64,000 bases of DNA from Lacticaseibacillus paracasei subsp. paracasei (GTDB taxonomy: Bacteria > Bacillota > Bacilli > Lactobacillales > Lactobacillaceae), in NCBI RefSeq assembly GCF_000829035.1, contig NZ_AP012541.1:1798001-1862000 (forward strand), in the 5' to 3' direction. Shown here piece by piece: positions 1 to 64,000 of this stretch (within the stretch, counting starts at the first letter, position 1; each line of letters opens with the position of its first letter). Below the pieces are notes generated by a model, which worked only from the letters and a program-made list of their open reading frames with translations, was not told the DNA's origin and did not search any database. The translations under genes and the position numbers were made by a program.

Positions 1-76
1 TAAGGCCTCCACTTATGATCGTTTGTATTCTGCTTTTGTTTGGCTTCGGACAGCCGCTCAGCACAACATTTAACGC

Positions 77-682
77 TTATTTCCGTCTGAATCGTAATAA
101 TGCATGACCCAAAATTGGCGTCACGATACCGCCCAACAAGGCCTCGGCTACGGCGTTAATCGCCAAAGCCGTCATCAATAACCATCCTAGGTTGGTCGCA
201 TCCGCACCCGGCACAATTTGCGCTGCTTTACTGGCAAACATCAACCATGTAAACCCAATGACCAGCAAGGTGTTCGTCAAAGCACCGACAACACCGGCGA
301 AAACCATTTTAACGGTTTGCGCTAACGGTGTTTGTTTTTTCTTGAACAATTGATGAAAAATAAATGCCGCCACCAAACCAACCATGACACGCGGCACGAT
401 GGCGATAATCGGATTTCTAAACAGCAGCAGGGTCACTGGATCAGTCGCTGATGTATACGCCCGAATCAGACTGGTTAACCCCCATAATAAGCCAAGGCTG
501 GCACCGCCGCCATAGCCTAATACAATACCACCAATGATGACAGTCAAATGAATCGTTGAAATCGCAGGCCAAGCCGGAAAAATCTGCACATATCCGAGCA
601 TTGGAATATAAGCCTGAAGAATAATCAAAGCACCAAGAATACCAATAATCGCAATATTATAAGCTTTTCCGCGTTGCGTCAT
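77..682 (-). CDS. ECF transporter S component (PanT-like vitamin uptake subunit)
   Basis: This 201-residue, very hydrophobic protein with about six membrane segments matches the substrate-binding S components of energy-coupling-factor importers, which bind a vitamin and dock on a shared EcfA-EcfA'-EcfT module encoded elsewhere. The stretch STIHLTVIIGGIVLG and the following Gly-rich helix resemble pantothenate-type (PanT) S components. This is similarity seen by eye, so the substrate is inferred. An SD (GGAGG) sits before the ATG. The short upstream region shows a TATAAT (723-728, minus strand) without a good -35 box and no vitamin riboswitch, which argues mildly against a thiamin, riboflavin or folate S component. 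It stands alone. Confidence 0.72.
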   Translation of the reverse strand: MTQRGKAYNIAIIGILGALIILQAYIPMLGYVQIFPAWPAISTIHLTVIIGGIVLGYGGGASLGLLWGLTSLIRAYTSATDPVTLLLFRNPIIAIVPRVMVGLVAAFIFHQLFKKKQTPLAQTVKMVFAGVVGALTNTLLVIGFTWLMFASKAAQIVPGADATNLGWLLMTALAINAVAEALLGGIVTPILGHALLRFRRK

Positions 683-903
683 GCGCTGCTACCTCCAAAT
701 TGTCTAAGTTTGATTTTATCAAATTATACACGTTCGAGGAAAGTGATGCTGGGAGGAAGACTTTTACCGGAAACGCTAGGGAAAAGGTTGGCTGTCAAAG
801 AATTCCCGCGATGGCGTTGCACAAAACACGCTCCTAGTTGGAGGAGACTACACATAAAGACCTCATAAATAAATGACTGAAAATCGGTCATTGACTTATC
901 CGC

Positions 904-1000
904 CGGTTTCTAAACACGTGAGCCAGCCCAGAAACTAACGTGTAAGGGCCTTGGTCGCAATGGCCATTGTGCGGCCATCCCACTTACACTACGGTTTCTA
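904..1000. repeat. Dispersed intergenic palindrome, partial copy
   Basis: This is a partial copy of the palindromic element found at several places in the window. It has the landmarks GGTTTCTAAAC, GCCAGCCCAGAAAC, GTAAGGGCCTTGG and ATGGCCA, and ends in CACTTACAC. It abuts a second, complete copy. Confidence 0.7.
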
Positions 1001-1003
1001 AAC

Positions 1004-1115
1004 GCGTTCGCCACCCCAGAAACCTGCCTGTAAGGACCTTGACCGCAATGGCCAAACCCAGGCCATCACGGTCAAGTCCGCTTACACTCCGGTTTCTAAC
1101 CGGGGTGGCGAACGC
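1004..1115. repeat. Dispersed intergenic palindrome, complete copy
   Basis: The outer arms GTTCGCCACCCC and GGGGTGGCGAAC are perfectly complementary. Inside are CAGAAACC / GGTTTCT and an inner arm GGACCTTGACCG / CGGTCAAGTCC around ATGGCC. The element lies directly upstream of the tRNA-Leu promoter. Copies at 5165, 14150, 21971 and 25463 share the outer landmarks but have different inner arms. Confidence 0.8.
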
Positions 1116-1131
1116 TCTTGAAAAATAAAGT

Positions 1132-1160
1132 TTGACTTTAAATCCCTAATTTCCTATAAT
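1132..1160 (+). promoter_or_regulatory. Promoter of tRNA-Leu
   Basis: TTGACT (1132-1137) and TATAAT (1155-1160) are separated by exactly 17 bases and end 23 bases before the tRNA, a near-consensus sigma-A promoter for a stable RNA. Confidence 0.85.
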
Positions 1161-1183
1161 ATTTCTTGTGCTTAATTAGCCAT

Positions 1184-1269
1184 GCGGGCATGGCGGAATT
1201 GGTAGACGCGCAAGATTAAGGATCTTGTGAGCATTATTGCTCATGGAAGTTCGAGTCTTCTTGCCCGCA
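1184..1269 (+). tRNA. tRNA-Leu (anticodon AAG)
   Basis: The acceptor stem GCGGGCA / TGCCCGC, D-loop with GGTAGAC, anticodon stem CAAGA / TCTTG around loop TTAAGGA (anticodon AAG, codon CUU), long class II variable arm and GTTCGAGTC T-loop are all visible. The discriminator is A1269 and CCA is not encoded. A promoter precedes it and a strong terminator follows, so it is a single-gene unit. Confidence 0.95.
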
Positions 1270-1273
1270 TCAC

Positions 1274-1317
1274 AAAAGACCCGACCAACAGGACATCTTG
1301 TTGGTCGGGTCTTTTTT
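1274..1317 (+). terminator. Terminator of tRNA-Leu
   Basis: The inverted repeat AAAAGACCCGACCAACA / TGTTGGTCGGGTCTTTT with an 8-base loop is followed by a T-run, a textbook intrinsic terminator five bases after the tRNA. Confidence 0.93.
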
Positions 1318-1409
1318 GCCACCTTAGATTTTCTAACTACCGGCAAGGCTCTCTAGCAGCTGTTTTAATCAATTATCATGTCACACAAGTCATTGAAAGG
1401 AGTTTCTCT

Positions 1410-1874
1410 ATGCTTCGCGAAGCTCAATTTATCGATCTCGGTGCCATTGTTCACCTCTATCAACAACTAACCGCTGAAATGGCGACGATGGCCCCTGAAA
1501 CTTATCGTCCATTAACTAGCGACAATCGTCAATATTTTGCCGACTACTTGCAAAATGACCTTGCTCGGCTTTTCGTGACCGAAACGGCTGGTACTTTAAG
1601 TGGGTTTGCACTTGTCGTTTTGGCTCGCACTGGCGACAATGCGGAATTTGTTCCGCAACATTTTGCCCAGCTGATCGATCTTTATGTGATCCCTGCGCAA
1701 CGGCATCAGGGATTGGCTAAACAGCTTATGGACGCGGTTACGGCTTTTGCCAAAAGCCATGATGCCACTTTCATTCAGTTAAACGTTTTGAATGCCAATC
1801 AGACTGCCCAACAAGTCTATGCCAAAGCTGGGTTTGAACCGGTAAGTCTGATTTTGCAAAAACCGCTTAACTAG
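1410..1874 (+). CDS. GNAT-family N-acetyltransferase
   Basis: The 154-residue protein starts at the ATG preceded by GAAAGGAG (1395-1402). A longer open frame exists upstream but would run through the tRNA and its terminator. The acetyl-CoA-binding signature is seen in IPAQRHQGLAKQLMDAV (beta4-alpha3, R-x-x-G-x-A), and the C-terminal NQTAQQVYAKAGFEPV is the usual end of a GNAT fold. The acetyl acceptor cannot be told. The gene converges with the SprT-like gene and overlaps its end by 8 bases. Confidence 0.88.
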   Translation: MLREAQFIDLGAIVHLYQQLTAEMATMAPETYRPLTSDNRQYFADYLQNDLARLFVTETAGTLSGFALVVLARTGDNAEFVPQHFAQLIDLYVIPAQRHQGLAKQLMDAVTAFAKSHDATFIQLNVLNANQTAQQVYAKAGFEPVSLILQKPLN

Positions 1875-2319
1875 CCAACGTCTTTTGCAGGCGCAATTTA
1901 CCGCGACAGACACCACACGCGTACCGCCGAACATCAATGTGACGGCGACGAACGAATTGGCGACCGCAATGGGTGCATACATACACGTACTGATGGCCGT
2001 TCACTGGCAACGGTGGCGCAAAACGTGACCCGCCAACTGCAGTCAAGAGCTGCTTAAAGTCGTGATCGCGATGCTGATAGCCGCGATGGTGATCATATAG
2101 GTGGTAATGCACCAGCTCATGTTTAATAATGCCATCGGTGACACTCGCAGGATAAACCGCAAATAGCTTGGGGTTGAAGTCTAAGTTCATATCAGCCGGA
2201 TGAAAGCGGCCACCCGTCGTTTTCAGCCGATTATTAAAAACAGCGTGATGGCGAAAAGGTTGATGGAATGCTTTCAACGAGATCGTCTCAACGCGGGCCT
2301 GTAATTCTTGATCTGTCAT
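1867..2319 (-). CDS. SprT-family zinc metalloprotease-like protein
   Basis: This 150-residue protein carries the HELVHYHLYDHHRGYQH zinc-binding helix (H-E-x-x-H about residues 67-71) and a C-terminal zinc ribbon (CTHCGRQF ... CGVCRGKL), the domain order of bacterial SprT/YdcK proteins. Spartan-type proteases of this fold act on DNA-bound proteins in eukaryotes; the bacterial role is not established. SD GGAGG lies 5 bases before the ATG. Its 3' end overlaps the convergent acetyltransferase gene. Confidence 0.88.
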   Translation of the reverse strand: MTDQELQARVETISLKAFHQPFRHHAVFNNRLKTTGGRFHPADMNLDFNPKLFAVYPASVTDGIIKHELVHYHLYDHHRGYQHRDHDFKQLLTAVGGSRFAPPLPVNGHQYVYVCTHCGRQFVRRRHIDVRRYACGVCRGKLRLQKTLAS

Positions 2320-2404
2320 ATCTACCTCCGAGCCAATAGTTTACTCCAAGTCACCCGTAGTTGCATCATGACATTTTGGTTCCTCAAAATGGTCTTAAAA
2401 TATC

Positions 2405-2457
2405 AAAAACGAGTCCTCTGAGAAATGGCTAAATAGCCATCTCGAGGACTCGTTTTT
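2405..2457 (-). terminator. Terminator of the trpXYZ-like operon
   Basis: The inverted repeat AAAAACGAGTCCTC / GAGGACTCGTTTTT encloses an ATGGCTA-TAGCCAT inner stem and has T-runs on both strands. It immediately follows the ATPase gene on the minus strand and may work in both directions. Confidence 0.85.
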
Positions 2458-2460
2458 AGT

Positions 2461-3213
2461 TTAACTGAAAAAGGCCAAAACATCATCACGGCTCATCGCC
2501 GCTTTTTTGGCTTGGTCAAAATCAGCCACAATTTTACCAGCATCTAACACAATCAAGCGGTTACCATAACGTAAGGCGTCTTCAACCTGGTGAGTGATCA
2601 TCAAGCAGGTCAGCTGCTGATCGGAGACGATTTCGTTCGTCAGTTGCATGATCGCCTGACTGGTATGCGGATCAAGCGCCGCCGTATGCTCATCTAACAG
2701 CAACAGATCCGGTTTCCGCATAGTTGCCATCAATAGGCTGAGTGCTTGCCGTTGGCCGCCAGAGAGCTGCTCAGTCGGCTTGTCAAGGGCATCAGCAAGG
2801 CCATTGCCCGTCTTCGCTGCTAAGGTCTTCAGCGCCGCTTTGCTAGCCGTCATGCCGCGTGATCGCAACGTTAGCCGCTGACCGCGGTGACTAGCTAAGA
2901 GCAAGTTTTCGGCAACTGTCATTCGTGGTGCTGTCCCCATTTTAGGATCCTGGAAAACTCTGGCAATATGCCGCGCACGTTGCTCCGGTCGTTTGCCATT
3001 CAAAGTTTGATCAGCCAGCGTAATGGTGCCACCGCTGACTGGCATATCGCCTGTAATCGCGTTGAATAATGTCGATTTACCAGCCCCGTTGTTGCCCAAA
3101 ACCGTTACAAATTCACCTTTAGCAACGGTGAGGTTCACGTCCTGAAGCAAAGTTTTCACTTCTGTACCAACGGGAATATTCACCGTAACGTTGGTTAAGG
3201 TTAGCTCAGCCAT
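2461..3213 (-). CDS. ABC transporter ATP-binding protein (TrpZ-like)
   Basis: This 250-residue ATPase has Walker A GNNGAGKS (about residues 40-47), signature LSGGQRQAL, Walker B LLLLDEHTAALD and the His switch ITHQ. It overlaps the permease gene by 8 bases and is the last gene of a three-gene importer operon. With the PF04392-type binding protein and the branched-chain-type permease it makes the set often annotated as the tryptophan/tyrosine importer TrpXYZ. The substrate is inferred from family and context. Confidence 0.87.
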   Translation of the reverse strand: MAELTLTNVTVNIPVGTEVKTLLQDVNLTVAKGEFVTVLGNNGAGKSTLFNAITGDMPVSGGTITLADQTLNGKRPEQRARHIARVFQDPKMGTAPRMTVAENLLLASHRGQRLTLRSRGMTASKAALKTLAAKTGNGLADALDKPTEQLSGGQRQALSLLMATMRKPDLLLLDEHTAALDPHTSQAIMQLTNEIVSDQQLTCLMITHQVEDALRYGNRLIVLDAGKIVADFDQAKKAAMSRDDVLAFFS

Positions 3214-4105
3214 GTGCTTGCACCCCTTTCTGCAACACGCGCCGTAATCTCAAGCGATGATCAATTTGTGGCACCATGATCGCGATAGCCAAAACAACCG
3301 CTGAGATCAGTTTTAAGTCGTCGGCATTGAACCCTAGTGCAAGCACAACCAGCAAAACGAAGCGATAAAGAATGCTACCGAGAATCACGGCAACCAAACG
3401 CTGTGAGAGTGTTAATTCGCCAAATACAACTTCCCCGATGATAATCGCGGCGAGGCCAATGACAATGATCCCAATGCCCATATTGACATCAGCATAGCCA
3501 TTGTTTTGAGCCAGCAAACCGCCAGCCAAACCGACGAGACCATTACCCACCATCAGACCAAGTACCATCTGATGATCAGGATCAATACCGAGACTGCGCG
3601 CCATACTTGGATTGTCCCCTGCCGCAATAAACGCTTGGCCTAACTGATTATTTAGAAACAGCATTAGCAAGCCAACCACCACAACAGCAACGATAACGCC
3701 GATAACCACACTATTGAAGTATGGCGGTAAATCTTTTAAGAACGCTGTCTGGAAAAGATTGGCTTGATGCAACAGCGATAGATTGGCGCGTCCCATAATC
3801 CGCAAGTTGATTGAAAACAACCCGGTCATCACCAAAATACCGGCCAACAAAACTGGAATTTTGCCTTTCGTGGTCAACAACCCAGTCGCCAATCCAGCAA
3901 GCATCCCCGCACCGGTAGCCAACAGCGTTGCGACAATCGGGGAAATGCCATGAGTAATGGCACTCACGGCTACTGCCGCGCCAAATGGAAAGGTACCTTC
4001 AACCGTCATATCCGGGAAATCCAATACCCGAAATGTTAAGAATAAGCCAAGTCCGATTAAACCATATAATAAACCTTGACCAATCGCTGATACGCCAATA
4101 CTCAT
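3206..4105 (-). CDS. ABC transporter permease (TrpY-like)
   Basis: This 299-residue integral membrane protein has eight or more hydrophobic segments and belongs to the BPD_transp_2 (LivH/COG4120-like) permeases. It starts with MSIGVSAIGQGLLYGLIGLGL and holds the conserved AAGDNPSMARSLGI cytoplasmic loop that contacts the ATPase. It overlaps the binding-protein gene by 4 bases and the ATPase gene by 8, so translation is probably coupled. The aromatic amino-acid substrate is inferred from the gene set. Confidence 0.85.
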   Translation of the reverse strand: MSIGVSAIGQGLLYGLIGLGLFLTFRVLDFPDMTVEGTFPFGAAVAVSAITHGISPIVATLLATGAGMLAGLATGLLTTKGKIPVLLAGILVMTGLFSINLRIMGRANLSLLHQANLFQTAFLKDLPPYFNSVVIGVIVAVVVVGLLMLFLNNQLGQAFIAAGDNPSMARSLGIDPDHQMVLGLMVGNGLVGLAGGLLAQNNGYADVNMGIGIIVIGLAAIIIGEVVFGELTLSQRLVAVILGSILYRFVLLVVLALGFNADDLKLISAVVLAIAIMVPQIDHRLRLRRVLQKGVQAHG

Positions 4106-5097
4106 TTGATCACCGTTCCTTTCGCCTCTGCCGTTTTGATTAACGAGCTAGGTAAGTCGATGCCTAACAGTTTTGCTTGTTTTTCGTTCAAGATCAGTTT
4201 ACCGGTGGTTTCAAAATGAATCGGCGTCGTTGCTGGTTTTGTCTTTCCACTCAAGATGTCTGCCAGCATCCGGCCAGTTAAAACGCCGAGATGATGTTGG
4301 TCAAGACCAATCGTTGCCAATCCGCCTTGTTCAACCATAGTGTCCACTGTTGGAAAAATTGGCACCTTCCGCGTATTAGCCACCGCAACCAAAGTTTGCA
4401 TAGCACTGGCAACAGTGTTGTCAGTCGGCACAAAAATCGCATCTACTTGACTAACCATTTGTGTGGCCACCTGATTTAAGTCATTTGTTGAACTGATCGC
4501 GTACCGCTTAACCGTGAAGCCTTGCTTTGGCCCAAGTTTTTCGACCATTTTAGCCTGTGTTTGAGCGGAATCATCACTCGACGTTGCAATCACACCGAGA
4601 GTTTTGGCATTCGGCATAATTTGCCGGATTAATTTCAGCTGCGCGGCAATCGGTGCCTGATCAGATACCCCCGTGATATTGCCACCTGGCCGTTTAACAT
4701 TCTTTACTAACTTTGCCGCAACTGGATCGGTAATCGCGCCAAGAATGATCGGTGTTTTCTGATTGACATTGGCAAGTGCCTGAGCCGATGGCGTAGCAAT
4801 CCCAACTGTTGCCGCCGCATGTTCCTCAGTAAAGCGTTCGGACATGGACTTCAGATTGCTTTGATCATTTTCGGCATTTTGAAAATCGATCTTCACATTC
4901 TTCCCTGCAACATAGCCCTTCTCCTTCAAGCCATCAATAATCCCCTTGTGAATCGCATCTAATGCGGGATGTGTGGTCAATTGCAGGATACCCACAGTTG
5001 GTGTTGCCTGTGTCTGTGGTGTTGTCGTGCCGGTTTGAAAATAGGCAATCCCTAAGAATGCTGCCATAATGAAGATCAACCCTAGCATTCGTTTCAT
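4102..5097 (-). CDS. trpX: ABC transporter substrate-binding protein (TrpX-like)
   Basis: This 331-residue extracytoplasmic protein has one N-terminal hydrophobic segment (LIFIMAAFLGIAYF) but no lipobox cysteine, so it is probably held by an uncleaved anchor. The rest fits the ABC_sub_bind family (PF04392): VGILQLTTHPALDAIHKGIIDGL, the GAITDPVAAKLV region and VPIFPTVDTMVEQGGLATIG. In streptococci and lactobacilli this family is annotated TrpX. It is first in its operon and sits downstream of a long leader with a short Trp-containing peptide and two terminator hairpins. The tryptophan role is inference. Confidence 0.82.
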   Translation of the reverse strand: MKRMLGLIFIMAAFLGIAYFQTGTTTPQTQATPTVGILQLTTHPALDAIHKGIIDGLKEKGYVAGKNVKIDFQNAENDQSNLKSMSERFTEEHAAATVGIATPSAQALANVNQKTPIILGAITDPVAAKLVKNVKRPGGNITGVSDQAPIAAQLKLIRQIMPNAKTLGVIATSSDDSAQTQAKMVEKLGPKQGFTVKRYAISSTNDLNQVATQMVSQVDAIFVPTDNTVASAMQTLVAVANTRKVPIFPTVDTMVEQGGLATIGLDQHHLGVLTGRMLADILSGKTKPATTPIHFETTGKLILNEKQAKLLGIDLPSSLIKTAEAKGTVIK

Positions 5098-5164
5098 GTT
5101 TCCGCCTCCGTTTTAAATTAATTCATGCTGTGCCCGCTTGGACTTAATCAGTTATGATTCATAA

Positions 5165-5279
5165 CGCGCTCGTCAGCCCAGAAACCGGAACATAAGGACC
5201 TCAGACAGAAATGGCCAAAGCCCAGCCGTTTCTGTCTGAGGCCACTTATGTTCCGGTTTCTAAACGGGCTGGCTCACGC
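5165..5279. repeat. Dispersed intergenic palindrome, complete copy
   Basis: The outer arms are GCGCTCGTCAGCCC and GGGCTGGCTCACGC. Next come CAGAAACCGGAACATAAG and its complement CTTATGTTCCGGTTTCT, and then the inner arm GGCCTCAGACAGAAA paired with TTTCTGTCTGAGG(A/C)C around ATGGCC. The copy lies inside the leader of trpX, between the second terminator hairpin and the gene. Confidence 0.85.
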
Positions 5280-5283
5280 TTAC

Positions 5284-5321
5284 AAAAATTGCCGCGACAG
5301 GTGAGGACTCGTCGCGGCAAT
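5284..5321 (-). terminator. Second hairpin of the trpX leader (intrinsic terminator)
   Basis: On the minus strand ATTGCCGCGAC pairs with GTCGCGGCAAT and is followed by TTTTTG. It stands directly behind the first terminator, so read-through transcripts meet a second stop signal. Confidence 0.75.
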
Positions 5322-5365
5322 AAAAAAAGTCCGCATAGTCCCACTTTTGGGGTATCTATGCGGAC
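5322..5365 (-). terminator. First hairpin of the trpX leader (attenuator terminator)
   Basis: On the minus strand GTCCGCATAG pairs with CTATGCGGAC and is followed by seven T residues. The 5' arm segment CATAGAT can instead pair with GTCTATG just upstream (about 5383-5392), which gives a possible antiterminator. Confidence 0.8.
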
Positions 5366-5388
5366 AAATTGAACAGAGAGCCAACATA

Positions 5389-5430
5389 GACACAACCTGC
5401 GCGTCTGGCAGGTTGCGTCTGCAACCTACC
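5389..5430 (-). promoter_or_regulatory. Mutually exclusive hairpins of the trpX leader
   Basis: GGTAGGTTGC (minus strand, from 5430) pairs with GCAACCTGCC over 10 base pairs (5407-5430). The same GACGCAACCTGC strand can instead pair with GCAGGTTGTGTC over 12 pairs (5389-5419). The two hairpins share one strand, so only one can form. Outside them AGCCAAC at the end of the leader peptide can pair with GTTGGCT. This arrangement is typical of attenuators. Confidence 0.65.
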
Positions 5431-5474
5431 TAAAGTTGGCTTTGCCAAGCAGAAAAGGTAAGCAATGCTGTCAT
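5430..5474 (-). CDS. Leader peptide upstream of trpX (14 residues)
   Basis: An ATG preceded by GGAGGAAACC opens a 14-residue frame, MTALLTFSAWQSQL, ending in TAG exactly where the first alternative hairpin begins. The single Trp codon (residue 10) lies in TTGGCAAAGCCAA, which can itself fold as a small hairpin. A ribosome stalled there would free GCCAAC for pairing with the downstream GTTGGC. The frame fits a leader peptide for attenuation of an aromatic amino-acid importer. The signal sensed is inference. Confidence 0.6.
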   Translation of the reverse strand: MTALLTFSAWQSQL

Positions 5475-5517
5475 GTCGGTTTCCTCCGTCCTAGTTAATT
5501 GATTTGTTGTTAGATTA

Positions 5518-5546
5518 AAGATACGTGAGTAAAGTTCTCATGTCAA
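5518..5546 (-). promoter_or_regulatory. Promoter of the trpX leader transcript
   Basis: On the minus strand TTGACA (5541-5546) and TATCTT (5518-5523) are 17 bases apart. Transcription would start about 35 bases before the leader peptide. Confidence 0.75.
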
Positions 5547-5583
5547 GTATAAGCTTAAACTTTTTTTGACAATTTTGACCAGC

Positions 5584-6021
5584 TTAAGACAACATGACTG
5601 AAATTTTTTGGATTTGCTTGGTGAATTTTTGAATTGCCTCGTCCTGAGCTTTTTCAGCTGCGTTGAAAGCTGCCACATCAACTTGCCGATCCGCGTGCAA
5701 ACTTGCGGTCATCGCCTTACATGCCTCTGTGAAAGCGGCAAAATCACGTACAAGTGTATGATGGGGCCCCAACAATCTGACTGGCGCCGCGACTTGCTGC
5801 AACTTGACAAGCAACGCTTCATAGTTACTTGTCCCCTCGCTAAACACGGTTTGCGTTTGTTGGTAAGCCTCAAGGTCGTAATCGGCCAACTTGTTCTCAT
5901 CAATCGCCTTGCGCAGCGGTTCAAACAACGGCGCCATTTTCTCTTGGTTGTCTTGTGTGGCTTCAACGACCGCATTAATGGTCGTCCCATAGTTTGCTAA
6001 CTTCATTTGTTGTTTATTCAT
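5584..6021 (-). CDS. Small helical protein of unknown function
   Basis: I do not recognise a named family. The 145-residue soluble protein is predicted to be nearly all helix. The start chosen is the third in-frame ATG (MNKQQMKLANYG), which has AAAAGG about 9 bases upstream; two ATGs 9 and 18 bases earlier lack an SD. Its C-terminal half (HHTLVRDFAAFTEA ... FTKQIQKI) recalls that of the unknown protein at 25583-26005, including a Phe-Asn/His-x-Ala/Val segment followed by a last helix ending F-x-K-I. The two may be distant paralogs. It has no operon partner. Confidence 0.7.
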   Translation of the reverse strand: MNKQQMKLANYGTTINAVVEATQDNQEKMAPLFEPLRKAIDENKLADYDLEAYQQTQTVFSEGTSNYEALLVKLQQVAAPVRLLGPHHTLVRDFAAFTEACKAMTASLHADRQVDVAAFNAAEKAQDEAIQKFTKQIQKISVMLS

Positions 6022-6067
6022 GTGCTTCATCCTTTTCATCGGCTCATTAGCCGGTAATTAACGCATA

Positions 6068-6118
6068 AAAGCCTTGACTGTCATGACCGTTACAACACGG
6101 ACATCACGGTCAAGGCTA
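6068..6118 (-). terminator. Long hairpin between the ATPase and the helical-protein gene
   Basis: AGCCTTGACTGTCATGACCGT and its near-perfect complement form a hairpin of about 20 pairs with few mismatches. It is followed by CTTTTA on the minus strand and, further away, by GTTTTTT on the plus strand. It lies at the 3' end of the P-type ATPase gene, so minus-strand termination is the likely role. Its arm resembles the inner arm of the dispersed palindromes. Confidence 0.55.
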
Positions 6119-6157
6119 TTCCTATTGTTTTTTGACTCTAAGCAATCTTGTGGTGTC

Positions 6158-8818
6158 TTATGCGCGTTGCTTGCGTCGAGCACGTTCGAAAACTTTAACG
6201 ATCTCAACAATGACGATCATCGCCACACCAGCCCCGAGAACGGTGATCCATTGATGCCAATCAAGCGATGTCACATGGAACAGACCATTGAAACCTGGCA
6301 CTAAAATCGTGACTGCCAACAACACGAAGGAAGCCAGAATCGCCCAGTTAAAGGCCTTGTTCCGGAACGCGCCGACCGTGAACAGACTTTGATGGATACT
6401 CTTCACGTTGAAGGCATGGAACAGCTGAATCAAGCCCAGCGTAGCATAGGCCATCGTCAAAGCATCGGCGTGAATCGCAGCTGAGCCGCTGTGCACTGGA
6501 TAGGTAATGGCAATCCAGTAAACGCCAAGCGTCAGCAGACCTTCGAGAATTCCTTGCCAGATAACCGCGGGGCCAACGCCGCCTGAGAAGAAGTTTGACT
6601 TCCGACCGCGCGGCTTTTGCTTCATAATACCTGGTTCAGTTGGTTCAACCCCCAGTGCAATCGCTGGGAACGTATCTGTCACTAAGTTAATCCAGAGAAT
6701 ATGCACCGGTGCCAGCAAATCCCAACCTAGCATGGTCATCATGAATAAGGTCAAGACTTCACCAAGGTTGGCCGACAACAGGTACTGAATTGCCTTTTGA
6801 ATATTGGAAAAGACTTTTCGGCCTTCTTCCACCGCCACAACAATGGTTGCAAAGTTATCATCAGCCAAAACCATATCAGAAGCACCCTTGGAAACTTCGG
6901 TCCCAGTGATGCCCATACCGATCCCAATATCCGCAGCTTTCAAAGCAGGCGCATCGTTCACACCGTCGCCGGTCATTGCCACAACCTTGCCTTTTTTCTG
7001 CCAAGCATTGACGATCCGTACCTTGTGCTCTGGCGCAACACGGGCGTATACACTGTACTTTGCCACGTTCTTTGCAAACTCATCATCACTTTGCTGATCT
7101 AGCTCAGCACCGGTGATGACAGCATCATCATCGCCTTGGTCAATGATTCCCAACCGAACGGCAATTGCTTCAGCCGTATCGCGGTGATCGCCGGTGATCA
7201 TCATCGGGCGAATACCAGCCGCTTTTGCCTCTGCCACCGCAGCTTCCGCTTCTGGCCGTTCGGGATCAATCATGCCGACCAATCCAGCAAAAATCATGTG
7301 ATTTTCAACCGTATCGGAATCAACTTTTTCCGGTAAAGTATCGATGACCTTATAAGCCATCCCCAGCACACGCAACGCCTGTGTCGCCATGTCTTTATTG
7401 GCTTTCAAAATGGCATCGCGTTCACTGTCTGACAACGGCGCCGTATTTTCGCCAGTTGCTAGGTCAGTCACCCGCTTGAGTAATTCATCAGGCGCACCCT
7501 TTGTGGCGACTAGCAACTTGCCATCTGCGCGTCGATGAACTGTCGTCATTAATTTTCGTTCAGAGTCAAACGGTACTTCTGCGATCCGCGGTTCGCCAGT
7601 GAGTGCTTTGGCAACATCGTAATTCTGGGTTTTTCCATAAGCAACAAGCGCAGTTTCGGTTGGATCGCCTAGTAACTTACCATCGTCTTGCACCTGTGTG
7701 TCGTTGGCAAAGTTCATGATGGTCATTAATGGATTGCCGCCATGAATACCAGCGCTTGCATCATTAAGCTGACCGTCGTAATAAACTTTTTCAACCGTCA
7801 TCTTATTTTGAGTAAGCGTTCCAGTTTTATCACTCGCAATGATATCCGTGCTGCCGAGGGTTTCAACAGCAGGCAATTTACGAACCAGTGCATGGCGCTT
7901 GGCCATTTTCTGCGTACCCAATGCTAAAATGATGGTGACAATGGCTGGCAACCCTTCAGGAATGGCCGCCACAGCTAATGAAACGGCTGTCAGGAACATT
8001 TCTGGCAAGCTTGCCGCTTGACGCCAGATACCGACTGCAAACACAATCACCGCAATCACCAAAATCATGACCGTCAGCGTTTTACCGAGACTTTTGAGGT
8101 TCTCTTGCAACGGCGTGTTGGTTTCTTCGGCCGAATTAATCATCCCGGCAATGCGGCCGACTTCAGTTTGCATTCCTGTAGCGATCACAACACCGACGCC
8201 ACGGCCGTATGTGATGTTACTGTTCATGAATGCCATGTTAGTGCGATCGCCAATTCCGACATCATCAGCATCCAACGGCGCCGTCGTCTTATCGACCGGC
8301 ACACTTTCACCTGTTAACGCACTCTCTTCAATTTTAAGGTTGGCACTCTCAACTAGTCGTAAATCTGCCGGTACGACATCTCCAGCTTCAAGTAACACGA
8401 TGTCCCCTAAAACCAGTTGGCTGCTAGGAATGGTCAGCACCTGATCACCACGACGAACATGGGCGTTAGGGGTCGACATTTCCTTCAGCGCATCAATCGC
8501 TTCCTCAGCTTTACTTTCTTGGAAAACGCCGAAAACCGCATTTAATAAGACAACGGCCAAGATGATCCCGGCATCCGCCCACTCACTGAGTAAAAAGCCG
8601 GCAATCAAAGCGGCAACCAACAAGACAATAATCATAAAATCCTTGAACTGATCTAAGAAACGGGCTAACATGCCCTTCTTTTCTGCCTGCGCAAGTTCAT
8701 TTGGCCCATTCTCATTTAACCGTGTTTGTGCCGCTTCTTTCGTTAACCCGGTTAGACTAGTCTGTTCTTGCTTTAAGACTGCCTCACTGCTTAATGCATA
8801 TGGCGGTTTGTTTGCCAA
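6158..8818 (-). CDS. Cation-transporting P-type ATPase (Mn2+/Ca2+ type, YoaB/PMCA-like)
   Basis: I place the start at the TTG preceded by GGAGG (8818). The longer frame would translate the riboswitch terminator. The 886-residue pump has the actuator motif TGES, the PEGLP motif of helix M4, the phosphorylation site DKTGTLTQNK, KGAPDELL in the nucleotide domain and MTGDGVNDAPALK in the hinge, followed by a six-helix C-terminal membrane domain: a complete type II (P2) ATPase. The yybP-ykoY riboswitch in its leader is known to sense Mn2+, so manganese export or Mn/Ca homeostasis is the likely job at the cell membrane. That matters in lactobacilli, which store much manganese. It is a single-gene unit. 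Confidence 0.9.
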   Translation of the reverse strand: MANKPPYALSSEAVLKQEQTSLTGLTKEAAQTRLNENGPNELAQAEKKGMLARFLDQFKDFMIIVLLVAALIAGFLLSEWADAGIILAVVLLNAVFGVFQESKAEEAIDALKEMSTPNAHVRRGDQVLTIPSSQLVLGDIVLLEAGDVVPADLRLVESANLKIEESALTGESVPVDKTTAPLDADDVGIGDRTNMAFMNSNITYGRGVGVVIATGMQTEVGRIAGMINSAEETNTPLQENLKSLGKTLTVMILVIAVIVFAVGIWRQAASLPEMFLTAVSLAVAAIPEGLPAIVTIILALGTQKMAKRHALVRKLPAVETLGSTDIIASDKTGTLTQNKMTVEKVYYDGQLNDASAGIHGGNPLMTIMNFANDTQVQDDGKLLGDPTETALVAYGKTQNYDVAKALTGEPRIAEVPFDSERKLMTTVHRRADGKLLVATKGAPDELLKRVTDLATGENTAPLSDSERDAILKANKDMATQALRVLGMAYKVIDTLPEKVDSDTVENHMIFAGLVGMIDPERPEAEAAVAEAKAAGIRPMMITGDHRDTAEAIAVRLGIIDQGDDDAVITGAELDQQSDDEFAKNVAKYSVYARVAPEHKVRIVNAWQKKGKVVAMTGDGVNDAPALKAADIGIGMGITGTEVSKGASDMVLADDNFATIVVAVEEGRKVFSNIQKAIQYLLSANLGEVLTLFMMTMLGWDLLAPVHILWINLVTDTFPAIALGVEPTEPGIMKQKPRGRKSNFFSGGVGPAVIWQGILEGLLTLGVYWIAITYPVHSGSAAIHADALTMAYATLGLIQLFHAFNVKSIHQSLFTVGAFRNKAFNWAILASFVLLAVTILVPGFNGLFHVTSLDWHQWITVLGAGVAMIVIVEIVKVFERARRKQRA

Positions 8819-8851
8819 AGTAGTGCCTCCTTCGTATTTGGGCCGGTAGCC

Positions 8852-8894
8852 AAAAAGAGACCTATGGACTACCAGCAGTAGATCCATAAGTCTC
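8852..8894 (-). terminator. Expression-platform terminator of the Mn riboswitch
   Basis: On the minus strand GAGACTTATGGA pairs with TCCATAGGTCTC and is followed by TTTTT. The 5' arm GAGACTTATG is also the 3' strand of the aptamer's closing helix P1. Ligand-stabilised P1 therefore excludes the terminator, making this an ON switch acting on transcription. Confidence 0.85.
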
Positions 8895-8969
8895 ACTATT
8901 TAAGACAACACCAGACATAGCCTTGTTGGTGACGTTGTCGCAGAATACTCTGCTAGTTACTCCCCTATG
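8885..8969 (-). promoter_or_regulatory. yybP-ykoY manganese riboswitch aptamer
   Basis: The transcript begins with CATAGGGGAGTAAC, containing the diagnostic GGGGAGUA loop of the yybP-ykoY family. It continues through a hairpin (GCAGAGTATTCTGC) and a second arm GACAAC...GTTGTC with CACC/GGTG, and closes with GAGACTTATG, the counterpart of the family's AAGACC core. P1 is CATAGG/CTTATG. Known members bind Mn2+ and control P2-type ATPases in lactic acid bacteria, which matches the gene downstream. The assignment was made by eye against the known Lactococcus example. Confidence 0.85.
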
Positions 8970-8977
8970 TTGGTTAA

Positions 8978-9007
8978 AGTATATCAGGTGCGGGTCATGC
9001 TTCGCAA
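8978..9007 (-). promoter_or_regulatory. Promoter of the riboswitch-ATPase unit
   Basis: TTGCGA (9002-9007) and TATACT (8978-8983) are 18 bases apart on the minus strand. The start falls just before the aptamer. The -35 box lies in one arm of a perfect inverted repeat CTTCGCAAG / CTTGCGAAG (9000-9022). Confidence 0.65.
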
Positions 9008-9021
9008 GGCTTACTTGCGAA

Positions 9022-9118
9022 GAGCGTGAACAGGCCCGGTTTCTGGGCCTGCAAACGCGTTTAATCAGAGCAGAGCGTGCAAGTCGTGTTAGAAACCAGC
9101 ATAAGTGGCCTTATTAGG
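9022..9118. repeat. Degenerate copies of the dispersed palindrome
   Basis: Fragments with GAGCGTGAACAGGCCCGGTTTCTGGGCCTGCAAACGCG and then GAGCGTGCAAG...GTTAGAAACCAGCATAAGTGGCC resemble the ends of the dispersed palindrome. The inner arms are missing. Confidence 0.55.
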
Positions 9119-9125
9119 CAGCCAT

Positions 9126-10283
9126 TCAGCCCAACTCACTAAATAGGTGAACCGCTAAGTCATGCAGATTCAGTGCATGCGAATTGTAGTTGCTGAGCAA
9201 AATGACGGCATTTTGGCCATCATGACTTATCGCGGTTGAGGCCATCTGACCGGCGACGACACCGTTGGTTGAGTAAAAGTCAGCATGGTTATAAATACCA
9301 GCGTTATAAACACCATCGTTGCGGTTACGCAATGTTTTTAGAGTTGAAAGTGGTAATACTTTCCCTGTATCAATACCACGCAACAGCCGGTATAAGTCAC
9401 CGGTGGAAGTATAGACATTGCCCGTGCCTAGTTCTCGATTATACCAAACTGCTGGTTCACCAATCGCAGTTTGATAAGGATTAGCAGCCGGGCCAGTGTA
9501 AGTGATAGCTCGCTCAGGATCTGTCAGCATTGCGGGTAAAAAGCCTGTGTGCTTCAGGTTGAGCCGATCGAAAATATTGTTTTTGACTTGCTGCTCGTAT
9601 GAACGACCAGCAACTTTTTCTATCACACCAGCAAGTAACACGTAATTAACTGCTTGATAAGCGTAATTATCCTGCGGCAGATAGGTTAAGTTGGCAATCG
9701 ACCATTGAATAATATTAGCATCATCCATTACAGTTGGTTGATACTTACGCAAACTAAAGCCGCTGCGCATAGCCACCATCATGCGCAAAGTCACTTGATC
9801 GCCGGTTTTGATGCCAGTTAGATATTTGCCAACCGGATCATCCAAGCTGAGCTTGCCAGAAGCGGCCAATTGCGCAAGCGCAACCGCAGTCACGGCTTTT
9901 TGAATTGAACCAATCTGAAACAGCGTGGTTGGACCGTTGCGGCGATGTGTCGTCGTATCGGCATCACCAACGCCATTGTTAAACACGACTTTGCCGTGCT
10001 TAATGATCAGGGCACTGCCAATAAACTTGTCATTGGTCAACTCTTGCTCAAGTGGTTGGCCTTCAGTCGTCGTCGCGGCACGATCCAAGGTCATGGCCAA
10101 TATTTCTTCTTTTGATTTACCCCGATCCTGACGTACCGCTTTTGTGACTGTCTTTGCGGATTTTGACTTCGTATTCACGGCGGATCGGCTGTTTTGCTGC
10201 CAAAGGTACGTTCCCGCACCAATGCTGACTGCACATAAAATCAGCATGACGCCCAACCAAATATAACGATGCTTCCCCGACAT
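9126..10283 (-). CDS. Membrane-anchored serine hydrolase (beta-lactamase/class C PBP family)
   Basis: The start is taken at MSGKHR (10283), with AAAGGAG upstream. The 385-residue protein has an N-terminal anchor (YIWLGVMLILCAVSIGAGTYL), a basic Ser/Lys-rich linker, then a beta-lactamase-like domain with the catalytic S-x-x-K as SIQK (in QIGSIQKAVTA), a degenerate tyrosine motif in [15 protein letters not shown], and HDG near the C terminus as third box. It is probably an extracytoplasmic DD-peptidase or esterase-like enzyme; the substrate is unknown. It lies just behind the terminator of nadE and is a close paralog of the split gene at 11380-12572. Confidence 0.83.
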   Translation of the reverse strand: MSGKHRYIWLGVMLILCAVSIGAGTYLWQQNSRSAVNTKSKSAKTVTKAVRQDRGKSKEEILAMTLDRAATTTEGQPLEQELTNDKFIGSALIIKHGKVVFNNGVGDADTTTHRRNGPTTLFQIGSIQKAVTAVALAQLAASGKLSLDDPVGKYLTGIKTGDQVTLRMMVAMRSGFSLRKYQPTVMDDANIIQWSIANLTYLPQDNYAYQAVNYVLLAGVIEKVAGRSYEQQVKNNIFDRLNLKHTGFLPAMLTDPERAITYTGPAANPYQTAIGEPAVWYNRELGTGNVYTSTGDLYRLLRGIDTGKVLPLSTLKTLRNRNDGVYNAGIYNHADFYSTNGVVAGQMASTAISHDGQNAVILLSNYNSHALNLHDLAVHLFSELG

Positions 10284-10306
10284 CTTAAAACCTACTCCTT
10301 TAAATG

Positions 10307-10448
10307 CATTCACGAGCGCAAAACCTTTATGTGAGGACCTTAAACCTAAATGGCCGCTCCTATACTTCGGTTTCAAACCGGCTCAGTTCACGCTCTTATC
10401 TAAACGCGCTCACTGGCCCAGAAAACCGGCTCAGCTCACGCTCTTCCA
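10307..10448. repeat. Partial dispersed palindromes, tandem
   Basis: GAGCGCAAAACCTTTATGTGAGGACCTT, ATGGCC, CTTCGGTTTCAAACCGGCTCAGTTCACGC and then CGCGCTCACTGGCCCAGAAAACCGGCTCAGCTCACGC are outer parts of two copies of the intergenic palindrome, in front of the serine hydrolase gene. Confidence 0.6.
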
Positions 10449-10489
10449 AATTTAACTTTTCTGGACGCAAAAATACCACATTATCCAGC

Positions 10490-10544
10490 AAAAAGACAGC
10501 CCGTCGCATCACTGATTGCTATCGGTGATGCCTTGGCTGTCTTT
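10490..10544 (-). terminator. Terminator of the pncB-nadE operon
   Basis: On the minus strand AAAGACAGCC...GCATCACC pairs with its complement ...GTGATGC...GGCTGTCTTT and runs into TTTTTG, six bases after the nadE stop codon. Confidence 0.88.
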
Positions 10545-10549
10545 AAGCG

Positions 10550-11377
10550 TTATTTCCAAAAATTATCGAAAACCGTGATTGGTAAATGCCGCTTGTGGGC
10601 GGTTTTTTGGTACCACTTTTCAATCGTTTCAGCAGCTTGATCAGTGACGTCTTTTCCTTCCAAATAATCATCAATGTCTTTGTACTTGACGCCTAACGCA
10701 ACTTCATCAGGCAGCGCTGGGCGATTGTCTTCAAGATCAGCTGTAGGGGCCTTTTCATACAGGTGTGCCGGTGCGCCTAATACCTTCAAAAGCGCGGCGC
10801 CTTGTCGTTTGTCCAATCGATACAATGGCGTCAAATCAGCGCCACCATCACCAAATTTGGTGTAAAAGCCAGTCACGGCTTCAGCGGCATGATCTGTGCC
10901 AATCACCGCACCGGCATTATTGCCAGCAATCGCATATTGCGTGATCATCCGCATCCGAGCCTTGATGTTGCCTTTGTTGAAATCAGAAATCTTTGACCCA
11001 TCAGCCTCAACCGCCGCGACCATTGCATCAACACTCGGCTTAATATTCACACGCTTGACAACATCAGCGTGCATAAAGTCGATAGCAGCCATAGCATCGG
11101 CTTCATCGGCTTGTTCACCATAAGGCAGACGAACGGCAATAAATTGATAAGCATCGTCGCCGGTTTCTGCTCGCATTTCCTGCATGGCCTTTTCGGTCAA
11201 AGCGCCAGCAAGACTCGAATCTTGCCCGCCCGAAATGCCGAGGACATAAGTTTTTAAAAAAGTGTTCTTTTTCAAATAAGCTTTTAAAAAGTCTACACTA
11301 CGACGAACTTCAGTTTCCGGATCGATTGTTGCTTGAACACCCAATGCTTTGATGATTTCTGCTTGTAATGGACGCAT
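10550..11377 (-). CDS. nadE: NH3-dependent NAD+ synthetase
   Basis: This enzyme converts deamido-NAD+ to NAD+ with ammonia and ATP, the last step of NAD synthesis. The PP-loop ATP-pyrophosphatase motif SGGQDS is at residues 49-54. The family markers [22 protein letters not shown] (read as two adjoining pieces) and the C-terminal [14 protein letters not shown] are also present. The length of 275 residues is usual for the glutaminase-free form. The start MRPLQAE has AAAGGAG 7 bases upstream, just behind the stop of the preceding hydrolase gene. It shares an operon with pncB, which supplies nicotinate mononucleotide. Confidence 0.96.
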
Positions 11378-11379
11378 AG

Positions 11380-12300
11380 TCAAACTCCTTTAATCATATT
11401 CAGATACAAATTTTTAATGAGACTTTGGGTTATCTTGTCCGTGTTGGCAAGCAAGACAACCGCGTTTTGGCCGCTGGTATCAATCATGGTACCTGCAGAT
11501 TGCGAAGCCACCACCCCGTGCGTTAAGGTGTAGCCTCCAAAATTATAAACCCCCGCTGTGTACTGACCATTATCCAAATTCCGCAGTGCCTTCAATGAAG
11601 CAGTTGAAATGATTTTCCCCTGATTCACCGCCTTGATGATCTGATACAAATCACCCGCACTTGTATAAATATTGCCAGTACCCAGTTCCCGATTATAGTT
11701 CACAGAAGGCTCTGTGTACCGTTTTGCGTAGGGATTATTAATGGGACCACTATAACCAAACGCCTGATTCGACTCGTGAAACAACTCTGGCATAAACCCA
11801 GAGTGAGTCAATTTCAACTTCTTGAAAATTTCCTGTTGAATCAAATCGGCATACAGTCGGCCAGTCACTTTCTCAATCACACCAGCCAACAAAACATAAT
11901 TCACTGGTTGGTAATCATAACGAACCGTTCCATAATTTAAGTTGGCAATCGACCAACGGACAATGCCAGCGTCAGAAAGCGAAGCACTCTGCGCACGCGT
12001 CAATGATAAGCCGCTACGCATGTTGAGCATCATGCGCAAGGTAACTTGCTTGCCTGTCCTAATGCCAGTCAAGTACTTACTGATCGGGTCAGACAAATGC
12101 ACTTTGCCTTGTTCAACTAGTCGCATAAGCAACACGGCAGTCAACCCTTTTTGAATCGAACCAATTTGATAAAGTGTCTCCGGACCATTTAAACGTCCAG
12201 ATTCAGCATCGGCATAGCCAAGTCCTGTGTTCAAAATAATTTTGCCACGTCTGATCATCAACGCAGTACCACTAAAATGATTAGCCTCCAATATTTTCAT
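11380..12300 (-). CDS. Serine hydrolase domain, catalytic part of a split gene
   Basis: This 306-residue beta-lactamase-like domain (SIQK nucleophile motif, [18 protein letters not shown], a C-terminal T-S-G-Q in place of the paralog's HDGQ) is a close paralog of the hydrolase at 9126-10283 but begins right at the domain edge and lacks an anchor. The anchor and linker are encoded by the frame just upstream, whose TGA overlaps this ATG as ATGA. Lined up with the paralog, the two frames together make one complete protein, so either a -1 frame change split the gene or the domain is made by coupled reinitiation. The SD before this ATG is poor. Confidence 0.75.
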
Positions 12301-12572
12301 AAACGGCTTGGCTCCGCCTGATTAACTGGCTGCATGAGCTTGTCAGTCGCGGATGTCGCTGTTCGCGTTTCATTTTGGAGGCGTTGCTCAACCGCCCGAT
12401 GTCGGTTCAATTCTGTTTCATACTTACGCCGAGTCCGCTCTTCCTTAGCCTCAATCTGTGGCTTCAAATAAAAATGATCGTAACTCGCATAAGCAGCTAT
12501 TCCAACTACAAGACCGACTAGTAAGCTAAGGATTAGCCAACGATGCTGCGATCGCCTTTTCGATGCCCTCAT
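12297..12572 (-). CDS. Membrane anchor and linker, N-terminal part of the split serine hydrolase
   Basis: This 91-residue protein has one membrane segment (WLILSLLVGLVVGIAAYAS) after a basic N terminus and then a charged coiled-coil-like linker (EAKEERTRRKYETELNRHRAVEQRL). It corresponds in place and character to the anchor of the paralog at 9126-10283. It begins 3 bases after pncB with AGGA as SD, and its stop overlaps the start of the catalytic frame. Alone it has no evident function. Confidence 0.65.
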   Translation of the reverse strand: MRASKRRSQHRWLILSLLVGLVVGIAAYASYDHFYLKPQIEAKEERTRRKYETELNRHRAVEQRLQNETRTATSATDKLMQPVNQAEPSRL

Positions 12573-12575
12573 AGA

Positions 12576-14039
12576 TTATTCCTCGCGGTCAGCCACCGCT
12601 GATTTGACTGCTTTGATCAGATCCATCTTGTTGTCCCAAACCCGTTGCGACAAGTCTACCGGGTAGTCCTGTGGGTTCAGAATGCGTCGATATTCATCCC
12701 ATAATGCGTTGGTACTCCGAGTGGCATATGCTTGGACTTCTTGTAACGGTGGTGTGTGATAAACCTGCTGGCCTTTGTCATAAATCGTCTGTAGAAGTGG
12801 CTTGGCTTCAAAATTTTTAACCGTTTTATTGATGTACGGAAAGTTCGGATGGAACATATAAAGACTTCGTTGTGTATCAATGGTTTCATCTGCCAAGGCA
12901 ACATAATCGCCTTCAGATTTGCCATCATCTTGACGCGTAATACGCCAAACCTGCTTTTTGCCCGGCGTTGAAACTTTCTCAGCATTGTTCGACAATTTGA
13001 TCGTGTCGCGCATTTTGCCGGCTGCATCTTCAATTGATACCAACTTAAACACGGCGCCCAATGCCGGCTGATCATAGGCGGTAATTAAACGTGTCCCAAC
13101 ACCCCAAATATCGATTTTGGCACCTTGCATCTTCAAGTTCTGAATCGTATTTTCGTCAAGATCGTTTGAGGCGTAAATTTTAGCAGATTCATAACCGGCA
13201 TCGTCCAATTGTTGCCGAACTCGCTTGGAGATGAAAGCCATGTCACCACTATCGATCCGGACACCAAGAAAGTTGATCTTGCCTTTAAACTCATTCGCAA
13301 CTTTGATTGCTGCAGGCACACCAGAACGCAAGGTGTCATATGTATCAACGAGGAAAACAACATCCTTATTGCTGCGGGCATATGCTTTAAAAGCATCGTA
13401 ATCATTGCCATAGGCCTGAACCAGCGAATGAGCGTGGGTCCCACTGATAGGAATACCGAATTCCTTACCCGCCAATACATTACTAGTCGCATTGAAGCCG
13501 CCAATATAAGCGGCCCGTGTGCCCCACAAAGCAGCCGCCGTTTCCTGTGCCCGCCGTGTGCCGAATTCCATCAGGGGGTCCGCACCAGCAACGCTGCGAA
13601 TACGGGCGGCTTTGGTCGCAACCAATGTTTGATAGTTGATCATATTCAAAACCGCTGTCTCAACCAGCTGTGCTTGCGCCAATGGTCCCTCAATTTGCCA
13701 AATCGGCTCGTTGTTGAATACCAAGTCGCCTTCTAAAGCGGACTTAACAGTGCAAGTGAACTTAAGATGCCGTAAATAATCAATAAAAGCATCCGAATAG
13801 TCTGTTTGCGACTGCAGATAAGCTAAATCATCTTCAGAAAACTTAAGATGATTCAGGTAGTCCATCACATGTTCCAATCCCGCAAAAACAGCAAACCCCG
13901 AACCAAACGGTAAATCCCGAAAAAAGACTTCAAACACGGCATTGCGTTCGCTAATCCCCTGTTCAAAAAAGGTATTCATCATATTTAATTCGTAAAAATC
14001 GGTGTGGAGTGTAAGTCCTTCACCCAACTGTGTGGTCAT
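12576..14039 (-). CDS. pncB: Nicotinate phosphoribosyltransferase
   Basis: This enzyme makes nicotinate mononucleotide from nicotinate and PRPP in the NAD salvage route. The 487-residue protein opens with the family's LHTDFYELNMMNTFFEQG, contains EFGTRRAQE and GGFNATSNVLAG of the phosphoribosyl-binding core, SGTHAHSLVQAYG, and the RIDSGD and YASNDLDE motifs. I take the second of two tandem ATGs (AGGGGAG 5 bases upstream). It is the first gene of the operon pncB - split hydrolase - nadE. Confidence 0.95.
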   Translation of the reverse strand: MTTQLGEGLTLHTDFYELNMMNTFFEQGISERNAVFEVFFRDLPFGSGFAVFAGLEHVMDYLNHLKFSEDDLAYLQSQTDYSDAFIDYLRHLKFTCTVKSALEGDLVFNNEPIWQIEGPLAQAQLVETAVLNMINYQTLVATKAARIRSVAGADPLMEFGTRRAQETAAALWGTRAAYIGGFNATSNVLAGKEFGIPISGTHAHSLVQAYGNDYDAFKAYARSNKDVVFLVDTYDTLRSGVPAAIKVANEFKGKINFLGVRIDSGDMAFISKRVRQQLDDAGYESAKIYASNDLDENTIQNLKMQGAKIDIWGVGTRLITAYDQPALGAVFKLVSIEDAAGKMRDTIKLSNNAEKVSTPGKKQVWRITRQDDGKSEGDYVALADETIDTQRSLYMFHPNFPYINKTVKNFEAKPLLQTIYDKGQQVYHTPPLQEVQAYATRSTNALWDEYRRILNPQDYPVDLSQRVWDNKMDLIKAVKSAVADREE

Positions 14040-14149
14040 CATGGCTCCCCTTCCGGATAAGTGGCAACAACAAACAAGCGCTCGTATAGGCGCAGTGATG
14101 CTTAATTTATAGTTCATCATTATATACCATTCAGAGAAAATGGGACAGA

Positions 14150-14264
14150 GCGCGAACAGGCGCGGTTAGAAACCGGAGCATAAGTGGCCTCAAGCCTAAA
14201 ATGGCTGGGCTTTGGCCATTTAGGCTTGAGGTCCTTATGTGCAGGTTTCTGCGCCTGTTCGCGC
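14150..14264. repeat. Dispersed intergenic palindrome, complete copy
   Basis: The outer arms GCGCGAACAGGCGC / GCGCCTGTTCGCGC are perfectly complementary. Next come AGAAACCGGAGCATAAG and CTTATGTGCAGGTTTCT, and then the inner arm CCTCAAGCCTAAA / TTTAGGCTTGAGG around ATGGC...GGCCAT. It lies upstream of the pncB promoter region. Confidence 0.85.
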
Positions 14265-14322
14265 ATTTCGAAATCAGCATAGCTTAGGCTCAGATTCCCT
14301 TTCAAATAGCATCAAAACCAAC

Positions 14323-14362
14323 GAAAAAAGCCAAAGAACAAGATGCCATCTTGCTCTTTGAC
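14323..14362 (-). terminator. Terminator of nagA-nagR
   Basis: On the minus strand CAAAGAGCAAGATG pairs with CATCTTGTTCTTTG, followed by GCTTTTTT, about 40 bases behind nagR. Confidence 0.85.
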
Positions 14363-14401
14363 CTTTCCAAATGCCTAGCGTTTATAACCAAGCAGCAAAC
14401 A

Positions 14402-15103
14402 TTACCGTTCTAGATAAAATTCAAATCTTTCGCCAACATACTGCGTTCGAACGTATTCAAACGGCGTACCGTCCTGCAAGAATGATACCTGACGCAAACG
14501 TAGGATCGCTTCGCCACGTTTGATGTCCAGATACTCTGAGATTCGTTCGCTTGCCAGCATCGCACTGACAGTCTGTTGCGCACCGCCAAGCACATAACCG
14601 CCTTTTTTCTCCAAGGTATGGTAAAAACTGGCTGTCATTTCTTTCTTGGTAAAGTTTTTGACGAGGTTGTATGGAACAGCCGCCGTTTCAAAGCTAATCG
14701 GAATCTTATCCGCGTAACGAATCCGTTCCATGCGCAAGACTTGTTCTTTAGGCTCAAGTTTAAGTTTTTCAACTTCAGAACTTGTTGGCTGGGCCACGTG
14801 GTAGGAGACTGTCTTACTGGATGGCACCTTGCCTTGTGCTTGCATCAGATCCGTAAAGCTTGTGACGCCAGACATTTTCTCTTGGACTTTCTGGTTGGCA
14901 ACATAGGTACCGGACCCGACGCGCCGTTCGAGAATGCCTTCATCGACCAATGTTTGAATGGCTTGGCGCAACGTCATCCGTGACACTTTAAACGTGACAG
15001 CTAAATCACGCTCAGAAGGAATTCGGTCGCCAACGCGCCATTTGCCTGCTTCAATATCTGCCCGAATCGCGTTATGAATTTGAATATAAACTGGTGCATC
15101 CAT
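14402..15103 (-). CDS. nagR: GntR/HutC-family regulator of amino-sugar use (NagR/YvoA-like)
   Basis: The 233-residue protein has an N-terminal winged helix (AGKWRVGDRIPSERDLAVTF, RMTLRQAIQTLVDEGIL, about residues 18-70) and a C-terminal UTRA effector domain. In this family (DasR, YvoA/NagR) glucosamine-6-phosphate or GlcNAc-6-phosphate releases the repressor from dre sites. It lies 24 bases behind nagA and an almost perfect dre palindrome is placed in the nagA promoter, so autoregulation of the pair is likely. SD GGAGG is 9 bases before the ATG. Confidence 0.9.
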   Translation of the reverse strand: MDAPVYIQIHNAIRADIEAGKWRVGDRIPSERDLAVTFKVSRMTLRQAIQTLVDEGILERRVGSGTYVANQKVQEKMSGVTSFTDLMQAQGKVPSSKTVSYHVAQPTSSEVEKLKLEPKEQVLRMERIRYADKIPISFETAAVPYNLVKNFTKKEMTASFYHTLEKKGGYVLGGAQQTVSAMLASERISEYLDIKRGEAILRLRQVSFLQDGTPFEYVRTQYVGERFEFYLER

Positions 15104-15127
15104 GAATGATCGCCTCCAAATCGTGGT

Positions 15128-16273
15128 TCAGTCTTCGGTGTCGTGTTTAACGCCATAGCTGTAGGTTGCAACCAAATCGTTATTGCGATCCAAAACGTTG
15201 ATATCGGCATCTTTCCCGACTTCAAGCGTGCCTTTTGATGTCAGGTTGAATTCCCGTGCTTGGTTAACCGATGACATTTCAACGGCATCAAACAAGGAAG
15301 CATCCATGAAGCTCATCGCATTCTTAAAGGCATCTTTATACATCAGAACTGAGCCGGCAAGTGTGCCGTCTTTAAGCCTTGCCTGCTTATCTTTGACATA
15401 AACTGTTTGACCGCCTAATTCACTCTTACCTTCTGGCATGCCTTTGCTACGCATGGAGTCGGTAACCAATTCGATTCGTTCTGGTCCTTTTTGGTCAAAA
15501 GCGAGGCGGAGCATATCAGGCACGATGTGGAAGCCGTCACAGATTAATTCACAATACATGTTGTCTTCAAGCATCGCATGACCGGTAACACCAGGCTCGC
15601 GATGGCGCAGGCCGCGTTGAGCATTGTAGAGATGCGTCACATGTGTTGCTTTGCTATGCAGCATCTGTTCGCGGGTAGCGTTACTGTGACCAACAGAAGG
15701 CACAATGTTGTGCGCCAACAAGTAGTCTTCAAATGCTTGTGACCCTTCGTCTTCTGGCGCATAGGTGATGAGCTTAACCAGACCACCGGATAATTCCTGC
15801 CACTGTTTCACTAAATCAACATTAGGATTCTTGATATATTCTTCAGGTTGGGCACCCTTGAAGACCTTACTGATGAATGGGCCTTCAAGATGCACGCCTT
15901 GAATAATGTGGTTGCGTTCAGCCGCCTGTTTAACGCCACGCATGGCTTTGTCAATATTCTCAGTTGACTGCGTCATGGTCGTTGCAAAAAGGGTCGTCAC
16001 CCCTTCGTGCGTCATCATTTTCGTTGCCATTTCATCAATCTGATCTGCATCACCGTCCATGGCATCAAAGCCATAACCGCCGTGAGCGTGAACATCAATA
16101 AACCCTGGAATCAAGGTTTTCCCTTGAAGGTCAAAAGTCTGTTCACCAGATTGGGCGCGATAATCAAACATGTCGCCAACTGCCAAAATTTTGTCATCGA
16201 AACGAACATAGCCGTCATCGATGCGTTCTAATCCAGTATAGATCGTTGCGTGTTTCAATACTGTAACCGTCAC
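15128..16273 (-). CDS. nagA: N-acetylglucosamine-6-phosphate deacetylase
   Basis: This enzyme removes acetate from GlcNAc-6-phosphate in amino-sugar catabolism and cell-wall recycling. The 381-residue amidohydrolase has the N-terminal metal site in PGFIDVHAHGGYGFD, the metal-binding Glu in VHLEGPF, the His pair in GHSNAT and THLYNA, and the catalytic Asp in LVTDSM. The start codon is GTG with AGGAG 7 bases before it. It is first in an operon with nagR and is controlled by a dre operator. Confidence 0.95.
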   Translation of the reverse strand: MTVTVLKHATIYTGLERIDDGYVRFDDKILAVGDMFDYRAQSGEQTFDLQGKTLIPGFIDVHAHGGYGFDAMDGDADQIDEMATKMMTHEGVTTLFATTMTQSTENIDKAMRGVKQAAERNHIIQGVHLEGPFISKVFKGAQPEEYIKNPNVDLVKQWQELSGGLVKLITYAPEDEGSQAFEDYLLAHNIVPSVGHSNATREQMLHSKATHVTHLYNAQRGLRHREPGVTGHAMLEDNMYCELICDGFHIVPDMLRLAFDQKGPERIELVTDSMRSKGMPEGKSELGGQTVYVKDKQARLKDGTLAGSVLMYKDAFKNAMSFMDASLFDAVEMSSVNQAREFNLTSKGTLEVGKDADINVLDRNNDLVATYSYGVKHDTED

Positions 16274-16322
16274 AATACCACTCCTAATTGTTTAATGCTT
16301 CATTCGACAGATAACATATACC

Positions 16323-16351
16323 AGTATAACTGGTATAGACCAAGATTACAA
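16323..16351 (-). promoter_or_regulatory. nagA promoter with dre operator in the spacer
   Basis: On the minus strand TTGTAA (16346-16351) and TATACT (16323-16328) are 17 bases apart. The spacer 16329-16345 carries TGGTATAGACCA (16331-16342, plus strand), the palindrome known as the dre site of DasR/NagR-type regulators. Bound repressor would block RNA polymerase directly. Confidence 0.82.
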
Positions 16352-16379
16352 GCTATACCTTCGTCGTACAACGTCATAC

Positions 16380-17177
16380 TTATCCTTGACGATCCTTAGC
16401 AATGGTTGCGTCCACTCCCTTGATAACGGCAGACATGAGCCCTGCTTGCTCCATCGCCAACAAGCCAGCTACTGTTGTACCACCTGGGCTTGAGACTTGA
16501 TCAATCAGATCAAATGGCGATTGCTCGCTGGCCAAAACATTTTGGGCACTCCCCATCACTGCTTGAGCAGCAATGGCTGTTGCCTGTTTTTTAGTTAACC
16601 CATACTTAACGCCAGCCCGCGATAGGCTATCGATGAATAAGTAAACAAAAGCTGGTGATGACCCTGCCAACGCGACAAATGTCGAAAATTGATCCTCAGG
16701 TAACGCCATAGTTTTACCTAAGACGTTCAATAAGTCCAGTAAGCCATCTAATTGACCCGCAACACTATCATTAGCCGCGTAAGCCGTCATCCCCGCGTTG
16801 ATAGCCACATTCACATTAGGCATAATTCGCAGGATCGGTTGATCTTGACTGCCAAGGGCATCTTCAAGGGTCGCCAGTAAAACACCGGTAAGCATCGAAA
16901 CAATCGGTACCTGCCGTTGTTTGAGCGTTGGCCCGATTGTCTTTAGAATCGGCACACCAAGTTTGGGGGCAACAGCTAGGAAAACGATATCGGCAGTGTC
17001 TGCAACTGCCTGATTGCTCGCGACCGCTTTGGCGCCAATTTTGGCGGCATACGGTTCATAGTGAATCGGTTGCCCGCCATGCAGAACAATTTCCTCAGGC
17101 GTGACCGCATTTTTAGCTAACAAACCAGTGATGATCGCCCGTGCCATATTGCCGGCACCAATAAATCCAATTGTCAT
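16380..17177 (-). CDS. proC: Pyrroline-5-carboxylate reductase
   Basis: This enzyme makes proline from pyrroline-5-carboxylate with NAD(P)H. The 265-residue protein has the N-terminal Rossmann motif GFIGAGNMARAII and the C-terminal family signature SSPGGTTVAGL, with SPAFVYLFIDSLSRAGVKYGL before it. It lies 12 bases behind the S9 peptidase gene, so the two are probably co-transcribed. The pairing of a peptidase with proline metabolism fits a proteolytic lactic acid bacterium, but the link is inference. Confidence 0.95.
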   Translation of the reverse strand: MTIGFIGAGNMARAIITGLLAKNAVTPEEIVLHGGQPIHYEPYAAKIGAKAVASNQAVADTADIVFLAVAPKLGVPILKTIGPTLKQRQVPIVSMLTGVLLATLEDALGSQDQPILRIMPNVNVAINAGMTAYAANDSVAGQLDGLLDLLNVLGKTMALPEDQFSTFVALAGSSPAFVYLFIDSLSRAGVKYGLTKKQATAIAAQAVMGSAQNVLASEQSPFDLIDQVSSPGGTTVAGLLAMEQAGLMSAVIKGVDATIAKDRQG

Positions 17178-17189
17178 GGCCTGCCTCCT

Positions 17190-19166
17190 TTATGCTTGAT
17201 GACTTTCTTCTGTTGCTGAATGGGTCTTGAACCAATCGACGAGGGCTGCTAATCGCGCTAGTCGCAGATTCGGTAGCCCGCTGCGAGACAGTTCATGCGT
17301 GGCATTGGGAAAGCGCATGAACTTAGTATCAACGCCATGCAACTTCAAGCCAATATAAAATTCTTCGCCTTGGCCAATCGGACAGCGTTGATCATTTTCA
17401 CTGTGCATGACCAACGTCGGGGTTTGGGCAAAGTCGATATGGGCTAGCGGTGAAAAATCCCAAAGGCTTTTCACATCAGATAAATCACCGGTCCATTTTC
17501 CTTCGAGTTCCCAAGGTGTGAAGAAGTAGCCGATATCACTTGTACCGTACATACTCAACCAGTTAGCAATAGATCGTTGGGTAACAGCAGCCTTAAATCG
17601 GTGAGTATGCGTCACAATCCAGTTCGTCATAAAGCCGCCGTATGATCCGCCAGCCACATACAAACGATCAGGATCAATGGTGGTATCCAACTTCAAGGCT
17701 TCATCCACTGATGCCATACAATCCTCATAATCGCCTTGGCCGTAATGTTTAATCACGGCCGCTGTAAAGGCCTCGCCATACCCTAACCCACCGCGCGGAT
17801 TCGGGCAGATGACGCCGTAGCCTTGAGCAGCCAAGAACTGCATTTCGTGGAAGAAGGTATACCCATAACCAACTGCCGGTCCGCCGTGAACATATAAAAT
17901 GGCTGGATGAGAAGCTGTCGCCTGCTGTGGCGGGAAATACCAACCTTCGATCTCGAAACCATCGCGCTGGAAGTTAAATGTTTGTGGCGTCACCAACCCC
18001 ATATCGCGTGTTACCCGACGATTAGGATCATAAATCACGTGTTCTTCTTCAGTCGCCAAATCAAAGTAGCTCAATCGGCTTGGAACCGTCATTGTGCTTT
18101 CCGTAAAAACAACCCCGTGATGATCCGGCGTTAAAGCGTAATCAGTTACATGCCGACGTCCGCCAATCAAAGGTGTCAGCTGCTCGTCGGGACCGCCTGC
18201 ATACAAGCTCGTTTTCCCATGGTCAAAACCAATCGTCAGATAATAGTCGGCGGTGGCAAAATCAGCCACTTTTTCAGATAAATCCTGTTGAAAATCGCCA
18301 TTAACGTGTCCCGGAATATCAAAATCAATATCATCGGCGACATCTTGCAACGTTTTGGTCGCTAAATCATAATGCCACAAGTGACTTTGCGACACATTTG
18401 GCAGATGATTGTCCGACCCCACAAGCAGCAATTGCTTGCCATCTGCTGAAAATGCTTCTGGCGATAAGGCCGCTTGCGGTAACTGATCATTAACCATGGT
18501 TACCTGTTGATCAGCTAAATTTAACAAATAAGTTGCCTGGCTAAAATCATTTGGGTCATCGGGCAGGCGCTCTGCAGTAAATGCCAAGGTCTGTCCGTCT
18601 GGAGAAATCGCCCCGACTTCAAATTCATGCTCCCGGCCCATTACCAAACGACTGGTCTTTTGACGCAGGCGTTGGACTCGTAATTCATAAGCGACATGTT
18701 CTGGTAATAAGCCGACCCCATTTAACTTATAGGGCACACGTGAGACCGTCACCGGTTGTGGCCACTGCTTATCCGTCTTTTTCGGCTTTGCGCCAACTGT
18801 CGTCTGAATAAACAGTGCTTGACTGTCCGCTTGCCAACCAAAGTAGGACACGCCTTCTTTTTCAGCAGAAAATTGCTTGGCAGTACCGCCATTGACCGCC
18901 TGTAAGAAAACTTGAGTCGTTTTATCGGATGCTTGACTCAAAAAGGCCAACCACTGCTGATCTGGACTAAGCAGCGGATGCCGATCATGTTTTTGATCAA
19001 AGCCATACGCGATAGTGCCGCCACGATGATTGACGAAACAAATGCGCTGATAATAAGTATTATCGGCCTCCGAAATGCGATTTTCCTGAACAAAGTAGCC
19101 ATCATCTGTCGCACTTGGATACGACAATGATACCAATTTAAAAAGATCTGTCGCTTTAATTGCCAT
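17190..19166 (-). CDS. S9-family prolyl oligopeptidase / acylaminoacyl peptidase
   Basis: This 658-residue cytoplasmic peptidase has an N-terminal beta-propeller with WD40/TolB-like repeats (about residues 40-380) and a C-terminal alpha/beta-hydrolase domain. The nucleophile is in GGSYGGF, the acid in HSENDQRCP and the catalytic His in NATHELSRSG. It likely cleaves short peptides inside the cell. There is no signal peptide. A TTGACA-17-TACGCT promoter precedes it and proC follows at 12 bases. Confidence 0.92.
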   Translation of the reverse strand: MAIKATDLFKLVSLSYPSATDDGYFVQENRISEADNTYYQRICFVNHRGGTIAYGFDQKHDRHPLLSPDQQWLAFLSQASDKTTQVFLQAVNGGTAKQFSAEKEGVSYFGWQADSQALFIQTTVGAKPKKTDKQWPQPVTVSRVPYKLNGVGLLPEHVAYELRVQRLRQKTSRLVMGREHEFEVGAISPDGQTLAFTAERLPDDPNDFSQATYLLNLADQQVTMVNDQLPQAALSPEAFSADGKQLLLVGSDNHLPNVSQSHLWHYDLATKTLQDVADDIDFDIPGHVNGDFQQDLSEKVADFATADYYLTIGFDHGKTSLYAGGPDEQLTPLIGGRRHVTDYALTPDHHGVVFTESTMTVPSRLSYFDLATEEEHVIYDPNRRVTRDMGLVTPQTFNFQRDGFEIEGWYFPPQQATASHPAILYVHGGPAVGYGYTFFHEMQFLAAQGYGVICPNPRGGLGYGEAFTAAVIKHYGQGDYEDCMASVDEALKLDTTIDPDRLYVAGGSYGGFMTNWIVTHTHRFKAAVTQRSIANWLSMYGTSDIGYFFTPWELEGKWTGDLSDVKSLWDFSPLAHIDFAQTPTLVMHSENDQRCPIGQGEEFYIGLKLHGVDTKFMRFPNATHELSRSGLPNLRLARLAALVDWFKTHSATEESHQA

Positions 19167-19195
19167 ACGATCACGCCCTTCCTCATATTGCTTTA

Positions 19196-19224
19196 AGCGT
19201 AGCGGTTGGGCTATACCATGTCAA
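19196..19224 (-). promoter_or_regulatory. Promoter of the S9 peptidase-proC unit
   Basis: On the minus strand TTGACA (19219-19224) and TACGCT (19196-19201) have 17 bases between them, about 30 bases before the ATG. Confidence 0.65.
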
Positions 19225-19244
19225 TTAGCTGGACCGCTTGAAAT

Positions 19245-19275
19245 AAAAAAAACGCATGGCCTCCGCCATGCGTTT
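19245..19275 (-). terminator. Terminator of tRNA-Tyr
   Basis: On the minus strand AAACGCATGGC / GCCATGCGTTT with a four-base loop is followed by a run of eight T, about 30 bases behind the tRNA. Confidence 0.92.
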
Positions 19276-19303
19276 ACGTCTTCTATCGAACTTTAATACT
19301 GGA

Positions 19304-19384
19304 TGGAGGAGATAGGATTCGAACCTATGAACCCGAAGGAGCGGATTTACAGTCCGCCGCGTTTAGCCTCTTCGCTACTCCTCC
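19304..19384 (-). tRNA. tRNA-Tyr (anticodon GTA)
   Basis: The acceptor stem GGAGGAG / CTCCTCC, anticodon stem GCGGA / TCCGC around loop CTGTAAA (anticodon GTA), a long variable arm as usual for bacterial tRNA-Tyr, and the T-arm with GGTTCGAATCC are visible. The discriminator is A; CCA is not encoded. Confidence 0.96.
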
Positions 19385-19411
19385 GTGTGATTGCTGCGAA
19401 TCAACTTAAAT

Positions 19412-19440
19412 AGCATACAAAAATGCGATTCAAAAATCAA
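19412..19440 (-). promoter_or_regulatory. Promoter of tRNA-Tyr
   Basis: On the minus strand TTGATT (19435-19440) and TATGCT (19412-19417) are 17 bases apart, 28 bases before the tRNA. The -35 box lies inside the 3' arm of the upstream terminator hairpin. Confidence 0.65.
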
Positions 19441-19471
19441 CAGCATTTGTCTGATTTTTGACCGCATTTTT
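19419..19471 (-). terminator. Terminator of the dtpT-phosphoesterase unit
   Basis: On the minus strand AAAAATGCGGTCAAAAATCA pairs with TGATTTTTGAATCGCATTTT (about 18 pairs), ending in a T-run, 24 bases behind the phosphoesterase stop. Confidence 0.82.
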
Positions 19472-19494
19472 CGTATTCTTAAAGGTGATAGCGT

Positions 19495-20322
19495 TCAAGA
19501 CAACGTTGGCACGGTTAATGTCACAAGCGTCTGCCGCCATTCAGTCCACCAATCTTGACTCTGCCACTCGAATAATCGTTTTAAGCCATATCCAAGCGGC
19601 TGATGATAATACGTAGTACCGCTTAAAAGCTTAGGCGCATCGCGAAAATGCTCATGGCCGAACACCACTGCCGACACTCTACCTGTCAGCAAATCGCCGA
19701 GTTTGGCCGACCCCATTAGCGCCGTTGCCATCTGCCAAGGCGGCCGATCAACTGTGTACTCCATTGCCTCACGAATCGGCACAAAATGCGTCACATAAAT
19801 CATCTGGTGCGTCTGATTCGCTTGCAGCGCTGCCTTCGTGGTGGTCAAAACCCGTTGCATTCGCGCAGCATCAGTGACAGGCGCGTCAATGGCACTATCA
19901 ATCCAAAAGGCGCGTTTCCATTGAGCATATTCCGCATCGGTTTTCATATTGCCCAGCTGTCCTAGCGAATAATCATACCAGCCATTGTTGCCAATAATGA
20001 CAGCATTGGTGCCAGGCACTGGCAAAATCTTTTCATGCAGATACAGCGGATCAACCGCTGATTGAATTTCATCGTACGTTGCGCCATTCACCATATCGTG
20101 ATTGCCTGCCAAAAAGCGAATGGTGACTGCAGACCCAACTTCTGCCTGCAGTGCGCGAAAATAAGCCAAAGATTTGGTGAAGTCATTGTAAGTATCACCG
20201 GCATTCACATAGATCTGATAATCATGTTCAACCAGATAAGCGGCCTGCTTCTTCAGCATCTCAAAGCCATCGACGCGATTCACATCAAAATGGTTGTCAA
20301 CACTGAACGCAATTTTCACCAT
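19495..20322 (-). CDS. Metallophosphoesterase (calcineurin-like)
   Basis: I choose the start MVKIAFSVDNHFD, which has GGAGGTG five bases before the ATG; the open frame extends further but overlaps dtpT. The 275-residue protein has the metal-ligand series D-x-H (SVDNHFD), GDTYND, GNHDM and GHEHFRD of two-metal phosphoesterases. The substrate (nucleotide, phosphoprotein or other) cannot be told. It lies 61 bases behind dtpT and shares its terminator. Confidence 0.88.
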   Translation of the reverse strand: MVKIAFSVDNHFDVNRVDGFEMLKKQAAYLVEHDYQIYVNAGDTYNDFTKSLAYFRALQAEVGSAVTIRFLAGNHDMVNGATYDEIQSAVDPLYLHEKILPVPGTNAVIIGNNGWYDYSLGQLGNMKTDAEYAQWKRAFWIDSAIDAPVTDAARMQRVLTTTKAALQANQTHQMIYVTHFVPIREAMEYTVDRPPWQMATALMGSAKLGDLLTGRVSAVVFGHEHFRDAPKLLSGTTYYHQPLGYGLKRLFEWQSQDWWTEWRQTLVTLTVPTLS

Positions 20323-20383
20323 CAGCGCACCTCCACCAAATTTTGTCAGCAGCATGGACCAAATGACGTTGAAGCTTCGAAGC

Positions 20384-21850
20384 CTAATTAACACCTTGCA
20401 TTAATTTTTCGATCCGTGGTGTGAAGAAGGCCAGGACAACCGCAAAGCCAACGGACACCAAACCCACAATGGCGAAATAAGCCACCTCGTGATTTGGCGT
20501 ATAAAACCGGACAATCTGCGCATTCACGGCTTGTGCCGAGGCATCAGCTAAGAACCACATGCTCATCATTTGTGACGAATAAGCTTTCGGTGCCAGTTTG
20601 GTTGTGACTGACAAGCCAACCGGAGAAATTAACATTTCCCCGATTTCAACAATCGCCCAACTCATGACCAGCCATAATGGTGAAACTTTGGCGCTGCTGC
20701 CAAACAGCATCACTGGGATAACCATCCATAAATAAGAGGCACCCGCAAAAATTAAACCAAGATAAAACTTTTTCGGCGATGTCGGTTGCCGTTTACCGAG
20801 TTTCATCCATAACCATGCAAAAAGCGGCCCATAAAGCAAAATAAACAATGGATTTAAAGTTTGAAAATTACCAGGGAGAATTTTAAAAAAGCCAAAATCC
20901 AGCTTTGTCTGTTGGGCCGCAAAAAGCGCCAACACGACAGACCCTTGTTCTTCAATGGCCCAAAAAATCATTGCTGCTAAAAACAGCGGAATATAGGCAA
21001 TCACCCGTGATCGTTCAGTCTTCGTAACTTTTTTACTACGAATCATGAGCACAAAGTACCAAATCGGCAAGCCAATCGCGATTAAGGTAATCAGGCTGAT
21101 CACGTTGGCAATCGTCAGCGCATTGAACCCGGCCATCGCCAGTAAAATGACACCAACAGCCGCAATTGCTACCACCACACGGATCACCAATGGGCGAACA
21201 TCTTCAGGCTTCAACGGATCAGGAGCAGTATTGTCAGCTGGGTTAATATATTTACGCCCGTCAATCACGTAAAAGATCAGGCCGACAAACATACCAATGG
21301 CTGCTAGCGAAAAGCCAGCATGAAAATTGACTTTATCCGCCATCCACGGAACAAAAATAGGTGCAATGAGCGATCCGAAGTTGATCCCCATGACAAAGAT
21401 ACTAAAGCCAGAATCGCGTCGCAGGTCATCTTCCGGATAGAGACTACCGACCATTTCAGACACATTGGGTTTTAATAAGCCCGTGCCCAGAACGATTAAA
21501 ACAATCGAACCAAACAGTCCAGTCGCCCCAATTGGCAATGACAAAACAATGTGGCCTAGCATGATCAACACGCCGCCCCAAAAAACGGTTCGCCGTGAGC
21601 CTAACAACCGATCACTAATGAAGCCGCCGATTGTAGCACTTAAATAAACCAGTGACCCATAAATCGACATGATCGATAACGCAGTCGGCTGATCAAAACC
21701 CAAGCCGCCCTTCTCCACCGCGTAATACATGTAATAGATCAGAATTGCCCGCATGCCATAGTAACTGAACCGCTCCCAGAATTCAGTCATCGACAGGGTT
21801 AATAGCCCCCGGGGATGCCCCATAAACGTGCGATCCTTTGAATTATTCAA
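20384..21850 (-). CDS. dtpT: Di-/tripeptide:proton symporter, POT family
   Basis: This 488-residue, 12-14-helix carrier imports di- and tripeptides with protons. The POT signature is clear: MTEFWERFSYYGMRAILIYYM in helix 1 (ExxER with the FSYYG element) and the family region VIVLGTGLLKPNVSEMVGSLY (written as two adjoining halves VIVLGTGLLKP and NVSEMVGSLY). It probably supplies peptides to the intracellular peptidases. It is first in a unit with the phosphoesterase. Confidence 0.94.
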   Translation of the reverse strand: MNNSKDRTFMGHPRGLLTLSMTEFWERFSYYGMRAILIYYMYYAVEKGGLGFDQPTALSIMSIYGSLVYLSATIGGFISDRLLGSRRTVFWGGVLIMLGHIVLSLPIGATGLFGSIVLIVLGTGLLKPNVSEMVGSLYPEDDLRRDSGFSIFVMGINFGSLIAPIFVPWMADKVNFHAGFSLAAIGMFVGLIFYVIDGRKYINPADNTAPDPLKPEDVRPLVIRVVVAIAAVGVILLAMAGFNALTIANVISLITLIAIGLPIWYFVLMIRSKKVTKTERSRVIAYIPLFLAAMIFWAIEEQGSVVLALFAAQQTKLDFGFFKILPGNFQTLNPLFILLYGPLFAWLWMKLGKRQPTSPKKFYLGLIFAGASYLWMVIPVMLFGSSAKVSPLWLVMSWAIVEIGEMLISPVGLSVTTKLAPKAYSSQMMSMWFLADASAQAVNAQIVRFYTPNHEVAYFAIVGLVSVGFAVVLAFFTPRIEKLMQGVN

Positions 21851-21970
21851 TTGAAATACATCCTCTCACTAGGAAATGATCCCCTAGCTGCTCTCATGGC
21901 ACTTCCCTCAAAATGCCAATCAATAAACTATCATTATAGATGTATTTTTTGGTGAAGACAAATAGGCAAG

Positions 21971-22084
21971 AGCGTGAGCTGGACCGGGTAGAAACCGGAG
22001 CATAAGCGGCCTTGGGTGTGATGGCCAGGTTTTGGCCATTGCGCCCGAGGTCCTTATGTGTAGGTTTCTGGGCCAGCAAACGCG
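21971..22084. repeat. Dispersed intergenic palindrome, complete copy
   Basis: The outer arms are GCGTGAGCTGG and CCAGCAAACGC. AGAAACCGGAGCATAAG and CTTATGTGTAGGTTTCT follow, then the inner arm GGCCTTGGGTGTGATGGCCA / TGGCCATTGCGCCCGAGG. It is a complete copy upstream of dtpT. Confidence 0.82.
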
Positions 22085-22094
22085 TTTATGAGGA

Positions 22095-22173
22095 GCGCGA
22101 GCTGGTCCGAGTATAAACCGGAGCATAAAGTTGCCGCGGTCCTTATGTGTAGGTTTCTGGGCCAGCGAACACG
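22095..22173. repeat. Dispersed palindrome lacking most of the inner arm
   Basis: The outer parts GCGCGAGCTGGTCC / GGGCCAGCGAACACG, TAAACCGGAGCATAA and TTATGTGTAGGTTTCT match the neighbouring full copy. The central variable stem is reduced to a few bases, a natural deletion derivative in tandem. Confidence 0.75.
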
Positions 22174-22221
22174 TTTATGTGAAGCGTAGGCAGGTCCAGT
22201 TAAAAAACCAGCACCAAAGCA

Positions 22222-22308
22222 AAAAACTGAGTCAACATTCCCAGATGACCGCCTGTCCGCCAAAAAACGGTGTGTGGCGCAAATCATCGAGATATGTTGC
22301 TCAGTTCT
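22222..22308 (-). terminator. Probable terminator of the MacB-like exporter
   Basis: On the minus strand ACTGAGCAACAT pairs with ATGTTGACTCAGT at the two ends of an 87-base stretch, followed by TTTTTTG; the loop holds a second small hairpin (GCCAC...). The large loop makes this less certain. Confidence 0.5.
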
Positions 22309-22324
22309 TTTACCTAATTATGCG

Positions 22325-24643
22325 TTAGTCCGCGCGTAAAGCAATCGCAGCGTCTTTGTTGGCTGCCATGCGGGCAGGAATATGACCGCCGAGGACAGTC
22401 AGGATGGTGCTAATAAGAATGAGGATCACGGCATGAATCGGATTGAGTTGAGCGACATTCGGCAACTCTGTCATGCTATAAAGAATGGCATTGATTGGGA
22501 AGGTCAATAACCACGCGATAATGATCCCTAGAATACCGGAACTAACGCCAAGGATAATCGTTTCAGCATCAAACACACGCGTGATATCCTTACGCCGTGC
22601 ACCCAAAGCCTTCAGCACCCCAATTTCCTTCGTCCGTTCAAGCACGGAAGTATACGTCAGAATTGCAATCATGATCATCGAGGTCACCAGTGAGATGCCA
22701 GCGAAGGCAACTAGGACGATAGTAATGGCTGACATAATGCCACCGGTCATGCTGGAAATTGTCCCCGCTAAATCTGTATAGACAACCTGATCGGCTTTTT
22801 TCTTACCGCGATTGAATTTATCAAGATAACTCAGAATCTTGTCTTTATCCTTGAAACTGGTTGGATAAATCGTAATCTGCGTGGGTGTTTCCGAACCGCC
22901 TAATGCCGTGATCAACTGATCCTTAGTCGCTTTGTCCACACTTTGATTGGTAAAGATGTTCACGTCACTGGCTCGTTGTGCCTTGACGACATCAGAGTCT
23001 TTGTTCAATGCCACAAGATCTTTTGTTAACCGATCAGAATAAGCAAACCCTTGGCTAAGCAAGCCATCACTTGTTTTCGAGCGCGTCCGCAGAACACCAG
23101 CAACCGTCAGTTCGCGGTTGTCGTTTTGTTTATAAGCATTTGCGTAATCTTTCGTTGGGACATAGACATTGCCAGCAACATTCTGGTAATAGGCATTATT
23201 CGAGATTGCCTTGATCTTAGTGCCAACAATCTGGTTAAATTTCACTTTTTGACCATCTTTAACATCAAAACCGAGGTTCTTCAAAGCATTGATGTTCGTC
23301 GAGTTGTCCCGATCAACAATCAGAATAACATCCCCATCATGCTTCGGATAACTACCGGCAACAACCTCATAATTTTTCTTCAGATAACTGGTGCCGCCTT
23401 CGCGATCAACCGGATAAACTGATGAACTAGCGCTTGCCAAGCCACGTTGAGTTTGATTACTGCTTGGCTTAGCTGTCGAAAATTGGACTGGCTTGATGGT
23501 ACCATTCACGTCACGTAACAGATTCATACCAGTGCCATAAGTGTAGCCAATGTTGTCGGTTAGTTTCTTGCTAATGCCATTCACATAATCAATATACTTT
23601 TGATTTAACTTATTGGTGTGCTGCGCCTTATCACTAGCACTTTGCTTAGCCACAACTGTTGAGGTTGTTTTAAAAGTCGATGTCTTTGTATTGTCCGCCG
23701 CTCCCGCTGTTAAGCTAGTGGCGTTAGTCGAGATCGTAATCGGGAATTGCGCCAAAGTCTCCGCTTGCGTATTATCAATCTGTTTTTGAAAGCCCGAGGA
23801 AAGTGCTAAAACCACGGCAATGCCAATAATCCCAATACTGGAAGCAAATGCCGTCAAAAAAGTGCGACCTTTTTTGGTCATAATATTAGTAAATGACAAT
23901 TTAAGCGCCGTGAAATAACTCATTTTGGTGCGATGCAGGTCAAAGCTGGCAGTTTTTTCTTCATCTTTGAATGGCCGTGAGTCAGAAAGAATTTTGCCAT
24001 CCTTGAATTCAATCGTCCGTTCTGCATATTCATGCGCCAGTTGAGGATTATGCGTGACCATGATTACCAACCGCTCGCGAGATAAATCAGCGATTAAGCG
24101 CATAATTTCTTCACTAGTTTCGGTATCTAGTGCTCCCGTCGGCTCATCGGCCAATAGAATCGACGGCTCCGAGACAATTGCACGCGCAATCGCCACCCGT
24201 TGCATCTGGCCGCCGGAAAGTTGATTGGGTTGCTTACCCATATGTGCCTTCAAACCGACCTTCGTCAAAGCAGCCTCGGCCTTTTTACGGCGGTCTGCTG
24301 CTGACACACCACTCAAAGTCAGACCAAGTTCAACGTTTTCCAAAATACTCAGATGCATAATCAGATTGTAGCTTTGAAAAATAAACCCAACCGAGTTATT
24401 ACGATAGGCATCCCAATCGGCTTCTTTAAAATTTTTGGTTGATCGCCCGTGTAAGAGCAAATCACCGGAATCATAACGATCAAGGCCACCGATCACATTC
24501 AGTAACGTCGTTTTCCCCGAACCACTGGGACCCAAAATGGCGACAAATTCTTGTTCCCGGAATTGAACTGAGACATCGTCAAGCGCTTTGGTCGTATAGT
24601 CGCCTGTCTGGTAATATTTTTTAATATGTTTTAAGTCTAGCAA
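22325..24643 (-). CDS. ABC exporter, fused ATPase-permease (MacB/FtsX-type)
   Basis: The 772-residue fusion has an N-terminal ATPase (Walker [10 protein letters not shown] about residue 38, signature [14 protein letters not shown], Walker [13 protein letters not shown], His switch VTHN) followed by a MacB-like domain with one membrane helix (about 265), a large extracytoplasmic region (about 285-630) and a C-terminal FtsX domain with three helices including [22 protein letters not shown]. Such proteins work as mechanotransmission exporters for peptides or antibiotics, or signal to partner kinases. No two-component system lies next to it, so the role is open. Confidence 0.9.
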
Positions 24644-25002
24644 TCGTTGTTCTCCCCTTAATGCCTTTTCTGAAATAGAAAATAGTTGAAACGTTCGCTC
24701 GCAATCGCGATCCCCAAGCGGGTGTTAACGGCTAATCACTGATCGCACTTTTCTGCCTACGCCAAATCACGCGTTATATTAATGGTGCCTGTTTATACTT
24801 TGGAATGAAATAACTTGCCATATCTTAGCATACTTATGAACTACTTGATAATCAGCCCATAGTCTGAATTGGTGCGCTAGTCTAGAAACGCGCTACTGTT
24901 TCTCAATGAGATGTCACACGCAAACTAATCATGCCGCTAACTATCGTTGCATTTAAACACCAACGATGAGTCGATACCGGTCATGAGCAAAAAGTGGATA
25001 CG
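24644..25002. other. Intergenic stretch without a gene
   Basis: About 360 bases upstream of the exporter hold no supported reading frame. GCGCTAGTCTAGAAACGCGC near 24880 recalls a decayed end of the dispersed palindrome. No clear promoter with both boxes was found for the exporter. Confidence 0.5.
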
Positions 25003-25049
25003 AAAAAACCGAGCCGGGCTACCTGTTCAACAGGTTTGCGGTTCGGTGA
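25003..25049 (-). terminator. Terminator of the 25069 gene
   Basis: On the minus strand ACCGAACCGCAAACCTG pairs with CAGGTAGCCCGGCTCGGT and is followed by TTTTTTC, 20 bases behind the stop codon. Confidence 0.85.
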
Positions 25050-25068
25050 ATGCATATGTCAGCACTGA

Positions 25069-25443
25069 TTAAGTGGGCTTCCTCAGTAACGGCTGCCAAT
25101 AAATCAAATCCAGACTATGATCCGGATAGATGTAATAACTAATATTTAATTTTGCGAAAGGATTCGCCATTGCGGCAAGATAAATGGGTTGCGGAGCGTG
25201 AGCCAACCCAGCGACTGCGACCAGAATATACTTTGCCATCTGCTCAAATAAAGGTTGTGTGAGCCCAGTGGTTAGCTGAAATTCCAAGTCGACATAAATG
25301 AGTTCGCGGGTTTGTCGAGTAAGCGTGATGCGATGAATCGGCATGCCGCCAAAATTACCTTCACGATTGAGATCATCGACCATGCGCTTAATTTGTCTGT
25401 GCTTAAACTGTGGCCGCGCAAACATCATGCGCCAAACTGCCAT
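25069..25443 (-). CDS. Conserved-looking protein of unknown function (124 residues)
   Basis: I do not recognise the family. The protein is soluble, mixed alpha/beta (ITLTRQTRELIYVDLEFQL; NISYYIYPDHSLDLIYW) and has a basic N terminus. AAGGGG stands 8 bases before the ATG. A copy of the dispersed palindrome sits about 20 bases upstream of the start, so any promoter must be on its far side or within it. A good terminator follows, supporting a real transcript. Confidence 0.65.
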   Translation of the reverse strand: MAVWRMMFARPQFKHRQIKRMVDDLNREGNFGGMPIHRITLTRQTRELIYVDLEFQLTTGLTQPLFEQMAKYILVAVAGLAHAPQPIYLAAMANPFAKLNISYYIYPDHSLDLIYWQPLLRKPT

Positions 25444-25462
25444 GCCGTCATCCCCTTCTTTG

Positions 25463-25542
25463 AACGCACTCGCTGGCGCAGAAACCTGCGTGGCACGATC
25501 TCAATCACGTTGAGACTTCGGTTTCTAACCGCGCCAGTTCTA
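25463..25542. repeat. Short dispersed palindrome
   Basis: The outer arms CGCTGGCGCAGAAAC / GTTTCTAACCGCGCCAG surround a shortened centre CGATCTCAATCACGTTGAGA. It lies between the two unknown genes. Confidence 0.7.
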
Positions 25543-25582
25543 GCTTTGCCTCTATTATGCCACAAAGAAGCGGGTGATCGGC

Positions 25583-26005
25583 TTAAAAAATTGGGTCGAG
25601 GATTTTTGAGAAAGCTGTATCGATCTCAGCTCGAGCAGCCTGTTGTTCGGCTAAACCAGCGGCAAATCGGTCATGATCTACTTTGTCAGTGCCGATTGCT
25701 TGAAGCATGTTCAAAACACCGCCACGAATACCGCGCAAACCATTCACCAGTACTTTGTGGAAGGCCGCATAATTACAAGGTGCTGCTTCCGCATCCACAC
25801 TGTCAACGAATGTACAAAATTTCATCACATTCTTGGTGAAGTACAAACGCAAATGATCGAGACTTTCACTTGCATAGCAATTTCCTTTCTCGATGTTTTT
25901 GCACGTGTGCACATATTCCTTAAAAACGGTTTCAAAAACAAGCAGTCGTTCCAAGTTCTGGTTCACAACTTCAACATAGTTTGGTTCTTGGCATCGTGTA
26001 TGCAT
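25583..26005 (-). CDS. Helical protein of unknown function (140 residues)
   Basis: There is no recognised family. It is mostly helical with five cysteines in the first 80 residues (RCQEP, HTCKN, NCYAS, KFCTF, APCNY), which may or may not bind metal. Its C-terminal half (FHKVLVNGLRGIRGG ... RAEIDTAFSKI) resembles the end of the protein at 5584-6021. A promoter (TTGATT-16-TATAAT) precedes it and the SD is AGGGGGG. Confidence 0.68.
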   Translation of the reverse strand: MHTRCQEPNYVEVVNQNLERLLVFETVFKEYVHTCKNIEKGNCYASESLDHLRLYFTKNVMKFCTFVDSVDAEAAPCNYAAFHKVLVNGLRGIRGGVLNMLQAIGTDKVDHDRFAAGLAEQQAARAEIDTAFSKILDPIF

Positions 26006-26051
26006 TTCATAGTCCCCCCTAGTCTTGTGACTTCATCAACTTACGCTCTTA

Positions 26052-26079
26052 ATTATACCCACTAATGTCTTATAATCAA
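26052..26079 (-). promoter_or_regulatory. Promoter of the 140-residue unknown gene
   Basis: On the minus strand TTGATT (26074-26079) and TATAAT (26052-26057) are 16 bases apart, about 45 bases before the ATG. Confidence 0.65.
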
Positions 26080-26567
26080 TATAATTATTGTCTAATATTT
26101 AAATACCTAACGTTATATAACCCTCCAAAAGCCTATTATTATTACGATTTGCAAACATGACAGCAGTCTGTGAAAACCTTTTTCTTTGATATTGCACGCA
26201 ATCTATTCAATTATGAAAACTTGTTTTATTTGAGTTGTGCCCCCATGTCTTGACTGACAACTAATTGTGATTTTCATGTTTCATGGCCAGTTGCACTGAA
26301 AATAAGATAACAAAAATATTTTTTAAATATTGACAATTTATATCTTAATATTTGACTTCCGGATGCTTGATCTGATTGGCAATTTGAATTTTGCGCCATT
26401 AGTTGTTAATTCAGTCAATTTAAAAGAACCTTTCAACAACGTTTCCTCGCAAGTTCGCAGAACATCACCTATAATTTAATCAAGCTGTTCGGTGTTATCC
26501 ATACAAACATGGGTTACGCACTCTGGCTTTTGCAAGCGCACCGAGACGGCTATCTGGGAGGAACGTT
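26080..26567. other. AT-rich divergent intergenic region before the fucoside cassette
   Basis: About 490 bases with no supported gene. A TATAAT at 26470-26475 could serve the plus-strand carrier gene but its -35 is weak. TGCAAGCGCACCGA at 26531-26544 differs from the catabolite-response consensus at one fixed position. The base composition is clearly richer in A+T than the flanking genes. Confidence 0.5.
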
Positions 26568-27998
26568 ATGAAAGGTTATCCAAAGCAATATCCGCTTGAT
26601 CGACAGACTTTATTTGGGATCAACACTATGGGGTTAATGAGCACAACAGCTTATTATTTATACACGGCAGTTCTGATGATGTTCATAACTGACTACTCAG
26701 GGATCTATTCGGGTGTACCCGGCAAAGCCGCTGCTGTGGCAACGACCCTGTTATTTGTTGGCCGGTTATGGGACGCTGTTAACGACCTCTGGACTGGCTA
26801 TCTGATCGATATATCGCCGCGAACCCGGTGGGGAAAGTTTAAACCATACGTGTTAATAGGCAGTTTATTAGCCGGTATTTTGGGTATGATGCTTTTTCAC
26901 ATTCCCCAAAACTTCTCCAATTTCGGTAAAGAGGTTTACCTCTATATCGTTTATTTTCTCTTTATGTTTGCTGCCACGATTATTGTGACGGTTCCGTTGA
27001 CCAGTACCATGTCAGCCGACCAGGAAGTGCGTGCAAAGTTAATTTCATGGCCACGGATCACCAGCAATATTGTCGGGGTGGTTTTCGCCTTCTTCATGGC
27101 GATCGCAACGTATCTAGGAACAAAGCGCAACCCCAATATTCCCTTAACCGTCGATCTGATCGTCATACCATTTCTGATTTTGTCGTTGATCGGCATTGTC
27201 ATGGTCAAAGAAGGTCCGGTTACCGAGGAGGCTAAGCCGCCAAGATTGCGAGATATTGGTCAGATGATCAAGATCAATCACCCTTTCCGTATCAACTTGT
27301 ACTTTACCTTTGTCGGTGGGTTTGTTTGGGCATTACTGACCGCAACCTCGCTTTATTACATCAAGTATGCCTTTGGGGTGAAAAATCTCGGCACACAGTC
27401 CATGTATTTTGGCCTGCTAACCTTGATCACACTGGTCGCAGGCACTCTTATTTCTCAAAAAGCAATGCAGTACATTTCGGCTATTCGCGGTGTTCAGTGG
27501 TGCTATCTGGCCATGGCACCGTTTCTAGTCATCATGTTTATCATTAATGAAATTCATGTCATTGATAATCCGTGGGTCTTCTACTTACTCATCGGTATTG
27601 TCATGACCATCGCCGGAGCACAGTTTGTCCCTGCCAATTTAATCATTATGGAAACAATGGACTACAACCGACTCAAACTCAATGCTGGTATGGAAGCGAC
27701 TATCAATGCCGTGAATATGTTTCTGCAAAAACTACAATCAGGACTAGCCACAATCGGCGTCGGTGCTGCACTACTGATCGTTGGTTACAACGCCCAAACG
27801 CTTGAAAAGGCAACGCATGTGCCAGACAACTTGTTGCAAAGTTTAGGCGTTGTCCTTTTCGCTATTCCTGCTGTGTTTTCTTTTTTAGCCTATCTGATTG
27901 CCCGACATTATCCATTGCAAGGTGCCGCTCGTGATGAGATGTACGCTGCTCTAGCTGCTAAACGGGTGACGAATACGCAGTCATCAAAATCTAAATGA
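26568..27998 (+). CDS. GPH-family sugar:cation symporter
   Basis: This 476-residue 12-helix carrier is of the glycoside-pentoside-hexuronide (MelB-like) type. The N-terminal FVGRLWDAVNDLWTGYLIDISPRTRWGKFKPYVLIGSL (read in pieces FVGRLWDAVNDLW and SPRTRWGKFKPY) contains the family's helix-2 Asp pair and the loop 2-3 signature. There is no EIIA-like extension. SD GGAGG stands before the ATG. It is followed by an alpha-L-fucosidase gene, so the cargo may be a fucosylated sugar; that is inference. Confidence 0.88.
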   Translation: MKGYPKQYPLDRQTLFGINTMGLMSTTAYYLYTAVLMMFITDYSGIYSGVPGKAAAVATTLLFVGRLWDAVNDLWTGYLIDISPRTRWGKFKPYVLIGSLLAGILGMMLFHIPQNFSNFGKEVYLYIVYFLFMFAATIIVTVPLTSTMSADQEVRAKLISWPRITSNIVGVVFAFFMAIATYLGTKRNPNIPLTVDLIVIPFLILSLIGIVMVKEGPVTEEAKPPRLRDIGQMIKINHPFRINLYFTFVGGFVWALLTATSLYYIKYAFGVKNLGTQSMYFGLLTLITLVAGTLISQKAMQYISAIRGVQWCYLAMAPFLVIMFIINEIHVIDNPWVFYLLIGIVMTIAGAQFVPANLIIMETMDYNRLKLNAGMEATINAVNMFLQKLQSGLATIGVGAALLIVGYNAQTLEKATHVPDNLLQSLGVVLFAIPAVFSFLAYLIARHYPLQGAARDEMYAALAAKRVTNTQSSKSK

Positions 27999-28092
27999 TG
28001 CATCGATCAATCATTTAACTGGCAACACTTTTTCGACCTGAGCAGAAGTGACAGCTTTCGACGTGTATCATGCTCTCAAGGAGACGATCTTC

Positions 28093-29229
28093 ATGACCAG
28101 ACCTTCAGCTGTTAATATTCATCGCACTAATCCACCAGACTGGTTTAAACAAGCGGATTTCGGTATCATCATTCACTGGGGACCCTATAGTGTGCCAGCT
28201 TACGCGCCAGTCAATATTCCTGATTACGGCACTTTAATCAAAACCAAATCATTAGGTTATTTGTTTGAACATCAACCTTATGCGGAGTGGTATGGCAACA
28301 GCATGTTATTGCCAAACAGCCCCGTAGCAGCCTATCACCGGACGCATTATGGCAACACCTCTTATGCAGATTTCGCAAAAACGTTCAAACAGACCGCCCA
28401 GAATGTCGATGTGCAGGCCTGGGCCGCAGCATTTGCCAATGCTGGCGCCAAATATGTCGTGATCGTTACAAAGCACCACGACGGTTTTGTCATGTTTGAT
28501 CCGCACACCAATAACCCGTACGAACCTGACTATCATTTGAACTTCGACTTTGTCGGTGAACTGGCCCAAGCTGTTCGCGCCCACGGAATGCGTTTTGGAA
28601 CCTATTATTCATCTTTATTGGACTGGACTTTCCCGCATCTGCCAATCAAAGATTACGGCAGCTTTCTATTGGGCAACGACAAAAGCCAAACTTACAAAGA
28701 TTATGTATGGCATCAGTGGCACGAATTGATTGATCGGTATCACCCAGATGTGCTTTGGAGCGATATCGGCTACCCAGATGATCACCGCTTGGAAACGCTG
28801 TTCAAGTATTATTATCAACAAGTCCCAGAAGGTTTAGTGAATGACCGCTGGCAACAATTTCCTGATTGGATGCGAACCAGTTGGATACGACCTATTTTCA
28901 ATCTCGTTGCGGCGCAGGTCATTAAACGTGACCAACATCACTCAGACGATCTCAGCGAGGTTAAGTACTATGACTACCGCACCCTTGAATATCGTACTGA
29001 CTGGCCGCAAACAAATCGTTATTTCGAAATGACACGCGGCATGGACAAAAGTTTTGGTTATAACCGCCTCAGTCGGCCAGAGGACTATATTACTGCAGAT
29101 GACATCAAGCAATTGATCGCAGAGCTTAGGTCTAAACGCGGTCGACTTTTACTCAATGTTGGTCCGGATATGAACGGCCAAATACCATCTGCCCAGCTCA
29201 GCATTCTTCAACAGTTAAGCAATAGGTAG
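28093..29229 (+). CDS. Alpha-L-fucosidase, GH29
   Basis: This 378-residue enzyme removes alpha-linked L-fucose from glycans. The start at MTRPSAVN has AAGGAG upstream; an earlier in-frame start lacks an SD. GH29 motifs seen are FGIIIHWGPYSVPAYAP, AKYVVIVTKHHDGFVMF and HPDVLWSDIGYP, in which Asp224 is the expected nucleophile, then RGRLLLNVGPDMNGQIP. There is no signal peptide, so it is intracellular and depends on uptake, probably by the preceding GPH carrier. L. casei strains have several such enzymes (AlfA, AlfB, AlfC); I cannot tell which this is. Confidence 0.92.
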   Translation: MTRPSAVNIHRTNPPDWFKQADFGIIIHWGPYSVPAYAPVNIPDYGTLIKTKSLGYLFEHQPYAEWYGNSMLLPNSPVAAYHRTHYGNTSYADFAKTFKQTAQNVDVQAWAAAFANAGAKYVVIVTKHHDGFVMFDPHTNNPYEPDYHLNFDFVGELAQAVRAHGMRFGTYYSSLLDWTFPHLPIKDYGSFLLGNDKSQTYKDYVWHQWHELIDRYHPDVLWSDIGYPDDHRLETLFKYYYQQVPEGLVNDRWQQFPDWMRTSWIRPIFNLVAAQVIKRDQHHSDDLSEVKYYDYRTLEYRTDWPQTNRYFEMTRGMDKSFGYNRLSRPEDYITADDIKQLIAELRSKRGRLLLNVGPDMNGQIPSAQLSILQQLSNR

Positions 29230-29278
29230 TGGCGTATCTAAAATCATGCCCAGTTTCCTCGTCATGATCATGCAAATC

Positions 29279-29318
29279 AAAAAGCACCTGACCGCACAAA
29301 AACGGTCAGGTGCTTTTT
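29279..29318 (+). terminator. Terminator between fucosidase and redoxin (two-way)
   Basis: AAAAAGCACCTGACCG / CGGTCAGGTGCTTTTT is a perfect hairpin with T-runs on both strands, between convergent genes. Confidence 0.93.
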
Positions 29319-29337
29319 CATGTCAGTAGCTGAAGCC

Positions 29338-29655
29338 TTACCCAAGTTGATTAATAGCTGTCCAGCTAGCCAACGCTTCAGGTCGGAAACCGCCCCATGT
29401 TGCCAATACATCACCCGTCGCATCGTCGCGAACGCGCACAACTGGAAAACGATCATATCCGGCCTCACGAAATTTTACAATTTTTTGGTGACTCCACGCC
29501 CGTTTTAACGGATCATTGGCGTTAATATCAACAAGGTTTGATTCACCTCGGTGGTTCGTCGTACGAAAATGTTGACCGTGTTCTGCGAGCCAGCGTTTGG
29601 TGAGCCGGCATGACTCGCAGTTAGGCTTTTCATAAATCACAAAATGAATCGCCAT
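29338..29655 (-). CDS. Glutaredoxin-like NrdH-type redoxin
   Basis: The start MAIHFVIYEKPNC is set by AAAGGAG 8 bases upstream. The 105-residue thioredoxin-fold protein has the active site CESC in YEKPNCESCRLTKRWL, matching NrdH-like redoxins (C-x-x-C-K/R-x-T-K-R), and a cis-Pro loop FPVVRV. NrdH usually reduces class Ib ribonucleotide reductase; no nrd genes are near, and the C-terminal third differs from classical NrdH, so it could serve another partner. Confidence 0.78.
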   Translation of the reverse strand: MAIHFVIYEKPNCESCRLTKRWLAEHGQHFRTTNHRGESNLVDINANDPLKRAWSHQKIVKFREAGYDRFPVVRVRDDATGDVLATWGGFRPEALASWTAINQLG

Positions 29656-29825
29656 ACGCTGCACTCCTTTGCATGACGCTGCCATCTTTTTAGTGCAATG
29701 GGCTGCGTGTATTGAGGTTAGCTTTACTATCCCCTATTTTAATCATTCATGCAATGCGTATGGGTTTGTTCAGGGTTAAATGACGATGGTTACCATCCTA
29801 AAATTTGGGGGTGGGTCTACCTTGC

Positions 29826-31493
29826 TCACATTGCGGCGGCTTGTTGGTCAAGGGCAGCGATGACGTCTTCAAGCGCACGGCTGGCATCAATAGGCAAACG
29901 ATCATAACCATCATGGTCAACGTCTTTAGTCGCAATAAACGCCAACCTATCTTCCAAACGTTGACGGAGACGAGCGCGATAATCGTTGTCGCCAAAATCA
30001 ACATTAAAACCGGATAACGGCAGATACCGCATCTTTGGTAGCAGGCCAAATGGTTTGAAGGCAGCTGTTTCGTCAACAATCTTGGCAATCGCGCCTAACG
30101 TATCGGCTGGTTTCACATTTTGACCGTTGTAAGAACCAGTATTCAAAATATAACAAGCTGTTTGGCGTTGTTCAAAGAGTTGGTGGAAATCTTGATAATC
30201 CTCCCCCAACGGATAGCTGCGGAATGGGTTCGCAAACGGTTCGATGACAAGATGATCACGATCAACATCACCGATAACGTTTTCCGCTGTTGAGCGTTTG
30301 GTTGCCAGCGTCACGCCAAAAGCAGCGGCAAGATCAGGATCTTCCAGTTTCACCACCGGCGGCAAGGTATCATCCTTCATGATCCAGAAAATAGCATCGA
30401 TACTCTCCGTAAGATGATCCACGCGATTCGGCGTGACGTAACGTGACTTCACGGTTCGTCCATTGCCGTTGCGAATATCCTGCGTCACCAGTGTTTTCTT
30501 ACCAGCGGCATCTAGGGTCACTCCAACATTTTGAACCGTCAGAAAATACTGAATGCCCGGATCACTCAACGGATAATCCTGAGTTTTATCAAAATATGAA
30601 GGCTCAAGCGCCGTTGTTGCACCCGTTTGTCGATCAATCACAAAGGCATCGTCATGTAAGACCTTCACGGGATACTGATCGCCGTGACTGGCCAACGTGA
30701 TCGTTGACTTGCCGGAACCGGACAAGCCAAACGCTGCCATCGTAAAATCGCCGTCCTGTCGCGTATATTGTTTCATACCGCCATGACAGGCGACAAAACC
30801 ATTCCGATGCGCCGTCGCCCACGCAAGCGTCAACGTGCCTTTTTTCAACTCGCCAAAGTAGCGTAAGCCTAACACGATGGCGGCATTATGCGTTGGATCA
30901 AACACGGCCAAACCGTTTGGATACGCCGGATCATGCCAATCGGGATCGGCATAAAGATAAATGTCATCTTCTGGAAGTGGGCGCGATTGTTCATATTCAG
31001 CATTGCGTTGTGGCGTATCAATTTGAAAATTCAGCAAGTACGTATACAAATTATTTGCATACGCCTCAGGCAGCATCAAATGCGCCTTGATAGCAAAATC
31101 AGAGGACAAGCCAACCGTGACATCCCCACGGAGAAAAGTCTTGCGACTCCCTAAAAAGACAGCTTCCCGAGCAATCGCCGCCAGTTTAGTCTCATCAACG
31201 TCAGGCTGACCAATAATCTGGCGGGCAGCTGCCGTCCGACCAACTACACGGCCGTCATTAGCCACTAACACCTTGGCATCTGGCGGCAATCCCAGTTCAG
31301 CCGTATGTTTGATCGGTAAATCCGTGATAATCACACCCGGCGCTGTTTTGGCTAAAGCATAGGCTTGGGCGATGGTAGTAACCTGCTTCACATTCTCCCC
31401 GTAAAATGCTGTTTCAACCGTGGCCTTAAGCGCTGAAAAATAGCCGCTCTGACTGGTGATGTCACTGCTTGAAAAACTTTGCTTACTTGTCAT
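29826..31493 (-). CDS. pckA: Phosphoenolpyruvate carboxykinase (ATP)
   Basis: This enzyme interconverts oxaloacetate and PEP with ATP/ADP. The 555-residue protein has the PEPCK P-loop FGLSGSGKSTI (about residue 265), the metal-binding LHDDAFVID, and the C-terminal nucleotide-binding region with the NTGSYNG and FGLLPKMRYLPL elements. The start MTSKQSFS has GAGGGGG 7 bases upstream. It is a single-gene unit with no strong hairpin directly behind it. Confidence 0.87.
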   Translation of the reverse strand: MTSKQSFSSSDITSQSGYFSALKATVETAFYGENVKQVTTIAQAYALAKTAPGVIITDLPIKHTAELGLPPDAKVLVANDGRVVGRTAAARQIIGQPDVDETKLAAIAREAVFLGSRKTFLRGDVTVGLSSDFAIKAHLMLPEAYANNLYTYLLNFQIDTPQRNAEYEQSRPLPEDDIYLYADPDWHDPAYPNGLAVFDPTHNAAIVLGLRYFGELKKGTLTLAWATAHRNGFVACHGGMKQYTRQDGDFTMAAFGLSGSGKSTITLASHGDQYPVKVLHDDAFVIDRQTGATTALEPSYFDKTQDYPLSDPGIQYFLTVQNVGVTLDAAGKKTLVTQDIRNGNGRTVKSRYVTPNRVDHLTESIDAIFWIMKDDTLPPVVKLEDPDLAAAFGVTLATKRSTAENVIGDVDRDHLVIEPFANPFRSYPLGEDYQDFHQLFEQRQTACYILNTGSYNGQNVKPADTLGAIAKIVDETAAFKPFGLLPKMRYLPLSGFNVDFGDNDYRARLRQRLEDRLAFIATKDVDHDGYDRLPIDASRALEDVIAALDQQAAAM

Positions 31494-31624
31494 GGTTGAA
31501 TCCCCCTCTTTGAACGTGCTCTTCAGCCCACGCTGAATCACGCACTATCTTTTTAACAACATGGATGTCAAATGAAAATATTTGCATGGTTCAATTATAC
31601 CGAGACGAAGCAGCGGACGCGAGT

Positions 31625-31667
31625 TTTAAAAAACCCAAACTAGCGATTTGCTTCACTAGTTTGGGCT
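31625..31667 (-). terminator. Terminator of the feo operon
   Basis: On the minus strand GCCCAAACTAGTGAAG / CTAGTTTGGG with a small loop is followed by TTTTTTAAAA, 41 bases behind the last feo gene. Confidence 0.88.
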
Positions 31668-31707
31668 CGCGCGTTGTTAGCTGTGATACGTTAAAAAATC
31701 ATGCGGG

Positions 31708-31875
31708 TTAAGCCTTCCGCCGATTGTTCGCCTGCACCATTTTTGCATGATCGATCAGCGGGCATCCGACTTCTTCACATTGGCTACAACCAGCCTTATT
31801 TTTTTTGAAAAATGTACGGTATGCTACAACCGCAATAATTAAAACAACGATACCGCCAATAATCCATGTTGCCAT
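31708..31875 (-). CDS. FeoB-associated Cys-rich membrane protein
   Basis: This 55-residue protein has one membrane helix (TWIIGGIVVLIIAVVAY) followed by a cytoplasmic tail with CSQCEEVGCP and a basic end. It matches in size, topology and cysteine pattern the small proteins encoded behind feoB in Firmicutes. AGGGAG stands 9 bases before the ATG. It follows feoB by 35 bases. The cysteines may bind iron during Fe2+ uptake; the exact role is not established. Confidence 0.88.
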   Translation of the reverse strand: MATWIIGGIVVLIIAVVAYRTFFKKNKAGCSQCEEVGCPLIDHAKMVQANNRRKA

Positions 31876-31910
31876 GAGCTAAGACTCCCTTTTTTAAATG
31901 AGTTGACAAG

Positions 31911-34022
31911 TTAAAAACTTGCAGCAATTGCCGGAACCGGCCGTTTGATTAGCAGCCCATAAACAATGAGCAAAATTGCGACTAAAACTAGCCCGATGCT
32001 CATGACACTGGCTTGGCCGGATACCACGAGACTGCCTTGATAAATCAACATCGTGAGAAGATAAGCCACGCCAGTTTGATAGCCCACGGCACGCCATGTC
32101 CACCGTGCATCACCAAACTCCTTGTACATCGTACCAATCGCCGCAAAACATGGGGCACCCAGCAGATTGAAAACCAAAAAGGCATATCCTGCCATCGCCG
32201 GATAGGTAGCGCGCAAAGCCTGACCAAAGCCGCTAGCACTGCCTGCCCCAAAACTGATATGTAAGGTACCGACACAATTTTCCTTCGCGATCAAACCGGC
32301 TAAAGTGGCCACGGTAGCATGCCAGTCGCCAAAACCCAGCGGTGCAAAAACCGGTGCAATGATGGTTCCTAACGCGCGCAGCATACTGTCATTTTCGTCA
32401 ACCATCTGTAAACCGAAATTGAAATTAGATAAGAACCACAGCAACACGCATGACAGAAAGATAATAGTCCCTGCTTTCTGCACAAAAGCGCGTGCCCGCG
32501 ACATGACACTGCGATACAAGTTGGTTAGGCGTGGCAAGTGATAGGCTGGCAGCTCCATCACAAACGGCGCTGGTGGACCAGCAAATAAGGCTGTTTTTTT
32601 AAGAAAAATCCCCGAACAGATCACGGCAATGATCCCCATGAAATAAGCGGATGGTGCCACCCAACTGTTGCTTGGAAAGAACGTGCCGCTGACCAGCGCG
32701 ATCACCGTCAACTTAGCTGAACAGGGCATAAACGTCGTCAACATGATACTCATTCGCCGATCTTTTTCGCTTTCAATCGTCCGCGTCGCCATAATCCCAG
32801 GAACCCCGCAACCAGTCGCTATTAAAATTGGAATGAAGCTTTTACCGCTCAGATTAAACCGATGAAACAGCCGATCCATGACGAACGCAATGCGAGCCAT
32901 ATAGCCGCAGTCTTCTAAAATACCCAAACATAGAAAAAGCATCATAATCTGCGGCAAGAAGCCCAATACGGATCCAATACCGCCAATCAGACCATCGACA
33001 ATCAGACCGGATAGCCATGGGGCAACGGCCCAACTTTTCAAGGTGCCGCCGACGACACTTGGCAGCCAGCCACCAAAAACCGTGTCATTGAGATAATCAC
33101 TGCCGATTGTGCCAATGGTTTGAATCGATAAATAATAAACGGCCCACATGACCAAGACGAATATTGGCAAAGCCAAATACCGATCTGTCACAATGCGATC
33201 GATTTTGTCGCTCATCAACATCACAAAGTCATCTTTGTCAACCACACACATCGCAATGACGCGCGCAATGAAGTCATAGCGGGCATTCACAATAATGCTA
33301 TCGGTTGTATCATCAAACACATGCTCCGCCGTCCGTAAAATTTCATTCATCTGATGTTGCTCGTCTGAAGAAAAGGCCAATTGCTTGACCACTTGCGGAT
33401 CTTTTTCAAAAACCTTAATGGCATACCACCGCAACCGATCGGCAGGCACCTTCTGGTCAATCACATCCTCAAGCATCGTCAGCGCCGATTCGAGTCGCGC
33501 ATCATACTCAGGAAAGGCATAAGGCTTTGGTAGCGGCGCCTGAATGGTTTGCACCAACTCCTGTAAGGCAGCCGGTTTAGTTGCTGTCGTGGCAATGACA
33601 GGCACCTGTAATGCATAACTCAGCTTTTTTAAATTAATCGTTCGATGGCCCGTTTTGACCAGCACATCCATCATGTTTAAAGCGACAATTAACGGCCGCC
33701 CGGTTTCCATAACTTGCAACGTCAAATAAAGATTGCGCTCAAGGTTGGTTGCATCCACCACATTCAAGACCAAGTCCGGTTGATCATTTAGTAAAAAGTC
33801 GCGCGTCACGATTTCTTCACTGCTATAAGGTGACAATGAATAGGTACCTGGAAGATCTTGAATGACTAAGGCATTATCCGCTTTCAGCCGGCCAGATTTA
33901 CGCTCAACTGTCACCCCTGGCCAGTTACCAATATGCTGCTTAGCGCCGGTTAAGGCATTGAACAACGTGGTTTTCCCGCTGTTAGGATTGCCTACCAATG
34001 CTAACGTTTCACGTATCGCCAT
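31911..34022 (-). CDS. feoB: Ferrous iron transporter FeoB
   Basis: The 703-residue protein has an N-terminal G domain (G1 GNPNSGKTT about residues 12-20, DLPGTYSLSPYSSEE, NMMDV), a helical GDI-like spacer, and a membrane domain with two Gate regions (GLIGGIGSVLGFLPQIMML; CYMARIAFVMDRLFHRFNLSG, read as adjoining parts). It imports Fe2+ at the cell membrane. It overlaps feoA by 14 bases and is followed by the Cys-rich partner. Confidence 0.96.
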   Translation of the reverse strand: MAIRETLALVGNPNSGKTTLFNALTGAKQHIGNWPGVTVERKSGRLKADNALVIQDLPGTYSLSPYSSEEIVTRDFLLNDQPDLVLNVVDATNLERNLYLTLQVMETGRPLIVALNMMDVLVKTGHRTINLKKLSYALQVPVIATTATKPAALQELVQTIQAPLPKPYAFPEYDARLESALTMLEDVIDQKVPADRLRWYAIKVFEKDPQVVKQLAFSSDEQHQMNEILRTAEHVFDDTTDSIIVNARYDFIARVIAMCVVDKDDFVMLMSDKIDRIVTDRYLALPIFVLVMWAVYYLSIQTIGTIGSDYLNDTVFGGWLPSVVGGTLKSWAVAPWLSGLIVDGLIGGIGSVLGFLPQIMMLFLCLGILEDCGYMARIAFVMDRLFHRFNLSGKSFIPILIATGCGVPGIMATRTIESEKDRRMSIMLTTFMPCSAKLTVIALVSGTFFPSNSWVAPSAYFMGIIAVICSGIFLKKTALFAGPPAPFVMELPAYHLPRLTNLYRSVMSRARAFVQKAGTIIFLSCVLLWFLSNFNFGLQMVDENDSMLRALGTIIAPVFAPLGFGDWHATVATLAGLIAKENCVGTLHISFGAGSASGFGQALRATYPAMAGYAFLVFNLLGAPCFAAIGTMYKEFGDARWTWRAVGYQTGVAYLLTMLIYQGSLVVSGQASVMSIGLVLVAILLIVYGLLIKRPVPAIAASF

Positions 34023-34272
34023 CGCTTGTCACCTCCGTCACCAGCACATGTGCCGCATCCTGCTTGCGAATGCTCAATTTGTAACCACGGACCGCTAGCT
34101 CAATCGGATCACCCAAAGGCGCAATCTGATGAATTTTGACCAACGTGCCTTTGGTGAGACCCATATCCATTAGGCGGTGACGCAACGGTGGATCCCCTTT
34201 AATCGTGCGGATCAAGCCTGCCTGCCGCAATGGCAGATCAGCCAAGGCAATGGCAGGGGTATCAGCATCCAT
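34009..34272 (-). CDS. feoA: FeoA, cytoplasmic partner of FeoB
   Basis: This SH3-like protein of about 87 residues has the hallmark LRHRLMDMGLTKGTLVKIHQIAPLGDPIEL (taken as LRHRLMDMGL and APLGDPIELAVRGYKLSIRK). The start is uncertain: ATG at 34272 gives MDADTPAIALADL, which fits the usual FeoA N terminus, while an in-frame GTG at 34290 adds six residues; neither has a good SD. The 3' end overlaps feoB, so translation is coupled. A second, broken feoA lies just upstream in the same frame. Confidence 0.88.
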   Translation of the reverse strand: MDADTPAIALADLPLRQAGLIRTIKGDPPLRHRLMDMGLTKGTLVKIHQIAPLGDPIELAVRGYKLSIRKQDAAHVLVTEVTSDGDT

Positions 34273-34296
34273 GGCAAACGGTCGAACCACGAGTAA

Positions 34297-34509
34297 CTAG
34301 GCAATTTCATCGCTAATTGCTAATCGCTGACCTTGAAAAAAAATCACCATGCCTGACAACTTGCTTGCAGGCTAAACCACGGTCACTTTTTTGCCCACGA
34401 CTAAGCCCATTTCGGCAAGATGCCGCCGCAAAGCGCCACTGCCACCAACGCTCATCAGTAAGTAAGCGCCCGATTCCCGTACATCTATCAAGGCCTGCAT
34501 CGCGCTCAT
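34297..34509 (-). pseudogene. feoA-like gene interrupted by an in-frame TAG
   Basis: Reading from ATG 34509 gives a FeoA N-terminal half (LMSVGGSGALRRHLAEMGLVVGKKVTVV) of 45 residues, stopped by TAG at 34372-34374. Without that stop the same frame continues for 24 codons as PASKLSGMVIFFQG QRLAISDEIA (space added) to a natural TAG at 34297, exactly the missing C-terminal half of a FeoA domain. A single base change (for example CAG to TAG) explains it. It stands directly before the intact feoA. Confidence 0.82.
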
Positions 34510-34636
34510 CCCGCTTTCGTCACCAATTTTGTGCTACTGGTAGCATAGCATGTTTTCGCACGAGCAAGGAAAAAAATCAAACAAATGCTAATCTGACAGG
34601 CCACTTTTGCATACATGGCATTGCTCATAGGATTTG

Positions 34637-34679
34637 AAAAAGCGTCTGTGATCAGTCTCAAGTACTGCGCACAGACGCC
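34637..34679 (-). terminator. Terminator of the SGNH protein gene
   Basis: On the minus strand GGCGTCTGTG / CACAGACGC closes a 19-base loop and is followed by TTTTTC, about 20 bases behind the stop. Confidence 0.78.
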
Positions 34680-34699
34680 AATCGTGACTCCAATTGACT

Positions 34700-35452
34700 T
34701 TATTTAACTTTCGCCAAAACCGCTTTTGCAACGGTTGCGACATAATGCGTCTGGCCCTCTGTGGTCGGATGCGTTTTGTCCGCTACAAACCAATCATCAT
34801 GGCCTTCTGACGCCTTGTGCCAATCAACAATGTGCAGATTTTGATAACGATGACTCATTGAAACAAGATCGCGATTAACTTCATCTGTCCAAGTCGTATC
34901 TGCATGGACATTAATCCAATATACCTGCCGCTTGCTGCCAAGAGTATTCATAATTGACGCGAACTCAGCATCGGTAAATGTGCCATTGCTTCCCAAGCCG
35001 ATAATCACCGTGTCAGCAAGCTTGCCTGAAGCCGCTAATGATTTGAACAAATCCGGTGCTTCATAAATTTGTCGACTCACACCAGCATCAAAATAAATCT
35101 TCGGGAAAAGTTCCTTGTATAAATATTCGCTACCCAGCATGACCGAATCACCCACTGCTGTCACATCCAGTTGCTTGGCCGCTTGCACTTGATTAAAACT
35201 GAGGCCGTCAGCGGCAAAGTCTTTATAAACTGGATCTTTGGCCTTCTCAGAAGCTTGTGTTGCCTCCCGCATCTTTTTAGCCGAAGCTCGCGAGCGAACC
35301 GCTGCTTTAGAGCTTGAAGCAGAGGCGGCCGCCGCCTTTGCTTGTGCCTGTTGATGAACACCAAACCAAATACCGCCGCCCAATAACACAACGGCCAAGA
35401 TGGCAATACCCCAGATGAGTCCCTTTTTCGATTTTGTTTCCTGTCTATGCAT
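34700..35452 (-). CDS. Membrane-anchored SGNH-hydrolase domain protein (OatA C-domain-like)
   Basis: The start MHRQETK follows AAGGGG by 6 bases. The 250-residue protein has an N-terminal anchor (LIWGIAILAVVLLGGGIWFGV), an Ala/Ser/Lys-rich linker and an extracytoplasmic SGNH domain: GDSVMLGSEY (nucleophile Ser), GLGSNGTF (Asn block) and DKTHPTTEGQ (Asp/His block). The domain is the one joined to acyltransferase helices in peptidoglycan O-acetyltransferase OatA; here it stands alone, so it may be an acetyl transferase/esterase of the cell wall. It is the last host gene before the prophage. Confidence 0.85.
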   Translation of the reverse strand: MHRQETKSKKGLIWGIAILAVVLLGGGIWFGVHQQAQAKAAAASASSSKAAVRSRASAKKMREATQASEKAKDPVYKDFAADGLSFNQVQAAKQLDVTAVGDSVMLGSEYLYKELFPKIYFDAGVSRQIYEAPDLFKSLAASGKLADTVIIGLGSNGTFTDAEFASIMNTLGSKRQVYWINVHADTTWTDEVNRDLVSMSHRYQNLHIVDWHKASEGHDDWFVADKTHPTTEGQTHYVATVAKAVLAKVK

Positions 35453-35892
35453 GCCGCACCCCTTCAAACAATTAAGTTACCGTATGATGATATCATAGAA
35501 AGTAGCATGAGTGCGCGAGCGATAGATGTAAAGCGTGGTGGTTAGTTCAGTGCTTAACCGAAGAAATGTTGATGACAAACGTCTGTCACGAATCAGTTTT
35601 GACCTCTTCACGCTGAGTTAATGGCGGCATGTCGCTCGAATGAAGCTACACATTGAACAAAAAAATCCTTCCAGTTAATAACTGGAAGGACTAACGTGTT
35701 CAACGAGTGACGTTCCACGAAGAATCACTCATGAAAAGATGCCGGCTGCAGGCATTATAGTTTGCTATGCATCAGTGCCTGCACCCTTTTTGTCCCCTTT
35801 TTGTCCCCTTTTGCCGGCAAATCTAGAAGCATCCAGAAGTAAGTTATTAAATCGTGTTTCAACGGCTTTACAGTGACTGATGATTTAGAACA
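35453..35892. other. Host-prophage junction region
   Basis: About 440 bases without a supported gene. It contains a minus-strand terminator (35659-35690), a short inverted repeat GAGTGA/TCACTC, an 8-base inverted repeat TGCAGGCA / TGCCTGCA (35747-35783) and a tandem CTTTTTGTCCC motif (about 35785-35810). One attachment site must lie here because host genes end at 35452 and phage lysis genes begin at 35935. The core cannot be fixed without the other end. Confidence 0.55.
35659..35690 (-). terminator. Intrinsic terminator at the prophage edge
   Basis: On the minus strand TCCTTCCAGTTAT / TAACTGGAAGGA with almost no loop is followed by TTTTTTTG. Confidence 0.8.
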
Positions 35893-35934
35893 CAAAAATA
35901 AGCCTCCCGCCATTGCTGGTAGGAGGCATTTTTG
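35893..35934 (-). terminator. Terminator of the phage late operon
   Basis: On the minus strand GCCTCC(TACCAGCAATGGCG)GGAGGC is followed by TTATTTTTG, directly behind the endolysin stop codon. Confidence 0.85.
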
Positions 35935-37083
35935 CTACCTGATGTATAGACTTTCGCCAGGGTAGATCAGGCTGTAGATTGATTTCCCATTATTGGCTGC
36001 CAGTGTGTACATGCTAATACCGTACTTGCTGGCAATACTCCAGAAACTGTCACCAGAGCGGACAGTGTAGGACGTGTGGCTTACCGGTGAGGTGTATCCA
36101 GACGAACGCGAACCATAGCTCTCACCACCATTTACGCCCAAGGCAACATAATGATACCTGCCTGAATAGCTGAGGTACCGTGCCCAGACGTATGAACCGC
36201 GAATATACACATGATCATACACAAGGCTCTCACCCGGCACATAGCTGCCAACTGCCGTGTATCCTGTACCAGCACCAGTGCGGATGTTAACAGCCGTGGA
36301 AGGCTTGAAAACACCAGTTTGCGCATAGTCGGAATCGCTGGCTGCATTTAATTCTGCTGGCTGGCTTGGTGCCGTTGTTACATGTGTTGACGGGCTGAGT
36401 GTCTGATTCGCAGTAAAGAAATCATCATATAGCTGACTGACATCAAAATTACCATAGCTACCGGCGAATTGTTGATCACTCCGAAATTGCCAAGCATGAT
36501 GGCTCGTGTATCGATCACGACTCGTGTTATATGGATAATCAGCAATCCAGCCTTTATCAACAGACATTTTTGTACCAACCCAACTACCCATTGTATAGAT
36601 AGTTGACCGATACCCAGCTGCTTGAACAACCTCCATAAATGCCTTGTTGTTTGCGGTATTCGCTGCATAACTATTATTAGCTTGCTCGCTTGCCTCCACA
36701 TCGGTTGCTAGAACAGCTCCAATTGGAAGGCCTGCAGACTGAGCTGCGGCTACGGCAAATCGTGCTTCTGCACGTGCTCCCTCAACTGTGGTGTAACGGG
36801 CAAAGTGATAACCGTTAAGATAAAGTCCGGCTTGCTTCGCACTCGCCAAATTATACTTAGCTGTTGGGTCTACATAAGTAGTCCCCTCACTAACCTTTTG
36901 AACAACTGCCTTGACTCCGTAATGAACCAACATGTCATAGTAATTGTCATACGTCATCAATCCGTTGTTATTAGAAGTATCCACCATGTCGGTATTTGCC
37001 GCATTGACCTGCGATGGCAGGGCAAAAGAAATAGCCGCCAAGAAGGCGACTACCAAAGTGATTAGTTTAGTTTTAAATTTCAT
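35935..37083 (-). CDS. Endolysin: signal peptide, GH25 muramidase, SH3, LysM
   Basis: The start MKFKTKLIT has GAGGAGGG upstream. The 382-residue lysin begins with a Sec signal peptide (LITLVVAFLAAISFALPSQVNA), then a GH25 lysozyme domain (MVDTSNNNGLMTYDNY; LATDVEASEQ with the acidic pair; HHAWQF; about residues 32-210), an SH3-like domain (about 245-305, VNIRTGAGTGYTAVGS) and a C-terminal LysM (YTVRSGDSFWSIASKYGIS). It cleaves peptidoglycan glycan strands for lysis. Being secreted, it may need the holin only for activation, as in other Gram-positive phages with exported lysins. Confidence 0.92.
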   Translation of the reverse strand: MKFKTKLITLVVAFLAAISFALPSQVNAANTDMVDTSNNNGLMTYDNYYDMLVHYGVKAVVQKVSEGTTYVDPTAKYNLASAKQAGLYLNGYHFARYTTVEGARAEARFAVAAAQSAGLPIGAVLATDVEASEQANNSYAANTANNKAFMEVVQAAGYRSTIYTMGSWVGTKMSVDKGWIADYPYNTSRDRYTSHHAWQFRSDQQFAGSYGNFDVSQLYDDFFTANQTLSPSTHVTTAPSQPAELNAASDSDYAQTGVFKPSTAVNIRTGAGTGYTAVGSYVPGESLVYDHVYIRGSYVWARYLSYSGRYHYVALGVNGGESYGSRSSGYTSPVSHTSYTVRSGDSFWSIASKYGISMYTLAANNGKSIYSLIYPGESLYIR

Positions 37084-37093
37084 GGTGCCCTCC

Positions 37094-37540
37094 TTATTGC
37101 TGTGGAGCAACAGATTCTGGTGCCAGCTGAGCCTTAACTGCGTCTGCGGCCGCCTGAGCTGCGGCAGCTACCTTATCTTGATTAGATGCTTCCTGATCAA
37201 CTGTTTTTTGTGGATATGTTTCTGCTAGGCTGTCTTTCAAGTCCGCAAAAGCTTTCTCAACCGCGTTGGCAATTGTCTGCTCGTCTGTGCTGGTGAAGCC
37301 AAGCGATTTTAAGCCGTCTTTCACAGCTTGAATGGCAGTCGATTTCTTAACCGCACCGTCAATAGCCTGTGTCACACCGAGCTGTTCTGCCGCTGTTACC
37401 GCAGCATTTGCCAATGGGCCTAATACCTTTACCAAAGTGAGTGCTTGCTTGTTAGCCAGCAACTGTTTTGAGATCCAAGCCCCAATGATTGGGATTGCTG
37501 CTACTGCAAGTGATACCAAAAGTTCTGTCCAATTATTCAT
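37094..37540 (-). CDS. Phage holin, LLH family
   Basis: Three tandem ATGs follow AAGGAG; the third (37540) has the best spacing and gives 148 residues. One N-terminal membrane segment (LVSLAVAAIPIIGAWI) is followed by a long helical, Ala-rich cytoplasmic part, as in the phage LL-H holin family. It lies directly before the endolysin gene. It sets the time of lysis. Confidence 0.8.
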   Translation of the reverse strand: MNNWTELLVSLAVAAIPIIGAWISKQLLANKQALTLVKVLGPLANAAVTAAEQLGVTQAIDGAVKKSTAIQAVKDGLKSLGFTSTDEQTIANAVEKAFADLKDSLAETYPQKTVDQEASNQDKVAAAAQAAADAVKAQLAPESVAPQQ

Positions 37541-37823
37541 CATCATTATCTCCTTTAATGCCTACATGGTCTTCCAATCGAGTAATCCTAACCGAGTGAC
37601 TGCCAAGCTCGTCATCGTGTGTTTTCAGATGAGCATTCAAGTCTGCCAGCGATTGTTCGTGCAGTTTTAGCTGACGATTAATTGTCCCTGAAAGCACTTG
37701 AATATCAGAACGCAATGGATCTAAGGCAATCTTTTTGAACAGCCAGCTGCCCGCACTTACACCCACCCCTATGATTGATATGAACTCCGCCCAGTCACCA
37801 ATCGTGTATCCAAAAAATGTCAC
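37533..37823 (-). CDS. Small phage membrane protein near the holin
   Basis: The GTG at 37823 has GGAGGGAA 8 bases upstream and gives 96 residues. It has one hydrophobic N-terminal segment (FISIIGVGVSAGSWLF) and a coiled-coil-like tail (RSDIQVLSGTINRQLKLHEQSLADLNAHL). It overlaps the holin gene by a few bases. It could be a second holin or antiholin, but this is only suggested by place and topology. Confidence 0.65.
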   Translation of the reverse strand: MTFFGYTIGDWAEFISIIGVGVSAGSWLFKKIALDPLRSDIQVLSGTINRQLKLHEQSLADLNAHLKTHDDELGSHSVRITRLEDHVGIKGDNDDE

Positions 37824-37852
37824 TTTCTCACTTCCCTCCACAAATATAGCCG

Positions 37853-37996
37853 CTAGATTTTGCTGGCGACTTGCTTAACAAGCTCATCTACTTCTGCTTG
37901 GCTAATCCAGCCGACACTCACGAACAAGGCTAAATCATCCTTGCTGTAGATTCCTTGCTGATAGTAGCTGATAATTAATGGTTTATATGCGTTCAC
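37853..37996 (-). CDS. XkdX-like small phage protein
   Basis: A 47-residue frame begins at GTG 37996 with GGAGG upstream and overlaps the previous stop as GTGA. The sequence YYQQGIYSKDDLALFVSVGWISQAEVDEL is typical of XkdX-family proteins, which follow tail-fibre genes in many Gram-positive phages. Its function is unknown. Confidence 0.8.
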   Translation of the reverse strand: MNAYKPLIISYYQQGIYSKDDLALFVSVGWISQAEVDELVKQVASKI

Positions 37997-38322
37997 GATT
38001 TTGCCTCCTTGGTCAATGTTGCCACCTGCTTTATCAAAGCTGCGTTTGACATAGTTAGACTAGCAACCATCTTCATAGTTTCAGCATTTGCTAAGTCAGC
38101 TGCAGACGGATCAGGTTTAGGTCTGTCAGCGTCTGGGTCATAATCAGCATCAGGAACGACTTGACCGTCAACAATACTTGCATGGTTCTCATACAAGCCA
38201 ATGGCCTCATTAACTTCAATAACTTCGAATCCTTCATTGGTTGGCCCTACTGGTCTGTTTTCATCGGCATATGCCCAATTAAGCAGTCTATTATTGCTAT
38301 CCGTCCACACTTTTATTTTCAT
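37993..38322 (-). CDS. Phage protein of unknown function behind the tail fibre
   Basis: This 109-residue acidic protein has a beta-rich N terminus (MKIKVWTDSNNRLLNWAYADENRP) and a C-terminal helix (LANAETMKMVASLTMSNAALIKQVATL). It stands between the tail fibre and XkdX genes, where such small proteins of unknown role are common. The next gene's GTG overlaps its stop. Confidence 0.7.
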   Translation of the reverse strand: MKIKVWTDSNNRLLNWAYADENRPVGPTNEGFEVIEVNEAIGLYENHASIVDGQVVPDADYDPDADRPKPDPSAADLANAETMKMVASLTMSNAALIKQVATLTKEAKS

Positions 38323-38337
38323 AATGTCATCTCCCAG

Positions 38338-41300
38338 TTACGCAAAAAATGAATCCCCCGTTGGATAATCGTCTTTTGTTATATAAGAAACAGATCCCCC
38401 ATAACTGCCAGAGGCTTTGGAAATGTTGCTATACCAGCCGACCGTTCCTCCGCTTGGCGTGCTTGAATACATAGCTGTAGATTGTCCGGGATCTGAAAAG
38501 CTCAAGCAGCTTGCAACAATTTTGTTTGTCAAAAGAGGTGTATAACCGGGTCTAATATCTGCGAGCCTCAAATAATTGTACTGATTAGCTATTGTGTGAA
38601 TTTGAAAGTTGACGGTCACCAAATTTCCACGTCGCGTGTAGTAAATATATGCGTAATCAATATCAATGTTTCTTAGCGCGGTTGTATTGACGTAGAAAAA
38701 TGTCACGTTGTCTGCCGAAGTGAATTTAGATTGGATATATTTTTTTGTGGCTGCATTTTCAGCGCTAATTAATGTTGAAAGATTGAGCTTGCCGCCTTGA
38801 AGGTTAGCGTATTGGGTATCTCCGGCATTGTCAGGTGTTCGTTCCCGACTGATAAATCCTGATGGTCCTAAGTCGCTAATCAGCGTGTGTCCGTCTGCTT
38901 TTCCTTGATCATTTTCAAGGTTGCCTGTGATATTCACGTGACCATATTGCATACTGGTGTTGCCACTGCTAAACTTTCCTAAATTGGCATCACTAAGAGC
39001 AGTGTGATTGAATGGTGCATTAATGTCAGGAGAATTAATGATTGCACTGTCAACCTCAATTGCAACAAGTTTTTCAATATTTAGAACCGCTTGCTGGATA
39101 CTTTGGTCAATCCAAGTTGATCCATTGTAATACTGTAATGCTGTGGCATCGTTGAGTGTTGTGCCATGCCACCATAGGTCGCCTTTCTTGGGACTAGCAG
39201 GCGTGCCAAGTTGAATGTAAGTGTATGGCACATCCTTGCTTCCAGGAATACCTTGAGGGCCTTGAGGTCCCTGTGGCCCTTGAGGACCTCGCGGACCAGT
39301 ATCACCCTTCTGTCCAGTTTGGCCAGTCTCACCAATCTTGCCCACTGAGTATCCTGCTTCTGTAGTGCCGTCGGTGTACGCCCATGTGTACTTAGTCCAA
39401 ACATAATAGCCGGGTGAAGCTGCAGGAATCGTTGTTGTCCAGCCAGTTGTTGGAGCTACTGTACCGCTGGTATTTGATGCGTATTGGATAAGCGTTGATT
39501 TGATGCCTACGCCATCCTTACCCGGTTTACCGTCGGTACCACTATCACCTTGTGGTCCCTGTGGTCCTTGCACTAGTTGCCAACTATAAACAGCCGGATT
39601 AGTGCTGTCAGCTTGTGTGAAGTCTGTGTAACTACCGATGTATTTTCTAGAACCCGGAGTGTCCAATGAGAAATTTGTTCTACCATCACTACTGTCAGCA
39701 TAGGCAATATGGAAGTACGATGTTTTGCCATCTGCACCCGGTTTCCCCGGCACCCCATCTTTACCATTCGCGCCATCTGCACCTTTAATCAGTGACCAGC
39801 TATAGTTGCTTGGATTGGTGCTATCGTCAGATACGAAGTCGCTGTAGAAACCAATGTACTTACGGTTAGGATCAGTGGTTGAAAAGTCGGTCTTCCCATC
39901 TTGACTATTTGCATAAGCAAAGTGAGCATAGGCAGTACGACCATCAGCACCCGGTTTCCCTGGCAAACCTTGATCACCTTTGGGCCCCACATCACCGTCT
40001 GCGCCTTTAAAAAGCGCCCAATTGTAATCAGCCGGATGGGTGCTGTCTGCCTTTGTGAAGTCACTGTACGTGCCAATGTACTTTTTGCCATCGCCACCGG
40101 ATACCGTGAACCCGCTTTGGCCGCTTACATCATTCGCCCAAGCAGTGTGAAAATAGCTTGTACGGCCATCAGCGCCTTTTGCACCGGGAACACCATCAGC
40201 ACCATCTTTGCCCTGAATCAATGCCCACTTGCCAGCATAATCTGCCGGATTGTCACTTGGAACGGATGACTTGGCATTGGGAACAATCGCCATGTACTTC
40301 TTTCCGGCTGGTAGTGCTGACATGTTAGTGCCTTTATCGTCATCGGCGTAACGAATCCATGGATAAAACTGAATGGCCTTGGGAATATTTTCAATCTTAA
40401 CTGCCATATCTTTGAGTGCAGAGTACAAGTTAGGCTGCTCATTTGCGTAATCCCCTAAAGTGAGCTTGGTATAATGACCAGCGCGGCTGCGTTCAACCGA
40501 CAGCACTTTCGCGGAAAGAAATAGATTCTGGTTCTCGTCAACAATGTGTACCGTTTGATTCAATGGCACATAGGGCGCATTTGCCAAATCAACTTCATAG
40601 TTGACATTTGGGTGGTTATACTTCTTCAAGTCTGCCAAAGCCGCTTGCAAAAGTGCTGCCTGCGAGTTTGAATCAAACGTTTTAACCCGATTCCAGTCAG
40701 AATGTGTTGGGTTAGGGTTGCTGTTGCTTAACAAACGTGAATATTTCTGTACGGCAATGGTATCGTGCAAGAATCCGTACTGATCAAGCACAAACTGTCC
40801 GGTTGGATCAGTCCAACTATACCCAATCAAATTAATTGGATCGTTTGAACCGTCAGGTGTAGCACCATAGGCCTTCACCGATGTTTCCATGTCGTAGATA
40901 TCAACTGTCTTTACAATATTGTTGATGTCTTTGTTCATCTCAAAGGAAATTAAACTGTCGGAAGCGTCCTCGTGTCTGATATTGATAACACGTTTTACGG
41001 CAGTCGTACCTACAAAAACAAAGCCAAAGCTAAGCACTGCATCAAAATCTTTTGCGACTGATTTAATGCGGCTAAGTGAAGTGTCTTCATCTGTCCATGT
41101 AAGTGTTCTGACGTCTGTAGGAAATTCATTAATACCGATCTCCCAGCCAGAATCATTTGTAAACATGAGGATGTAATCAGCAATAGTATGGGCTTTGTCA
41201 GCTTTATAGGCACCCACCACCTCATTCATCAAATCGTTACCCGCATCCGTGCAAACGACTGTATGAATATGTGCTAATGCATCATGAGTAACACTGGCAA

Positions 41301-41541
41301 TGACCATTTGATGTCCATTGCCTTCCTCATCTTGATATAAGACAAAGTTGTTTTCAGCCGCCATTTCATCAATAGCTTGCTCTTGCTCAGTTTTAAATGG
41401 TATTGTCAAGGTTAAGGCAATGGCAGGCCTGTCATCAGTTGTTTTAACTTCACTATCCGCGCTAACAAGCCATTCGCCTTTGCCATTAGTCCTTGCAACG
41501 CCCATGACGTTGAATTTGCGGTCTGAGAAATAGTATTCCAT
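38338..41541 (-). CDS. Tail-associated protein/fibre with collagen-like repeats
   Basis: The 1067-residue protein has an N-terminal phage tail endopeptidase/Tal-type domain (about 1-390) joined to collagen-like Gly-X-Y segments (about 445-770) that alternate with three related modules of roughly 75 residues (ending KYIG-x-Y-x-DF-x-x-x-DST-x-P-x-x-Y-x-W). A baseplate-type C terminus follows (about 780-1067), with NSPDINAPFNHTAL and a beta-rich receptor-binding-like end. It forms the tail tip and probably contacts the host wall. It is directly adjacent to the Dit gene. Confidence 0.82.
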   Translation of the reverse strand: MEYYFSDRKFNVMGVARTNGKGEWLVSADSEVKTTDDRPAIALTLTIPFKTEQEQAIDEMAAENNFVLYQDEEGNGHQMVIASVTHDALAHIHTVVCTDAGNDLMNEVVGAYKADKAHTIADYILMFTNDSGWEIGINEFPTDVRTLTWTDEDTSLSRIKSVAKDFDAVLSFGFVFVGTTAVKRVINIRHEDASDSLISFEMNKDINNIVKTVDIYDMETSVKAYGATPDGSNDPINLIGYSWTDPTGQFVLDQYGFLHDTIAVQKYSRLLSNSNPNPTHSDWNRVKTFDSNSQAALLQAALADLKKYNHPNVNYEVDLANAPYVPLNQTVHIVDENQNLFLSAKVLSVERSRAGHYTKLTLGDYANEQPNLYSALKDMAVKIENIPKAIQFYPWIRYADDDKGTNMSALPAGKKYMAIVPNAKSSVPSDNPADYAGKWALIQGKDGADGVPGAKGADGRTSYFHTAWANDVSGQSGFTVSGGDGKKYIGTYSDFTKADSTHPADYNWALFKGADGDVGPKGDQGLPGKPGADGRTAYAHFAYANSQDGKTDFSTTDPNRKYIGFYSDFVSDDSTNPSNYSWSLIKGADGANGKDGVPGKPGADGKTSYFHIAYADSSDGRTNFSLDTPGSRKYIGSYTDFTQADSTNPAVYSWQLVQGPQGPQGDSGTDGKPGKDGVGIKSTLIQYASNTSGTVAPTTGWTTTIPAASPGYYVWTKYTWAYTDGTTEAGYSVGKIGETGQTGQKGDTGPRGPQGPQGPQGPQGIPGSKDVPYTYIQLGTPASPKKGDLWWHGTTLNDATALQYYNGSTWIDQSIQQAVLNIEKLVAIEVDSAIINSPDINAPFNHTALSDANLGKFSSGNTSMQYGHVNITGNLENDQGKADGHTLISDLGPSGFISRERTPDNAGDTQYANLQGGKLNLSTLISAENAATKKYIQSKFTSADNVTFFYVNTTALRNIDIDYAYIYYTRRGNLVTVNFQIHTIANQYNYLRLADIRPGYTPLLTNKIVASCLSFSDPGQSTAMYSSTPSGGTVGWYSNISKASGSYGGSVSYITKDDYPTGDSFFA

Positions 41542-43620
41542 TTACAGCCACGCCTCCTTCAAATTAACTTCACATGCAAACGGTTTTGCCCATGATGATG
41601 GCATGAGCTGAATGGTAGTGTCACCAGGTGGCAAAAGAAACTTGTCCCACTGGTTGCCTAATGTATGCAAGGTGCGATCCTCGCTGCCATTGAAATAAGT
41701 TTTGGTACTAGCCACATCAATTGTAATTACATCGTCATTGCTGAAACGATTCTTAATATCTGTATACCAATTGACGTTCTGCCATTTAACGGTAGACGCA
41801 ATTAGATACATAGTCGATTCGCCCCATGTCTTGTCACGCATGAACCATGTTGAGAATTGCTTAGTCTCAACATTGGCAGCATCCGCAAAGGTAAACTGGC
41901 GGTTAATAGTCGTCTCTCTCCCTCTATTGCCAACCCATGGTGACACTCGGAAAACAACTGAATTACCAAATTTCTGCAATTCCAACTGAATGAACTTGTC
42001 ATTAGTGAAAATATTGCGATCCAACTGTTCATTGACAACTAGCTGGTCTTTGTAGTAACACATCCACCATATTTGGTCAGACAGTGCACTATTGTCTTTC
42101 AGTATCATCTGAAAGATTGGCTTGCCGTCACTTTCTAAGGTTGTTTCGAGTGCACCTACCTTTGCTACCCCAGTTTGAAAACGTGTCATAACATCCCACG
42201 TGAGATTGCTCTTGAAGTTACCGTTATGTGTCTGAGCAAGGTTGTGTTTGATTGAAGGCCCATTCCAATACTTGTGGTCGCCAGTAATGCTGGGCCAATT
42301 AGGCTCAACCTTCCAGCCATCATAGCTGTCCTGTGTCCAAATCGCATTGCCAATCTGTTCATTCGGCGTAGCTGGATTGTCTCCCCAGTAAAGATTATTG
42401 GAAGCTGCTTGATTATCCATATGCGAGCCTTGAACGGCTGCCAAATTCAAGGCCACTTCACTTTCTTCGCTGGTATAGCCATCAATTTCTTCAGGGTTGC
42501 CAAACTGAAGCGCGCCACCCTGACTATTGGCAAATCCTAGAAATCCATTATCAGCGTGCATAGTTGCCGTAATAACTGGCTCGACAGGATAGGTGCCGCC
42601 ATTGTGCACCGTGATGGTGTCGGTATAATATTCAGGATCAGCTGGGTTAGGCGACCAAGGAGAAGCAATTGGCTCTTTTCCTAATTTGATATTATCAATA
42701 CAAATCCAGCCCGGACTTGCTGATGTTTTAACAAAACCAAATCGCAAAGCGGTTACAGTAACGTCTTTATCCGCTGTCCACGTTTTTACAAAACGATGCC
42801 ACGTTGTTCGACCTCCAGAAGTTTCCCGTTGGTCATGGCCCATTGACAGACCCCCAATTGGGGAATAATCACTCATCAGCAAATAGTCTGACGCTTGTCC
42901 AGTAGCTGACCATGCGCTTGCATAGTAGTAGCTGTATGTCCATGTTTCTCCTGCTTTAATGGCAACTGGTTCAGCCAATTGATATTGTACATATTGATCT
43001 GGATCGACTGATGAATCTTTGCTGAAGTTTCCAACTTCAAGCATAAATTTACCCATTGGTTGTGGAAATGTTCCATCAGGTCCCGCATTTACGGAGAAAA
43101 TCCTATCCTTCATTTTTATGTCACCCCACGCAAAGTTTGCTGGGGTTTTCCCAGATTCAAAGCCAGAATCTGTCAGCACGTTAACTGGCACGTCCTTGTA
43201 TGGCGTGTTGTCAGCCGTCTGCGTGGCTACAGAGTGCGCAATGCCACCATCGGGACAGACGAAGCTGATTGAGATTGTCCCTGATCGGAAACCTTCGGTG
43301 AAGGTAGGCTGACTATCTACGATGGCAAGATAATATTTATCCGGTTCATCCCCAAAGATTAGTTGCTGTGGTTCGTCCGCATCAATAGCAGCGGCCAAGG
43401 AACGCCTTAGTGGTACCAAATCGTCATTCATAACGATCCCAGTTACCAAAATCGTCTTGACGTCCCGTGACATGTATTGCAACATCTGACCATCGCTAAT
43501 CCCGACCTTTTGCATTGTGTTGACGTGATTAGTTCCTACATCACGTTCGACCATCTGTACATACATATACTTGCTAATATCTACTCCAGCGTATGTGATG
43601 GTCACGCCTGCTTGTTTCAA
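41542..43620 (-). CDS. Distal tail protein (Dit), enlarged form
   Basis: The N terminus (about 1-130; VTITYAGVDISKYMYVQMVERDVG, GIVMNDDLVPLRRSLAAAI read as parts) and the C-terminal part (DVASTKTYFNGSEDRTLHTLGNQWDKFLLPPGDTTIQL, read as parts) are those of siphovirus Dit proteins, which form the hexameric hub at the tail end. Classical Dits have about 250 residues; here 692, with a large insert that looks beta-rich with many aromatic residues. Such 'evolved' Dits in L. casei phages carry carbohydrate-binding modules. Binding to host saccharide is inference. Confidence 0.83.
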   Translation of the reverse strand: MKQAGVTITYAGVDISKYMYVQMVERDVGTNHVNTMQKVGISDGQMLQYMSRDVKTILVTGIVMNDDLVPLRRSLAAAIDADEPQQLIFGDEPDKYYLAIVDSQPTFTEGFRSGTISISFVCPDGGIAHSVATQTADNTPYKDVPVNVLTDSGFESGKTPANFAWGDIKMKDRIFSVNAGPDGTFPQPMGKFMLEVGNFSKDSSVDPDQYVQYQLAEPVAIKAGETWTYSYYYASAWSATGQASDYLLMSDYSPIGGLSMGHDQRETSGGRTTWHRFVKTWTADKDVTVTALRFGFVKTSASPGWICIDNIKLGKEPIASPWSPNPADPEYYTDTITVHNGGTYPVEPVITATMHADNGFLGFANSQGGALQFGNPEEIDGYTSEESEVALNLAAVQGSHMDNQAASNNLYWGDNPATPNEQIGNAIWTQDSYDGWKVEPNWPSITGDHKYWNGPSIKHNLAQTHNGNFKSNLTWDVMTRFQTGVAKVGALETTLESDGKPIFQMILKDNSALSDQIWWMCYYKDQLVVNEQLDRNIFTNDKFIQLELQKFGNSVVFRVSPWVGNRGRETTINRQFTFADAANVETKQFSTWFMRDKTWGESTMYLIASTVKWQNVNWYTDIKNRFSNDDVITIDVASTKTYFNGSEDRTLHTLGNQWDKFLLPPGDTTIQLMPSSWAKPFACEVNLKEAWL

Positions 43621-46600
43621 TTAAACGGTTCCTCCTTTCCAATAAGCATTGAACCTGTCTTTTCTGTCGTTGTACTGCTTAACTTTTGGCGCAACTTTTG
43701 GATAAAACTGATCGTCACCAACTTGCAGTACAAAGCTAAGTTTCGTGAGAAGGTCGGCAATGTTGTCCAGCTTCTTTCCTAAACCATCTGTATCGCCGCT
43801 TTCGCTTTCAGCAACGGAACCATTACCCAAGTTGTGATTGATGTTGGTAACAGCCTGTCCCAACAGCTGCCAAGCACGGCTTGTTTTAGTTAATGGCAAG
43901 ATTGTTTCTGGACCATCTTCGCCAACAAGCGCATGGATTGGCTGTGTAATCAAGCCACCATTGGCGTAACCTTCACGGCCGCTTACACGAGCAAAGGCAG
44001 AACTTCCAGAGCCATAAATTGATTTCATGTAGTGAATACCGGCAAGCAGATCATCATAGCCGTTATAGACATCGCCGTGACCTGGAAACTTGTTCGCATT
44101 GAATGTTGGCCCAATGGTTTGTACAAGCCCCATTGAAGGTATGCCGGCTCTGGCGTTGCTATCCCACAAGTTAATTGCCTTAGGATTACCATTTGATTCA
44201 CGCTGGATAACTCGCATCCATGCAGCAACTTGGTATGCCGAGGCATCAAATCCATTAGCCTTTAAAGCTCGAATAACATATGGCTTCCAACGTTGCACGC
44301 CTGAGCCACCGGGATTGGCCGCACTCATTTCTTCTTCCAACTTTTTAATGCGGTCAAAGAAGCCTGCTACGCCTTTTACATCTTCATCACGTAAAGCAGC
44401 TGAGGTGTGTTGAGCCATTGAACCAGCGCCAGCAACCGAATTAACGTTGAATATCTTCCCCGCTAAATTGGTGAAAAACTTCAATGGATTCCCAACTTGT
44501 GTCAGAATATTGCCAACTGTTGAGCTTACCTTGTCCCATACTTTTGATGCTGTCTTCTTAATCCCGTCAATAATGCCGTCAAGGCCACCTAAACCATTGG
44601 CGTAGCCAGGCAAAACATGTCCCAATTCTCCAGCCAACACCTTAGAAGTATCGCGTGCGTTTAAGATGTAGTCACCTTGCTGTACTTTCGTCAGCTCGGG
44701 ACCGTTAGCTCCCAACAGTTTATACGTACCAGCATAAGGCTTGTATTGAAGTTCGGGGCCGGCTTCACCAACTAGTGCCATGCCATTCTGAACGGCACCA
44801 CCATTTGCATATGCAAGTTGCTGAACCTGTGAATAACCATAAGTTGGCTTGGCTGCTGGCATTTTGTGTCCACCGAAGAAACCAACAATTTTGTTCCACC
44901 AACCAGCTAATCCACTGAAGATGTCGCCAGTGCCATTCGCTTGTTTTGATGCAGCTGACATTGAACTGTTGGCCTGCTTAGTCATGTGGCTAACAACCGT
45001 TTGCGATTGATCTGAAGCATAGCCATTCACCGAATCGTGCTGCTGAGAAGAAAGTCTAGTCACTTCGGCACGTTGACTGTCAGTTGCTTTTACTGTCTCC
45101 TTATACTGATTAGTAGCGTGCTTTGTGACTTTGTTGTATTGGTCTTTAGCAGCGCCCGAAGTGTCATCTCGCTGCTGTCTCGCCTTTGATACGATGTCTT
45201 CATACTGAGACTTGCTAATAGTTCCCAAGTCTTTGTACTCGTGGTCTGCCGTTGATTTGGTACTCTTATAGCGATCATCAGCAGCCTTGATAATGTCATC
45301 ACGTGCATGCTGTGCAGGTTTGACTGCAGCGTCATATTCTTTCTTGGCATTTTTGGCGGTGCTATCAATTTGAGCAAGACTCATACTGCTCTTTTTCTTG
45401 TTAAATTCATTAAGCAGTTTTTCTTGCTGGTCTGCACCCTTCTTAACAAGAGTTGTAATTTTACTATTGTTGGTAAGTTGATCCTTTGCATATTGATTTG
45501 CGTAGGATTTGTAGGCCGCTAGTAGTTCCTTGTTCTTTTCGTTTTCATATTTCTTAGAATTAGTTCCGTACTTTTGCGCAATTTGCTGTAGCTTTTTAGT
45601 ATTGCCGTTAGCAATATTTTGCGTTTGCGTGTAGTAGGCATTGGCATCTTTAGCCATTTGAGCATAAGCAGATTTCTTTGCCTTAGCTGCCGCTTGATCA
45701 GATTTTTTAGTCTTAGCAAGTTGCTCATCGGCTTGTTTCTGAGTTAAGACGCCTTCTTTAACCAGTTTTGCTAAATCAGATGCGGAAGCCTTTTCTTTTT
45801 TGGCATAGTAGCTGTCAACACTCTTGCTCATCTTTGAGTAGGTATCTTTTACAGACTTTTGTGCCTGTGCAATGGACTTAGGGTCTGTGCTAAACGAAAC
45901 AACCAGCTTCTTGGATAAAGCCTTGGTGTATTTGGCAAATGAATCTCCCAAGGCCTTGGTATCAGAGCTAAGTTTAGGAGCCCTAACTGTGACGCCCTTG
46001 CTAGCATCATTCATGGCCTTCTTAATTGACTTGGCCCATCCCTGCACAGTCTTAGTTGATCCTAATGCATCACCAATCGCTGCACCGATACCAGCACCAG
46101 CAGCAGTGCCGGCGCCCGGTATAACAGAGCCTAAAGCAGCACCTATTCCAGCGCCAATTGTTGTTCCTGTTCCTTTTGAAGCCGCCTTAATCTTTTCCTG
46201 TGAGCTATTCGAAGTAAGTGCTTGTACAATACTGCCCGCAACATCAATTCCAGCACCAATGCCGCCTAGTTTGCCTAAGCCGCCTACAACTCGGCTACCT
46301 AAACTGGCTTTTTCGACTGTGCTTGCAGCCGCGCTCGCCCCACTTTCTGCAGTGGCTAATGAATTACCAGAGCCTTTTAGCAGTGAAAAATTAGACGCAA
46401 TTTTGGCGAACAGACTTGTTTCGCTTAAAGCTTTCAGACCGCTGTACACATGACCTAATCCTGCTGCAAATTCCAGTGCTTTTTTTGTCATCCAAAGCCC
46501 TGCAATCACTTTGACGGTAGTTTGAATACCAGATTTGTTTTTGACAATATCATCTAGCACATCATGGATAGCCTTTAGCGGGTCTTTCATCGTCTTTGCA

Positions 46601-48297
46601 TTAGTACCACCAACGTTTAGCCACCCGGCAATGTCTTTGATTGCAGTTTTGAACAGGGACCAGACTTCTTCGCCAGCAATTTTGGCAATGTCCCACATAT
46701 CTCCGGCAATACCAGTAACATCTTTTTTGTGTGCGGAAACATAGTCAAGAATGTCTTTCGCTCGATTAGCAATATTAGCTAGGCCTTTACCAAGATCGGT
46801 AGCCGCTTGCTGTACAACTGGTGAAGTTAGAATACCTGAAAGAGATTGCATGCCGCTATTCTTAACATCAAAGAGTGGCGCGGTCATTTTAGCTTTTAAT
46901 GTGGTCCAAGCGCCTGACATTTGAGCCATTGCGCCTTCACTGGTTTTCCCAAATTGGTCAAATGTGCTCTTGCTTGTTGTCCCAACTTTATAAACCAAGT
47001 TCATGAAGTCGTCAGACTTTATTTTCCCGTCAGCAACCATTTTGGCAAATGACTCCTGACTGACTCCGGCAGCTTTGGCTAATTGTGCACCTAAGGTAGG
47101 AGCCTGCTTTTCAAGTTTGGCAAGGTTGGTTGTGGTTAAATCACCTGAGGCAACGACTCGCGTCATCGCCTTAGACAAAGCGTCCATGCCGTCTCCGCCT
47201 TTGTGCGAAGCAGTGGCAATGCTAGCAATACCAGCACTAATGACGAGAGTTTTACTTGTGACACCATGCGTCATGGTATCAACGGTGGTTTGCATTTTGT
47301 TAACTTCGCCACCGGTTGCACCAGTTTCACTGCGCAAATATGACATTTGATCGGAAAGAATCTGGACATCGTTGGCCGACTTGCCCATGTTCTCCCACGT
47401 CATTTTCAGCTTTTCTCCGGCCTCGTTAAGTTCTAGCCCAGACTTTACCGTGTCGGTAATGCTTGAGCTTAGACGTTGCCAGCCGCTTGTGATGGCGTTA
47501 GTGATAAGGCCGCCTTCAACAATTTTGCGAAGCAGGCCCGGTGTCTTTTCGGCTTGTTTGTTTGTTCCCGATATAGCTTCTTTAACTCTGTTGAAAACAG
47601 AGGGGTTAGCCTTATCCATTTCAGTTTGCAAACCAGTCATAGAAGACTTAGCCTTTGCTAAACTGGTAGCCGTTTCATCAACACGCGTCTTCTGTGTACG
47701 CCATGCGTCTGAATCCTTGCCACTAGCACTGGCAATCTTATCCAACTCAGCAGACTGTTTAGACAACTGTTCATTCAGATTGCCAATGGAGGACTTATAG
47801 CCATCCATTTTGGCCTTGTTGGCTTCTTGCTGTTTGCCTTCAGCCTCTAAGCGAGTCACATAAGCTTGATTTGCCCGTGCAGCGGCTGTGTACTCTTGCT
47901 GTAAGCCAGCTAATCCAGACTTTTGATAGTCCATTGCTTGCTTGGCACGGTCTTGTTGAGACTGCATACTAGCAAGTTGCTTAGTGGCACCATCAATTTG
48001 TTGCTGATACTTTAAAAACTGTTGAGCAACATCGGCAGTATTGCCCTTGAGTTCACTTTGCTTAGACTTTAAAGCATCAATCTTAGCCTGTTGTGACTCA
48101 ATAGACTTACCCAATCCATCATATTTAGCTTGAGCAGCTCCAACTGCATCACCAGCAGATTTCATCTCTGCTTCTTGAGCTTTCCAAGCGTTTTGGCTGG
48201 AACGAACAACCGCTGTTAATGATTTGACGGATTCGCTGGCACTCAGCAGATCCAGGGCAATCTTGGTGCTCATTGTTGCGTTATATTGTTGTGCCAC
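43621..48297 (-). CDS. Tail tape measure protein with lytic transglycosylase domain
   Basis: The GTG at 48297 has AAAGGG 8 bases upstream. The 1558-residue protein sets tail length. An N-terminal coiled coil (about 1-250) is followed by the conserved tape-measure core (about 290-480; LEKQAPTLGAQLAKAAGVS), hydrophobic segments, a Lys/Ala/Gln-rich coiled region (about 830-1080), and a C-terminal soluble lytic transglycosylase-like domain (about 1395-1470; MRVIQRESNGNPKAINLWD with the catalytic Glu, GLVQTI). The last may open peptidoglycan during DNA entry. It is the longest gene of the prophage, as expected. Confidence 0.9.
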   Translation of the reverse strand: MAQQYNATMSTKIALDLLSASESVKSLTAVVRSSQNAWKAQEAEMKSAGDAVGAAQAKYDGLGKSIESQQAKIDALKSKQSELKGNTADVAQQFLKYQQQIDGATKQLASMQSQQDRAKQAMDYQKSGLAGLQQEYTAAARANQAYVTRLEAEGKQQEANKAKMDGYKSSIGNLNEQLSKQSAELDKIASASGKDSDAWRTQKTRVDETATSLAKAKSSMTGLQTEMDKANPSVFNRVKEAISGTNKQAEKTPGLLRKIVEGGLITNAITSGWQRLSSSITDTVKSGLELNEAGEKLKMTWENMGKSANDVQILSDQMSYLRSETGATGGEVNKMQTTVDTMTHGVTSKTLVISAGIASIATASHKGGDGMDALSKAMTRVVASGDLTTTNLAKLEKQAPTLGAQLAKAAGVSQESFAKMVADGKIKSDDFMNLVYKVGTTSKSTFDQFGKTSEGAMAQMSGAWTTLKAKMTAPLFDVKNSGMQSLSGILTSPVVQQAATDLGKGLANIANRAKDILDYVSAHKKDVTGIAGDMWDIAKIAGEEVWSLFKTAIKDIAGWLNVGGTNAKTMKDPLKAIHDVLDDIVKNKSGIQTTVKVIAGLWMTKKALEFAAGLGHVYSGLKALSETSLFAKIASNFSLLKGSGNSLATAESGASAAASTVEKASLGSRVVGGLGKLGGIGAGIDVAGSIVQALTSNSSQEKIKAASKGTGTTIGAGIGAALGSVIPGAGTAAGAGIGAAIGDALGSTKTVQGWAKSIKKAMNDASKGVTVRAPKLSSDTKALGDSFAKYTKALSKKLVVSFSTDPKSIAQAQKSVKDTYSKMSKSVDSYYAKKEKASASDLAKLVKEGVLTQKQADEQLAKTKKSDQAAAKAKKSAYAQMAKDANAYYTQTQNIANGNTKKLQQIAQKYGTNSKKYENEKNKELLAAYKSYANQYAKDQLTNNSKITTLVKKGADQQEKLLNEFNKKKSSMSLAQIDSTAKNAKKEYDAAVKPAQHARDDIIKAADDRYKSTKSTADHEYKDLGTISKSQYEDIVSKARQQRDDTSGAAKDQYNKVTKHATNQYKETVKATDSQRAEVTRLSSQQHDSVNGYASDQSQTVVSHMTKQANSSMSAASKQANGTGDIFSGLAGWWNKIVGFFGGHKMPAAKPTYGYSQVQQLAYANGGAVQNGMALVGEAGPELQYKPYAGTYKLLGANGPELTKVQQGDYILNARDTSKVLAGELGHVLPGYANGLGGLDGIIDGIKKTASKVWDKVSSTVGNILTQVGNPLKFFTNLAGKIFNVNSVAGAGSMAQHTSAALRDEDVKGVAGFFDRIKKLEEEMSAANPGGSGVQRWKPYVIRALKANGFDASAYQVAAWMRVIQRESNGNPKAINLWDSNARAGIPSMGLVQTIGPTFNANKFPGHGDVYNGYDDLLAGIHYMKSIYGSGSSAFARVSGREGYANGGLITQPIHALVGEDGPETILPLTKTSRAWQLLGQAVTNINHNLGNGSVAESESGDTDGLGKKLDNIADLLTKLSFVLQVGDDQFYPKVAPKVKQYNDRKDRFNAYWKGGTV

Positions 48298-48302
48298 TTT
48301 AA

Positions 48303-48614
48303 TCACCCTTTCTCTTGGTATTGCTTCCACATGATTGCCGGATCAATTGGACGATCTTTAGGACTTTTTGCATTTAGCAAAGTTACAAATCCGAAATATT
48401 CCGCATCCCAGAATTGGTCACTAGTCCAGTGCATGTTGACCATTGCGTTTTGTCCCATATAATCAAAGTCTTCAAGCTTATTCTTTAATTCAAAAACTCG
48501 TTCTGGAGCACTAATTATCTTCGTCTTCGCTTTTGCTGGCATCGGCCTTCTTTGCTGACATATCGATGTCTTCATCGCTAAGTCCTTGAACGCGAAGGGC
48601 AACTCTAGTAGCAA
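48303..48614 (-). CDS. Tail assembly chaperone, C-terminal (T) part made by frameshift
   Basis: This frame overlaps the end of the preceding gene by about 100 bases and has no SD of its own. The part after the overlap (ISAPERVFELKNKLEDFDYMG ... WDAEYFGFVTLLNAKS, read in parts) resembles T domains that are fused to the G chaperone by ribosomal frameshifting in siphophages. The frame relation is +1 (or -2). It lies directly before the tape measure gene, the expected place. Confidence 0.75.
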   Translation of the reverse strand: MLLELPFAFKDLAMKTSICQQRRPMPAKAKTKIISAPERVFELKNKLEDFDYMGQNAMVNMHWTSDQFWDAEYFGFVTLLNAKSPKDRPIDPAIMWKQYQEKG

Positions 48615-48870
48615 TTTTTACAGTTTCAGCGAATGACAAATCGTCCAGCTTTTCTTTTTCTGCTTTGTTTAAGTTAAGCGTATCGACAATAAAATCTGTA
48701 TTGCTGTTGACCGCATTTAGGCTGGCATGAAGCTGCTCAGTAAACGATTTGTTCTCCACATCATCTGACTCGGCCATGCTGAGCTGGTACTTTAGTGTAT
48801 TTCGCAGAATACGATTTGTTACTTTGACTTCATGTACACGATTGCTAAGCTGGCTAACTTTGATTTTCAT
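48511..48870 (-). CDS. Tail assembly chaperone G
   Basis: The ATG at 48870 (MKIKVSQLSNRVHEVKVTN) follows AAAGGA and gives 119 residues, mostly helical and acidic at the end (ASKSEDEDN). Position between the major tail and tape measure genes and the overlapping frame mark it as the G chaperone that coats the tape measure protein during tail building. Confidence 0.78.
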   Translation of the reverse strand: MKIKVSQLSNRVHEVKVTNRILRNTLKYQLSMAESDDVENKSFTEQLHASLNAVNSNTDFIVDTLNLNKAEKEKLDDLSFAETVKIATRVALRVQGLSDEDIDMSAKKADASKSEDEDN

Positions 48871-49029
48871 TGGTAATACCATCCTTTGTATTTGATAAGG
48901 TCGCTGTGGTGAATCGGACACCACCAAGTTCACCAGAAAGCGACTTTTGAGCATAAAAAATAGCGCACATTCGTGAGCCATTCAGTTGTTGCTATGAAAT
49001 TGTGTCAGATTGCGTCTGTCAGCACCGGC

Positions 49030-49638
49030 TTATTTGCCTAATGAGGGTGACAGTACATATCCGCCAAACACTTCTTTGTACATGTTGGCTTTATCAAACT
49101 TAGAATCAAGGTCGCTGTAAATCTTGTATGGCTGGTTTCCAAAGGCCACAGTAGAAAGTGCTGTGTAAGTCAAAGTGTCATCTACACGTTGTTCTGCTGC
49201 CGCATCAGTCTGAATGTTAGCTGCGGTTTCGGTCATGACGCCATCACCAAATCCATAATAGACAAAGTGCGCCCGATCAATGGTTTGAGCGGTAATAAGC
49301 AAGGCCACATGAGCCTTCAAATTCTCATCGGTCCAACCGCCCTTGGTATCACTGACAAAGCCTTTAATTTGCTGCTTGATTTTGTAATCCAAGTTGTTAA
49401 TATCCAAAGCCACTGTTGGTTCTGAAGTACCAACGGTAACGTCTTGGACGTTGTTGTTGCCATAGATCTTAGCAATTGTACCTGCTAAGCCTGTAATGTT
49501 GGCCGTTTTAGTACCTAAATCTTTGTGATCGACAGTATAGACACCGTCTGTGCTTAGTCCTGTATCAGCGCCAGAAATTAACTTTTGCTGTGCATCAACC
49601 AAAGCAAGCTGAATTTGATATAAACCTACTGTTGCCAT
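49030..49638 (-). CDS. Major tail (tube) protein
   Basis: This 202-residue protein begins MATVGLYQIQLALVD and matches Gram-positive siphovirus major tail proteins (VTVGTSEPTVALDINNLDYKIKQQIKG, in parts; FVYYGFGDGVMTETAANIQT). It polymerises into the tail tube. A strong SD (GGAGGC) stands before it. Confidence 0.88.
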   Translation of the reverse strand: MATVGLYQIQLALVDAQQKLISGADTGLSTDGVYTVDHKDLGTKTANITGLAGTIAKIYGNNNVQDVTVGTSEPTVALDINNLDYKIKQQIKGFVSDTKGGWTDENLKAHVALLITAQTIDRAHFVYYGFGDGVMTETAANIQTDAAAEQRVDDTLTYTALSTVAFGNQPYKIYSDLDSKFDKANMYKEVFGGYVLSPSLGK

Positions 49639-49649
49639 TTGAATGCCTC

Positions 49650-50021
49650 CTAAATATTCTTTGTTCTACTGAAATAAAATGTGTTAAAAAGTTGCTGTGT
49701 GTCTGGGTCTAATGTTCGTTGCCTAACGGCCGCTACCTGCCAATGCTGATGAGTAAAAGCCTTCATCATGGCGATCTCAATGATTTCGGGATCAGAATCG
49801 AGCAATTGCGAGTACCAAATCTGTACTTCTACTTCCTGATTCAGCGCCCAGAAATCGTTGTCACCATGGGCGGTAGGATCATCAGCAGCATCAGTAATCA
49901 GCACGACTGTTGTGTTCAGATTATCGACTAATTCTTGCGGCAAGTTATTGCCTTTAACTGCATTGATATTGGCAATTTTGGCTTGGGTAAGCATCGTTAC
50001 TGCATCACTTACAGCGCTCAT
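49650..50021 (-). CDS. Phage tail completion protein (DUF806-like)
   Basis: This 123-residue protein starts with a helix (VSDAVTMLTQAKIANINAV) and ends YFSRTKNI. It lies between the gp10-like and major tail genes, where the tail terminator is encoded. It resembles the DUF806 family of lactic-phage proteins. The function is inferred from position. Confidence 0.72.
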   Translation of the reverse strand: MSAVSDAVTMLTQAKIANINAVKGNNLPQELVDNLNTTVVLITDAADDPTAHGDNDFWALNQEVEVQIWYSQLLDSDPEIIEIAMMKAFTHQHWQVAAVRQRTLDPDTQQLFNTFYFSRTKNI

Positions 50022-50437
50022 TTATCCCCACCACCATTCGATTTGGCAATGATTGCCTGATATTTATCGGCTTCAGCGGCAAATACAACATCTTTGGCAT
50101 CGTCACGGGCATTATCAACAAAGTGATCCCCGCGGATGTTCTTTGTCCCGTCATTTAAGAAACGAGCAATGTAGGCTTTATTGCCAAACGCGACCGTTGA
50201 GCTGCCATTATGGTCACCGTCAATATCTCCTTTTTTACCACTAATGTCCTCGCTCAGATGCCCATACTTGCCACCAGTACCCTTAGTGTCTGGGTGTTTT
50301 TCTTTGGTTGCTTCTTGTAGCTTGCCAGCAAATATGTCAGCACCAGCCTTGGTAATCTTCTCTTGGTCGCTAATAGACAATTCGGCGGCCTTTGATACTT
50401 GCTTAAGCCATTGGCCAAGTGCCTCATCCATGTCCAC
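50018..50437 (-). CDS. HK97-gp10-like head-tail joining protein
   Basis: This 139-residue protein contains the family's FGNKAYIARFLNDGTKNIRGDHFVDNA region (as FGNKAYIARFLNDGT and RGDHFVDNA). HK97 gp10 proteins sit at the connector and help attach the tail. It overlaps the downstream DUF806-like gene by 4 bases. Confidence 0.82.
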   Translation of the reverse strand: MDMDEALGQWLKQVSKAAELSISDQEKITKAGADIFAGKLQEATKEKHPDTKGTGGKYGHLSEDISGKKGDIDGDHNGSSTVAFGNKAYIARFLNDGTKNIRGDHFVDNARDDAKDVVFAAEADKYQAIIAKSNGGGDK

Positions 50438-50439
50438 GG

Positions 50440-50781
50440 TTATGCCCCCTTAGTTGTTTTGACTAGGGTCAGATAGTCATAGCGAATAGCATCGTTTGAA
50501 TCGTCTGGGCTAATGTCTGAAATGTCATACACAATACCATCAAGGCGTGCCTGATGTTGGCTTGCGTTACGTACATCGTGCCTGACAATAACTGTGATTG
50601 AATTGTCCAAACGTGTGCCCACAAGCGTGTACTGCTGGGTGAGTGTCCGCGTCTGCTGCTTGAAATGCAGACTATAATTCGGAACAAAGCTAGTGATATT
50701 AAGGCCAGCACCAGTCGTGTGTGATTTTGGAGATCCGAGATCAACCTTGCGGCTGAAATCGGCTACTTTAAATTTAGCCAT
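50440..50781 (-). CDS. Head closure protein (phage head-tail adaptor)
   Basis: The start MAKFKVADF (50781) lies inside the end of the connector gene with GGTGGG before it. The 113-residue beta-rich protein (TLTQQYTLVGTRLDNSITVIVRH; GIVYDISDISPDDSNDAIRYDYLTL, read in parts) fits the SPP1 gp16/HK97 gp7-like closure proteins by length and place. Confidence 0.75.
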   Translation of the reverse strand: MAKFKVADFSRKVDLGSPKSHTTGAGLNITSFVPNYSLHFKQQTRTLTQQYTLVGTRLDNSITVIVRHDVRNASQHQARLDGIVYDISDISPDDSNDAIRYDYLTLVKTTKGA

Positions 50782-51118
50782 CAGTCCCACCAGCCTTTGC
50801 TGCTTGATCACGCTGAATCTTCCAACGAATGCTGTTGATCATGTAAGCATAGCTGGGTGGATAGGCCTTGCTTTGGTCAGACAACGCGCCACGACTGTAG
50901 TACATGAAGTCCACCAATACACGTACAGCTTGGTTAAACAATGGATATTTCCTGTATATACCAACGTCAATCGTGTCATCGATGGCCCCAATTATTGCTT
51001 CTTCTGCGGTACTGATCATATCGGCAAGCACCGAAGCATCCCCATTGGTATCAAGATTAAGGTATTGCTGCATGTCTTCCGGGGTGACTCCCAGGCCAGC
51101 AAGGGACTTGTCTGTCAT
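50774..51118 (-). CDS. Head-tail connector (gp6-like adaptor)
   Basis: This 114-residue helical protein (VTPEDMQQYLNLDTNGDASVL, AVRVLVDFMYYSRGALSDQ) matches gp6/gp15-type adaptors, which bind the portal ring after packaging. It lies directly behind the capsid gene. Confidence 0.82.
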   Translation of the reverse strand: MTDKSLAGLGVTPEDMQQYLNLDTNGDASVLADMISTAEEAIIGAIDDTIDVGIYRKYPLFNQAVRVLVDFMYYSRGALSDQSKAYPPSYAYMINSIRWKIQRDQAAKAGGTDG

Positions 51119-51190
51119 ATTCAGCCCTCCCTTAATAGCCGCCCGTCATTATCAGCGAATTGTTTATTTCTTAGGCGACTAATAATCGTA

Positions 51191-52360
51191 TTACTTACCA
51201 AGACCGGAACCAGGTACATCTGTATTGGTCACAAAATATCCAGCATTGCTATCGGCCTTTTGGACGCCAAATCGGAACGCGGCACCAAGATATTTACCGT
51301 AGATCTTGCTGTCCTCCCATGCCAGAGTGACCTGCTGACGATCCGTAAACAGGACACCACGCTTCAGATCACCAACGAATGCTTTTTGATCACCTGCAAG
51401 AGAGCCGAGAAGAGTATCACCAACAACATATACAGGCACACCAAGAATCGTGCCCTTTGCAGTACCATCGGTGATTGAATCAGACGCATCATGAAGCAAG
51501 TAACGCCCATTCTTGTCCTTCAAAGTATCCAACGTATTGAACAGGGATTGAGTGACAACCAGCGCACGACTGTAAGCTGGATCAAGATCAACGTTCAGGA
51601 TGTGCTTAAGGCTATCTACAAGAGTATCAGTGGTTGTTGCCTTGGCTGTGAATGACTGCAATACAGGCGCAATCATCGCGTTGTAAGTATTGACAGACTT
51701 CTCGTTAATGGACTGGCCAACAAGTGAGGTCAAATCGACTTGCGAATCAGCGATAGCTTCTTCGGACAGTGGAATTGCGCCACGGTATGTTCCTACAGAC
51801 CAATCAACTTTATTGAACTCAGGCTCAGCAAGTTTGGGATTTTCGGCCAATTCTGCCACGCTAGAAAAACGATCAGTTGCCCGTTTCAAAATAGGGTACG
51901 TGCCCTTAGGAGTGGTAACTGGGGTCTTGGTAACCAAGGTAGACAGATCAACAACCGAATTTACTTCTGCGGTAGGGTCATAAATAATTTCTTCCGGAAT
52001 TAACACGCCTGCTTCGGTCGAAGTAACGTGACTGGTTGCATCAATCACCTTGCCATGGCTATGGATGAAGTCGTTGATAGCTTTCTTCTTGTCATCAATT
52101 GGCTTTTTTGACAGGTCAGTGCCTTTCTTGCTGCCGTCATCTTTGGTCTCAGTCTTTGTTTCTGATGCTTTTTCTGCTTCCAAATCCTTAATCTGATCGT
52201 TAATAGCGTCCCGACGTGCCTTGGCAGCGGTTAAGTCATCCTTGATCTTTTGGAAATCATCCACAGATGCATTTTCATCTTGTAATTTTGCGTTGAGCTG
52301 CGCGTTTAGGTCGGCACACTTGGCGCTAACTTCATTGAAAATCGTTTGTAATTTGTCCAT
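51191..52360 (-). CDS. Major capsid protein, HK97 fold, with N-terminal delta domain
   Basis: This 389-residue protein has an N-terminal charged coiled coil (about 1-105; scaffold-like delta domain normally removed by the prohead protease) and an HK97-type core (VSTLVTKTPVTTPKGTYPI, LAEPEFNKVDWSVGTYRGAIPLSEEAI, AAFRFGVQK, in parts). It forms the icosahedral shell. It starts directly at the end of the protease gene. Confidence 0.92.
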   Translation of the reverse strand: MDKLQTIFNEVSAKCADLNAQLNAKLQDENASVDDFQKIKDDLTAAKARRDAINDQIKDLEAEKASETKTETKDDGSKKGTDLSKKPIDDKKKAINDFIHSHGKVIDATSHVTSTEAGVLIPEEIIYDPTAEVNSVVDLSTLVTKTPVTTPKGTYPILKRATDRFSSVAELAENPKLAEPEFNKVDWSVGTYRGAIPLSEEAIADSQVDLTSLVGQSINEKSVNTYNAMIAPVLQSFTAKATTTDTLVDSLKHILNVDLDPAYSRALVVTQSLFNTLDTLKDKNGRYLLHDASDSITDGTAKGTILGVPVYVVGDTLLGSLAGDQKAFVGDLKRGVLFTDRQQVTLAWEDSKIYGKYLGAAFRFGVQKADSNAGYFVTNTDVPGSGLGK

Positions 52361-53046
52361 TATTGGACCTCCTTTTTGTCATAAAAAATAGCCAGCTTCT
52401 TGGTTAGCAGATTGTCTTGCTTTGGAAGTTGACTACGTAGCTTTTCATTTTCATCCTTCAGATTCTTAATTCGTTGAACTGCTTGATGTGGAATAATCGG
52501 GCCCACCGCATTTACAACCGGCGCGTCGAAGTCTAGCTTTTCATCAGCCAATCCTAGTTCGACAGCTTGATCAGCGTCCAGCCATGTTTCTTTATCCATC
52601 AATGCTAAAAAGTCATCGGCAGGTTTCCCAGTCTTTGCACCATAGATGTTTGCAATTGCACTATCGGTAGTTTTCAGCATCCCAGAAGCAGCATCCATCT
52701 CGCGTGAATTACCACTAGCATCACTTGATGCTCGATGAATCATCATCTTAGCACCAGGCGCCATCTGAACCTTATTGGCACCCATGGCAACAATGGTAGC
52801 CGCAGAGTATGCGTTTGATACGATCTTTGCTGTCACATTTCCTCGATAGCTACGCAAAGCATTGCAAATTTCCGTTGCTGGATCTACCTCGCCACCATCG
52901 GAGGCAATCTCAAGTGTGACATCAGATCCATCGTCAGGCAGCTTATCAACAATATCGGATGGAGATGTTACAGTCATTCCGAACCAATCACGATAAATAG
53001 GGGCAGAATCATCGCTTGTAATGTAGCCCTTAACAGGAATAATCAC
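52360..53046 (-). CDS. Prohead maturation protease, ClpP-like
   Basis: This 228-residue serine protease has the ClpP fold: the oxyanion region IASDGGEVDPATEI, nucleophile Ser in NAYSAATIVAMGAN (S-A-A-T in the usual place), His in MMIHRAS, and Asp in the DKETWLDADQAVELGLAD segment. It removes the delta domain of the capsid protein. It overlaps the portal gene by 4 bases. Confidence 0.92.
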   Translation of the reverse strand: MIIPVKGYITSDDSAPIYRDWFGMTVTSPSDIVDKLPDDGSDVTLEIASDGGEVDPATEICNALRSYRGNVTAKIVSNAYSAATIVAMGANKVQMAPGAKMMIHRASSDASGNSREMDAASGMLKTTDSAIANIYGAKTGKPADDFLALMDKETWLDADQAVELGLADEKLDFDAPVVNAVGPIIPHQAVQRIKNLKDENEKLRSQLPKQDNLLTKKLAIFYDKKEVQ

Positions 53047-54194
53047 TTGTCATCACCTCCCTTCGTTTGGTTAGTAAGTGGTTTGAACTCCGGCAAGTTA
53101 TCTGGCAAAAAACCAGATCGGGTGAGTATAAATTGTGCCTGTTCTGCACCTAGCACCCCAGACTTAGCAAGATTTGATACCTGGTTGATAAGCGCCGAAT
53201 CATCAACATCCAACATATCTTTGATATCTAATTCGAGATCAGGCGCGTTCATCTTCAAACGCAACTCATCCACGATTGGATTTACATATGAGTTTAAGTT
53301 CGCCAGATATGTTGCCTTGATCTGGTCAATGTTGGAATGTTGGCTTTCAGTCGATGTGCCACCACCCAAAATGTCGCTGGGTACGCCAAAGGCCTTGGAG
53401 ATTTGATCAGCAGAGTATGCTGAATTGTCAGCCAAGGCCTTAAATACATCCGTCTTCATTTCAAGCTGGGTGTAATCGAACCCATCGGGTAAAACCATCA
53501 AGCGACCGGAGTTATCACCGGTGTTTGCCTTCTCAAACTCTTCACGTGCCGATTCTAAGTCTTTACCATCGCTTAAATAGTTGCTGATTGTAAGCTTTCC
53601 GGCAGGATTAATCTGGTTTTCCATGGCGCTCATGTTGCTCTTTGAGGCTTTATCGTCCAAATTAAGGGCGTTTTGCAAGCTCTCTAAAGGCGATCGACCA
53701 ATCAAATAACGATATTGTGGGTCTGGCATGAGCCTAAAATGTAGCATTTGGTCTTGCCTAAGAACCATTTGAGGACGATCATTGCCCTCCAAAACCGTAT
53801 AAACAATGCCCATATTGCCTGGCAAGTAGTTAATTTGGACGTCAGAGTTAGGAATATGTTCCAAATTTTGGCCAACTAATGGAATGTAATCATTGCCTGA
53901 CAAACACAGCTGCATCAACGCACCTTGCCAAAAAGAAAACCGGCCTATCAAGCCGCTAGGGCTCTCAAGTCGGTTCAATGTTGCAGTATTTTCAGTTTTG
54001 AAGTGTGCCGAGGCAACATCGCTAGCAATACGGTTGATCACACTATAAACATTAGTGTTTTGCAAAGCGGACAGCGCCGAAACATAAGACAGCTGCATGC
54101 CGCCAACCGTGGTCGTGAAAAAAGCAGAATTGCTCGGATAGACCATATTTTTGGCCTTGCGTTTGTTGAAATTTTTAGGGGTTAGAAGTCCCAT
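53043..54194 (-). CDS. Portal protein, HK97 type
   Basis: This 383-residue protein has the HK97 portal features: VYSVINRIASDVASAHF, LCLSGNDYIPLVGQN, IGRSPLESLQNALNLDDKASKSN (in parts) and SKAFGVPSDILGGG. Twelve copies form the DNA channel at one capsid vertex. It follows a small membrane protein and terL. Confidence 0.93.
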   Translation of the reverse strand: MGLLTPKNFNKRKAKNMVYPSNSAFFTTTVGGMQLSYVSALSALQNTNVYSVINRIASDVASAHFKTENTATLNRLESPSGLIGRFSFWQGALMQLCLSGNDYIPLVGQNLEHIPNSDVQINYLPGNMGIVYTVLEGNDRPQMVLRQDQMLHFRLMPDPQYRYLIGRSPLESLQNALNLDDKASKSNMSAMENQINPAGKLTISNYLSDGKDLESAREEFEKANTGDNSGRLMVLPDGFDYTQLEMKTDVFKALADNSAYSADQISKAFGVPSDILGGGTSTESQHSNIDQIKATYLANLNSYVNPIVDELRLKMNAPDLELDIKDMLDVDDSALINQVSNLAKSGVLGAEQAQFILTRSGFLPDNLPEFKPLTNQTKGGDDK

Positions 54195-54200
54195 TTAACT

Positions 54201-54374
54201 TCACCCCCTTTCTTTGTCTAGAATGTAAGCAACTAAACACAGCTCAAAGCCTGCAACTAGATAACCAATAACAACGTTAAAAGTGAATGCTGCTACCGCA
54301 ATCAGTGCCAAACCGGTGATAAAGATCATCACCGTGCCCCAACTGCTGAAAAAATTGCCAATAATCTTTGCCAT
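54201..54374 (-). CDS. Small phage membrane protein between terL and portal
   Basis: A 57-residue frame starts at an ATG that overlaps the terL stop (TAATG). It has two hydrophobic segments (VMIFITGLALIAVAAFTF; VVIGYLVAGFELCLVAYI). Small membrane proteins at this place occur in related phages; the role is unknown. Confidence 0.75.
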   Translation of the reverse strand: MAKIIGNFFSSWGTVMIFITGLALIAVAAFTFNVVIGYLVAGFELCLVAYILDKERG

Positions 54375-56266
54375 TATTTACCACCTCCAAACATTGCCTT
54401 GAAAAAGTCACGTTTTCCCTGCACGTCCAAATCATTCAGTGGGTTATATCCCTCATCATGATAGTTTTCGAAATAGAACTTTGCCTGCGCATGAGCATTA
54501 ATAAGCGCATCAGTCGTATCAATATGATCACTCGTGCGATTTTGACGGTCAATCTTGACCGAACCGCCGCGATCTTCTACCAACACAGCGTTGTTCAGCC
54601 CATCAATCAGTAGCGGATCGTTCAGCATCGAAATGTTGCCATTAATAAACAGATTCTGAAAGTCCTTAGTAGGTTCATTCAGCTTGAACGAGGTAGGAGG
54701 CAAAGGGAACCATTGCCACTGCGGCTGATAATTCTCCAGTTTCTTTTCTAGCCATTCACCATGGTTTGGATCTGCAATAATGAATTTTACTTTTAGCCGA
54801 TGTTGATTAACATAATCAACCAACCACTGGTAAACCTGATCGGTGTTGATTACGCCTGATGCAAGATTCGTAATATCCACAAAGCCTGCATCTTGCAATT
54901 TAAGGTAATCTAATCCGTCCTGTTTCGACTTGGCTTCAATGGTTTTTGCCTGTGCGAAGGGAATAAAGCTGTGCTGCTGAACATGAAACATGTGTTTGTC
55001 ATGATCGGTATAAGGATAAATGAAGCCAAAAGATGTATTATCATTGGTCTGCGATCCGTCAAATCCGATGAACACATCACGTCCATTAACATCAAAATGG
55101 TCGATAATACTGCGCTGAATGTTGTCTAGGGACAAATAGCTGTTTTGAAATCTCCGGCTCCACAGATTTAGTGACTTATTTACGAAGGTTTCAAGTGTTC
55201 CCTCACGTTCGTTATCGTTGCGGTCTTGATTAAGGGCATTTTGAAGGTTATCGCGTTTGCTTTTAGGCAGCTCAAGCAGATTAGGATTTGATTTTGCCCA
55301 TGTTTCGGGTTCAAACACCTCATCCTCCGAGTCCTGAGAATAAATTACTTGAAAAACATTGTCAGCGTCTCGAACGGCGTCATGCTCAATGGCAGCCCTA
55401 GTTACGTCTTCATCATTCTTAAACTTAACCTTGATATCGGGGTAAGCTGTTGAAATCTTGACAAACATTCGGTTCTTAATGCCATTTTGCCCGGATGTAA
55501 TCTGCTTTAAGGTCTCATTCAGTGCTGGTCTCAAGTTGCCAATTTCATCGTAAACAGCGATTGCGTTGTGGAAACTATCAAAGCCACCGCCTTGTGATGT
55601 GCCTTTTCGAATCGTATTCTTAGTATTTTTTGCAATAACTTGCGTGGTCTGAGCTTCCACGCCTCGCTCTCTAGCATCATCTGCAAAGTCCGGCAGGGAT
55701 AAAATTGTCTTCGCCTGCAAAGATACGTCATTGAACAGCTTGGTTGCATGTTCACTATCGTAACTGGCCACTAGCAAGTCCTGTGATGTCGCATTCCAGC
55801 ACACTACGAAGTAATAAAAGTTGATTAGGATAGAAGCAAGCCAAGTTTTGCCTTGCTGCCGAGCAATAGATATGTTGGAAGTTGTGAATCTGGTGCCATT
55901 GTCCAGAGTGCGCCATCCAATCAAGCTATCAAGGATAAACGATTGCCATTTGAATGGTTGAATTTTCTTTGAGGTGTCATCTGGATTGGGCAGCAGTCGT
56001 GAAAAGTATTCAATGGCATTAACCATGTCGCAATTATATTGGTAAGGAAAATCATCATTGCCAATTCTAAGCAAATCGTTTAAGTGCCGAATACATGCCA
56101 ACTGCACGTCTCTACCAGTCATGTATTTATCCGTAAACATCACGTCATAAGCGTATCTTGTCCCTGGGTCGCGGTACTTATCAAACAGTACTTGGTAATC
56201 TGATTGGTGCGGCTTTACGTAACCGCGAATATCTTGCACACCAGTGAAATCAAACGTCCGCACCAA
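54374..56266 (-). CDS. terL: Terminase large subunit
   Basis: This 630-residue packaging motor has an ATPase domain (Walker A SIARQQGKTW about residue 124; Walker B IAVYDEIGN) and a nuclease domain with the acidic residues in VFIGFDGSQTNDN, FIIADPNHGEW and the C-terminal SDHIDTTDALINAHAQA. It cuts and pumps DNA into the prohead. It overlaps terS by 17 bases. Confidence 0.95.
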   Translation of the reverse strand: MVRTFDFTGVQDIRGYVKPHQSDYQVLFDKYRDPGTRYAYDVMFTDKYMTGRDVQLACIRHLNDLLRIGNDDFPYQYNCDMVNAIEYFSRLLPNPDDTSKKIQPFKWQSFILDSLIGWRTLDNGTRFTTSNISIARQQGKTWLASILINFYYFVVCWNATSQDLLVASYDSEHATKLFNDVSLQAKTILSLPDFADDARERGVEAQTTQVIAKNTKNTIRKGTSQGGGFDSFHNAIAVYDEIGNLRPALNETLKQITSGQNGIKNRMFVKISTAYPDIKVKFKNDEDVTRAAIEHDAVRDADNVFQVIYSQDSEDEVFEPETWAKSNPNLLELPKSKRDNLQNALNQDRNDNEREGTLETFVNKSLNLWSRRFQNSYLSLDNIQRSIIDHFDVNGRDVFIGFDGSQTNDNTSFGFIYPYTDHDKHMFHVQQHSFIPFAQAKTIEAKSKQDGLDYLKLQDAGFVDITNLASGVINTDQVYQWLVDYVNQHRLKVKFIIADPNHGEWLEKKLENYQPQWQWFPLPPTSFKLNEPTKDFQNLFINGNISMLNDPLLIDGLNNAVLVEDRGGSVKIDRQNRTSDHIDTTDALINAHAQAKFYFENYHDEGYNPLNDLDVQGKRDFFKAMFGGGK

Positions 56267-56717
56267 ACTTAACCTCCTTCAATGGGCTATCTTGCTTAGG
56301 CTTTTCTGGCTCTTCGACAGTTATCTGGCGTAGTCCAGAGTCAAATGTAAGGCCCAAGTCATGTCCTAGCGACTTCATGTTTTTTACACAAGAGTCCATC
56401 TGAACAGCGCCCGGAGAGCGCTTCACCGCAACATCATCGTTGTCATAAATCCACAGCCCTTGTTTTTCGATTAGCTGCTCAGACTTAATGTAAATAGAGT
56501 AGTAGCGGCAATATAATTCAAGCGCTGGCTGATCTATCTTTTTAAGATAGCCAATTTTCTTTATTTCTGGAACAATCGCCTTCCAAAGACGCGATGCTTC
56601 ATCATCAAGATGAGCTGGCGGTGTGTTCTGGATCTCCTTAAGATCATCTTCATCAGCTGTCACGGTATTTGAGCTTTTTGAGTGCAATACTGTCAATTTT
56701 GGTTGATTTTCAGGCAA
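56250..56717 (-). CDS. terS: Terminase small subunit, P27 family
   Basis: I take TTG at 56717 as start (GGAGG 8 bases upstream; MPENQPKL after initiation), giving 155 residues. The helical core AHLDDEASRLWKAIVPEIKKIGYLKKIDQPALELYC (read in parts) is that of P27-type small terminases, which recognise the packaging site. That site is probably the non-coding stretch directly upstream. Confidence 0.88.
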   Translation of the reverse strand: MPENQPKLTVLHSKSSNTVTADEDDLKEIQNTPPAHLDDEASRLWKAIVPEIKKIGYLKKIDQPALELYCRYYSIYIKSEQLIEKQGLWIYDNDDVAVKRSPGAVQMDSCVKNMKSLGHDLGLTFDSGLRQITVEEPEKPKQDSPLKEVKFGADV

Positions 56718-56726
56718 AAAACACAC

Positions 56727-56856
56727 CTCCTTTCAGCATCAGAAACCGCTATTTATTGGGATTCAAGTCTAAAAAGCCGAAATTTTTCAAAAAATGAGTT
56801 TTCGGCAAATGGACACTGGTGTGTGAGGTCCCCTGCGACCTACATAGGGGCCCCCG
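56727..56856. other. Candidate packaging (cos) region
   Basis: This is a 130-base gap between the packaging HNH gene and terS. It holds TTTTCAAAAAATGAG, GCCGAAA/TTTCGGC (about 56775-56816) and a G+C-rich block GAGGTCCCCTGCGACCT plus AGGGGCCCCC (56825-56855). HNH-terS-terL order with a non-coding block in between is typical of cos-type phages. The exact cut cannot be read. Confidence 0.5.
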
Positions 56857-57351
56857 TTATTTTTTGTGAGCGAGAATCCATGTTGATATTTTTTCTCGTG
56901 TCCATTTTGTCGCAGTGTCAAGATTCTCTATTCGTGATTGTGATTTATATATCTTGTCCTCTAGCTGTGTCTTCCAATAGTGACAGCCTTTGCACAGTAC
57001 CCATAGGTTGTCATGATCTAAGCACTTGCTTCTGTCAATCCTCAAAGGCACGATGTGATCAGTGACTAGATAGCCAGGCTTGTCATAGGTCTTGCCACAA
57101 CATGCACAAGTGAAGTAGGCATGAGCTTTAGCATCACGTGCGGTGTGTTCCCATATCTTAGACTTATAGAATGCGGCGGACTCTTTGTCGCGCTTGTACT
57201 TGTCGTAGTACGATGTGTCACGTTTAACGTGCTTTGTGACATCAGCATAGTTAGGCTTATACAGGGATGCGTGCTCAGCGCAGTATGGATTTGCTTGATC
57301 ATACGGGATTACATTGTTGCATCCAGCCTTGCGGCATACCTTCACACGCAT
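56857..57351 (-). CDS. HNH endonuclease of the packaging module
   Basis: This 164-residue protein has an N-terminal Cys cluster (CRKAGCNNVIPYDQANPYCAEH), CCGKTYD, the HNH core VTDHIVPLRIDRSKCLDHDNLWVLCKGCH (in parts) with zinc cysteines. In HK97-like phages such an HNH next to terS is needed for cos cleavage and packaging. The position fits that role. Confidence 0.88.
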   Translation of the reverse strand: MRVKVCRKAGCNNVIPYDQANPYCAEHASLYKPNYADVTKHVKRDTSYYDKYKRDKESAAFYKSKIWEHTARDAKAHAYFTCACCGKTYDKPGYLVTDHIVPLRIDRSKCLDHDNLWVLCKGCHYWKTQLEDKIYKSQSRIENLDTATKWTREKISTWILAHKK

Positions 57352-57354
57352 GCG

Positions 57355-57519
57355 CTATTCCTCATGTAATCTAATGACGATCCCCAATCCGATAAACAAC
57401 ACCAGCAAAGCAATCATCACTATTAGTGGCGCGAATACTAGCAGCCAACTCCATGCGATCAAGCCGAATAGCTTGGCCAGCACGAATATCAGTGTTAGCA
57501 GTAATAAAAAATTGCACAT
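57355..57519 (-). CDS. Small phage membrane protein
   Basis: A 54-residue frame (MCNFLLLLTLIFVLAK ... IVMIALLVLFIGLGIVIRLHEE) with two hydrophobic helices begins at ATG 57519 after GAGGAG. It ends 3 bases before the HNH gene. No function is known to me. Confidence 0.7.
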   Translation of the reverse strand: MCNFLLLLTLIFVLAKLFGLIAWSWLLVFAPLIVMIALLVLFIGLGIVIRLHEE

Positions 57520-57536
57520 GCTAAATCTCCTCTCGA

Positions 57537-57959
57537 TTAAGATAATATGATTGTCGAATAGGAACCGTTACCGTCAATATTTAGACTAGTAACATCCCAT
57601 CCTGATTTATTTAGCAAACTGATTACTTCATTAACGACTGCTGGATTGTACTTGGCAACGCCAACTGAGATTGGGGATGTAGTATTAATTCCTTGATTAA
57701 TGGCATCGTTCACATCAGCAATCAGACTGTCTTTGTATTTCTTAGTTGCATTGGCACGAGTTGGCAGTGATTCTTCCATTTTTGGTAGCACTGGTGCCGG
57801 TGGAGGCAACTGACGGTGAGACAACTGCCTACTTTTGCCTTTAATATTATTTGAGAGCATATGTTTCCCTCCGTGTATTGTTTCCCTTGATAGCTCTTCA
57901 ATGATTTTTTGCTCCGTGCGGCTAACGTAGCCATAGCTAACACGTTTCATACCTGACAT
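57537..57959 (-). CDS. Phage protein of unknown function (140 residues)
   Basis: There is no recognised family. It has a basic N terminus, a Pro-rich middle (RQLPPPAPVLPKMEE) and an alpha/beta C terminus (VVNEVISLLNKSGWDVTSLNIDGNG). It lies between two HNH genes and starts 3 bases behind the homing endonuclease stop. Confidence 0.65.
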   Translation of the reverse strand: MSGMKRVSYGYVSRTEQKIIEELSRETIHGGKHMLSNNIKGKSRQLSHRQLPPPAPVLPKMEESLPTRANATKKYKDSLIADVNDAINQGINTTSPISVGVAKYNPAVVNEVISLLNKSGWDVTSLNIDGNGSYSTIILS

Positions 57960-57962
57960 GAC

Positions 57963-58493
57963 TTACACCGCCAACTCGAATGAAAAACCTCCGTGATATT
58001 TGCGCTTGCCACGAAGACACTTAGATACAGCGCTTCGGTCTAGTCCAAGAAGTTCCGCGGCTTTTCTGGCACTTTCAAAGAAATAGCGATGTCCCGATCC
58101 ACTTACCGCATAGATTGGACGCTCGTTTGCCTTTGCCGCGCGTTCGGTGCGAGTACCGTAATTGGTATTATATAACGCTGTACACCACTCAAGATTTTCA
58201 ACTAAGTTGTTGCCTTTGTCCTCGTCTATGTGATTGACTTCTGGCAAGTTGTCGGGATTGTCTAAAAATGCTGCGGCTACCAAGCGATGAATGAACACTT
58301 GCTTTATGCTTCTGTCCCAATATAAATTGACCTTGAGGTACCCGTTTCTATTTGGAAAGCTGGCGATCACCTTCCCTTTTAAGCGGCGTCCTTGTGCGTC
58401 TACACGTTCAAGGCTTCTTACTCTTCCCATGTTGCTAACTTGGTAGAGGCCTTCAAATCCTTCAATATCTTTCCAAATTTCAGTTGAGTTCAT
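57963..58493 (-). CDS. Free-standing homing-type HNH endonuclease (NUMOD4-HNH)
   Basis: The 176-residue protein has an N-terminal NUMOD4 motif (WKDIEGFEGLYQVSNMGRVRSL), an HNH core (VNHIDEDKGNNLVENLEWCT) and a C-terminal NUMOD1-like helix-turn-helix (SARKAAELLGLDRSAVSKCLRG). This is the build of selfish homing endonucleases of phages. It overlaps the end of the phosphoesterase gene by 14 bases, as if it had moved in there. Confidence 0.9.
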   Translation of the reverse strand: MNSTEIWKDIEGFEGLYQVSNMGRVRSLERVDAQGRRLKGKVIASFPNRNGYLKVNLYWDRSIKQVFIHRLVAAAFLDNPDNLPEVNHIDEDKGNNLVENLEWCTALYNTNYGTRTERAAKANERPIYAVSGSGHRYFFESARKAAELLGLDRSAVSKCLRGKRKYHGGFSFELAV

Positions 58494-59697
58494 AAGTACA
58501 CCTCAATCTTTCGTCGTCATAAACGAACGCATACAGCAGATGTTTGCCCGTGGTGAAGCCATTCTTAATCTCATAGGGATCATTTGGCTTTGCTGTTCCA
58601 AGCTGGCGCCACATAATGCCACGATCATCTTTAAACCGCTCGCTATGATAGTGGCCTGAGTGAAGTTCGTATGTTTTTGCCATATTGAATATCTTTTTGT
58701 ACTCAAATGGGAAAAGCCCTGTCAGCTTGTCCTTGGCTACATCTCCGTGGGCGAGCATAATGCCAACATGCCCTAGCAAGTATGCACAGCGCCAGTCGGT
58801 TGCCAAATTGCTGTCATTGAGATCAACGTGTACTTGTGGATAGCGATCTATCAGCGCATAAAGAAAAGCGTATTCGAGATCACCTGAATGGTTACCGAAC
58901 ACGCTCTTGATTGAGACGCGATTGCTATATTCAATTGCCAGCGGAACAATTTGATCAAAGAGCTTCACTGCATCATGGAATGCCTGACGCATGTTTGCGT
59001 GATCTAGTTGTGTCCCTCTAACCGTTTGTGTTGCATGAATCTGATCACTATGGAATAGATCTCCCAATTGCTCGATCACAATCTCGTTGTAGCCGTCCAT
59101 GATGATCTCTCTAAGTTGACTCACCATGTCTTTTAGATCGGCGAATGTTGTCCAGCCAAAGTGCAGGTCAGGCAATGGGATGACTAAGTTGCGATCGCCC
59201 GATTTCTTCATGCCGTAATTGACCGGAATGATTTTGTCGTTGAACGCTTCAGCCATTTCGCTTATCGATAAGCCTTGTTTCGGCTTTACGCGAATATGAA
59301 TGCTGTACTGCGGAACTGTGCCATTTTCGGTACTATGCTGCTCATACACTTTGTAGTCGCCTAAGACCATCTCGAACTTGTCAGGATCGTATCCACACAA
59401 CTCCATCAAAGTTCGTGGGTCTTTATTTGGCTCATGCTTGAGTCTCATTAAGGCAGTGACTGTTTGACTACCATCAGCATTAAGAGCGACTTTTCTATCA
59501 ACGGGTTGGCTCTTTCTATCTGTTTTCGCTGAATCGTATTCATTATTCAATGGCTTTTGGAACTCGATTCCAAGCCGTTTTGCTTTGCCCTGCAACGCAT
59601 CATAGCTAATCCCGAGCTTGTCGGCTGTCTCTCGTCTGGTAAAGCCTTCAGAGGCGAGCTTCCTAATGTCACCGATCTGTTCATCTGTCCATTGCAT
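58480..59697 (-). CDS. HTH-metallophosphoesterase phage protein
   Basis: The 405-residue protein joins an N-terminal helix-turn-helix (FTRRETADKLGISYDALQGKAKRLG, as two parts, about residues 15-40) to a calcineurin-like phosphoesterase (PDLHFG, GDLFHSD, VFGNHSGD, LAHGD, HSGHYHSER, about residues 170-400). All metal ligands are present. Such proteins are common early phage genes; their target (DNA ends, nucleotides) is unknown. AGGAGG stands before the ATG. Confidence 0.85.
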   Translation of the reverse strand: MQWTDEQIGDIRKLASEGFTRRETADKLGISYDALQGKAKRLGIEFQKPLNNEYDSAKTDRKSQPVDRKVALNADGSQTVTALMRLKHEPNKDPRTLMELCGYDPDKFEMVLGDYKVYEQHSTENGTVPQYSIHIRVKPKQGLSISEMAEAFNDKIIPVNYGMKKSGDRNLVIPLPDLHFGWTTFADLKDMVSQLREIIMDGYNEIVIEQLGDLFHSDQIHATQTVRGTQLDHANMRQAFHDAVKLFDQIVPLAIEYSNRVSIKSVFGNHSGDLEYAFLYALIDRYPQVHVDLNDSNLATDWRCAYLLGHVGIMLAHGDVAKDKLTGLFPFEYKKIFNMAKTYELHSGHYHSERFKDDRGIMWRQLGTAKPNDPYEIKNGFTTGKHLLYAFVYDDERLRCTYELN

Positions 59698-59715
59698 CTA
59701 CTCGCCTCCTGAAAT

Positions 59716-60627
59716 TTATTCTTTTACGTATTTCAGCAGTAGTTCTTCCGGTCTCTCGCCTTTTGACTGAAACGATTGCTTTTTGCCCAAAACAAAAGCC
59801 ACCTCGGTATGAGGCAGCTGTGTGTATTCGCTTATATATATTTGTTTTGCCGGGCATTTTGCGAGCCATTGCTGGAATGAATCATTGTCAAAACCACCGT
59901 AGTCTTTAGATGTGCCAATATAGGGTGGATCACAATATACAACGTCGCTAGGTTTGACGTCGATTGAGCGATAGTCAAGCACCGAATATTTTAGCGGTTC
60001 CAGTCGTTCAAGTTGCTCAATTTGCTGAAGTTGCTGGAGTCGCTCGAGTTGCTCGAGTTGCTGGATCCGCTGGAGTCGCTCGAGTTGCTCGAGTTGCTCC
60101 AATTGGTTTCGGCGCCATTTGTGATAGACGGTATATTTCCCCGAAATAGTGGTTTCATTTTTTGCATATGAATAAAGCCCATCTAGTTGTGTACCAGTAT
60201 TTCCTGAGAATAATGCTCTTGTTACTAACAATTTTTCTTTTTCGGTTTTCTTTCCCCACAAATAATCGTGTAGGTTGTTGCCAAAGCTCCAAACGGTCAG
60301 CACAAGAGTGCGTTCAATCGAATCAGGCATGTTATCTCGCCAGTTGTCAAACGTTTCGCGATCCATATATACATACTTCATTAGATCAAAATGAGGGCTG
60401 TCTTCGATCAATGCTTTCAGCAGATCAACGGCTGTTCTTCGCCGGTCATTGTAAACTACTTCGTTCCATTTACCAGACGAGGCTGCTGTCAAGCTGATTG
60501 ATCCACCGCCTCCGAATACGTCAACTAGACGGTTGCCAGCGGGCAAGATGTCGATGATCTTTTCTGCCTTTTGGCCCTTGTTGCCAACGTATGGTAATCC
60601 GCGTTTCCATTTTTCTGACTGTTTCAA
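59716..60627 (-). CDS. DNA adenine methylase (D12 class, Dam-like)
   Basis: TTG at 60627 has GGAGG 8 bases upstream and gives 303 residues. Motif I is DVFGGGGSISL, motif IV is VVYCDPPYIG, and LPYVGNKGQKAEKI matches the N terminus of D12-class methylases. The enzyme methylates adenine, probably to protect phage DNA or to regulate. Between about residues 171 and 210 it carries a Leu/Gln/Glu repeat (LEQLERLQ...) encoded by a minisatellite. No cognate restriction gene is adjacent. Confidence 0.88.
   Translation of the reverse strand: MKQSEKWKRGLPYVGNKGQKAEKIIDILPAGNRLVDVFGGGGSISLTAASSGKWNEVVYNDRRRTAVDLLKALIEDSPHFDLMKYVYMDRETFDNWRDNMPDSIERTLVLTVWSFGNNLHDYLWGKKTEKEKLLVTRALFSGNTGTQLDGLYSYAKNETTISGKYTVYHKWRRNQLEQLEQLERLQRIQQLEQLERLQQLQQIEQLERLEPLKYSVLDYRSIDVKPSDVVYCDPPYIGTSKDYGGFDNDSFQQWLAKCPAKQIYISEYTQLPHTEVAFVLGKKQSFQSKGERPEELLLKYVKE
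59996..60107. repeat. In-frame minisatellite in the methylase gene
   Basis: About twelve imperfect 9-base units of the type GTTGCTCGA / GTCGCTCGA / GTTGCTGGA stand in tandem. The period is a multiple of three, so unit gain or loss would keep the frame and change the length of a coiled-coil-like Leu-Glu-Gln stretch. Confidence 0.85.
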
Positions 60628-60651
60628 ATTGGTTTCCTCCGAAATTATGTA

Positions 60652-60690
60652 TAAAAATAGCACCTCACCGTTTGGCGGAGTGCTATTTAG
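60652..60690 (-). terminator. Terminator of the ImmA cassette
   Basis: On the minus strand AATAGCACTCCG / CGGTGAGGTGCTATT is followed by TTTAT, 15 bases behind the ImmA-type gene. It separates the cassette from the methylase gene. Confidence 0.85.
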
Positions 60691-60705
60691 TCACCATATA
60701 GACTA

Positions 60706-61875
60706 CTAAGCAAAACGGAAAATATTATTTTGCGAAGAACTGGAATCAGTAATTGTTCCGAGAAACGAATCAGAAAGTCCTAAAACTTCAATTAGTAGTT
60801 TCGGCTCTATTTGAAATACGTCCGATATGATTGAACCTAGGTCCCCTCTTTCATAAAGTAACTTCAAAAGCGTCTTTATTTTCTCTGGACGATTGATAGG
60901 AATATCGTTATCCAAAGGCTCAATTTGTTTATAGTGTTTTCTATACATAGAAGCAAAAAAGCGATTGTTTTGTTCTTTAGATACAAGCCCTAGTTTATAA
61001 GCCCGATACTCAGCGGTCGCTAACGAAACAAGAAAGTCTTTTTTAATAAGCTTATAATCATCTGGCCTTGCAGGATTGCGCACAGTCTTGAATGCTTCTT
61101 TGATTTTTTCTTGTGGTAAGAGCAACGCGGATGCAAACTCATTTGCCTCATGCTCGTACTCCCTAAACTCTGAGTTTTCCAAGTTCTCAAAATCAACATT
61201 TGTGTGCATTAATAGATGACCAAGCTCATGAGCAACATCAAAAATTCTTCTAACAGCGCTCTTATTACGTCTTCCTAAAATAATAAAAGGAGAGCGTAAT
61301 GAACCATCCTCATTTCTAGTCCAAACACTGTAGGCATCCGCATTAATATCAATTTCTTTCTCTATAACAAATGCTCCAGCATTTTCAACAATGTAAAGTA
61401 GCCTTTTATTGCTATCTATTTTTAAACTATTCCTAGTGTATTTTGCAGTATCTTCAATTGTCCACCCTTTTCCGGATAATAAAGCTTTCTTTTTTGTTGT
61501 ATTAAGCTGATGAACAAGACTCTTTAATTTGTTGGCTTTGAAATTTATGACCGCTTCGCAGTATTCAATAATATTTGCTGCAAAATTAATCTGAGTGACG
61601 TTTTGAGCAACGCTCTTTCTAATATTTCTTTCAGATGATCTAAATGCAACGTGTTGTGTTGGAACGATCCCGTTCCTTGGAAACTTTTTGAAAAAGAAAG
61701 TGCTTTTAACGTCAAAAATTTTGCTCATTTCAATTACAGTGTTAATTTCTGGCGAAAAACTTTCATTTTCATAGTTTCCTATTGATTGCTCAGTCAATTT
61801 CAACTTATTGGCTAGTTCTTTACGAGATACGCCATATAGCATTCTTAAATTTTTGAGATTTTCTCCATAAAACAT
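60706..61875 (-). CDS. HTH-ImmA/IrrE-family metalloprotease
   Basis: The 389-residue protein has an N-terminal XRE helix-turn-helix (LRMLYGVSRKELANKLKLTEQSIGNYE in parts, residues about 8-55) and a zinc protease domain with HELGHLLMH (about residue 220) and the third ligand in EYEHEANEFASALLLP. Proteins of this build cleave or are paired with repressors, as ImmA does in ICEBs1, or act as antitoxin-like partners. SD GAGGGG is 5 bases before the ATG and the unknown gene precedes it by 18 bases. The base composition is more A+T-rich than the flanking phage genes. Confidence 0.85.
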   Translation of the reverse strand: MFYGENLKNLRMLYGVSRKELANKLKLTEQSIGNYENESFSPEINTVIEMSKIFDVKSTFFFKKFPRNGIVPTQHVAFRSSERNIRKSVAQNVTQINFAANIIEYCEAVINFKANKLKSLVHQLNTTKKKALLSGKGWTIEDTAKYTRNSLKIDSNKRLLYIVENAGAFVIEKEIDINADAYSVWTRNEDGSLRSPFIILGRRNKSAVRRIFDVAHELGHLLMHTNVDFENLENSEFREYEHEANEFASALLLPQEKIKEAFKTVRNPARPDDYKLIKKDFLVSLATAEYRAYKLGLVSKEQNNRFFASMYRKHYKQIEPLDNDIPINRPEKIKTLLKLLYERGDLGSIISDVFQIEPKLLIEVLGLSDSFLGTITDSSSSQNNIFRFA

Positions 61876-61893
61876 TGAAATCCCCTCATATAT

Positions 61894-62652
61894 CTATTTT
61901 TGATTGTTTGTGTCCGTGTCTGTTTTCTTTTTAGCTTCCTTATAAAATTCAACTTGTTCTTCGTTTTCTGTATTTGGATTTATAAGATCACTCGAATCCA
62001 AGCCTTCTAAAATCTCACTAGGCATTCTAACTGGGCTTGCTGCATTAAGTGCCTTCAAATCTTTTATTTCTAACACTTTCGATCCAAAAAACAGGTTTAA
62101 GCCAACATCAGATATATCTTTGCTATCATTCACTCTATAAGTCAACAAATAGAGTGCTTCTGGAACATCATCAGAAGAAGACTCTTGCCGAACCTCGTTT
62201 AAAGCCTGCTCATCTTCCTCAGGCATATCAAGTATAGAAAGCTGTTCGGCCTCTTTTTTGTTTGTAAATAAGTCTTTAAAATCTTTATTGAATTCCATTC
62301 CCCACTGAGATATTACATTTCTTTTTCCGTTTTCTTTTCCTCCTAAATAACCACCGTCAATAGTTCGCTGCGGTTTTTGAACAAGCCAAATATAATGACC
62401 GCCTTCTCTTATTTTGAAGCAGACAAACTTCCACGATGAAGTTTGAAAAACTTTGGGGTCTACAGTATCATCACCATCAAATTGCCTTTTTATTTGGTCA
62501 TCTATGTGGTTGGCTCGTGTCCATGAATATCCGGAGCTAACAATCATTTCACGCTTCTTTTCAAAACGCTCCTCCAAATAGTCCAAGTATCCTTGCCTCA
62601 ATCCATCTACTAATTTCTGCGAAAAATCATCATTAAAAATATATGGTTCCAT
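61894..62652 (-). CDS. Unknown protein paired with the ImmA-type protease
   Basis: I do not recognise the family. The 252-residue soluble protein starts with a helix-rich part (FSQKLVDGLRQGYLDYLEERFEKKR), has a central beta-rich domain (SSWKFVCFKIREGGHYIWLVQKPQ; ALYLLTYRVNDS) and an acidic tail ending KKKTDTDTNNQK. It is the first gene of a two-gene unit with its own promoter and terminator, so it may be the effector or substrate of the protease partner. Composition is A+T-rich. Confidence 0.7.
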   Translation of the reverse strand: MEPYIFNDDFSQKLVDGLRQGYLDYLEERFEKKREMIVSSGYSWTRANHIDDQIKRQFDGDDTVDPKVFQTSSWKFVCFKIREGGHYIWLVQKPQRTIDGGYLGGKENGKRNVISQWGMEFNKDFKDLFTNKKEAEQLSILDMPEEDEQALNEVRQESSSDDVPEALYLLTYRVNDSKDISDVGLNLFFGSKVLEIKDLKALNAASPVRMPSEILEGLDSSDLINPNTENEEQVEFYKEAKKKTDTDTNNQK

Positions 62653-62681
62653 ATTCTCGCCAGCTTTCTATTTATTGTCTA

Positions 62682-62690
62682 ATTATAGCA
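62682..62690 (-). promoter_or_regulatory. Extended -10 promoter of the ImmA cassette
   Basis: On the minus strand TGCTATAAT (TG at 62690-62689, TATAAT at 62687-62682) lies 29 bases before the ATG of the first cassette gene. The -35 is poor, as is usual with an extended -10. Confidence 0.65.
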
Positions 62691-62737
62691 CCTCTTTTCA
62701 TTTTTTCGGCTATTTTCTTTTCTTATTTTTTTGATCC

Positions 62738-62950
62738 AAAAAAGCGAGCGGGCGGAGTTGCACCGTCCTGTTTCAGCATTGCTTAACCGGTATCAATGCC
62801 TTCCCTCATCTGTTGCTCGCATAATGCGCACGGCTTCGATCGTTAACCGTACGGCTTCTGGCTGTTCACCCTTGTCAACCAGTGACCAACTTTGATTGGC
62901 TGGCAGGACTTTCACCCGCTGTATCTTCCATCAGCCACGCTCGCTCTCCC
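62738..62950 (-). ncRNA. Compact structured RNA in the prophage
   Basis: On the minus strand AGCGAGCG (62945-62938) and CGCTCGCT (62750-62743), about 190 bases apart, close a region ending in TTTTTT. Inside are local hairpins: GCGGG(TGAAAGT)CCTGC, CCAA(TCAAAG)TTGG, GGTTG(...)CAGCC, CGCA(TTA)TGCG, GCATTG(...)CAATGC and GG-A-CGG(TGCAACT)CCG-CC. No protein frame with an SD fits. The stretch is richer in G+C than its neighbours. It does not match a class I know. The 5' end is unknown and may include the tRNA-like element. Confidence 0.6.
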
Positions 62951-63002
62951 CAGTGTCAGATGGGGTCATCGCAAGCTGTGTCCGGTCGCTAAACTGGACA
63001 AT

Positions 63003-63066
63003 GTGGCATGCGGGAATCGAACCCGCCTGACTATCACGGTCAGTCCTCATTGCCACGCCTTGCCAC
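63003..63066 (-). ncRNA. tRNA-like element without a D-arm
   Basis: On the minus strand a perfect T-arm GCGGG-TTCGATT-CCCGC, a 5-bp anticodon-like arm CTGAC(CGTGATA)GTCAG directly joined to it, and an acceptor GTGGCA / TGCCAC with discriminator A are seen. Two copies of GTGGCAA upstream can supply the 5' acceptor strand (63056 or 63066). A canonical D-arm, U33 and variable loop are missing, so it is probably not a working tRNA. Confidence 0.55.
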
Positions 63067-63165
63067 AGCTTTATCATCACCATGGCACGGAGGAAAAACG
63101 CGGTGTCTCAGGTTTCTCACCTTTGGCACAATACCATCATATGACGGAAAAACAGTTGAAAGGTC

Positions 63166-63603
63166 TCACAAAGGTCTCATCTCGATTTCAACCAATGGAC
63201 AAATCTCAGCGAATGCGATTAGCGCTTCTCGTTTTGTTCGATAATACTGGGCTTTTGATAAAAACAGCTTGTCCATTATTTGCTGGTCACTATATCGTTT
63301 GGTTAAGTAAGAACTTGTTAGTATAAGCCGATGATTCGCTGAATCCAGAGATTCGATAGCACCTTCACAGCACGCTATATAGTACAGCTCGTCAGCGTGC
63401 GATATTACCTTGTCCTCGGCTTTGTTGCCATAGCTAGGTGACTTGGGCATGCCGTCCATCACGGGACTTCTGAGCGCTATTTTGGTGCGTTGAGCGATCC
63501 GCTTATGATGCCAGTAGTTCCCCAAGACCTCTTTGGCGTTTTCAATTGTTTTTTCATGATCAATTGGGCTAAAATATCTCGTTGCTCGCACCACTGCGTC
63601 CAC
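63166..63603 (-). CDS. ArpU-family late transcription regulator
   Basis: This 145-residue protein ends the early region. The C-terminal sigma-like helix-turn-helix (TKRYSDQQIMDKLFLSKAQYYRTKREALI, as adjoining parts) and the YYIACCEGAIESL region match ArpU/RinA-type activators of phage late genes. From here, transcription would run into the packaging and structural genes. Confidence 0.85.
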   Translation of the reverse strand: MDAVVRATRYFSPIDHEKTIENAKEVLGNYWHHKRIAQRTKIALRSPVMDGMPKSPSYGNKAEDKVISHADELYYIACCEGAIESLDSANHRLILTSSYLTKRYSDQQIMDKLFLSKAQYYRTKREALIAFAEICPLVEIEMRPL

Positions 63604-63610
63604 TCCTTAT

Positions 63611-63672
63611 GGTATAATTGAATTTGTAAAAATTTGGGGAAACGGCGTGCCGTAATGGTGCGCTTTTTTATT
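63611..63672 (+). promoter_or_regulatory. Possible short plus-strand transcript unit
   Basis: TATAAT (63611-63616) on the plus strand is followed after about 20 bases by GCGTGCC(GTAAT)GGTGCGC and TTTTTT, a terminator-like hairpin reaching 63672. A transcript of roughly 45 bases antisense to the end of the XRE gene would result. The -35 is weak. Confidence 0.4.
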
Positions 63673-63895
63673 TGCTTTCATGAGACCGAATGAGCTCCCA
63701 CGGATCAATCCCAGCTCCATATGCGATTTTGTCCAAGGTGTTAAGTGAAACACTACCCTTCCCAGAGATTGCATATTCAAGCGTGTTAATGGGTATTCCG
63801 ATCTCTTTTGCATATTTGGCTTGTGTCATGTTCAGATCGTATATATTCTTCCTAAGGTTTTCGGCCAATGCTCGTTTACTGTCCAAATCATTCAT
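63668..63895 (-). CDS. Small XRE-family helix-turn-helix regulator
   Basis: The 75-residue protein is essentially one HTH domain (MTQAKYAKEIGIPINTLEYAISGKGSVSLNTLDKIA, in parts). SD AGGAG stands before the ATG. It lies just upstream of the ArpU-like gene, among early genes, so it probably tunes early or late transcription. It is too far from any divergent partner to be recognised as CI or Cro. Confidence 0.85.
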   Translation of the reverse strand: MNDLDSKRALAENLRKNIYDLNMTQAKYAKEIGIPINTLEYAISGKGSVSLNTLDKIAYGAGIDPWELIRSHESK

Positions 63896-63898
63896 CTC

Positions 63899-63967
63899 CT
63901 ACTTAGTTTTCCAGTTAGCCCACATCCACATTGCAGCACCTGAGATTAGCAGCATGACGGCAATCAT
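63899..63967 (-). CDS. Tiny phage membrane peptide (22 residues)
   Basis: The frame MIAVMLLISGAAMWMWANWKTK begins at an ATG overlapping the stop of the upstream gene (CAATGA), with GAGGTAAAG as possible SD, and ends 3 bases before the XRE gene. It is a single hydrophobic helix with a basic end. Coupled position supports translation but it is short. Confidence 0.5.
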   Translation of the reverse strand: MIAVMLLISGAAMWMWANWKTK

Positions 63968-64000
63968 TGCTTTACCTCTACCTCATCGTCCTCTTCATCA
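63964..64000 (-). CDS. C-terminal end of an early phage gene (cut by the window edge)
   Basis: The last codons read DEEDDEVEVKQ and stop at TGA (63964-63966), overlapping the start of the next small frame. The start is outside the window and the acidic tail alone does not identify the protein. Confidence 0.5.
   Translation of the reverse strand, partial: DEEDDEVEVKQ

Follow-up and report, generated by a model that had tools for sequence, protein, structure and literature searches.

A row of tRNA-like elements downstream of the late regulator gene in a Lacticaseibacillus paracasei prophage and in related phages

The tRNA-like domain of tmRNA has an acceptor, a T-arm and a stemless D-region, its anticodon arm being replaced, and the elements described here are alike in this respect. 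The eukaryotic mascRNA-menRNA is a small tRNA-like RNA cut by tRNA-processing enzymes. Neither model reaches its gathering score at the present locus: the tmRNA model (RF00023) matches 17 nt of a T-arm with 14.3 bits for a gathering score of 47, ARAGORN calls no tmRNA, and the match of the mascRNA-menRNA model (RF01684) is weak (14.9 bits), far under its gathering score of 42.5. Phage tRNA islands, e.g. those of iLp84 and of the prophages Lj965 and Lj928, occupy the same place after the late regulator and some of their units are true tRNAs. In contrast most units here are unable to decode, 219 out of 244 receiving no ARAGORN call. As presented in PMC3399842, the tRNA-Other of Bacillus cereus is likewise tRNA-like, stands outside translation and is part of a longer transcript; it carries a Trp anticodon and comes from a chromosomal gene, not from a phage cassette array. 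Armless and D-armless mitochondrial tRNAs have also lost one or two arms, but PMC7609411 describes them as tRNAs of translation, whereas here the anticodon arm is lost or capped and the T-arm kept. The large RNAs GOLLD and ROOL are likewise non-coding phage RNAs, often found near tRNA islands according to PMC12286853; they differ from the present array, which is not one large fold and which, in the window or in the loci scanned, has no Rfam match to either. Among titles and openings of abstracts from the open-licence literature of PubMed Central we found no report of elements such as those described below, and print elsewhere may hold one; a match of terms in PMC5643018, which concerns a long RNA of Lactobacillus salivarius, falls in its reference list.

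The window, i.e. the whole stretch of 64,000 nucleotides analysed here, contains a prophage with the following order of features: arpU, two tandem 11-bp repeats, a TATGAT box, a leader, the D-armless tRNA-like structure TLS1, a conserved hairpin and a variable slot. Features are on the minus strand unless otherwise stated. The late regulator gene that had been placed upstream of the array is indeed found there: it is arpU (63166-63603), recognised by TIGR01637 (ArpU, E 3.7e-21) and phrog_248 (E 5.2e-46). The repeats (TGAGACCTTTG TGAGACCTTTC; 63158-63179) are a putative regulator binding site of a late promoter. Among 92 distinct upstream segments the mean best 10-mer identity is 8.93 out of 10 at lag 11 and 3.7-5.1 at the other lags (7-17), with 61 segments reaching 9 or 10. 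These repeats, the sequence of which varies among phages, adjoin a TATGAT-like box. The putative -10 box of the window is TATGAT (63136-63141), and TATGAT or TATTAT is recurrent upstream in a survey of 97 loci; from this arrangement we infer a transcription start near 63129.

TLS1 (63003-63056) is the only strong one of the three tRNA-like units of the window. The sequence-only reading had described here a D-armless element with acceptor, anticodon-like arm and T-arm, and the segment does fold accordingly (-21.6 kcal/mol, z -2.44, 1 of 200 shuffles as good). It is also matched by the strict form of a scan for T-arms whose loop is tRNA-like and which are directly followed by a 3' strand pairing with an upstream 5' strand. 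Over both strands of the window this strict scan returns three matches, TLS1 and two true tRNAs. Only these two tRNAs reach the gathering score of RF00005 in the window; TLS1 stays below it and has no ARAGORN call. TLS1 is composed of a 6-bp acceptor with an A.A mismatch at pair 7, a linker with GG, a 5-bp arm with a 7-nt loop devoid of U33, and a T-arm. In all 35 TLS1 rows pair 7 is mismatched (A.A or A.G), and position 33 is a G in all 28 distinct rows with a 7-nt loop, where a tRNA would have U33. Pair 7 aside, the elements do have the acceptor, the T-arm and the 3' end of the tRNA type. Where TLS1 starts (63050-63066) there are two copies of the heptamer GTGGCAA, 10 nt apart. A few relatives (L051, L052 and L082) keep the first copy and have a mutated second one, so that the acceptor could change its partner.

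Two conserved hairpins follow. The first (TGTCC...GGACA; 62979-63000) is predicted by folding and present in homologs; the second (GCTTGC...CCCCA...TGGGG...GCGAGC; 62939-62976), also a predicted fold, contains the 5' arm of a long-range stem. Together (62939-63000) they fold with a z of -2.97. In two relatives, L032 and L036 (phages R3.1 and BH1), TLS1 and the conserved hairpin are separated by some 155 nt without any tRNA-like element called by the scan. Further downstream, TLS2 (62897-62937; fold z -1.42) is an armless minihelix made of an acceptor and a T-arm joined by a 12-nt linker, ATGGAAGATACA; its outermost pair is broken in the window and intact in the relative at L002. TLS3 (62744-62820; fold z -1.34) is a degenerate tRNA-like 3' unit (GCGAGCA...TGCAACT loop...CGCTCGC) with an A.C mismatch in its T-stem. 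The strict scan picked up neither TLS2 nor TLS3. Taken alone both are weak, and their weight comes from relatives only.

The long-range stem of 8 bp, which had been thought to close a single G+C-rich block, has both its arms in place (62938-62945 and 62743-62750), but not the organising role given to it. Its 5' arm (GCGAGC) is found in 121 of 146 regions from related loci, and the 3' unit in 26 of the 117 of these with enough sequence; the AGCGAGCG/CGCTCGCT stem was thus rejected as the organising feature. As the 3' unit is mostly absent, and as a local fold with the partner GCTTGC is predicted, the conservation of the 5' arm is not owed to long-range pairing. For the 3' arm the alternative partner is the acceptor of its own unit, TLS3, and it is not clearly better: double changes in L023 and L094 favour it, while a number of the 27 distinct variants have mismatches to it. 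The single closed fold is itself disfavoured, the homologs being modular arrays of separate units and hairpins, and 62738-63066 is better taken as a series of distinct tRNA-like units and hairpins within a variable slot. Of the earlier description, the D-armless element, the regulator, the T-run at the end and the two 8-bp arms are confirmed; the stem as organiser is not.

The fold of the whole region is moderately better than that of shuffles (z -1.75, 4 of 100 as good). As claimed, it contains no credible protein frame on the minus strand, where frames do not exceed 50 aa. On the plus strand a 144-aa frame spans part of the array and enters arpU antisense. In several phages annotated hypothetical or unknown proteins overlap the array, which we nevertheless rejected as coding sequence because TLS1 variants have 53 or 54 nt, and such one-base changes in length would shift any frame. 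No Rfam family reaches its gathering score in 62738-63066, the matches of group-II-D1D4-4, Plastid-ycf2, Streptomyces-metK and sR16 being weak and far below theirs; together with the covarying stems described below, this supports a phage RNA that is structured, tRNA-like and outside the listed classes.

The array ends on a T-run (62738-62743), where a scan of 62600-63250 detected no terminator, and in the window no terminator-like hairpin directly follows the array. In the related loci a terminator-like hairpin with a T-run generally closes the unit: it is present within 700 nt past the conserved hairpin in 107 of 118 regions for 4 of 118 once shuffled, as counted by a home-made scan against mononucleotide shuffles, the rest of the 146 regions having no motif or less than 250 nt of sequence. 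In the 98 regions where both an element and a terminator are called, no element lies past the first terminator; the other 9 of the 107 have no called element. In three regions (L004, L016 and L036) a CACCTCA/TGAGGTG complementarity encloses the hairpin that follows the array, and this complementarity would cover the probable ribosome binding site of the following gene. In the window a terminator-like hairpin with a T-run is found at 60653-60685; two other regions have a hairpin of identical sequence past their array. The tool-based terminator scan did not report the one in the window. Between this hairpin of the post-array kind and the RNA array lies a defence pair of the toxin-antitoxin type resembling RmrA/RmrT (60706-62652). 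The toxin gene (61894-62652; RmrT-like, spr1630 family) is recognised by PADLOC (RmrT, E 1e-51) and scores 122.4 bits with NCBIfam NF052238, just under the cut-off of 125. The repressor/antitoxin gene (60706-61875; RmrA-like, spr1629 family, HTH and M78 peptidase) is recognised by PADLOC (RmrA, E 1.9e-136), by NF052239 above its cut-off and by Pfam. A gene for a methyltransferase of the D12 class (59716-60663) has a repetitive QLEQLERLQ-like stretch at 59980-60120.

A DNA search with the region gave matches in 45 phage records, every one of them named as a Lactobacillus or Lacticaseibacillus phage; no record covers 80% of the query in one place. Of 199 genomes searched in the same way, 15, including that of the window, have a match, and all belong to one genus. 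The matching loci are modular, with a conserved part (leader, TLS1 and hairpin) and a downstream part that changes even between close relatives. Further loci came from a pattern scan of viral contigs (105 stretches) and from an ArpU search (89 relatives, 80 kept), and the resulting 228 loci gave 218 usable regions, of which 146 are distinct. The scan identified 244 tRNA-like elements (129 distinct sequences) in 133 of these 146 regions, with up to four per locus, and none in antisense; none was found either in mononucleotide shuffles (3 x 30 regions). A stricter version gave 49 elements in 25 loci for a shuffled mean of 0.15, with none in antisense and none in the 900 nt upstream. In all 105 pattern-fetched loci (974 kb) the strict scan places 186 matches in the slot (140 kb), against 3 in sense outside it and 3 in antisense. 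A 44-nt minihelix-like match (GCGATGA ... GGTGGTTCGACTCCGCC GCATCGC) lies outside the slot in one of L044-L148; it could be a displaced element. The TLS1-type element is called in 112 of the 146 regions, hence not in all, and two of seven further loci of the genus (L339 and L349, one of which is in the genome of the window itself) have no element.

These elements are of several kinds. A rough classification of the 244 gives 113 D-armless elements of the TLS1 type, 35 tRNA-Leu scaffolds with inserts, 33 with a D-arm motif, 2 armless minihelices, i.e. without D-arm and without anticodon arm, and 61 others. Judging from a reading of the sequences, some members of the D-arm class have no anticodon arm at all and some have an anticodon loop of four bases (tetraloop). 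The tRNA-Leu scaffold has near-constant ends, between which eight unrelated clusters of inserts are found in 25 distinct sequences. When submitted to ARAGORN, 14 of the 244 elements receive a three-letter anticodon and 11 another call. A few true tRNAs do occur in the slot at some loci, e.g. a tRNA-Ile in iLp84; in the array of the window ARAGORN calls neither a true tRNA nor a tmRNA. By their sequence the elements look built for tRNA-like processing without a part in translation.

The helices show compensatory changes, as a covariation check on the stems should reveal for a structured RNA. The acceptor and T helices, to which this count is limited since the MAFFT alignment of TLS1 misplaces the middle arm, are paired in 154 of 154 cells over 14 distinct TLS1-type sequences, a full pairing that is partly built in because the scan selects paired acceptors and T-stems. 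Double-sided changes are found in 27 cells, where shuffles give 8.0 and none of 500 reaches the observed value. Less telling is how many pairs show any double change at all: 7, for 5.1 shuffled (46 of 500). The middle arm of TLS1 is outside the demands of the scan and displays C-G/A-U, U-A/G-C and G-C/C-G exchanges among 35 distinct rows, which were filtered at at least 4 of 5 pairs. Of 31 D-stemless forms, 30 have a GG among the first seven bases of the linker, where 500 shuffles give a mean of 13.35 and a maximum of 21; many of these forms are related, making about 14 independent families, and 10 of 41 short forms, some of the TLS1 type, had been excluded, probably wrongly, for a possible D-stem. 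It is as if the GG of the D-loop were kept to meet the T-loop. Finally, the 3' ends of the elements resemble, in sequence, host tRNA precursors: in 126 redundancy-reduced elements and 52 distinct host tRNAs respectively, position 73 is A or G in 108 and 43, and position 74 is T in 111 and 38. A G at position 76 is commoner in the phage elements (81 of 126) than in the host tRNAs (12 of 52).

The ArpU family (phrog_248) has a match in 213 of 295 genomes of the order. We scanned 80 arpU loci, 30 returned by the phrog_248 search and 50 picked down its list; 7 belonging to the genus of the window were dropped. The remaining 73, from other genera of the order, contain 46 sense elements with up to five per locus; 26 loci have at least one and 47 have none. 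None was found in antisense, none in 43.5 kb on the other (upstream) side of arpU and none in five dinucleotide shuffles of each locus, the shuffling routine having preserved dinucleotides in 40 of 40 loci checked. These elements, of which 15 overlap ARAGORN calls, include armless minihelices as well as Leu scaffolds with inserts. The prophages Lj965 and Lj928 of L. johnsonii have annotated tRNAs in the same place, and in Lj928 the scan finds an extra element without ARAGORN call. L290 and L291 match the Listeria sRNA families rli28 and rliG, and rliG could represent the leader of a unit of this kind. In L291 (1197-1542, minus strand) the end of rliG (1317) is a few bases from the start of a Leu-scaffold element (about 1325). 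DNA related to L291 is found in Listeria phages, e.g. A118 and A500, the fetched regions of which have no credible element: A500 has none, and A118 has one A+T-rich match overlapping a gene start. For two element-bearing loci, L324 and L313, no match was found in the phage collection.

The structure of the elements and their organisation as a unit are well supported; as to expression and function, we infer the following from the arrangement. Our first choice, held tentatively and at somewhat less than even confidence, is that a late promoter of the phage drives an RNA unit yielding tRNA-shaped RNAs unable to decode, most likely mimics acting in trans. The late regulator would turn on the unit at a late stage. 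RNase P and RNase Z would then excise the tRNA-like pieces, as we propose because the acceptor, the T-arm, the elbow GG and the 3' end are kept, and CCA may be added to them. The missing or capped anticodon arm would keep these RNAs off the codon. They would act by occupying an enzyme that recognises the tRNA body, either a defence or toxin attacking tRNAs or a tRNA enzyme of the host, and the exchange of cassettes between close relatives would reflect selection by changing targets. The enzymes that mature tRNAs are thought to read the parts that are kept, and the ribosome the parts that are lost. We prefer mimicry in trans because maturation features are retained while decoding is lost, because the array has its own putative promoter and terminator and because cassettes are exchanged. 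The slot is also shared with true tRNAs and with a defence-type pair, and true phage tRNAs can counter defences attacking tRNAs, including by cleavage, as stated in PMC11555353.

The same conservation is, however, explained by a leader acting in cis. The units would then be processing signals or part of a leader controlling the late operon, and their internal part would be free to vary because processing enzymes read the upper half only. The layout of the lambda late leader, i.e. promoter, short RNA and terminator, is comparable. Such a role would fit the position of the array just past the putative late promoter, the terminator-like hairpin after it in 107 of 118 regions, the conservation of the parts presumably read by RNase P and RNase Z, and the leader and hairpin kept while the rest changes. 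But one unit would suffice, yet up to four are found per locus in the genus and up to five outside it; the terminator after the array would cut it off from the late genes unless there is read-through; and close relatives carry different cassettes. We regard the role in cis as rather unlikely, and as the main rival of mimicry in trans.

That the elements are relics, i.e. decaying phage tRNAs which lost decoding and persist by chance, is improbable. True tRNAs do share the slot at some loci, and TLS2 and TLS3 of the window have mismatches as decay would produce. The compensatory changes argue against it, as do the TLS1-type elements in 112 of 146 regions and the armless plan and GG common to unrelated sequences; moreover the stems, by reading of the sequences, are capped by tetraloops and not decayed. 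Still less probable are scaffolded regulatory RNAs, in which the tRNA body would protect a variable insert that pairs with targets. The eight unrelated insert clusters in 25 distinct tRNA-Leu scaffold sequences would suit such RNAs, and the B. cereus pseudo-tRNA sits, as reported in PMC3399842, in a larger regulatory RNA. However, the armless forms have no insert, and one 65-nt insert, from one of the eight clusters, has no long match in its own genome, the best other match being 15 nt (E 0.59). One compact, ornate RNA akin to GOLLD or ROOL, suggested initially since both occur in phages and often near tRNA islands, is scarcely credible and was rejected because Rfam lists neither for the window nor for the 15, 20 and 20 loci scanned and because the homologs are modular, variable arrays, the region being moreover about 330 nt long where many GOLLD members exceed 800 (PMC12286853).

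If the first choice holds, the elements could form a class of phage RNA that is undescribed in the literature we searched: tRNA-mimic cassettes dead for decoding and often armless, expressed from a dedicated late promoter-terminator unit in several genera of Lactobacillales and probably in Listeria, processed like tRNAs and serving as exchangeable decoys for enzymes that recognise or attack the body of tRNAs. We consider this wider proposal possible, with considerable doubt. Since most of the elements escape both ARAGORN and the Rfam tRNA model, a common RNA cargo in the temperate phages of food and gut bacteria may be unannotated, or annotated as small hypothetical proteins. The exchange of cassettes makes these phages a source of natural variants. 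Should the RNAs be processed and work in trans, phages would have in them a non-coding equivalent of the tRNAs with which they overcome tRNA-cutting defences; a role in cis would show phages using tRNA processing to shape their late transcript.
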